Shown here: in pieces, positions 1 through 27,553 of the stretch
How the letters are laid out: every line of letters begins with the position of its first letter
How positions within the stretch are numbered: the stretch's first letter is position 1
DNA from: a virus
DNA: 27,553 nt
Virus record (IMG/VR): IMGVR_UViG_3300046782_000266
Span: 1 to 27,553 of that record
Direction: 5' to 3' (one strand)
Program-made: the position numbers and the translations under genes
Notes under the pieces: generated by a model
Databases searched by the model: none
The model's input: the letters and a program-made list of their open reading frames with translations, nothing else
Told to the model about the DNA's origin: nothing

Positions 1-726
1 GTTCGACGGTTGCACCAAATCCTTGTGACCGATCATCGGATTGCGATCCAACCATTGCTCGGCCACCGCGTAATTCAGCATCGGCGACAAGGCACGCAGA
101 TCACGATGCACCGTGGCATCGGTGATCGTGCGGTCGCCACCGTCGACATCCTTCAACTCGACCGCGTGCATCTGGTCGGTGCCGGCGAGTTTGTAACGCG
201 CGATTGGTGCTTGGTTCAACCGCTCGGTTTTGAACTTGCGAATCTGGCCGACCGTCAAATTCGCCACCAATTTGTTCGGTCCGAAATACGCGACCAGGCG
301 ATTAATCTTGCGGCGCAAATCCTTCCAGGACACGCGGCCGGATTTTTTCTTTTTGGTTTTGAGGTCGAATCGTGGCGCCGTCAAAACGTCCTCAAAATAA
401 TAAGTGGCGAGTTGACCGAGGGTGAGAGTTTTGGGATTGACGTCGCGCGCGTGGCCAGCGGTGCCATCGAGCTCGGCCACCTGGCGCGCCGTGGCGCGTT
501 GCCGGTCGGCCTCAACCTCGGCTTGCAGTTCGGGAATCAGGCTATACGCTTCTCGCATCGTGCCACTGATGGCCAATCGCGTTTTGCGTTTCTGTTTGGG
601 TTTGCCGTCGACGGTGATGGTCCACGTTACGAGTGCATAGAGTTTGCCGGTCTGACGATCACGCCACACCGATCCGGTGTTGTTGCCGCGTGTGCGGCCG
701 GTGGTTTTTCTTTTCGTTTTTGCCAT
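1..726 (-). CDS. int: Tyrosine-type site-specific integrase, N-terminal part (runs off window)
   Basis: Phage integrases of this family join attP and attB by strand exchange through a catalytic tyrosine. On the minus strand an open frame of 242 codons starts at ATG 726-724 and continues past base 1. Residues 15-75 (GSVWRDRQTGKLYALVTW, then basic residues) look like an AP2-like arm-binding domain. Residues 100-232 look like the SAM-like core-binding domain, ending in a typical stretch (TVHRDLRALSPMLNYAVAEQ, then LDRNPM). The catalytic domain with the Arg/His/Tyr residues lies outside the window, so activity cannot be judged. AGGA sits about 9 nt before the ATG. The gene points away from the attachment core at 923-973, the usual arrangement. 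Candidate arm sites lie just upstream of its start, so the enzyme may repress its own promoter. Confidence 0.88.
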   Translation of the reverse strand, partial: MAKTKRKTTGRTRGNNTGSVWRDRQTGKLYALVTWTITVDGKPKQKRKTRLAISGTMREAYSLIPELQAEVEADRQRATARQVAELDGTAGHARDVNPKTLTLGQLATYYFEDVLTAPRFDLKTKKKKSGRVSWKDLRRKINRLVAYFGPNKLVANLTVGQIRKFKTERLNQAPIARYKLAGTDQMHAVELKDVDGGDRTITDATVHRDLRALSPMLNYAVAEQWLDRNPMIGHKDLVQPSN

Positions 727-752
727 TGCTTAGTTGTCCTTTGTTGGGGTGT

Positions 753-789
753 CACTATCACGCGCGCGCCGTTTTCACTATCACGCGCG
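753..789 (+). repeat. Left pair of direct repeats, candidate integrase arm sites
   Basis: Two identical 14-bp copies of CACTATCACGCGCG begin at 753 and 776, 23 bp apart and in the same orientation. They lie between the integrase start and the tRNA-Lys core. Three more copies of the CACTATCACRCG word lie on the other side of the core. A weak related word occurs at 849-857. Confidence 0.6.
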
Positions 790-797
790 ACCTGTTC

Positions 798-827
798 AGT
801 GTCTCATCCGCTGTATTCAGGTGTCAA
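798..827 (-). promoter_or_regulatory. Candidate integrase promoter
   Basis: On the minus strand there is a perfect TTGACA (bases 827-822) followed after 18 nt by a weak -10-like GACACT (803-798). The two left-hand arm-type repeats (753-766 and 776-789) lie between this site and the integrase start. The -10 match is poor, so this is a weak call. Confidence 0.25.
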
Positions 828-922
828 CGGTTGCACACGCATGAATAGCAGTATCACTAAGCAAAAAGGCGGGTTTGAGCGATTACACGGCGAGTTGATT
901 GGAGTGCTGAAAGTGGCCGATG

Positions 923-973
923 CGATGACTCTTAATCAGCGGGTCGCAGGTTCGAATCCTGCACGGCTCACCA
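923..973 (+). other. attP core: 3' part of a tRNA-Lys(CTT) gene
   Basis: The sequence reads as an anticodon arm with the 7-nt loop CTCTTAA (929-935, anticodon CTT at 931-933), a variable region, a full T arm (GCAGG, TTCGAAT, CCTGC), the 3' acceptor strand ACGGCTC, discriminator A and an encoded CCA (971-973). The anticodon stem pairs except at 925/939. Upstream of 923 no normal D arm or matching acceptor strand with correct spacing is visible: GAGCGAT at 877 pairs at only 5 of 7 positions and leaves about 20 nt too many. Phages that integrate in tRNA genes carry such a 3' part so the gene is restored after crossover. A degenerate complete tRNA is the less likely alternative. Confidence 0.75.
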
Positions 974-1016
974 AAACACTCAGTAAAAACGCAAAATCAC
1001 AACTCGCAAACGCCGC

Positions 1017-1059
1017 TACTATCACGCGGCACTATCACACGGCCGGCACTATCACACGT
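1017..1059 (+). repeat. Right triplet of direct repeats, candidate integrase arm sites
   Basis: Three copies of YACTATCACRCG begin at 1017, 1030 and 1047, in the same orientation as the left pair. Spacings are 13 and 17 bp. Two sites on one side of the core and three on the other resembles the P and P' arms of lambda attP. Binding by the integrase is inferred from position and repetition only. Confidence 0.6.
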
Positions 1060-1213
1060 CGGCCGTTTGTGCGTGCGCGCCACCTCGACGGCGCCGCACT
1101 AAATAAATCTCGACACCTCGACGATCCGACCTGGCACCAGCACGTGCTACGGCCGGATTTTGTTTTTTGACACCGCACGCGAATCACCACCGGCCGGCAC
1201 GGATTAGGAACCG

Positions 1214-1530
1214 TTGTCGACCTGGTGCGGTTTTGTGGATTTGGTGATTCGCCACTGCGCACGCACGTTGCGGATCGAGTTGCCACTGGTCCAACCAGGT
1301 GCAACCAACGCCGGCGAGTTCTATGCCATTAGCTTCGCGTCGACGTTGGCCAGGCCGGTGCCGGTCGACAACTCAACCACGGCGCCGCGTGCGCCGACTA
1401 CCAGAAGCACCGCGGCCGCACCGGCCGGATTGGCGTCGCGTTGGGGGACGCCACCGATCCGGTGCACGTGTTCCCTCGTTGCGGTCGCCGGTGCTTCTGG
1501 TCTCAACCGTTGGAGATCGACCACGTATGA
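1214..1530 (+). pseudogene. Possible decayed or frameshifted small gene
   Basis: No single frame spans this stretch with a credible start, yet codon use looks coding in two adjacent pieces. From about 1235 to 1360 the frame beginning at TTG 1214 gives IELPLVQPGATNAGEFYAIS. From 1333 to 1530 another frame gives QLNHGAACADYQKHRGR and later RCGRRCFWSQPLEIDHV before a TGA that overlaps the ATG of the next gene. The Cys pair followed by LEIDHV faintly recalls an HNH/zinc-ribbon protein, but no complete motif is present. A frameshift near 1360 would join the pieces. It may instead be chance open frames in GC-rich DNA. Confidence 0.28.
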
Positions 1531-2006
1531 AACGCAGAACCAAAACGTGCGCCGCTTGTCCTGGTGGACCGCGCGAGTTGCCGATCAAGGCGTTCGGCCT
1601 CGACGCGTCGAAAGACGATCAACGGAATTTTTATTGTCGCGAGTGCGTGCGCCGCAAACAGGGCGAACGCCGTGCGGCGCAAAAGGTCGGCCGGCAATCA
1701 CCAGCGACGCGACCGGCGCATCGGCTCATTCGCCGACCGGCGCCGTTTGTGATGCCGGCCGTCGAGGTGCCGGCACTCGACCGCTTTGTGCCGTTGGTGC
1801 TCGGCGCACTGGCCGACGGCGCACGCGCGCAAGGTGAGATCGTGGAGTTCGCGCACCAGCGAATGCCGCGGCGCGTGCAACGTCGGATCGTCGAGGACCA
1901 GGTAACGATGGCCATCGGTGAACTGTTCCAGCGGCGCGCGATCTCCACGCGTGGTGAGGCCGATGGCCGTGTCTATTTCCGGCGCGAGTTTGTGCGCCGC
2001 TGGTGA
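1527..2006 (+). CDS. Small zinc-finger protein with basic C-terminal region
   Basis: This 159-residue protein has an N-terminal CxxC...CxxC cluster (C8, C11, C37, C40; CAAC and CREC with FGLDASKDDQRNFY between), a four-cysteine zinc finger common in small phage proteins. The C-terminal half (EIVEFAHQRMPRRVQRRIVE, later GRVYFRREFVRRW) has a helix-turn-wing look, so DNA binding is a reasonable guess. I chose ATG 1527 because the cysteine cluster starts there, GGAG lies 11 nt upstream, and the ATG overlaps a TGA in another frame (GTATGA). Residues further upstream in this frame look non-coding. The specific function is unknown. Confidence 0.62.
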   Translation: MKRRTKTCAACPGGPRELPIKAFGLDASKDDQRNFYCRECVRRKQGERRAAQKVGRQSPATRPAHRLIRRPAPFVMPAVEVPALDRFVPLVLGALADGARAQGEIVEFAHQRMPRRVQRRIVEDQVTMAIGELFQRRAISTRGEADGRVYFRREFVRRW

Positions 2007-2015
2007 GGTCGACCG

Positions 2016-2870
2016 ATGCCGTATTTGCACGCCGAGGACAAACGCGCGTGGCGCATTCGATACCGGCCAAAGCAACGCGCATACACGGCCGCGTGGCACG
2101 CGGCGCATCCGGAATATGCCGAGCAACGCGCCGCACGTGACAAAGCAAAACGCGCCGCGGCGCGTGCCGTGCGCGTGGCCGAACGTGAGGCCGAATTGGT
2201 GGCCAGGTACGGATCGAAGGAAGCGGCCACGCAAGCAAAACAACGTGCCTGGCGAGAAGCGAATCGGGACAAACTGCGCACGTGGCGAGAAGCGAATCGG
2301 GAACGATTGTGCGAACAAGAACGCGCCAGGTATTACGCCAACGTGGACCACCACCGAGAAAAGGCCAGGCGCGCCGGCAACCACTATCGCGCGCGCAATG
2401 CTGAGAAGGTGCGGCAACGACGGAAAGAACTTTATGAGGCGAACATCGATCACAAACGCGAGCTCGGCCGGAATTCAAAACGACGTCGCGACCGCGGCCG
2501 GTGCGTGGTGTGCGATACGCGACCGCGCGGATCGGCTTCCTGGTCGACCGCGATTGTGGTCGAGGGTTTCACGATCAACGTGAACACGTGCTCGACCGAG
2601 TGCACCGACCTGGCGCGCCAGCACTATCAACACCAGGTCGAGAACGTGCGCCGGTGTTTTAGTTGTCAACGCCGGCAACGACGATCCGATAAAAGTTGGT
2701 TTGAAATTGTCGATTTACCTTTGAAGCGATTTTTTGTGCCGACGTGTTCGCCGGCATGTTTGGACCAAACAAAACAACAACTAGCAAAGGAGAAGCAATG
2801 GCTAAAAGAAGCAACGCAAAAACTGACGGAGTTACGCCGAATCTTAAGAGGTCGGAAACAGAACCACTAA
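2016..2870 (+). CDS. Basic repeat protein with two C-terminal zinc ribbons
   Basis: This 284-residue protein is very rich in Arg, Lys and Ala. Residues about 20-150 consist of short charged helical repeats such as WREANRDKLRT / WREANRERLCE and YYANVDHHREKARR. At DNA level a 20-bp word is repeated exactly at 2250-2269 and 2283-2302. The C-terminal part carries two clusters, RCVVC...CSTEC and RCFSC...CSPAC, which look like zinc sites. Similar charged repeats precede the nuclease domain in some phage endonuclease VII-type proteins, but I see no HNH motif, so I do not assign nuclease activity. GAGGT precedes the ATG. Its 3' end overlaps the next gene by 73 bp. Confidence 0.68.
   Translation: MPYLHAEDKRAWRIRYRPKQRAYTAAWHAAHPEYAEQRAARDKAKRAAARAVRVAEREAELVARYGSKEAATQAKQRAWREANRDKLRTWREANRERLCEQERARYYANVDHHREKARRAGNHYRARNAEKVRQRRKELYEANIDHKRELGRNSKRRRDRGRCVVCDTRPRGSASWSTAIVVEGFTINVNTCSTECTDLARQHYQHQVENVRRCFSCQRRQRRSDKSWFEIVDLPLKRFFVPTCSPACLDQTKQQLAKEKQWLKEATQKLTELRRILRGRKQNH
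2786..2792 (+). promoter_or_regulatory. Strong ribosome binding site fixing the next start
   Basis: AAAGGAG lies 5 nt before ATG 2798. It sits inside the end of the preceding gene and selects 2798 over the earlier in-frame ATG at 2744, which has no comparable site. Confidence 0.7.
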
Positions 2871-3091
2871 GCGTGAAATGTGCCGAAGAGTCTGGCCTAA
2901 CAACCAGTCTGGCCGTGATCGAAATTCTGGGATTGGTAGGGCGCGATGTGTTGGCGCGAAGAATTACGCCGGCCGAGGCCAATGCGTTTTCGAGTGCCAT
3001 CGGCAAAATGATCAGGATGGTCGATTTGCAATACAAGCATGGGACTCAAGGCGCCGGTGGTGGCCGGCGTATCTTGAGTCTCCAAGTTTGA
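2798..3091 (+). CDS. Hypothetical small protein
   Basis: This 97-residue protein begins MAKRSNAKTDGVTPN. Its middle (SLAVIEILGLVGRDVLARRI, then TPAEANAFSSAIGKMIRMVD) is predicted by eye to be two amphipathic helices. It ends in a Gly-rich basic tail. The start rests on the excellent AAAGGAG site. It overlaps the preceding gene by 73 bp in a different frame, so the two are probably translated from one message. I do not recognise the family. Confidence 0.6.
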   Translation: MAKRSNAKTDGVTPNLKRSETEPLSVKCAEESGLTTSLAVIEILGLVGRDVLARRITPAEANAFSSAIGKMIRMVDLQYKHGTQGAGGGRRILSLQV

Positions 3092-3136
3092 ACCGCCTTG
3101 CATTAGCGGAATTGTAAGACCAGACAAACGCGAAAG

Positions 3137-3155
3137 GCAACGCCGGTGCCGTTGC
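3137..3155 (+). other. Small hairpin before a ribosome binding site
   Basis: GCAACG (3137-3142) pairs with CGTTGC (3150-3155) around a 7-nt loop. It lies in the 82-bp gap before the gene at 3174, next to GGAGAG. No T-run follows, so it is not a typical terminator; it could affect translation of the next gene. Confidence 0.3.
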
Positions 3156-3173
3156 AGATCGGAGAGTTGGACC

Positions 3174-3464
3174 ATGTTAGACGAACAACGATTTGAGATC
3201 GTCGAGGGTGCCGGCGAGTTGCTTATTTTTCAGTGCGGCGAGTGCTGGCAAGTGTGGTTGAACAAAGAACAGGATTTCGATGGTGTGCTGGTCGGCACCG
3301 GCATCGACCACGCCGAGGCCATGCAACTCGCGATTGAATTCTTGCTCGGTGCGGTGCGCGTGTTGCGCAACGTGCTCGATCAAGCGGTGCCGACCGAGGC
3401 CAGCACCAACGGCGCCGGCGTGCCACCTCGACCACCGGATTTCGGAAGCACGACCGGTGGTTGA
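3174..3464 (+). CDS. Hypothetical small protein
   Basis: This 96-residue acidic protein starts MLDEQRFEIVEGAGELLIFQ, followed by CGECWQVWLN. It has alternating strand-like segments, one CxxC pair (CGEC), then a helix (DHAEAMQLAIEFLLGAVRVL) and a Pro/Gly-rich tail. GGAGAG stands about 10 nt before the ATG. The first 80 residues look like a compact alpha/beta fold. I do not recognise it. Confidence 0.6.
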   Translation: MLDEQRFEIVEGAGELLIFQCGECWQVWLNKEQDFDGVLVGTGIDHAEAMQLAIEFLLGAVRVLRNVLDQAVPTEASTNGAGVPPRPPDFGSTTGG

Positions 3465-3537
3465 TGCCGTCGGTTTTGGCCTGTGGAAAAGGTTTGAAGC
3501 TTTAACGATCCGCGGTCGAGTTTTGCACAGTGTAAAA

Positions 3538-4281
3538 ATGATGCAGACAAGTGGCGATCAAAATATTTTTCGGACCTTCCAACCACCGCTCGGCGATGCC
3601 ACGCGCCGTGGTCTCGTTCTCGACTTCGACGCGCAAGTGTATGGCGTGATTGACAGTTGGGCGCGTGACCACGGCGCCACGTTCGCGGTGGTGTTGGACC
3701 AGGTGGCGACCGAGTTGGCCAGTGAGATCATCGCCGCGGCGCATCCGGCCGACACCGCGGCACAACCTTTGCGGATTTTAGATTTAGATTTAGATCGATT
3801 GATTGGGAGATCGATCCGGCCGGCGCGTGACGGTTGTGGAAAACCTTGTCCGAGTGCTTATCCGCAACCGGTGGACTCGCACGCGTCGGCCGTTCCTGGT
3901 GCCGGTCTCGGCGTTGGCAATAACGTCGAGGCACCGGCGCCGGCGCCAGACCGCACGCGCACCATTCTCGACTACTACGTGGCACTCACCGGCAACCGGT
4001 TGAAAGCGGCCGACTACACAAACGTTAAATTGGTTCTCGATCTACCGGACCTGGTGATTCAGTGCGGCATCCTGCACGCACTCAACTATGCCACCAGGCC
4101 GGTTGGTTCATTTGCCTATTGCGTGCGCGCAATGGAAAACTTTTTAGGTGCTCACCTCGACCTCGAAGCAACGTGCGCGACGTTGATCGACAAGTTGCTT
4201 CGCAAACGCGCCACCGGTCAGTTGGTGCTACCACTGGCCGGCGAGAAATTACTGATTGGAGAGTTTCAAAACGATGACTGA
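3538..4281 (+). CDS. Putative replication or DNA-binding protein with DnaD-like C-terminal region
   Basis: From ATG 3538 the protein has 247 residues. The N-terminal part (FRTFQPPLGDATRRGLVLDF, then DAQVYGVIDSWARDHG) is unrecognised and a variable Pro/Ala linker follows. The C-terminal part (ILDYYVALTGNRLKAADYTN, then LVIQCGILHALNYA and VGSFAYCVRAMENFLGA) resembles the helical DnaD/DnaB_2 domain pattern, in which a YYxxLTG helix is followed by a YxxxAIxNxL-like helix. That similarity is judged by eye only. The start is uncertain: GTG 3457, just before the stop of the previous gene, or ATG 3541 are also possible, and no good ribosome binding site precedes any of them. It overlaps the next gene by 8 nt. 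Confidence 0.55.
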   Translation: MMQTSGDQNIFRTFQPPLGDATRRGLVLDFDAQVYGVIDSWARDHGATFAVVLDQVATELASEIIAAAHPADTAAQPLRILDLDLDRLIGRSIRPARDGCGKPCPSAYPQPVDSHASAVPGAGLGVGNNVEAPAPAPDRTRTILDYYVALTGNRLKAADYTNVKLVLDLPDLVIQCGILHALNYATRPVGSFAYCVRAMENFLGAHLDLEATCATLIDKLLRKRATGQLVLPLAGEKLLIGEFQNDD

Positions 4282-6154
4282 GAACGATCCGCAAACGATC
4301 TGGAAACGCATCAAGGTGCCGAACGCGTTGGCCGCGGCCGGTTGGAAATTAATCCGGCGCGACACCTCGGCGCCGTTCGCACTGGTCAACGAATCATTGG
4401 ACCTCGACACCGGTGGCTTTCCCGATCCGACGGAAGCGATCTCGGCCGGTCGCGTGTTGATGGCCGAACGTGCGGCCGTGGCCGACGATGGTGGCGTTGG
4501 TGCCGGTGGCGCCGAGCTCGCCAGCGGCGACCGGCCGGCCGTGTTGCCGGTGAACCTGGTGGACGAAGGATGGCGTTTGCATCGCCAGCACCGCGACATC
4601 CGCGACGGCAAACGCGAGATGATTGGCCACCTGGCGCAACGCGGCCGCGGTCTCAACAAACTGCAAACGGCGATTCACGTCGATCCGGCCGACGCGGTGG
4701 CCGAGGCCATCACACTCGAACGCCAACGCCAGTTTGAGATCGAGGCACGCGAAACCGGCACCACCGATCTCGAACTGATGGCCGAGGCCGGCGACGACGT
4801 ATTGGACCAGGCCGATCTCGGCGACAACGTGGCCGGCGTCAACGTGAACGGCAACGGCAACGGCCACCACCAGGACTCGACGCCGGCCGAGATCATGCTG
4901 GCACTCGACCGCATCCGGATCGACGGTGGCACGCAACAGAGATCGCTATTCGATCCGGCCGTGCTCGAAGATTACGCCGAGGCCATGCATCGCCAGAACG
5001 ATGCCGACTTTCCCGCGGTCGATGTCTTTTTCGACGGTGCCGATTACTGGTTGGCCGATGGTTTCTATCGCGTGGCCGCACGCCGGCAATTGCACCTCGA
5101 CGACATCGCGGTACACGTGCGCGAAGGCACGCAACGCGACGCGGTTCTCTTTTCACTCGGCGCCAACGCGCACCACGGATTGCCACGCACGCCAGACGAC
5201 AAGCGGCGCGCGGTGCTGGTGATGTTGCGCGATCCGGAATGGGCTTCCTGGTCGGATGCAGTGATCGCCGACCGCGTGCGCGTGTCGTTGCCGTTTGTGC
5301 GCAAGTTGCGGCGCCAGGTCGAGGCCGAGACCAACGCGGCCACCTCGGCCGGCACCGACGCCAGCGACGCGCCAGGCGTCGAGAACGCGCCGGCAACACC
5401 GCAACCAACGCGGCGCCGTGGTCGCGATGGTCGCATCCAGGAAACGGCACGCATCGGCAAACGCGATACGGCCGGCGAGTTGACCGAGGCCGCACAACTC
5501 ACACTCGACGATCCGACGTTGCCGGATTCTGGCACCTCAAATGAGGTCGAAAAATCGGCAACGGTGCCACCGTTGGAAACACCAACACCAACAACGCCAC
5601 CGAGTGACGATCCACCGGCGAGTGAACCAGGTGAGGCACCGCGGCGATGTAGCAGATGCGCTAAGACACTCAGCAATGGCGACTTTCAAAACGTGGCCGG
5701 CGAGTGTTGGGATTGCGCCGGCAAAGGAATCTCCACGGTCCTCGGCGCGCATCGCACGTTTGCCGACCTCGGCACGCCGCACAAATTGAAAGTGAGTTTG
5801 TACTTTGTGCCGGCGCACGGTCGGAATGTGTACGTGTCGATCACCGGTGGTGGACTCACCACCGATCACAATCTCGACGTGACCGACATCGAGTTGCCGG
5901 CGCCGATCTTCGACCTGGTGAAACGGCACCTCGGCCGAGCACGGCGCGCCATGAATGCAGTGATGCGTGCGGCGCCGGCAAAAGCCCAAAGGAAACCGGC
6001 CGCGGTCGCCAAGTTGAAACGCGTGCCGACCACGAAGAAATCGAGCACTAAGAAAATCGCAAAGGCGCCAGGAAAAACTCGAGAACTTAAACCGGCAAAA
6101 CGTGGTGCAGTTGGACCAACGAAAACGCGCCGGCCACCGAGCAAAAAGAAATGA
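4274..6154 (+). CDS. ParB-like nuclease-domain protein with zinc ribbon and lysine-rich tail
   Basis: This 626-residue protein has an N-terminal helical part (RLHRQHRDIRDGKREMIGHL), then a ParB/Srx-like domain at about 209-345. Key stretches there are GTQQRSLFDPAVLEDYAEAM, YWLADGFYRVAARRQL (in the place of the family's D-G-x-H-R motif) and the helix-turn-helix-like WSDAVIADRVRVSLPFVRKL. Asn/Gly/Thr/Pro-rich linkers flank it. A CxxC...CxxC ribbon (RCSRC...CWDC) follows, and the last 60 residues are Lys/Pro/Ala-rich, like histone H1 tails. I chose ATG 4274, which overlaps the previous stop (ATGACTGA), over TTG 4256; GGAGAG lies upstream. A role in DNA binding is inferred. The tail contains a 21-bp segment shared exactly with 21232-21252. 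Confidence 0.8.
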   Translation: MTENDPQTIWKRIKVPNALAAAGWKLIRRDTSAPFALVNESLDLDTGGFPDPTEAISAGRVLMAERAAVADDGGVGAGGAELASGDRPAVLPVNLVDEGWRLHRQHRDIRDGKREMIGHLAQRGRGLNKLQTAIHVDPADAVAEAITLERQRQFEIEARETGTTDLELMAEAGDDVLDQADLGDNVAGVNVNGNGNGHHQDSTPAEIMLALDRIRIDGGTQQRSLFDPAVLEDYAEAMHRQNDADFPAVDVFFDGADYWLADGFYRVAARRQLHLDDIAVHVREGTQRDAVLFSLGANAHHGLPRTPDDKRRAVLVMLRDPEWASWSDAVIADRVRVSLPFVRKLRRQVEAETNAATSAGTDASDAPGVENAPATPQPTRRRGRDGRIQETARIGKRDTAGELTEAAQLTLDDPTLPDSGTSNEVEKSATVPPLETPTPTTPPSDDPPASEPGEAPRRCSRCAKTLSNGDFQNVAGECWDCAGKGISTVLGAHRTFADLGTPHKLKVSLYFVPAHGRNVYVSITGGGLTTDHNLDVTDIELPAPIFDLVKRHLGRARRAMNAVMRAAPAKAQRKPAAVAKLKRVPTTKKSSTKKIAKAPGKTRELKPAKRGAVGPTKTRRPPSKKK

Positions 6155-6594
6155 TCGGCGATCTCAAAAAACCACGGCGCAACCGCATCGAGCACGATCA
6201 ACAGTGTTCCTTTTTTGATTGGTTGCGCATCAACGAGAAGCGACACGCCACGCTCAAATTGTTTTATGCCATTCCGAACGGTGGCCAACGTGACCACGCC
6301 ACGGCGATCTCGTTGTACCTCGAAGGCGTCAACGCCGGCGTGCTCGACACGCATTTGCCGGTGGCGCGCCAGGGGAAGGCCGGATTGTGGATCGAGTTCA
6401 AAAGCGACCGCGGCACACTCTCGACCAGGCAACGCGAATTCATCGAGTTGATCGAGGGTGAAAATCACCTGGTCCACGTGGTGCGCGAGTGGACCGAGGC
6501 CGCACGGATCGTGGTCGCATACCTCGATCTCAAAGGTCTGGCCGTGCCACCACCACCACCACCACCGCACCACGATATGAGGCCGACGACGTGA
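6151..6594 (+). CDS. VRR-NUC domain nuclease
   Basis: VRR-NUC proteins are PD-(D/E)XK nucleases, and phage versions act like small junction or structure-specific nucleases. This 147-residue protein shows the family pattern: E14 in the first helix, IPNGGQRDHATAISLYLEGV at 41-60, GVLDTHLP with D66, LWIEFKSDRG with E82 and K84, and Q94 in STRQREFIEL. These match the expected catalytic D-ExK set. The tail has a run of seven prolines encoded by a CCA repeat (about 6547-6570). ATG 6151 overlaps the preceding TGA (ATGA), so it is translationally coupled to the ParB-like gene. It probably serves phage recombination or replication. Confidence 0.88.
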   Translation: MIGDLKKPRRNRIEHDQQCSFFDWLRINEKRHATLKLFYAIPNGGQRDHATAISLYLEGVNAGVLDTHLPVARQGKAGLWIEFKSDRGTLSTRQREFIELIEGENHLVHVVREWTEAARIVVAYLDLKGLAVPPPPPPPHHDMRPTT

Positions 6595-6782
6595 TGCGCC
6601 GCTATACACTCCGATTGGTCGAGGTGGCCGTGTTGCTAGTGGCCACGGCCGGCGCGTTGGAGGTGGGATTGAGATTGAAACGGTTGTTGATTGTTTTTGT
6701 CCTGGTGTTGTTGTTGGTGGTGATCACCGTGCTGGTGTTGACAGTGATCGAACGCGCGCGCGGTCGAGGTGATGCCAGGTGA
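6594..6782 (+). CDS. Small two-segment membrane protein
   Basis: From ATG 6594 this 62-residue protein reads MRRYTLRLVEVAVLLVATAG, then a second very hydrophobic segment (LLIVFVLVLLLVVITVLVLT) and a basic end (ERARGRGDAR). Two membrane helices with positively charged termini are clear. The ATG shares one base with the stop of the nuclease gene. Its N-terminus is similar to that of the next tiny protein (MKHRTLNIVEMATWLIVIVL), suggesting duplication. A holin-like role is possible from size and topology but unsupported by lysis genes nearby. Confidence 0.6.
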   Translation: MRRYTLRLVEVAVLLVATAGALEVGLRLKRLLIVFVLVLLLVVITVLVLTVIERARGRGDAR

Positions 6783-6865
6783 AACACCGCACACTCAACA
6801 TCGTCGAGATGGCCACCTGGTTGATCGTGATCGTGTTGACGGTCCTGGTGTTGTTTTACAAATGA
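6779..6865 (+). CDS. 28-residue membrane peptide
   Basis: GTG 6779 overlaps the previous TGA as GTGA. The frame encodes 28 residues: a short polar start (MKHRTLNIVEM) and one membrane helix (ATWLIVIVLTVLVLFYK). The stop at 6863-6865 overlaps the ATG of the next gene. Its first 12 residues align with those of the 62-residue protein: basic residues, TL, a hydrophobic residue, VE, a hydrophobic residue, A. The overlap on both sides and the paralogy argue that it is a real gene, though it is too short for routine prediction. Confidence 0.5.
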   Translation: MKHRTLNIVEMATWLIVIVLTVLVLFYK

Positions 6866-7026
6866 ACACGGTCGGCATCGGTCTGGTGGCCGCGGTGGCC
6901 TTTGCACTCGGATGCTGGTGCGGTCGGCATCCACTGACCACCTGGCCACGGTTCAATTTCTGGTTGCGTCGACGTGAGGCACGCCGGCGCGACTATGCGA
7001 GCAAACATGCGAATCCGGATTTGTGA
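6862..7026 (+). CDS. Small single-helix membrane protein
   Basis: From ATG 6862 this 54-residue protein has one N-terminal membrane helix (MNTVGIGLVAAVAFALGCWC) followed by a basic soluble part (RHPLTTWPRFNFWLRRREAR). The start overlaps the stop of the 28-residue peptide (AATGA). The layout, a short N-terminal anchor and a positively charged cytoplasmic tail, is common among small phage membrane proteins. The two cysteines near the membrane edge could make it a lipoprotein only if processed, and no lipobox is visible. Function unknown. Confidence 0.55.
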   Translation: MNTVGIGLVAAVAFALGCWCGRHPLTTWPRFNFWLRRREARRRDYASKHANPDL

Positions 7027-7258
7027 TTGCGGTGTCAAACTGATGATGGTCGAACACGTGAAAACTGGCCGCACGGCGCCGATTGAGGTCCAACCATCTC
7101 TCGACGGCAACGTGCTGGTGACTGGTGATCTCTACGAGATCGTGCCACCAGGTGAACGCGCCGCGGTGCAACGGCGTGGATTCGTGTTGCGCAAAAATCA
7201 CTTCGCCACGTGCGCGCGTGCCGGCTCATACAAACGCCAGAAGGACCAGGCCGAATGA
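7007..7258 (+). CDS. Small zinc-binding protein
   Basis: From ATG 7007 the protein has 83 residues: MRIRICDCGVKLMMVEHVKT, TGRTAPIEVQPSLDGNVLVT, then HFATCARAGSYKR. The CxCG pair near the start and the H-x3-C near the end form a plausible zinc site around a small beta fold. Short phage proteins with the pattern 'CxCG, TGRxxPxxxxPxxDGN, HFATCP' are common; their function is not established. An alternative ATG at 6995 would add MRAN. It overlaps the previous gene by 20 bp and the next by 4 bp (ATGA). Confidence 0.6.
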   Translation: MRIRICDCGVKLMMVEHVKTGRTAPIEVQPSLDGNVLVTGDLYEIVPPGERAAVQRRGFVLRKNHFATCARAGSYKRQKDQAE

Positions 7259-7725
7259 GTGACGACCTGTATCCGGCACCGAGCGACGCACGCCGCAAAC
7301 GCCGGCGCGCCAGCGACCACGGCACCGGCTTCTATATCGCACGCGACCGGCCGTTCGTCGGCATGAATGAATACCGAGATCGCCGGCGCCAACCGGATGC
7401 ACGCGTGGCCGTGAAGTTAGCGAACCAACTCGCCAAGTTGGCCGGCGAGTTTCCGCGATTCCGGTTGTCGTTGAACCGATTGCAGCACCACGTGTTGATG
7501 CAAGTGAGATCGCCGAGTTGGAAAGCACGCACCGTGCTCAAGTGTTTACACCAGCACGATGCCACCTCGACGCGCGAGATCATCCGGTGCAGTGGTCTCG
7601 ATTTCAATTCGGTCTCGACGACGTTGGCCGAGTTGCACGCCAGCGACCGCATCAGGCCATGCAATCGTGCCGGCCGACCGCTCGCCGGCGACCAGGACCG
7701 GCGCAATTACTGGTTGAGGAATTAA
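7255..7725 (+). CDS. Putative winged-helix DNA-binding protein
   Basis: This 156-residue protein starts at ATG 7255, overlapping the preceding TGA. The N-terminal 45 residues are polar and basic. The C-terminal part (ARTVLKCLHQHDATSTREII, CSGLDFNSVSTTLAELHASD, RIRPCNRAGRPLAGDQDRRN, then YWL) matches the pattern of a winged helix: helix, helix-turn-helix with FNSVSTTLAEL as recognition helix, and a wing ending in YWL. Such proteins regulate transcription in many phages. I see no adjacent operator or divergent promoter, so its target is unknown. Confidence 0.6.
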   Translation: MSDDLYPAPSDARRKRRRASDHGTGFYIARDRPFVGMNEYRDRRRQPDARVAVKLANQLAKLAGEFPRFRLSLNRLQHHVLMQVRSPSWKARTVLKCLHQHDATSTREIIRCSGLDFNSVSTTLAELHASDRIRPCNRAGRPLAGDQDRRNYWLRN

Positions 7726-7729
7726 CGCC

Positions 7730-8341
7730 ATGATGACATCACGAATCAAAGTGTCGACCACGAATCTCGACCTCAACAAACAGACCATCTTCGCGTTGGC
7801 CTCGGCACTCACGGCCACGGCGAAGCAAGGTCAATCCGCGGTGCTCAACTCTATCGAAGGCACGTTCACGATCCGGAACAATTGGGACAAAGTTGGACCA
7901 TACGCGGTGAAGGTCAGACCGGCGACTAAAACGAATCTGGTGGCCTATGTCGGCACCGCGGCCGATTTCATGGCCAAGTTCATCGAGGAACCGGCCGGAT
8001 CGACGGTGATCAAATTGCCGCAAGGTGAATTCCTGGCCATACCGACCGGCAACGTGCGGCGCACCAAACGCGACATCATCCGTGCAGCACAACGGCCGCG
8101 GAAGCTCGCCGGCAAACGCGATTTCCTGGTGCCACTAAAACACGGCCGCGGGTTTGTGCTGATGCAAAAGCAAGGTCGAGGCAAAGCGGCCAAAGCGGTC
8201 GCGATGTATATCCTGGTGCCACGTGCGCGCATCAAGGAACGCGATTTCCTGTTCGGACCAACACGCCAGGCATTCGAGAAGAATTTCAGCAACAATTTTT
8301 ACACCGCACTCAAGAACGCACTGGCCACCGCGCGCACGTAA
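7730..8341 (+). CDS. Phage protein of unknown function, possibly structural
   Basis: This 203-residue basic protein has a helical N-terminus (LNKQTIFALASALTATAKQG, QSAVLNSIEGTFTIRNNW) followed by strand-rich sequence (GSTVIKLPQGEFLAIPTGNV) and a C-terminal segment FLFGPTRQAFEKNFSNNFYT. The plan, with a helix carrying LxxxAxxxxxxVLN and then a beta domain, recalls minor tail or tail-completion proteins, but its place well before the terminase genes is unusual for one. GAGGAA lies 9 nt before ATG 7730; ATG 7733 is an equal alternative. I do not assign a family. Confidence 0.55.
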   Translation: MMTSRIKVSTTNLDLNKQTIFALASALTATAKQGQSAVLNSIEGTFTIRNNWDKVGPYAVKVRPATKTNLVAYVGTAADFMAKFIEEPAGSTVIKLPQGEFLAIPTGNVRRTKRDIIRAAQRPRKLAGKRDFLVPLKHGRGFVLMQKQGRGKAAKAVAMYILVPRARIKERDFLFGPTRQAFEKNFSNNFYTALKNALATART

Positions 8342-8346
8342 TCACG

Positions 8347-8817
8347 ATGTCACTATTGGACCAACCAGAATGGGATACGCTGGCGCCGTATATACGATTG
8401 CAAATCTATGATCGTGACGGTGGCCACCGGCATCCACGCATCCGGATCGAACTCGACACCGCGGCGCCGCTGGTGGTGCGTCAACTGGCACTCAGAATCC
8501 GGATGCCGTGCGTGGCCTGTCAGACCGAGATCGCACCGTTCCGTGCGCGTCGAGGTAAACCAACACGCGGCGCCGGCGTCGGTGCCATCTACTTTGCGGC
8601 CGCTTGTCCGTTGCGCGTGACCTACGCGTGCGCACGTGGCGACGCGGCGAAGAATGAATACCTGGCGATCAAATCGGCGATGGAAGAAAACTCGATTCTG
8701 TTGAAGGCGCAAGCGATTTTGCACCGGCGTGAGAAGCGCGCGCGCGCCAGGAAAGCACCACCGGACCAGAATCCGCGATTGCCTTTTCCGTTTCACTTTC
8801 CGAATCGCAATCACTAG
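8347..8817 (+). CDS. Hypothetical protein with CxxC motif
   Basis: This 156-residue protein starts MSLLDQPEWDTLAPYIRLQI. It contains MPCVACQTEIAPFRAR and later ACPLRVTYACARGDAAKNEY, a spacing (C-x2-C...C-x7-C) that may bind zinc, and ends in a basic helix and a Pro/Phe-rich tail. Only 5 nt separate it from the preceding gene and 6 nt from the next. It directly precedes the methyltransferase array, but nothing in the sequence ties it to that function. Confidence 0.58.
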   Translation: MSLLDQPEWDTLAPYIRLQIYDRDGGHRHPRIRIELDTAAPLVVRQLALRIRMPCVACQTEIAPFRARRGKPTRGAGVGAIYFAAACPLRVTYACARGDAAKNEYLAIKSAMEENSILLKAQAILHRREKRARARKAPPDQNPRLPFPFHFPNRNH

Positions 8818-8823
8818 GACCAG

Positions 8824-10101
8824 ATGAGCAACACCAACGGCAAAAAGAAATTCCGGATTCGCATTACCGGTTTCGAAACCAAACCGGCCGGCGCGTTTCA
8901 ATTCAATCCGTTGAACTGGCGCCGACACGGCGACGTGCAACGCGACGCACTGCGCACCATGCTCGGCGATGTTGGTTGGGTGCAGGGTGTGATCGAGAAC
9001 AAACGCACCGGCAATCTAATCGATGGCCACGCGCGCATCGAGGAAGCTTTACGCGACGATCCAAAACAGTTGGTGCCATACCTGGTGGTCGACCTCTCAC
9101 CGGCCGAGGAACGCGCGGTCCTGGCGACACTCGATCCAATCGGCGCACTGGCCGAGGTCGACCAGGCCGCACTCGATTTGCTGTACGACCAAACAATCCA
9201 GGCGATGCCAGATCTCGAACAGTTGCTTGACACGTTGCACTATGCCGGCGCCGGCGAGTTGACGGATATCCAGGACGCAGAACCGAACCTCGACCGTGCG
9301 GCCGCACTGCAAAAGAAATGGCGAGTGAAACGCGGCGAGTTGTTCGAGGTCGGCCAGCACCGCGTGATGTGCGGCGACGCGACCGCGGCGAAGGATGTGG
9401 ATCGGTTGTTGGACCAGGCACGGCCGGCACTCATGATCACCGATCCACCATACGGCGTCGACTATGACGCCACCTGGCGCGAACGATCCGGCAAAAACGA
9501 TTCCAGCACCATCACCACGATGGTCGGTCGCCGTGGTGAGAACCTTGCGGCCGTGCTGAACGACGACCGCATTGATTGGCGCGCCGCTTTCAAGTTGGCG
9601 CCGTGCTCGGTCTGTTATGTCTGGTATGCGGCCTGGTTCAGCACCGCGGTGCAGGATGCTTTGTCGGCCGCGGAATTTGTGATTCGCAATCAAATCGTTT
9701 GGCGCAAACCGAATTTTGTCATTAGTCGAGGTCATTACCATTGGCAACATGAGCCATGCTGGTACGCGGTGCGCAAAGGTCAACAGGCGCATTGGACCGG
9801 CGACCGAGCACAAAGCACGATTTGGGATATCGCCTCGATGGCACCGCTCGGCCGGTCACTAAATGAGAACGACCTGGCCACCGGACACAGCACACAAAAA
9901 CCGGTCGAGTGTATGGCGCGACCAATGCGCAACCACGCCGGCGACGTTTACGATCCGTTTGTTGGCAGTGGCACCACGATCATCGCGGCCGAACACCTCG
10001 GCCGGACCTGTTACGCAATGGAGATCGATCCGTCGGTGGTCGCCGTGGTCCTCGAACGGATGACCGTGGCCTTTCCGCAACTGACAATCAAGAAGCTATG
10101 A
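8824..10101 (+). CDS. ParB-like domain fused to N6/N4 DNA methyltransferase, copy 1
   Basis: Residues 1-135 form a ParB-like domain (FNPLNWRRHGDVQRDALRTM, LIDGHARIEEALRDD at about 65-79). Residues about 165-425 are a beta-type DNA methyltransferase that moves a methyl group from S-adenosylmethionine to adenine N6 or cytosine N4. Catalytic motif IV is DPPYGVDY (DPPY at 207-210) and the later cofactor motif I is DPFVGSGTT (377-385), followed by CYAMEIDP. The region between them (GRRGENLAAVLNDDRIDWRA and beyond) differs from copy 2, so its target site probably differs. Likely roles are self-protection from restriction or marking of DNA. It overlaps copy 2 by 4 bp (ATGA). Confidence 0.9.
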   Translation: MSNTNGKKKFRIRITGFETKPAGAFQFNPLNWRRHGDVQRDALRTMLGDVGWVQGVIENKRTGNLIDGHARIEEALRDDPKQLVPYLVVDLSPAEERAVLATLDPIGALAEVDQAALDLLYDQTIQAMPDLEQLLDTLHYAGAGELTDIQDAEPNLDRAAALQKKWRVKRGELFEVGQHRVMCGDATAAKDVDRLLDQARPALMITDPPYGVDYDATWRERSGKNDSSTITTMVGRRGENLAAVLNDDRIDWRAAFKLAPCSVCYVWYAAWFSTAVQDALSAAEFVIRNQIVWRKPNFVISRGHYHWQHEPCWYAVRKGQQAHWTGDRAQSTIWDIASMAPLGRSLNENDLATGHSTQKPVECMARPMRNHAGDVYDPFVGSGTTIIAAEHLGRTCYAMEIDPSVVAVVLERMTVAFPQLTIKKL

Positions 10102-11333
10102 CCACCAACGGCAAAAAGAAATTCCGGATTCGCATCACCGGATTTGAAACCAAACCGGCGTCGAGTTTCCAATTCAATCCGCTGAATTGGCGCCGGCACG
10201 GCGACGTGCAACGCGACGCATTGCGCACCATGCTCGGCGATGTCGGATGGGTGCAGGGTGTGATCGAGAACAAACGCACCGGCAATCTAATCGACGGCCA
10301 CGCACGCATCGAGGAAGCTTTACGCGACGATCCAAAACAGTTGGTGCCATACCTGGTGGTGGACCTTTCGCCGGCCGAGGAACGCGCGGTCCTGGCGACA
10401 CTCGATCCAATCGGCGCACTGGCCGAGGTCGACCAGGCCGCACTCGATCTGTTGTACGACCAAACCATCATCGCGATGCCAGGTCTCGAACAGTTGCTCG
10501 ACACGTTGCACTTTGGTGGCGCCGGCGAGTTGACCAATATCCAGGACGCAGAACCGGACCTCGACCACGCGGCCGAACTCACGCGCAAATGGAAAACGGC
10601 ACGCGGCCAGATGTGGACCGTCGGCCGGCACCGCTTGATGTGCGGCGACTCGACCAGCGATCTCGACGTCGGCCGGTTGTGCGGCCAGGACCGCGCGCAA
10701 TTGGTGTTCACCGATCCACCATACGGCGTCAATTACAACGGAGGTGTGACCACCAAACGCACCGGCCTGGTCGGCGACAAATCGCCATCGCTATACGCGC
10801 CGGCGTGTCGCGTGGCGTATGCGTTCAGCGACGACCAGGCGCCGATCTACCTTTGGCAAGGTGGCTTATTTGGAAGTGGTGACGTGGTGCTGAACGCACT
10901 CACCGCGGCCGGTTACAAAATCCGCAACGAGATCGTGTGGAATAAAAACCACGCACAATTCGGCGCGTTGTCCGCTCAGTACAAACAGAAACACGAACTT
11001 TGTTATTACTGCATCAAGACCAACCAGCACGCGCCGCGGTGGTATGGTCCAACCAACGAGATCACCGTGTGGAACGTAGATCGTGCGGTGGCCAACGAAT
11101 ATCATCCGACGCAAAAACCGGTCGAGTTGGCGCACCGCGCGATTCAAAACAGTTCGGCCAGTGGCGATGTGGTGCTCGATCTATTCCTCGGTTCCGGATC
11201 GACGATGATCGCCGCGGAAAATCTCAACCGTCGGTGTTACGCAATGGAGATCGATCCGGCGTATTGCGCCGTGGTCCTCGAACGAGTGGCCGCGGCATTC
11301 CCAAAACTAACGATCAAAAAAACTCGAGATTAA
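10098..11333 (+). CDS. ParB-like domain fused to N6/N4 DNA methyltransferase, copy 2
   Basis: This 411-residue paralog starts at ATG 10098 within the ATGA overlap. The N-terminal 130 residues are almost identical to copy 1, down to long runs of identical DNA. The methyltransferase half has motif IV DPPYGVNY (DPPY at 206-209) and motif I DLFLGSGST (361-369) followed by CYAMEIDPAYCAVVLER. The middle (GGVTTKRTGLVGDKSPSLYA and beyond) is unlike copy 1 and is expected to set a different recognition sequence. It ends IKKTRD, and the DNA there (AAAAACTCGAGA) matches part of a tail segment found at 6066-6086 and 21232-21252. Confidence 0.9.
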   Translation: MTTNGKKKFRIRITGFETKPASSFQFNPLNWRRHGDVQRDALRTMLGDVGWVQGVIENKRTGNLIDGHARIEEALRDDPKQLVPYLVVDLSPAEERAVLATLDPIGALAEVDQAALDLLYDQTIIAMPGLEQLLDTLHFGGAGELTNIQDAEPDLDHAAELTRKWKTARGQMWTVGRHRLMCGDSTSDLDVGRLCGQDRAQLVFTDPPYGVNYNGGVTTKRTGLVGDKSPSLYAPACRVAYAFSDDQAPIYLWQGGLFGSGDVVLNALTAAGYKIRNEIVWNKNHAQFGALSAQYKQKHELCYYCIKTNQHAPRWYGPTNEITVWNVDRAVANEYHPTQKPVELAHRAIQNSSASGDVVLDLFLGSGSTMIAAENLNRRCYAMEIDPAYCAVVLERVAAAFPKLTIKKTRD

Positions 11334-11337
11334 TTTT

Positions 11338-11925
11338 ATGGCCAACAACGTGAACGGTCGCGCGAAGAAGAAATTCAGGATTCGCATCACCGGATTTGAA
11401 ACCAAACCGGCGTCGAGTTTTCAATTCAATCCGTTGAACTGGCGCCGGCACGGCGACACGCAACGCGATGCACTGCGCACCATGCTCGGCGATGTTGGTT
11501 GGGTGCAGGGTGTGATCGAGAACAAACGCACCGGCAATCTAATCGACGGCCACGCGCGCATCGAGGAAGCTTTACGCGACGATCCAAAACAGTTGGTGCC
11601 ATACCTGGTGGTCGACCTCTCGCCGGCCGAGGAACGTGCGGTCCTGGCGACACTCGATCCAATCGGCGCACTGGCCGAGACCGATCCGGCCGCGGTCGAT
11701 CAACTCTACAAAGAGACCATCGCCGAGATGCCGGACCTCGACGCACTGTTACGCAATCTCCACTATGAGGCCGAGGCCGACGACACCGAGGAACCGGAAA
11801 CGAAAACGGTGGAATTCAAACGCACGTTCAAGATCGTGATTCCGTGCGCGAGTGCACGCGCACAAAAAAAGATCACCAAGTTACTCGACGACCAGGGCAT
11901 CGAATACCAGGCCAAGCAAACATAG
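11338..11925 (+). CDS. ParB-like protein, copy 3, without methyltransferase
   Basis: This 195-residue paralog carries the same ParB-like module (FNPLNWRRHGDTQRDALRTM, LIDGHARIEEALRDD) for about 125 residues. It then leaves the shared sequence (ETDPAAVDQLYKETIAEMPD). The methyltransferase is replaced by an acidic linker and a short domain, FKRTFKIVIPCASARAQKKI then LLDDQGIEYQAKQT, which by eye forms strand-helix-strand. Similar short tails occur on other phage ParB-like proteins. It starts 4 nt after copy 2 ends. It may bind the same DNA or partner through the shared module without methylating. Confidence 0.82.
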   Translation: MANNVNGRAKKKFRIRITGFETKPASSFQFNPLNWRRHGDTQRDALRTMLGDVGWVQGVIENKRTGNLIDGHARIEEALRDDPKQLVPYLVVDLSPAEERAVLATLDPIGALAETDPAAVDQLYKETIAEMPDLDALLRNLHYEAEADDTEEPETKTVEFKRTFKIVIPCASARAQKKITKLLDDQGIEYQAKQT

Positions 11926-11962
11926 AAAGGAAACCAAAAAAATCAACGAGGTGAAATGAGCC

Positions 11963-12307
11963 ATGACCAACACCGACACCGACGACGAAATCGACGACAA
12001 GATCGAGAACGAGGATTTTTGCGAAACCAGGAACAACGATCACCGGTCGCCAACCTACGCGCCGCAAATCGAAAGCACCACCGGCGCGTTGCGCATGATC
12101 GTGATCTACCACCACGCGCGCGACTATCCGCAACACAATTACGTGGCGCGCCAATGGTGGGTGATTGCGTCAAAGGTCTGGCCGGCGCCAGGTCTGTTTG
12201 CACACGGCGCCACGTTGCGTGAGGTGCGGCGCGCGGTGCCATCGTGGATGGTCTGCATTCCGCATTTGCCAGGTGAGGACGAAGTGATCATCGAAACATG
12301 GATTTGA
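11963..12307 (+). CDS. Hypothetical protein
   Basis: This 114-residue protein has a very acidic N-terminus (MTNTDTDDEIDDKIENEDFC) and a more structured C-terminal half (RMIVIYHHARDYPQHNYVAR, QWWVIASKVWPAPGLFAHGA, then PSWMVCIPHLPGEDEVIIET). GAGGTG lies 9 nt before ATG 11963. An overlapping ATG at 11956 opens a different frame that looks non-coding. I do not recognise it. Confidence 0.55.
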   Translation: MTNTDTDDEIDDKIENEDFCETRNNDHRSPTYAPQIESTTGALRMIVIYHHARDYPQHNYVARQWWVIASKVWPAPGLFAHGATLREVRRAVPSWMVCIPHLPGEDEVIIETWI

Positions 12308-12324
12308 AACGGAGCGAGTGAAAC

Positions 12325-12969
12325 ATGGACCAGAAAATCTATCGCGAAGGGTTGCCACCAATACCACCACGGATGCGCCGCTTGCCAGTGGAACGGGGTT
12401 ATCCGGTGCCGTGGTTCGTGGCCTATGTGCAGGACCATTTCGATTTCCGGATTATGGACTCACGCAAACGCGGCCGTGCGCTAAAAGAGAATCGATGCTG
12501 GTTGTGCGGTGAGGTGCTCGGCCAGTATTTCGCCTTCGTGATCGGTCCGATGTGCGCCATCAACCGCGTGTCGAGTGAACCACCATCGCATCGCGAGTGC
12601 GCCGAGTTCTCGGTGCTGGCGTGTCCGTTTTTGAATCTCGATGAGGCCGACCGACGCGCCGCACAATTACCGGAAGGCACCGACGTTTTGCCAGGTGGCC
12701 TCAAACGGAATCCTGGCGTGGTGCTGATTTGGGTGACGAAGCGATTCGACATCATGCCGGTGAATGGCGATTACCTGGTGCGCGTCGGCACGCCGTTGGC
12801 ACTCACCTGGTGGCGCGAAGGTCGCACGGCCACGCGTGCCGAGGTGCTGGCCTCGATTGATTCCGGATATCCGATTCTATGCGACGTCGCGACACAGCAA
12901 GGCACCGCGGCCATCGCCGAACTTGAACGCCAGAAGATCGCCGCACTCGCATTGGTGCCGGCCGCGTAA
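12325..12969 (+). CDS. Conserved phage protein with CxxC zinc motif
   Basis: This 214-residue protein has the pattern of a widespread but uncharacterised phage family: PPIPPRMRRLPVERGYPVPW near the start, then FDFRIMDSRK, RCWLCGEVLGQYFAFVIGPM, CAINRVSSEPPSHRECAEFS, ACPFL. The CxxC, the C in GPMC, the H and C in HRECA and the C in ACPF probably bind zinc. The C-terminal part (GVVLIWVTKRFDIMPVNGDY, GTPLALTWWREGRTATRAEV) is well ordered. It stands right before the terminase genes. Family membership is from memory of the motif and function is unknown. Confidence 0.68.
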   Translation: MDQKIYREGLPPIPPRMRRLPVERGYPVPWFVAYVQDHFDFRIMDSRKRGRALKENRCWLCGEVLGQYFAFVIGPMCAINRVSSEPPSHRECAEFSVLACPFLNLDEADRRAAQLPEGTDVLPGGLKRNPGVVLIWVTKRFDIMPVNGDYLVRVGTPLALTWWREGRTATRAEVLASIDSGYPILCDVATQQGTAAIAELERQKIAALALVPAA

Positions 12970-12975
12970 CAGACA

Positions 12976-13506
12976 ATGAACACCGTGGCCACCAAACGAC
13001 CAGCACCAACACAACCGGCACTCGGCGATTGGACCAGTGAACGCACCACCGTGGCCAACATCTCAGAGTTGGCACGCGCCAGCGGCAAAGACCGCGCGAC
13101 GGTGATCAAACGATTGCGTGCGGCCGGCGTGGCACCGGTGCGCACGCGGTCGAAGGAAAAACAATTCGACGTCAACCAGGCCACCGCGGTGTTGGGTGCG
13201 GCGCGCGACGTCGACGCCAACCAGAACGGCTATCACAAAGCACGCACACAAAAGACAACGGCCGAGGCCGCACGCATTCTGTTGAAGTTGCAACGTGAAC
13301 GTGGCGAGTTGGCGCCGGTGGCCGAGTTGCGTGAAGGTGCTTTCCAATTGGTGAAGGCATTGCACCAGCGATTTTCCAGATACGCGCGCGACGCACGCGG
13401 CCGGTTGTATCGCGCCAAATCAGTGTCGGACCTCGAACGAATTCTCGCCAGCGATTTTGCCGGCATCTTCGCCGACCTCAAACGCGACTATCCGAACATT
13501 CTTTAA
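12976..13506 (+). CDS. Terminase small subunit, Nu1-like
   Basis: The small subunit recognises the packaging site on phage DNA and brings it to the large subunit. This 176-residue protein has an N-terminal helix-turn-helix (NISELARASGKDRATVIKRL at about 28-47, then a basic wing KEKQFDVNQATAVLG), as in Nu1-type DNA-packaging proteins. A helical stretch follows (ARTQKTTAEAARILLKLQRE), then a C-terminal region (LHQRFSRYARDARGRLYRAK and FAGIFADLKRDYPNIL) that probably contacts the large subunit. It ends 5 nt before the large subunit gene, which supports the call. The ribosome binding site is weak. Confidence 0.8.
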   Translation: MNTVATKRPAPTQPALGDWTSERTTVANISELARASGKDRATVIKRLRAAGVAPVRTRSKEKQFDVNQATAVLGAARDVDANQNGYHKARTQKTTAEAARILLKLQRERGELAPVAELREGAFQLVKALHQRFSRYARDARGRLYRAKSVSDLERILASDFAGIFADLKRDYPNIL

Positions 13507-13511
13507 TCCGC

Positions 13512-15482
13512 ATGATTGGACCATTGGTTGAACGCATCTTCGCCGACGCACTGCAAGCGGCGATTCCCGATGCCGATCTCACCGTTTACCAATGGGCCGA
13601 ACAGCATCGCTATGTGTCGCAAGGACCGGACATCGGATCGAAGTGGCGCACCGACCGCGTGCCATACCTCAAAGAGATTTTAGAGTGCGCCACCGATCCG
13701 GCCGTGCAGGAAATCGTTTTCTGGTCGAGTTCGCGTGTCGGCAAAACGGAAGGCGTGCTCGGCAATCTCATTGGCTACTTCATGCACGTCGATCCGGCAC
13801 CGATCATGCTGGTCCAACCGACACTCGAAGCGGCCGAGAAATATTCACGCGACCGCTTGACGGCGATGATTCGTGAAACGCCGGTGTTGCGTGATCTGGT
13901 CGACGATCCGCGGTCGCGTGATTCCGGCAACACGCTTCTTCACAAAATATTTCTCGGTGGTCATATCTCGATGGTCGGTGCCAACTCGCCGGTTGGCCTG
14001 GCATCCGAGGACATCCGGATTCTGTTGCTCGATGAGGTGGATCGTTTTCCGGCCTCGGCCGGCGCCGAGGGTGATCCGGTGGCACTCGCCAGGGTGCGCA
14101 CGCGCAACTATCGTGCGGCCGGCAACGCGTTGGTGGTGATGACCAGTTCGCCGACGATCAAAGGTCAATCGCGGATCGAGAAGGCGTTCGAGGATTCGGA
14201 CCAGCGGCATCTCTACGTGCCATGTTTGGCGTGTGGTGAGTATCAACAATTGGAATGGCTCACGATCAAGTGGACCGAGTTGGACCGCGCGCCAGGTGAT
14301 GCGGTGTGGCAGTGTCCTGGTTGTCAATCGATCATGACCGACGACGACAAAGAAGAAATGTTGGCCGCGTATGAGTGGCGCGCGCACGCCGAGTTTCGTG
14401 GCCGCGTTGGTTTCAAAGCACTCGGCACGTATTCGCCATTTATGCGTTGGGGTGAAATGGCCGTCGAGTTGACCGAGGCCAAACGCGCGCGTTCGTTTCC
14501 GCTGTTCCAGGTGTGGGCCAATACCACGCTCGGCGAGTTGTGGGAAGAAGGTGAAGGTCTCGACGAGGAACAAACCAGTTTCCACCGTGAAGATTATCCG
14601 GCGCCGGTGCCGGCCGGCGTGGACCTCATCACGTTTGGCGCCGACACGCATCCGGATCGGATCGAGGTCGAGATTCTTGGTTGGGGTGCCGGCGATGAAT
14701 CGTGGTCGATTGACTATCGTGTTTTTTGGGGCGATCCGAATCAGTATCCTTCGCCGGTCTGGTCCGAGTTTGAGGATTACTTGCTCACCGAGTGGCAACA
14801 CGAACTCGGCCTCACGATGCGTGTGTCGGCCGGTGGTATCGATGCACACGGTGGTTGTCAGAATGGCGTTTACAAATTCTGTAAACTCAATCAACGGCGC
14901 CGCTGGATGGCCATCCAGGGTGCTTCAAAACCTGGCCGGCCGTTGGTGCCAAAAAAATATTCGCTGGTCGGTCCACGCACGAAGCTTTTCACGATTGGCA
15001 CCGAGGCCGCAAAAGACACCGCGGCCGCGGCATTGCGCATCGAGTTGCCACCAGACCACGCCGGCCAACCGGTGCCAGGTTTTTGCCATTTCCCGATCCA
15101 CTACACCGACGACTATTTCAAGCAACTGACCAGCGAACAGAGAATCCGATCCGTGCGATTGGGATTCTCGGTCTGGCGTTGGGTGAAGAAAAAGGCCGGC
15201 GCACGCAATGAGGCATGGGATTGTCGAGTCTATGCAATTTTTGCGAAGGAGTTTTTGCGACCGAATTATTTGAAGTTGCGCGAACGGTTGCTCGCCGCGG
15301 TGGCCGACCTGGCGAAACAACCACCACCAGGCCGCACCGGTGGCACCAGCGGCGCGAGCTCGGCGCCGGCCGAGGAAAGCACCGCACCGGCGAAAGAACG
15401 CGACACAGGGCAAACAAACGCCAAGAAACCGTTCCGGTTGCCACGGCGCCGCGGTGGTGGTGGATTCGTCGGCAATTGGTGA
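13512..15482 (+). CDS. terL: Terminase large subunit, GpA type
   Basis: This is the ATP-driven packaging motor and DNA-cutting nuclease, 656 residues, normal for the lambda GpA family. The ATPase domain has a Walker A-like SSSRVGKT (72-79), Walker B ILLLDEVD (170-177) and a coupling motif VVMTSSPTIKGQSRIEKAF (about 208-226). A zinc pair C238-x2-C241 and C268-x2-C271 follows, as usual in this family. The nuclease part includes LITFGADTHPDRIEVEILGW (acidic residue near 378), SAGGIDAHGG (near 445) and EAWDCRVYAIFAKEFL (near 570). The tail is Gly/Ala/Pro-rich and basic. A hairpin with a conserved loop lies just after the stop. Confidence 0.95.
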   Translation: MIGPLVERIFADALQAAIPDADLTVYQWAEQHRYVSQGPDIGSKWRTDRVPYLKEILECATDPAVQEIVFWSSSRVGKTEGVLGNLIGYFMHVDPAPIMLVQPTLEAAEKYSRDRLTAMIRETPVLRDLVDDPRSRDSGNTLLHKIFLGGHISMVGANSPVGLASEDIRILLLDEVDRFPASAGAEGDPVALARVRTRNYRAAGNALVVMTSSPTIKGQSRIEKAFEDSDQRHLYVPCLACGEYQQLEWLTIKWTELDRAPGDAVWQCPGCQSIMTDDDKEEMLAAYEWRAHAEFRGRVGFKALGTYSPFMRWGEMAVELTEAKRARSFPLFQVWANTTLGELWEEGEGLDEEQTSFHREDYPAPVPAGVDLITFGADTHPDRIEVEILGWGAGDESWSIDYRVFWGDPNQYPSPVWSEFEDYLLTEWQHELGLTMRVSAGGIDAHGGCQNGVYKFCKLNQRRRWMAIQGASKPGRPLVPKKYSLVGPRTKLFTIGTEAAKDTAAAALRIELPPDHAGQPVPGFCHFPIHYTDDYFKQLTSEQRIRSVRLGFSVWRWVKKKAGARNEAWDCRVYAIFAKEFLRPNYLKLRERLLAAVADLAKQPPPGRTGGTSGASSAPAEESTAPAKERDTGQTNAKKPFRLPRRRGGGGFVGNW

Positions 15483-15496
15483 GGTCGTCGGCCGGT

Positions 15497-15530
15497 GCTG
15501 GTGCTTCTAACAGGCGCGTAAAAAACCAGC
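15497..15530 (+). other. Intergenic hairpin with conserved loop, copy 1
   Basis: GCTGGT (15497-15502) pairs with ACCAGC (15525-15530). The 22-nt loop contains the shared word CTTCTAACAGGCGCG followed by an A-run. A 26-bp segment (15501-15526) recurs at 17610-17635 with a single mismatch. It lies in the 71-bp gap between the terminase and adaptor genes. Confidence 0.5.
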
Positions 15531-15553
15531 GGCGTCGCTAATATGCGCGACCG

Positions 15554-16069
15554 ATGACCGACTACATCAAGGCGCCGGCCACGACGGCACAATACATTTT
15601 CGACCGCACCGACTACCTGGCGCCGACCACCAAGATCACCGGATCGACCTGGTTGGTGCCGGCCGATCTCACGAAGGTGGCCGACGGTTTCAACGACACC
15701 TCGACACGCATCACACTCAGCGGTGGCCAGGTCAATACCTCATACGCGGTTTACAACGACATCGAGATCGACGACGGCACCACGTTGCAGTTGGCTTTTC
15801 TGTTGCGCGTGGTCGATGCGTTGTTGGTGCCAGGTCCACCGACCGAGTTGGAAAAGCAACTCACCGCACTGCGCGTGGCGATCACCGAGGCCGGCATCAG
15901 TGGCACCGCGGAATACCAGATCGCCAACCGGTCCAAACGCCGCTATTCACTCGACGAATTATTGAACCTCGAAAAGCGATTGGTGGAACGGTTGAACGCC
16001 GAACGGCGCGCCGCTGGCGCCGGCACCTTCAAAAATCATTACGTGCGACCGGTCGAACCAGGACCATAA
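15554..16069 (+). CDS. Fiber-tail-adaptor-like domain fused to gpW-like head-tail connector
   Basis: This 171-residue protein appears to join two phage modules. Residues 1-90 (ITGSTWLVPADLTKVADGFN, then STRITLSGGQVNTSYAVYND) have the beta-sandwich pattern of proteins annotated as phage fiber-tail adaptor. Residues about 95-160 (LEKQLTALRVAITEAGISGT, AEYQIANRSKRRYSLDELLN, LEKRLVERLNAERRAAG) match the gpW-like head-tail joining pattern: a helix, a short hairpin around 'RSKRRYS', and a helix. The position between terminase and portal is where gpW sits in lambda. Both assignments are by motif memory; the fusion itself is plain, since the frame is open throughout. Confidence 0.7.
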   Translation: MTDYIKAPATTAQYIFDRTDYLAPTTKITGSTWLVPADLTKVADGFNDTSTRITLSGGQVNTSYAVYNDIEIDDGTTLQLAFLLRVVDALLVPGPPTELEKQLTALRVAITEAGISGTAEYQIANRSKRRYSLDELLNLEKRLVERLNAERRAAGAGTFKNHYVRPVEPGP

Positions 16070-16073
16070 CAAA

Positions 16074-17600
16074 ATGCAAACACTCAATCTCGAATTGCCA
16101 TCCTTTGCCGAGATACGCGCCGAGCAACGCAACGCACGCCAGGCCACCGCACGCGCACGGATGCGTGAGATGCGGCGCCGGCGTTTTGAGGCCGCGGTGC
16201 ACAACCGATTGACAAATGATTGGGTGGCGCCGCTGACCTCGATCAATGCCGAGTTGCGCCAGGGTTTGCGCACGATGCGCGCACGGTCGCGCGAGTTGGC
16301 GCACAACGACGGTTACATGAAAAAGTTCCTGTCAATGATGCGATCCAACATAGTTGGACCACGCGGCATTCGCTTACAGGTGCGCGCCAGCAAAGGCGAT
16401 GGCCTCGACAGTGTGTTGAACACGCAAGTGGAACAGGCATTCGCGCGTTGGGCGCATAAAGAGAATTGCACGGCGTCGAAGAAACTCACCTGGTTGGACG
16501 CGCAAAACCTGGCCGTGACGCAAGTGTTTCGCGATGGCGAGTGTTTGATCCGCAAGGTGACGGCCGACAATCCGTTTGGTTTCGCGTTGAAGTTCATCGA
16601 CGTGTCGTTCCTCGATGAGCTTTACAACACCGAATTGCCAAACGGCAATCGCATTTGGATGTCGGTCGAGGTGGACCAGAACGAACAGATCGTCGCGTTC
16701 TATCTCACCACGCCGTATTACGAACAGCTATATCCGCAAGGTCGACAACTCCACCGCGTGCGCGTGCCGGCGAGTGAAATAATTTATTTGCCGTTTTGGT
16801 TGGACGATGAAGCGGCCACCAGGTCGGCACCAGCGGCGCACGCGGCGATGCGGAATTTGCGCGAGCTCGGCGCGTATGTCGAGGCAAAGGTAATTGCGTC
16901 GCGTGTCGAGGCGTGCCAGATGGGATTCTTGATTCCACCGGCCACGGAAGAAATCTCGCCGCTGGAAGTTCTACTCACGGCCGTGCCATCGGAGATCGAA
17001 GCGCAACCGGCAATCTTTCCAGAATTGCCACCTGGTTACGATATGAAAATGTTCGCGCCGCACTCACCGAATGGCAACGAGGGAGAATTTTTGAAAGCGA
17101 TGCTGCGTGGCGTGGCCGTCGGTTTCGATGTCGACTACACCACCTTTGCCAGCGACCTTCGCGAAGTGAATTTTTCCTCGATCCGATCCGGCATCCAGGA
17201 AGCGCGCGAGGTCTACCGATACTGGCAAACGTATTTCATCGAGCACCTAAATCGTGAGGTCTACCTGGCCTGGTTGCGGTCGGCGATTCTCAGTGAGGCC
17301 ATCGAGGGATTGTTGGTGCGCGATTTCGACCGCGTGGCCGATCCGCGGTGGTTGCCGCGTGGTTGGTCATACGTCAATCCGTTGCAGGACGTCGAGGCCG
17401 ATTCGTTGCGCGTCAATAACGCGTTCACGACACGCACCGAGGTGGCCGCGGATGAGGGTGCCGACTTCGAAGAAATCCTGGCGACACTGGCCGAGGAACA
17501 GAAGCTCGCCAACAAATACGGGATTCAATTTGTGTTGCCGGCCGGCGCCGCAAGTGTGCAGCAACCAGCACCGGCCGACGGTGGCGACACGGCCGCGTGA
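16074..17600 (+). CDS. Portal protein, lambda GpB-like
   Basis: The portal forms the dodecameric ring at one capsid vertex through which DNA is packed and ejected. This 508-residue protein follows the lambda-type portal pattern: a basic N-terminal helix, LRARSRELAHND-like sequence (RTMRARSRELAHNDGYMKKF), RSNIVGPRGIRLQ, then WLDAQNLAVTQVFRDGECLI, RVPASEIIYLPFWLDDEAAT, SAPAAHAAMRNLRELGAYVE and FASDLREVNFSSIRSGIQEA. These are the main landmarks of the lambda portal family. It starts 4 nt after the previous stop. In lambda the next genes are the protease/scaffold and capsid, and the same order is seen here. Confidence 0.94.
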   Translation: MQTLNLELPSFAEIRAEQRNARQATARARMREMRRRRFEAAVHNRLTNDWVAPLTSINAELRQGLRTMRARSRELAHNDGYMKKFLSMMRSNIVGPRGIRLQVRASKGDGLDSVLNTQVEQAFARWAHKENCTASKKLTWLDAQNLAVTQVFRDGECLIRKVTADNPFGFALKFIDVSFLDELYNTELPNGNRIWMSVEVDQNEQIVAFYLTTPYYEQLYPQGRQLHRVRVPASEIIYLPFWLDDEAATRSAPAAHAAMRNLRELGAYVEAKVIASRVEACQMGFLIPPATEEISPLEVLLTAVPSEIEAQPAIFPELPPGYDMKMFAPHSPNGNEGEFLKAMLRGVAVGFDVDYTTFASDLREVNFSSIRSGIQEAREVYRYWQTYFIEHLNREVYLAWLRSAILSEAIEGLLVRDFDRVADPRWLPRGWSYVNPLQDVEADSLRVNNAFTTRTEVAADEGADFEEILATLAEEQKLANKYGIQFVLPAGAASVQQPAPADGGDTAA

Positions 17601-17647
17601 CGGGTGCGTGTGCTTCTAACAGGCGCGCAAAAAACAATCCGCACGTC
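17599..17647 (+). other. Intergenic hairpin with conserved loop, copy 2
   Basis: GTGCG (17604-17608) pairs with CGCAC (17640-17644). A longer pairing, GACG then TGCG with CGCACGTC, is possible with a 2-nt bulge. The loop carries the same CTTCTAACAGGCGCG word plus A-run as copy 1 (17610-17635). The stem sequence is unrelated to that of copy 1. It begins at the stop of the portal gene. Confidence 0.5.
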
Positions 17648-17710
17648 TAACATCCGGCGCCGTCGACGATCACCGACCAGATCGGCGCCGGCAAATTTCT
17701 TTTTGGACCA

Positions 17711-19726
17711 ATGAAAACCGACCTTCAACAGTTACTCGGCAAACGCCAGGAACGAACCTTTGCAATCCTCGTTGAAGGGGACCACGCAAAGCGCGCCGCG
17801 GCGATCAACGAGGACGCGCGCACGGTCGAGATTGCGTTCGCCAGTGCGACACCAATCGAACGGTGGTATGGCACCGAGGTGTTGCAGTGCGATCCGGCCT
17901 CGGTGATGCTCGACCGCTTAAACAACGGTGGTGCTCTGCTACTCAACCACGACACCGACGCGCAAGTGGGTGTGATCGTGGCCGGCACCGCACGCGCCGA
18001 CGGTGATGGCGTGTGTCGCGCGACCGTCAAGTTCTCGCAACGCCAGGCCGGTCTCGACGAATTCCAGGATGTGAAAGACGGCATCCGCACGCAAATCTCG
18101 GTCGGCTATCTGGTCCACGAATATATCGTCAACGAGGACAGTGAAACCTATACGGCAACGCGGTGGGAACCGCTCGAAGTGTCAACCGTTTCAATCGCGG
18201 CCGACGTGGTTGGATCGGGAGTTGGGCGCACACTCGATGCGGGCCGTTCTGATGGACCACCAGCACCAACACCACCAATTGCTATGCGCGACAAAGGAGC
18301 GACACCAATGGAAGAAAATGAGAATCAGAACGGCAATCCGGCCGGCACCAACGGCCAGAATGGCAACCGTGCGGCCGAGCTCGGCGCCGGCACGCCAGCG
18401 GCAACGGCCGCGGCAACGGTGAGTGCGTTGGTCCTGGCCACCGAGATCATGGAGTTAGCACGCGTGATCGACGCACCAGGCGAAACGCTGGCGCAAGAAA
18501 CCGCGCGCGACGCCATCGCCAGCGGCAACACGTTGGCCGAATTTCGCCAGCGAGTTTTTGACAAGCGGCGCGAACGTGAGGCCGCGGCCAAAACACCGGT
18601 GGTGCAGCAAGGCAACGTGATCGAGTTGACCGAACGCGAGAAGAATCAATTCTCGGTGCGCAATGCCATCCTGGCCGACGTCAACATGCGGATGGGCCTC
18701 GGCAATCAAAACTGTTTTGAATTAGAAATCTCGGCCGAGATCGAGAAGCGACTAGGCGCGATTCATTCCGGATATCAACGCCACGGTGGCGTGTTGATTC
18801 CGACCGGCCAGGCACTTCGCGGTGGCCGTGAATTTCTCGAACGCCGCACGGCGATGCAGTTGCGCGCCGGTCTCGCCGCTAAGACCACCAACGCCGGCAA
18901 AGAATTGGTGTTCACCGAATACGGATCGTTCATCGAGATGCTACGCAATCGCGCGATGGTGATCGCACTCGGCGCCACCGTGTTGCCAGGTCTGCAAGGC
19001 AACGTAGGATTTCCACGCCAGATCGGCGCCGGCACGTTGACCTGGGGAGTTGAGAATCCTGGCACCGACGTGGCCGAATCAAATCTCACGTTGGACCAGG
19101 TGGTACTCTCGCCAAAAACCGCACAATCAACCACCAGCTATTCACGCCAGTTGTTAGCGCAATCGGCGATTGACGTCGACGGTCTGGTGATGGATGACCT
19201 GGCCGCAATCAACGCACTCGGCATCGACAAAGCGGCCATCGACGGCGTGGCGCCGGCACCGACCGGCATCTACACGGCCAGCGGTGTCAACTCGGTGGCG
19301 TTCACCGGCACGGTCACGTTCGCCAACGTGGTGCAAATGGAAACTGAGGTGGCCGCGGATAATGCCGACGTCGGCACGATGGCCTATTTGGCCACGCCGG
19401 CCGCACGTGGCAAAGCGAAGGTGACACCGGAATTAATCGGCACCGGATTCAGTCAACCGATCTGGCGTGATGGCACGGTCAATGGCTATCGCGCCGAGGT
19501 TACGAACCAGTTGCCGAAGAATCTCGGCGTCGGCACGAACGAGCACGGTTTAATTTTTGGCGTGTGGTCGCAACTGATGATCGGCGAGTGGGGCGTGTTG
19601 GAGATCATCACCGATCCGTATGCCAAGAAAAAGCAAGGCATGATCGAGTTGACGTCGTTCCTGTTGGCCGACGTGCAATTGCGGCACGGCGAATCGTTCT
19701 GCAAAGGCACCGGCCTAATTCCCTAA
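17711..19726 (+). CDS. HK97-type prohead protease fused to major capsid protein
   Basis: This 671-residue protein joins three parts. Residues 1-175 are an HK97-family (S78) protease, with catalytic candidates H80 (LLLNHD) and S130 (ISVGY) and the landmark RWEPLEVSTVSIAADVV. Residues 180-300 are a low-complexity Asn/Gly/Ala linker and a helical scaffold-like part. Residues 303-671 are an HK97-fold capsid protein (VENPGTDVAESNLTLDQVVL, SRQLLAQSAIDVDGLVMDDL, WGVLEIITDPYAKKKQGMIE). The protease is expected to cut itself and the scaffold away during maturation, probably near V303, because the second capsid gene begins with the equivalent residue. The start is ATG 17711, preceded by TTTTGGACCA. Confidence 0.93.
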   Translation: MKTDLQQLLGKRQERTFAILVEGDHAKRAAAINEDARTVEIAFASATPIERWYGTEVLQCDPASVMLDRLNNGGALLLNHDTDAQVGVIVAGTARADGDGVCRATVKFSQRQAGLDEFQDVKDGIRTQISVGYLVHEYIVNEDSETYTATRWEPLEVSTVSIAADVVGSGVGRTLDAGRSDGPPAPTPPIAMRDKGATPMEENENQNGNPAGTNGQNGNRAAELGAGTPAATAAATVSALVLATEIMELARVIDAPGETLAQETARDAIASGNTLAEFRQRVFDKRREREAAAKTPVVQQGNVIELTEREKNQFSVRNAILADVNMRMGLGNQNCFELEISAEIEKRLGAIHSGYQRHGGVLIPTGQALRGGREFLERRTAMQLRAGLAAKTTNAGKELVFTEYGSFIEMLRNRAMVIALGATVLPGLQGNVGFPRQIGAGTLTWGVENPGTDVAESNLTLDQVVLSPKTAQSTTSYSRQLLAQSAIDVDGLVMDDLAAINALGIDKAAIDGVAPAPTGIYTASGVNSVAFTGTVTFANVVQMETEVAADNADVGTMAYLATPAARGKAKVTPELIGTGFSQPIWRDGTVNGYRAEVTNQLPKNLGVGTNEHGLIFGVWSQLMIGEWGVLEIITDPYAKKKQGMIELTSFLLADVQLRHGESFCKGTGLIP

Positions 19727-19736
19727 CAATCTCTCG

Positions 19737-19778
19737 CGCCGGCCGCGTGTGTCTTTTCCTAAAAGCGCGCGGTCGGCG
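19737..19778 (+). other. Intergenic hairpin with conserved loop, degenerate copy 3
   Basis: CGCCGGCCGCG (19737-19747) pairs with CGCGGTCGGCG (19768-19778) over 11 bp with one G-T wobble. The 20-nt loop, TGTGTCTTTTCCTAAAAGCG, is a diverged form of the loop in copies 1 and 2 (CTT, CTAA and GCGCGC kept in order). It lies between the two capsid genes. Confidence 0.5.
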
Positions 19779-19813
19779 AGTTGGACCAGTTGAACCAGGG
19801 CAACGAAACATCC

Positions 19814-19819
19814 GGAGGG
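19814..19819 (+). promoter_or_regulatory. Ribosome binding site selecting GTG 19826
   Basis: GGAGGG is the best Shine-Dalgarno match in the capsid region and lies 6 nt before GTG 19826. It favours that start over TTG 19781, which lacks a comparable site. Confidence 0.65.
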
Positions 19820-19825
19820 CAACCG

Positions 19826-20911
19826 GTGATCGAACTCACGGCGCGCGAAACAAAACGCTATTCAATCCGCAATGCCATCATGGTCGACGTGGCGCGTCGG
19901 ATGGGTGATCGACGTGCTAACAGTTTCGAACTCGAAATCTCGGCACAACTCCAACGCGATCTCGGCGCCGGCTATGAACACCAGGGTGGCATCCTGGTGC
20001 CGACCAATATCACGTTGGACCATACACGCGCCGGCCTCGACACTAAGACACCGAGCAAAGGCCAGGAATTAACCTTCGATGAATTCGGCACGTTTATCGA
20101 TCTGTTGCGGCCGCAAAGTTGGGTGATCGAACTCGGCGCCACGGTGCTCAGCGGTTTGAAAGGTGACGTCGGATTTCCACGCGCCACGGCCGGCGCCGTG
20201 GTGACCTGGCAAGTTGAGAATCCTGGCACCGACGTGGCCGAATCCGATCTGGCACTCGATACGGTGTGGCTCACGCCACGCACCGCACAATCCACCACCA
20301 TGTTCTCGCGCCAGTTGTTAGCGCAATCCACGCCGTCGGTCGACAAGATCGTGGCGACGGACCTGGCCAAAGCACACGCCGCGGCACTCGACCGTGCGGC
20401 ACTGCAAGGCGTCGCGCCGGCGCCGGTCGGTCTCTACAACCAACTAATCCAGACCGCGGATTTTGGCGCCGCGTTCAACTACAGCGGCGCCGTGCATATG
20501 GAATTTTTGCTCAACCAGGCCAACGCCAACGGCAATCCGATGACACTCGCATACCTGGCCGATCCGCAATGGGCAATGGACTACAAGATCACGCCAATCG
20601 CGGCCACGATTGGGATGCCGGCCTGGTCCGAGGGGAAGGTGAACGGCATTCGCGCCGAGGTCTCGAAGAACATGCCGGCGCCAGGATGCATTCTCGGCAA
20701 CTGGCCGGAAGTGTTGATCGGCGATTGGGGTGTGTTGGAGATCATCACCGATCCGTATGCGAAGAAAAAGCAAGGCATGGTCGAGGTAACAAGCTTTGTG
20801 TTGACCGACGTGGAATTTCGGCATCTGCAATCGTTTGTGAAGGCCGGCAATTTCGGCACGTTGCCAGCGATGGCCGCGGCCGAGGCCAGTGCGACAAAGG
20901 GGAAAAAATAA
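19826..20911 (+). CDS. Second HK97-fold capsid protein, without protease or scaffold
   Basis: From GTG 19826 this protein has 361 residues. It matches the capsid part of the preceding fusion along its length: VIELTARETKRYSIRNAIMV versus VIELTEREKNQFSVRNAILA, VENPGTDVAESDLALDTVWL, SRQLLAQSTPSVDKIVATDL, and WGVLEIITDPYAKKKQGMVE. The first residue corresponds to V303 of the fusion, so this gene makes the mature-length form directly. It may build pentamers or a minor shell component, as gp24 does beside gp23 in T4, or be the main shell protein with the fusion as helper. Which one dominates cannot be seen from sequence. TTG 19781 is the alternative start (15 more residues). Confidence 0.9.
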   Translation: MIELTARETKRYSIRNAIMVDVARRMGDRRANSFELEISAQLQRDLGAGYEHQGGILVPTNITLDHTRAGLDTKTPSKGQELTFDEFGTFIDLLRPQSWVIELGATVLSGLKGDVGFPRATAGAVVTWQVENPGTDVAESDLALDTVWLTPRTAQSTTMFSRQLLAQSTPSVDKIVATDLAKAHAAALDRAALQGVAPAPVGLYNQLIQTADFGAAFNYSGAVHMEFLLNQANANGNPMTLAYLADPQWAMDYKITPIAATIGMPAWSEGKVNGIRAEVSKNMPAPGCILGNWPEVLIGDWGVLEIITDPYAKKKQGMVEVTSFVLTDVEFRHLQSFVKAGNFGTLPAMAAAEASATKGKK

Positions 20912-20913
20912 TC

Positions 20914-21192
20914 ATGCCACCGGTTGAGATGGTGAACGACAAAGGCGCACGGCGCACGTTGAAGTTTTTGCGCAACACCGCGTATGAGGGAACCGATTAC
21001 GGTCCTGACTATGAGACCGACACGACCGAGGTGGATTCACGCTGGTCGGCCGTGTTCCTGGCCAACGGTCGCGCGGTCGAGGTCGAGGCCGGCGCCAAAA
21101 AAGGACCGGCGAAGGGAATGGTCCAGGTGCGCGATCCGGAACCAGAACACCGCGATCCGCAATTGCCACTAAGCGGCGAAAAAAAAAACTAG
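20914..21192 (+). CDS. Small head-region protein, zero-frame product
   Basis: The 92-residue frame reads MPPVEMVNDKGARRTLKFLR, later VDSRWSAVFLANGRAVEVEA and PLSGEKKN. It starts 2 nt after the second capsid gene and precedes the head-tail connector, a usual place for a small head or neck protein. AAGGGG precedes the ATG. The frame ends inside a run of ten A (21179-21188) followed by CTAG. The heptamer AAAAAAC is in slip phase (A AAA AAC), and the -1 frame continues for another 38 codons, so a longer form is likely. I do not recognise a family. Confidence 0.65.
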   Translation: MPPVEMVNDKGARRTLKFLRNTAYEGTDYGPDYETDTTEVDSRWSAVFLANGRAVEVEAGAKKGPAKGMVQVRDPEPEHRDPQLPLSGEKKN

Positions 21193-21305
21193 CACCGACT
21201 AAGAAGCGGCCGGCGCCAGCACCAGCAAAAACGCCAGGAAAAACTCGAGAACGAAAACCGACGCCGAGCAAAAAAAAGGCACCGGCGCCAAAACGAAAGC
21301 GATGA
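21189..21305 (+). CDS. -1 frame extension of the small head protein (Lys/Pro-rich tail)
   Basis: After a -1 slip at 21183-21189 the frame reads LAPTKKRPAPAPAKTPGKTR, then ERKPTPSKKKAPAPKRKR, stopping at 21303-21305. It has no start codon of its own. Two facts argue for translation. Its TGA overlaps the ATG of the next gene as ATGA, as at many junctions here. It also contains a 21-bp segment identical to one in the ParB-like gene tail (6066-6086), read in the same codon phase (PGKTRE). The fused product would have 130 residues. An unnoticed one-base indel in the A-run would give the same long protein without slippage. Confidence 0.6.
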   Translation, partial: LAPTKKRPAPAPAKTPGKTRERKPTPSKKKAPAPKRKR

Positions 21306-21622
21306 TTGAAACGGCCGACGACCGGTTGGAGTTTTTTGAGATCGACGAAGGGTTTGCGGTCGAGTGTTCTTTGAATGGACCAGACGGTTTCACGGCCACC
21401 ATACCGGTGATCATGAACGCCGTGACCAATCCGGTGTCGTTGTACGAGACCGACGTGGAAGCGGCCGCGGCGCACTTCATTTGCCGACTTGAAGATTTGG
21501 CCGGCGTGGACTTGCGGCGCGTGAAGCAATACACGGCCAGCATCGACGGCGTGAGTTATCAACTGCAACGCGTGGCCGATGACCAGGACGGCAAAATTCC
21601 GACGGTGTATTTGAAAAAATAA
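21302..21622 (+). CDS. Head-tail connector or head completion protein candidate
   Basis: This 106-residue protein starts MIETADDRLEFFEIDEGFAV and is mostly beta: SLNGPDGFTATIPVIMNAVT, then SIDGVSYQLQRVADDQDGKI and TVYLKK. The size, the C-terminal SIDGVSYxLQRVxxDxxG pattern and the place between capsid and tail terminator fit a lambda FII-like stopper. The family is inferred from position and fold pattern. Its ATG overlaps the stop of the -1 frame extension, and it ends directly against the next gene. Confidence 0.65.
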   Translation: MIETADDRLEFFEIDEGFAVECSLNGPDGFTATIPVIMNAVTNPVSLYETDVEAAAAHFICRLEDLAGVDLRRVKQYTASIDGVSYQLQRVADDQDGKIPTVYLKK

Positions 21623-22096
21623 ATGGCCGACACGATCCGGCAAAAGTTGGTCGACGAAATCAAACGCCGGTTGGCTTCGATCACCGTGGCGAACGGATAC
21701 GCCACCGACCTCGGCACCGGACCAATCAACGAGTGGCCGGTGGTCTACCAGGAAGAAGAATTGCCGGCACTCGGCGTTTTCGACCTGGTGAACAACACGG
21801 TGCAGGAATACGCGCAAGAAAAACAGATCATGAACGAGTTGCCATTTCAGGTGCGCATATTTCTCCAACGCGATCCGGATGCGCGCCAGGTTCGATTGAT
21901 GATCGGCGACGTGATGCAAGCGGTGATCACGAATCCGACCAGTGGCGAACGCGATGCCAGGTTTGGTGGTCTGGCCGTCGATTCACAACCGCAAGAAGAT
22001 GGCTTCATCGTGCCAAAGGATTCGTTCCAGATCGACGGCGCCGCGGTGGGTTTCATGGTCCAATTTTTGTCGGCACCTTTTAACGCGTATGAGTGA
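21623..22096 (+). CDS. Tail terminator candidate (gpU-like position)
   Basis: This 157-residue protein begins MADTIRQKLVDEIKRRLASI and continues with INEWPVVYQEEELPALGVFD, NELPFQVRIFLQRDPDARQV, RLMIGDVMQAVIT and GFMVQFLSAPFNAYE. A first helix, a strand with 'ELPALGVFD', a strand with 'xxLxFQVRIxL' and a helix 'RxMIGDVxxAI' form the usual pattern of phage tail terminator/completion proteins. These cap the tail tube and join it to the head. The gene lies directly before the tail tube gene and starts 0 nt after the previous stop. Confidence 0.75.
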   Translation: MADTIRQKLVDEIKRRLASITVANGYATDLGTGPINEWPVVYQEEELPALGVFDLVNNTVQEYAQEKQIMNELPFQVRIFLQRDPDARQVRLMIGDVMQAVITNPTSGERDARFGGLAVDSQPQEDGFIVPKDSFQIDGAAVGFMVQFLSAPFNAYE

Positions 22097-22110
22097 AGGA
22101 GAATTGAGCA

Positions 22111-22896
22111 ATGAGTGTTCCTGATTATTTTATCGGCGCCGGTGATATCAAGGTGTCGTTCCTCGACGTGAACGGCAATCCGACGGTGTGGCGTGACGTC
22201 GGCGAGACACCACAATTTGAATACTCACAAACGGCCGAGTTTGTGGACAACTACAAAACCGGAAAGACTGGTCCAAATCTCCAGGACTTGCATATTTTGA
22301 TTCGCCGCACCGGCGCGTTGAAAATGCAACTCAAGGAAAAGAACGCGAAAAATCTCGAGTTGATTCTGCACGGCGTATCGAGTGAAGAAGATGCCGGCGC
22401 CGAATCCGTGCCGGTGGTGCTACCGGATGGCATCAAGGTGAACGATGTTTTCCTGGTGCCAGGTCCTCATTGCGGCATCACCGATTTGATTTTGAAAGAC
22501 TCGGCCGCGGCCACGCCGGCCACGCTGGTCGAGGGCACCGACTACACGTTCGATGCGGCCAGCAAGTTGATCACGTTCCTGGTGGTCGCCAGCTTCACGC
22601 AACCGTTTCAAATCTTCTCTTACAGTTACGCGGCCAGTTCTGGCGTGATCATCGCCGCTAAGACACCACCGGATTGTGCGGTGCTGTTCGACGGCATCAA
22701 CCTGGCCGTGCAGGACCAAAAGGTGTGGGCACGTTTCGACCGCGTGGCGTTCTCGCCGGCCGCAACCTACGCATTGAAGGCCGGTGGCGCCGGTGGCACG
22801 GCCAACGAGGTCGCGATGTACGAGCTCGACGGCACGGTGCTGTTGAAACCTGGCAACGTGCAGGATGATGGCTACGGTGAATTGCGCAGTTACTAA
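22111..22896 (+). CDS. Major tail tube protein candidate
   Basis: This 261-residue protein reads MSVPDYFIGAGDIKVSFLDV, then GETPQFEYSQTAEFVDNYKT, ALKMQLKEKNAKNLELILHG, and a C-terminal beta-rich half with FDRVAFSPAATYALKAGGAG and VAMYELDGTVLLKPG. The pattern 'GxGxIxxxFLDxxGNPxxWRxVGExPxFEYS' and its size and location point to a tube protein. An internal segment (TPATLVEGTDYTFDAASKLI) resembles an added immunoglobulin-like insert. AAGGAG lies about 10 nt before the ATG. An 18-bp hairpin begins 12 nt after the stop, as might protect or trim an abundant message. Confidence 0.78.
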   Translation: MSVPDYFIGAGDIKVSFLDVNGNPTVWRDVGETPQFEYSQTAEFVDNYKTGKTGPNLQDLHILIRRTGALKMQLKEKNAKNLELILHGVSSEEDAGAESVPVVLPDGIKVNDVFLVPGPHCGITDLILKDSAAATPATLVEGTDYTFDAASKLITFLVVASFTQPFQIFSYSYAASSGVIIAAKTPPDCAVLFDGINLAVQDQKVWARFDRVAFSPAATYALKAGGAGGTANEVAMYELDGTVLLKPGNVQDDGYGELRSY

Positions 22897-22907
22897 ATTT
22901 TAATCTT

Positions 22908-22954
22908 CCACCAGGTCGGCCGTGGTTTGTCAGATGCCGCGGTCGGTCTGGTGG
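22908..22954 (+). other. Long hairpin after the tail tube gene
   Basis: The arms 22908-22925 and 22937-22954 can pair over all 18 positions (14 Watson-Crick and 4 G-U) around the 11-nt loop TTTGTCAGATG. No T-run follows, so it is not a classical terminator. It sits in the 188-bp gap between the tail tube and the tail chaperone genes, where I see no coding sequence. Confidence 0.6.
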
Positions 22955-23046
22955 ACCAACGATTGATAATCCTACCGACTCGAACCACCTACCACCGGCG
23001 CGCGAACCACGCCGAGGATTTGAAACCAATCAACCGTTCCACGTGG

Positions 23047-23068
23047 CACTAGGAAACGTTTCCTGGTG
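23047..23068 (+). promoter_or_regulatory. 22-bp palindrome before the tail chaperone gene
   Basis: The sequence is symmetric around AACGTT (23055-23060). A perfect 14-bp core, AGGAAACGTTTCCT, is extended by CAC/GTG with one T-G pair. It could be an operator, or in RNA a 9-bp stem with an ACGU loop. It lies 17 nt before ATG 23085, with AAGGA in between. Confidence 0.45.
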
Positions 23069-23084
23069 CGAAGGACTTTCCAAC

Positions 23085-23429
23085 ATGGCCAAAATCGAAA
23101 TCAACAAAATCAAAAGTGGTGGCCGGCACACGGTCAAGGTCACACTCTCGTTTGAGGACAACGGCAAAACCAGCACCGAGCAAATGCGCGTTGTCTACCG
23201 TGGCATCTCACTCGACGAAGGCGAACAGATCGAAGCGCAATTCAATGCGACGCCAGACAAACGCCAGGCATTGATCGATGCGTTGGTCCACAACGTGATC
23301 GAGTTGCCAGACGTCGTAGACAACGGCCAACCGGTGCCACCGTCGGCCGAATTCTTCGCGACACTCGACACGTATTATTTGAATCGCATCAACCAGGCAA
23401 TCACGGATGATCGCCAGGGAAACGAATAA
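23085..23429 (+). CDS. Tail assembly chaperone, short form (gpG-like)
   Basis: Tail assembly chaperones hold the tape measure protein while the tail tube forms. This 114-residue protein reads MAKIEINKIKSGGRHTVKVT, VVYRGISLDEGEQIEAQFNA, DALVHNVIELPDVVDNGQPV and ends with DDRQGNE. It has the acidic, helical look and the exact location, between the tube and tape measure genes, of gpG-type chaperones. I chose ATG 23085, with AAGGA upstream, over GTG 23043. Near its end the slip heptamer GGGAAAC (23417-23423) is in the correct phase (G GGA AAC), which supports the assignment. Confidence 0.85.
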   Translation: MAKIEINKIKSGGRHTVKVTLSFEDNGKTSTEQMRVVYRGISLDEGEQIEAQFNATPDKRQALIDALVHNVIELPDVVDNGQPVPPSAEFFATLDTYYLNRINQAITDDRQGNE

Positions 23430-23617
23430 ACCTTCGCTTGCTCACCTTGTGGTATGAGACCGGTGGCGCGCGAGGGTTGCCGTTGGAAGGACAAGAATTG
23501 ATTGACCTGGCTTTTGATCTCCACGTGTTGCCAGAACAATTGCTCACCAGCGATCCGACCTGGTTACACAAACTATTGGCCGCACGTTACGCACGCGTGA
23601 TGGCGCGTCGCAAATAG
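23423..23617 (+). CDS. Tail assembly chaperone, -1 frameshift extension (gpT-like)
   Basis: After a -1 shift at GGGAAAC the frame continues RINLRLLTLWYETGGARGLP, then LEGQELIDLAFDLHVLPEQL, LTSDPTWLHKLLAARYARVM and ARRK, stopping at 23615-23617. It has no start codon near its beginning, so it is made only as a fusion with the gpG-like part, giving about 177 residues. In lambda the same arrangement (GGGAAAG) produces gpGT at a fixed low ratio. Both the heptamer and its phase are seen directly. The frame fills the gap between the short form and the tape measure gene. Confidence 0.85.
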   Translation, partial: RINLRLLTLWYETGGARGLPLEGQELIDLAFDLHVLPEQLLTSDPTWLHKLLAARYARVMARRK

Positions 23618-23629
23618 GACCACCAACGC

Positions 23630-26410
23630 ATGGCACGCCAGATCGAAGCATACAAACTCAGAACCGAACTTGCGGTCGACGCGAGCAAAGGTTCCGCGGC
23701 CATTAAGAGTTTCCAAAAAGAGGTCGACAACACCGGATCGAGTGTTAAGAAACTCGGCACCGAGATCGACAAGGCCGGCGAGAAATCCGGCAAAACGTTT
23801 GGCGAGAAATTCAGCGGTGCGGCCACCGCGGTGATCACCGGATCGTTCGACTCGTTGGGCCAGACACTCGGATCGATCATCGGCACGGCCATCATGCCAG
23901 GCATCGGCACCGCGGTGGGTTCGACGGTTGGATCGGCCGTCGACAAATATGGCAGTGCGTTCACTGGCATGATTCAGCAAGGTCTCGAACTGAATAAGGT
24001 TCTCGAACAGACCAATCTCGAATTCACGACCTTTGCTGGCAGTGCAGACGAAGCAAAAAAATACCTCGACGGCATCAAGAAGATGGCCACCGAAACCGGC
24101 AACGATCCAAAGTTTCTAATTGAGACCAGCGAACGATTGTATGACCTCACCGACAATCTAAAACTCTCCACGACACTGTTGAAAGCGGCGACGGACCAGG
24201 CCGCGGATTTTGGTGGTTCGGCCGAGGTGATCACGAAGGTGGCCGACTCGTTGGGCCTGGTCGCCGAAAAAGGTGAACTAGCTACACGCGATCTCAAAAC
24301 ACTCTACAAGCTCGGCGTCAACGCCAAACAATATTTGGCCGAGGCCACCGGCAAAAGCGAAAAGGAAATCACCAAGTTGATCGCCGCTGGTCGCATCCGT
24401 GGCGACGTCGCATCGCGTTTGATTGCCGAGGGTATCGAACGCAAAAAAGGTGGCTATGCGGCGCAAGTGGCTAGCAGCACACTCGGTGGTGCGCAACGCG
24501 TATTCGGCGCGCGGATGCAACTCACCGAAGCGGCCGGCACCGAGAAGTTGGCCGGTGGTCTAAAAGAGATGTATCAGACGGCCGACAAAGTTTTGTCGAG
24601 TGACACCGCACAACAACTGGTGGCATTCCTCGACCGGTCGGCCGGCCAACTAATTGATTTTGCCAGCAAAGGAATCCGCGGTGGCATCGACCTGGCGCAA
24701 GGTGTCGCCGAAGGCATCACCGGCAACGAGTCAGTGCAATCGATGAGTAAATCGGTGAACGATTTCGGCGATTACCTCACGCGATTGTTCTATACGACTT
24801 TCGACATCCGCACACCGTCGCACGTGATGGAACGTGAGGTCGGCATTCCGTTGGGTCAAGGCATGGCCATCGGTATTGGACCAGGTTTCGCGGCCTCGTT
24901 TGGCGTGAGTAAAGATCAAATCATTCAGACACTCGAAAGTCTGCTAAACGATCCGCGCGTACAGGCCATGATGGACGTGATCGGCAAAGGTGAAGGCACG
25001 ATCACCAAAAACGGTCAACGCATCTACAACAAACTATTTGGTGGCCAACGCGTCGCACTCGGCACCGAGCATCCAAACGTCCACGTTCCTTTTGGGGGAA
25101 CGAGTTCCACCGCGGCCGGTTTCGGTCAATTCCTGCATGGCACCTGGGAAATGATCGAGAAGAAAATCGGCAAGAAACTTGATTTCTCGAATCCGCATGA
25201 TCAAGAACTCGCCGTCGCGTTCCTCATGTTCGACCGCGGCATGATTGGACCATTGATGCAGGGTGACATCGCCGGCGCGATCAAAAAAGGCGCGCCAGAA
25301 TGGGCCTCGTTGCCGACCTCACCATACGGCCAACCAACGCAAAAAATGGCCGGCGCGTTGTCGACGTACACTTCGCGATTGGCCGCACACGCCGGTGGCG
25401 TGCAACCGGTGGCCGTGGTCCAATGGGGACAACAGGACATCACCGGCATGGCCGGCCAAATCTTCAAAGGTGGTGGTGCTGGTGGTGGCGCGCCGCAAGT
25501 GTTGGACGCATCCGCGGATATCCAAACATTCGTGCAGACGATCAACGACTCGGTGCCGGTGGTGGTCGACGCGCAAAAAGCGCAAGAAGAATTAATCGGC
25601 GTTGACGTGCAACGCCAGAACCAACTCGCCAGGATGACCGAGGTGACGTTGAAATCGTTGTCGCCGTTGGAAGCGCAAACGCTGGCCGAAAACGAACGCA
25701 CCAAAAACGCCATCAAGATCACAAAGGAATCGCAAAAGGCCAACGCCGAACAACTCATCCGGTCGCAAGATATTTTGGGGATGCTCGGTGGTGCGGTCGG
25801 CCAGATCGCCGGCATGATGCCGCAACAAACGGTCGGCAAAAAACGCGGTCTGTTCTCGAAGATACTTGGCATCGCCGCACCGTTTTTAAGTTTCATTCCT
25901 GGCATCGGTCCAATCGCGTCGACGTTGGCCGGCATGGCCTCGGCCGGCCTCGGTGGCAATTGGGGTGGCGTGGTATCCGGTCTCGCAACTGGCCTGGCAT
26001 CCGGTGGCGTGTTCAATCCGTTGCGCGACGATAAGCACGTCGACAGTGGTTTGATTACGAGCACCGCAACACCGATGGCCACCTCGCTTGATTTGAAACC
26101 GTTGATTCCGCGCGCCGCTGGTGGTGCCGTCTACCGTGGCACGCGTTACGTGGTCGGCGAGCAAGGCGCCGAAACGTTTACACCGACCGAGAACGGCTAC
26201 ATCACGCCGCACGGCGCGAGCTCGGCCGGCGCCGGTGGTGGTGGTGGTGGCTTGCTTGCGGCCGCGGCCGAGTTGCGCGCCGCAGTGCAACACCTCAACT
26301 CGATGCCGGCGTCGCACGTGGTGATGCGTGGTGCGCACGGTCTGGTGCGCGCGATGGATGCCGACGCTGGTTTGATTCGATTGGTCTCGCAACGGCAACG
26401 ACTTGCTTGA
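23630..26410 (+). CDS. Tape measure protein with embedded lytic transglycosylase-like domain
   Basis: The tape measure sets tail length and is ejected with the DNA. This 926-residue protein has an N-terminal helical part with a hydrophobic, Gly-rich segment (SIIGTAIMPGIGTAVGSTVG, about 80-105). A domain follows at about 445-590 that resembles lambda R transglycosylase: GKGEGT with E455 as catalytic candidate, GTSSTAAGFGQFLHGTWEMI, DFSNPHDQELAVAFLMFDRG, PEWASLPTSPYGQP. The C-terminal part has Gly-rich hydrophobic stretches and the tape measure signature AAGGAVYRGTRYVVGEQGAE then TFTP, plus a Gly run. The enzyme domain would open the peptidoglycan during DNA entry. It starts 12 nt after the chaperone extension. 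Confidence 0.92.
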   Translation: MARQIEAYKLRTELAVDASKGSAAIKSFQKEVDNTGSSVKKLGTEIDKAGEKSGKTFGEKFSGAATAVITGSFDSLGQTLGSIIGTAIMPGIGTAVGSTVGSAVDKYGSAFTGMIQQGLELNKVLEQTNLEFTTFAGSADEAKKYLDGIKKMATETGNDPKFLIETSERLYDLTDNLKLSTTLLKAATDQAADFGGSAEVITKVADSLGLVAEKGELATRDLKTLYKLGVNAKQYLAEATGKSEKEITKLIAAGRIRGDVASRLIAEGIERKKGGYAAQVASSTLGGAQRVFGARMQLTEAAGTEKLAGGLKEMYQTADKVLSSDTAQQLVAFLDRSAGQLIDFASKGIRGGIDLAQGVAEGITGNESVQSMSKSVNDFGDYLTRLFYTTFDIRTPSHVMEREVGIPLGQGMAIGIGPGFAASFGVSKDQIIQTLESLLNDPRVQAMMDVIGKGEGTITKNGQRIYNKLFGGQRVALGTEHPNVHVPFGGTSSTAAGFGQFLHGTWEMIEKKIGKKLDFSNPHDQELAVAFLMFDRGMIGPLMQGDIAGAIKKGAPEWASLPTSPYGQPTQKMAGALSTYTSRLAAHAGGVQPVAVVQWGQQDITGMAGQIFKGGGAGGGAPQVLDASADIQTFVQTINDSVPVVVDAQKAQEELIGVDVQRQNQLARMTEVTLKSLSPLEAQTLAENERTKNAIKITKESQKANAEQLIRSQDILGMLGGAVGQIAGMMPQQTVGKKRGLFSKILGIAAPFLSFIPGIGPIASTLAGMASAGLGGNWGGVVSGLATGLASGGVFNPLRDDKHVDSGLITSTATPMATSLDLKPLIPRAAGGAVYRGTRYVVGEQGAETFTPTENGYITPHGASSAGAGGGGGGLLAAAAELRAAVQHLNSMPASHVVMRGAHGLVRAMDADAGLIRLVSQRQRLA

Positions 26411-26432
26411 AATCCGACGCGTGCGTGCGCCA

Positions 26433-26487
26433 GGCCGGCGCGTGCGGTGCGTTCATGGTGCCGGCCAGGCAATGAGGCACGCCGGCC
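26433..26487 (+). other. GC-rich foldback in the gap after the tape measure gene
   Basis: GGCCGGC and GTGC (26433-26439, 26442-26445) can pair with GCAC and GCCGGCC (26477-26487) with a 2-nt bulge. Copies of CCGACGCGT flank it (from 26414 and 26490). The 109-bp gap otherwise holds no coding sequence that I can support. The self-complementary GGCCGGC words allow several pairings, so the exact fold is uncertain. Confidence 0.3.
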
Positions 26488-26519
26488 GGCCGACGCGTTA
26501 CAGGTCAAATAAACGCCAA

Positions 26520-26954
26520 ATGTTCACGACACTCAACACCGAGGGATTTCTGTTCACGCAAATCGAGATCGTGTGGTCGGTGTTGAAGGCCGATTTCGGC
26601 GCCGGCCTCGGTGCGGCCGCACTGGTCGGTGCGCCAGGTGGCACGCGCACGTGGACGATCTCGATCACCGCGTTGCCGGATTCTGAGGACGTCGAGACCA
26701 AAACGCGCGCCGCTTATTTGTGGCAGTTCTATCGCGCCAGCAAAGCGGCCGACGATGCGCCGTTCTGGATCGAGGTCGACGATCCAGCGACCGGCACGCG
26801 CCGGCTATACCTGGCCAGGTTCACCGATCACAAACTCAGTTACGAGGTGCTATGCGCGAAGGTGTACGGCAACGGATTGAATCTCGCCGAGGCGCGCGTG
26901 CTCGGCACGGTGTCGCCGGTGCCGGTGGGATTGGCGTCGAGGATTGGGCAATGA
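26520..26954 (+). CDS. Minor tail protein, gpM-like candidate, copy 1
   Basis: From ATG 26520 this 144-residue protein reads MFTTLNTEGFLFTQIEIVWS, TWTISITALPDSEDVETKTR, AAYLWQFYRASKAADDAPFW, RLYLARFTDHKLSYEVLCAK and GNGLNLAEARVLG. It is a paralog of the next gene over nearly all its length. The pattern of strand, 'xFGxGx', then AYxWQFYxAxKAxxxxPFW and a final YLAxF strand resembles lambda M-type minor tail proteins of the tail tip. Copy 1 lacks about 30 residues that copy 2 has before the AYxWQF motif. The ATG was preferred over an upstream TTG or CTG because residues before it look non-coding. Confidence 0.65.
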   Translation: MFTTLNTEGFLFTQIEIVWSVLKADFGAGLGAAALVGAPGGTRTWTISITALPDSEDVETKTRAAYLWQFYRASKAADDAPFWIEVDDPATGTRRLYLARFTDHKLSYEVLCAKVYGNGLNLAEARVLGTVSPVPVGLASRIGQ

Positions 26955-27472
26955 CCTGGCCGACACTCAACACCGAGGGTTTTCTAATCACCGAGATCGC
27001 CGGCAACTGGTCGATCCGCACGGCCGAGTTTGGTGATGGTTACAGTGCGGCCAAACTCGACGGATTACCGGAAGGCCGGCGCACGTGGACCATGAAAATC
27101 TCGGCACTACCTGGCGACAACTCGGCCGCACCAATCGCCGATGATTTCAGTGCGCCGGCGTTCGTGTTGCGCGAGACCGCGGATCGTGTGGGCTATGTCC
27201 TGGCCGAGAACGGTGGCCGCTTGATTCTCGATGTGGCCTATTCGCGCGCCGCTTATGTCTGGCAATTCTTCCAGGCCAGCAAAGCGGCCGGCGACCGACC
27301 GTTTTGGATCGAAATGGAAAATCCAGAACTCGGCCGGCGCGAGTTATACCTGGCGCAATTCGACGACGACAAAATCACGTTCGAGGTGTTATGCGCGAAG
27401 GTGTACGGCACCGGTTTAAATCTCAGCGAACGCCGCATCAGTGGCACCACGTCGCCGGTGCCGGCACCGTGA
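26951..27472 (+). CDS. Minor tail protein, gpM-like candidate, copy 2
   Basis: This 173-residue protein starts at ATG 26951, overlapping the TGA of copy 1. It reads MTWPTLNTEGFLITEIAGNW, SIRTAEFGDGYSAAKLDGLP, then RTWTMKISALP, AAYVWQFFQASKAAGDRPFW, YLAQFDDDKITFEVLCAKVY and GTGLNLSERRISGTTSPVPA. The AEFGDGY motif is typical of gpM-like minor tail proteins and is weaker in copy 1. Tail-tip genes with this domain sit just after the tape measure gene in siphoviruses, as here. The tandem pair suggests duplication followed by divergence. Confidence 0.7.
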   Translation: MTWPTLNTEGFLITEIAGNWSIRTAEFGDGYSAAKLDGLPEGRRTWTMKISALPGDNSAAPIADDFSAPAFVLRETADRVGYVLAENGGRLILDVAYSRAAYVWQFFQASKAAGDRPFWIEMENPELGRRELYLAQFDDDKITFEVLCAKVYGTGLNLSERRISGTTSPVPAP

Positions 27473-27485
27473 AAGGATTGGACCG

Positions 27486-27553
27486 ATGAGCACGAATCCA
27501 AACGATCTCAAGATGTCCGAGTTTCCGCTGGCCGGTCCAATCGACCTGTTGAC
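27486..27553 (+). CDS. Start of a probable tail fibre or tip gene (runs off window)
   Basis: ATG 27486 follows AAAGGATTGGACC. Only 22 residues are visible: MSTNPNDLKMSEFPLAGPID, then LL and part of a further codon. The 'KMSEFPLAGxIDLL' pattern recalls the start of phage tail fibre and tip proteins, where 'kiSdLP' precedes a short beta domain. The frame is open to the window edge. The call rests on position and a short motif. Confidence 0.5.
   Translation, partial: MSTNPNDLKMSEFPLAGPIDLL

Follow-up and report, generated by a model that had tools for sequence, protein, structure and literature searches.

In phage lambda, the slot between the capsid gene E and FII belongs to gpFI (PF14000), which is reported to be bound to the gpE lattice and to act by non-specific DNA binding (PMC4856287). 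In other phages, the same slot encodes proteins combining a DUF7210 (PF23843) core with a Rho_N (PF07498) domain. Phage structural genes of T3, A2 and A118 use -1 ribosomal frameshifting, and T7/T3 gene 10, the head protein of Lactobacillus A2 and structural proteins of Listeria A118, A500 and PSA exist both as a short protein and with a C-terminal extension, the shift lying near the end of the zero frame (PMC5009743). The lambda gpG-gpGT tail assembly chaperone likewise relies on a conserved -1 frameshift in a morphogenesis operon. Transcriptional slippage on A9/T9 runs, described for Thermus thermophilus dnaX and for IS elements, also leads from one gene to two products (PMC1088944).

Here we describe a small head-module gene of an IMG/VR virus record (IMGVR_UViG_3300046782_000266), the 27,553 bases of which were analyzed as a whole and are called the window throughout. 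Judging from its sequence, two lengths of the encoded protein are very probably produced, and we have high confidence in a conserved programmed -1 frameshift. As in the T7/T3, A2 and Listeria phages, a shift shortly before the zero frame ends would generate a short and an extended protein. However, the product is here a small accessory protein of the head module, the extension is probably a disordered basic arm and not an Ig-like domain, and the site is an A9-A10 run with an adjacent stop, for which no stimulatory structure was found. The gene, its slot and its slip site differ from those of gpG-gpGT, and the extension is of 27-40 residues. With T. thermophilus dnaX and the IS elements the gene shares a run of about nine A's, but the longer product is the one that needs the shift and the stop directly follows the run. 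The slot is that of gpFI, to which no sequence relation was detectable and which is annotated as a single uninterrupted gene. The DUF7210/Rho_N proteins have in common with the window protein their slot, a similar short core and a nucleic-acid-type or basic extension, whereas in the window this extension can be reached only by frameshift.

Table. Features of the small head-module gene and of its surroundings, in window coordinates.
Feature	Position	Strand	Description
Major capsid protein gene	19781-20911	+	PF05065 and phrog_617; directly upstream of the small head-module gene
Shine-Dalgarno-like CAAAGGGGA of the small head-module gene	20895-20903	+	duplex energy with the 16S 3' end, -7.8 kcal/mol
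Small head-module gene, zero frame	20914-21192	+	92 aa; ends KKN-TAG
Slip site G-A10-C	21178-21189	+	phase GAA AAA AAA AAC; overlapping heptamers A AAA AAA and A AAA AAC
Zero-frame stop TAG	21190-21192	+	directly 3' of the slip site
-1 frame tail	21189-21305	+	38 codons and TGA; net charge +14; 79% K/R/P/A; no start codon upstream or inside
21-nt segment in the -1 tail	21232-21252	+	identical to, and in phase with, the tail of the ParB-like gene; probably acquired in the window lineage
Likely donor copy of this segment	6066-6086	+	within the basic C-terminus of the ParB-like gene (4256-6154)
FII-like head-tail attachment gene	21302-21622	+	start overlaps the -1 frame stop (ATGA); without Shine-Dalgarno

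The gene order around the small gene is lambda-like, with a gpA-type terminase, a lambda-family portal, a protease-capsid fusion and a second capsid gene, followed by the small gene, the FII-like gene, a probable terminator (weak matches only) and the major tail protein. The FII-like gene matched Phage_attach (PF05354) with an E-value of 5.9e-05 and 24.0 bits, slightly below the 26-bit cut-off, and also phrog_82, head closure Hc1. Lying between the major capsid gene and the FII-like gene, the small gene thus occupies the slot of gpFI in lambda. The capsid region itself (17711-20911) consists of a 671 aa protease-capsid fusion with, immediately behind it, a second and separate major capsid gene of about 376 aa; each of them matched phrog_617. 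Further upstream (8824-11925), a ParB-like N-terminal domain (KKKFRIRITGFETKPA...) was found in three tandem copies, two of which are fused to DNA-methyltransferase-like C-termini while the third has a short different C-terminus.

The initial annotation had pointed to an A10 run with an in-phase A AAA AAC slip site. This arrangement was indeed seen, with the ten A's at 21179-21188, the C at 21189 and the codons GGC GAA AAA AAA AAC TAG; a second heptamer, A AAA AAA, overlaps the first and is also in phase. Runs of eight or more A's are rare, since the whole window holds two of them. The second one lies inside the -1 tail (A8 at 21270-21277), and an A9 run stands within the tail of one relative (L020:3646-3654); such a run could slip too, which would make the end of the tail heterogeneous.

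Downstream of the run, the -1 frame extends from CTA (21189) to CGA over 38 codons (LAPTKKRPAPAPAKTPGKTRERKPTPSKKKAPAPKRKR) and is closed by a TGA (21303-21305) that forms ATGA with the start of the next gene (21302-21305); its described length, its richness in Lys, Pro and Ala and its ATGA end were thus confirmed. An open -1 frame was nevertheless obtained in 54.7% of dinucleotide shuffles of this stretch, so that in the window alone it is weak evidence and was set aside as such. Because the stretch is T-poor, an open -1 frame is unremarkable in a single sequence; in a comparison of sequences, its weight comes from conservation over eight distinct ones. The neighbouring frames also give an Arg/Lys-rich reading, and the basic composition is therefore not specific to the -1 frame. 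The codon-usage likelihood did not favour the -1 over the +1 frame, and synonymous and non-synonymous counts between two relatives (L005 and L007) were too few to discriminate. Across the loci the composition and the frame of the tail are conserved, but its sequence is not. A 57-nt stretch is common to the tails of two loci (L003 and L008), for which the +1 frame (APYREWRIRQIREAAGA and APFREWRLNQIRKGAGA, each followed by a stop) agrees at 14/19 positions, against 12/18 in the -1 frame; this stretch may stem from the end of another gene or be the product of an opposite slip.

To collect relatives, viral contigs were scanned with the small-gene protein, with its profile and with the adjacent capsid protein. 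This led to eight distinct sequences from separate metagenomes, the window counted: the window, L003, L005 (identical to L004 and L006), L007, L008, L009 (identical to L010), L020 (identical to L031) and L033 (identical to L032). The relatives with the slip site are uncultured virus contigs of one narrow group, and searches of 50,697 phage records and of genome contigs from 84,980 species gave none. Their zero-frame proteins are 56-92% identical to that of the window. The gene end aligns without gaps as NNA AAA AAA AA(C/G) plus stop in 8/8 sequences, with the zero-frame stop always at the same codon, written as TGA in four of them and as TAG or TAA in two each; the comparison indicates that the placement of the stop is kept, and not any particular stop codon. 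The run is A10 at four loci and A9 at the four others, where a non-A base upstream preserves the phase. The last codon of the site is AAC in one half of the sequences and AAG in the other (4/8 each). The slip unit A AAA AAC proposed initially hence holds for the window but not as a conserved unit, the common part being at least nine A's. The codon ahead of the two AAA codons ends in A in all eight (GAA, CTA or ACA), and in the phage genes of the window leucine is encoded by CTA in 4.9% of cases and threonine by ACA in 13%. On inspection, other A8-A9 runs in the contigs of the relatives showed no comparable slip site at a gene end.

Relatives with a closed -1 frame, which the initial annotation had named as evidence against a longer form, were looked for and none was found, the frame being open over 27-40 codons at all eight loci. 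The tails carry a net charge of +11 to +14 and contain 57-79% K/R/P/A (computed for seven loci, L033 being left out). The -1 stop lies no more than 4 nt from the start of the next gene in 8/8 cases. The same comparison for the other frames gave 1/8 for the zero-frame stop (within 8 nt) and 0/8 for the +1 frame. The product of the per-locus shuffle frequencies was 7e-9, a rough guide only since the loci share descent, and it owes next to nothing to the three loci in which the ATGA overlap is fixed. Taken together, the in-phase conserved slip sequence, the open -1 frame and the stop next to the site, which are the features expected of a -1 frameshift, are present at 8/8 loci. The invariant slip site, the adjacent stop and the meeting of the -1 stop with the next start support the proposal that a longer form is made by ribosomal or polymerase slippage.

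Homopolymers are prone to errors, and the outgroup proteins described below have their tails in frame, so that one may ask whether an indel, or a sequencing or assembly error, has merely split a former single gene of 120-132 aa within its A run. The relatives with A9 and A10 are nevertheless in the same phase, owing to a compensating base upstream of the run, three different stops occupy the same codon in independent assemblies, and identical sequences were recovered from separate metagenomes (L004, L005 and L006). Since A9 and A10 both hold the phase and three stops stand at one codon, an assembly error is ruled out and this explanation was rejected; a run that is not programmed at all appears very improbable to us. 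That the tail could be a separate short gene with its own start deserves even less credit. Although a GTG opens the -1 tail in L008 and L033, no ATG, GTG or TTG is present in the -1 frame, upstream or inside, of the window, L005, L007 and L020. An independent start was thus rejected for the window, and slippage is the only route to the tail in these four sequences.

The nature of the slipping machine is less clear, RNA polymerase and ribosome both being possible with about the same likelihood. A run of about nine or more A or T, the mark of transcriptional slippage, is present as A9 or A10 in 8/8 sequences, and such a conserved run of at least nine A's suits RNA polymerase at least as well as the ribosome. 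RNA polymerase might well act alone, adding or dropping A's on the 9-10 A run, the altered messages then being read normally. In agreement with this, no ribosomal stimulator was found, and the base completing the ninth A is kept despite the rarity of CTA codons. The stop at the 3' edge of the run and the AA(C/G) phase, both seen in 8/8 sequences, are however explained more directly by ribosomal slippage. Ribosomes slipping alone by -1 on the tandem A AAA AAA and A AAA AA(C/G), with the help of the adjacent stop, constitute a reasonable possibility as well, given the two overlapping X XXY YYZ heptamers in phase at 8/8 loci, the stop directly 3' of them at every locus, and the precedent of T3, A2 and A118 cited above. 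Against the ribosome acting alone, RNAalifold gave no conserved pairs downstream of the slip site, shuffle z-scores for RNA structure ranged from -0.85 to +1.71, and inspection of the aligned slip sites revealed no conserved upstream SD-like element; the classic ribosomal stimulators are therefore absent. A downstream structure or an upstream SD-like element is common in -1 frameshifting but not obligatory. Besides, the site ends in AAC at four loci, a codon for which re-pairing in the -1 frame is poor in E. coli, and the extra conserved A's have to serve as the second heptamer.

Another aspect of the locus, which was not part of the initial annotation, concerns the FII-like gene. A good Shine-Dalgarno precedes the small gene in 8/8 sequences (-5.3 to -12.3 kcal/mol), and none of the eight has a clear one at the FII-like start (-0.1 to -5.0 kcal/mol, -1.7 in the window), on a scale where random sequences have a median of -2.4 and a best tenth of -5.7 kcal/mol. 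This start lies 76-120 nt past the zero-frame stop, yet at the -1 stop. By the usual logic of translational coupling, only shifted ribosomes would give efficient initiation there. Lacking a Shine-Dalgarno, the FII-like gene would depend on the slip for the number of ribosomes reaching its start, and we lean slightly towards frameshifting gating the translation of this gene as a second consequence. In outgroups without the slip site (L022, L023 and L034), the zero-frame stop abuts the next start.

The frameshift might even serve mainly to regulate FII-like translation, the tail merely keeping the path of the ribosome open. The lack of a Shine-Dalgarno at the FII-like start and its position at the -1 stop, both in 8/8 sequences, are in line with this view, as is the free drift of the tail sequence. 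Outgroups without frameshift nonetheless repeatedly have basic or nucleic-acid-type extensions on the protein of the small gene, and the tails are strongly positive (the seven loci computed), though other frames are basic too. We regard a purely regulatory role as less likely than not.

We propose that the gene encodes a small protein whose core resembles DUF7210, and that most readings would end at the stop after the A run and give a form of 85-94 aa, while in a fraction the frame would move to -1, through an extra A inserted by RNA polymerase or through a slip of the ribosome on A AAA AAA or A AAA AA(C/G). The slipped readings would continue through the Lys/Pro/Ala-rich tail, terminating exactly where the FII-like gene begins. 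While heads are assembled or DNA is packaged, the long form may hold a flexible basic arm beside the DNA, a role also proposed for lambda gpFI, and the slip efficiency would fix the ratio of small protein to neck protein through the ribosomes reaching the FII-like gene. Since gpFI is reported to bind DNA and occupies the same slot, a similar role is suggested for the window protein; by this analogy, we find it plausible, without favouring it, that the tail is a DNA-contacting arm with putative DNA binding. A frameshift accompanied by at least one of these two consequences, a DNA-adjacent basic arm or FII-like gating, is in our opinion quite probable. That a single slip site acts as a dual switch, setting both the fraction of the packaging factor that bears a DNA-binding arm and the amount of head-tail attachment protein, is a more tentative idea; if true, one slip frequency would fix two stoichiometries.

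Ordinary gene prediction reports the short protein alone, and the basic tail is lost in these phages. If the two forms were confirmed, an accessory head protein in the gpFI slot would join the phage genes with programmed slippage, providing two naturally occurring forms, only one of which has the putative DNA-binding arm, in which to study packaging help, as well as a simple genetic device coupling an isoform ratio to the expression of the next neck gene.

The AlphaFold2 model of the 92-aa protein predicted a beta-beta-beta-alpha-beta core over residues 13-56, with block means of 78-88 pLDDT over residues 11-60; the C-terminus, a low-confidence region of this model, is probably disordered. Foldseek searches of BFVD with the small-gene protein returned small phage proteins only (best E=1.6e-03), one of which is annotated as DUF7210 (E=0.072). 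With the same model, of mean pLDDT 68, the fold search of the PDB gave no match at E ≤ 0.001, and 2LSM, the C-terminal domain of gpFI, was absent among the 50 matches listed out of 92. No PDB homologue of the window protein was found by sequence, and the Pfam search gave no match, PF14000 and DUF7210 included. Membership of the gpFI family by sequence was thus rejected, the hhalign probability being 0.4%; neither the window protein nor its clade passed the Pfam model of DUF7210.

The same slot was then compared in outgroups. A short basic tail is present in frame in L022-L025, L034 and S-LBS1, and a DUF7210-like core followed by Rho_N in Jilinvirus Arya, ECO1230-10, KA2-1 and Persinger; in PPpW-3, Rho_N was slightly below the cut-off. 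The capsid proteins of the cultured phages compared are about 33% identical to that of the window. The DUF7210 model gave 0.0046 for L022 and 3.7e-06 for Jilinvirus, just under the cut-off. A core with a nucleic-acid-type extension is thus the recurrent design in this slot, which the group of the window appears to place behind a frameshift. In the records of Jilinvirus and its relatives (L044, L047, L048 and L049), the hypothetical protein following the capsid gene consists of the DUF7210-like core and the Rho_N domain; in one such record this protein is labelled endonuclease VII, a label not supported by its domain content.

The initial annotation had also noted within the tail a segment identical in DNA and codon phase to the tail of a ParB-like protein. 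This segment is real, 21 nt of 21232-21252 being identical to 6066-6086 in the same codon phase, as part of a longer match of 36 nt (89%). The nearest relative (L003) has in its record a ParB homologue, 87% identical, with the segment (86% over 36 nt) in or near the tail of this homologue, while the relative's head-protein tail is devoid of it. The acquisition in the window tail is therefore lineage-specific, and the tail probably picked up the segment, in phase, from the ParB tail. As an argument, the match supports the coding phase of the -1 frame but does not reflect an ancestral state. The basic C-terminal tails of two unrelated proteins (4256-6154 and 20914-21305) thus have a 21-nt segment in common, which suggests an exchange of tail modules within the phage.
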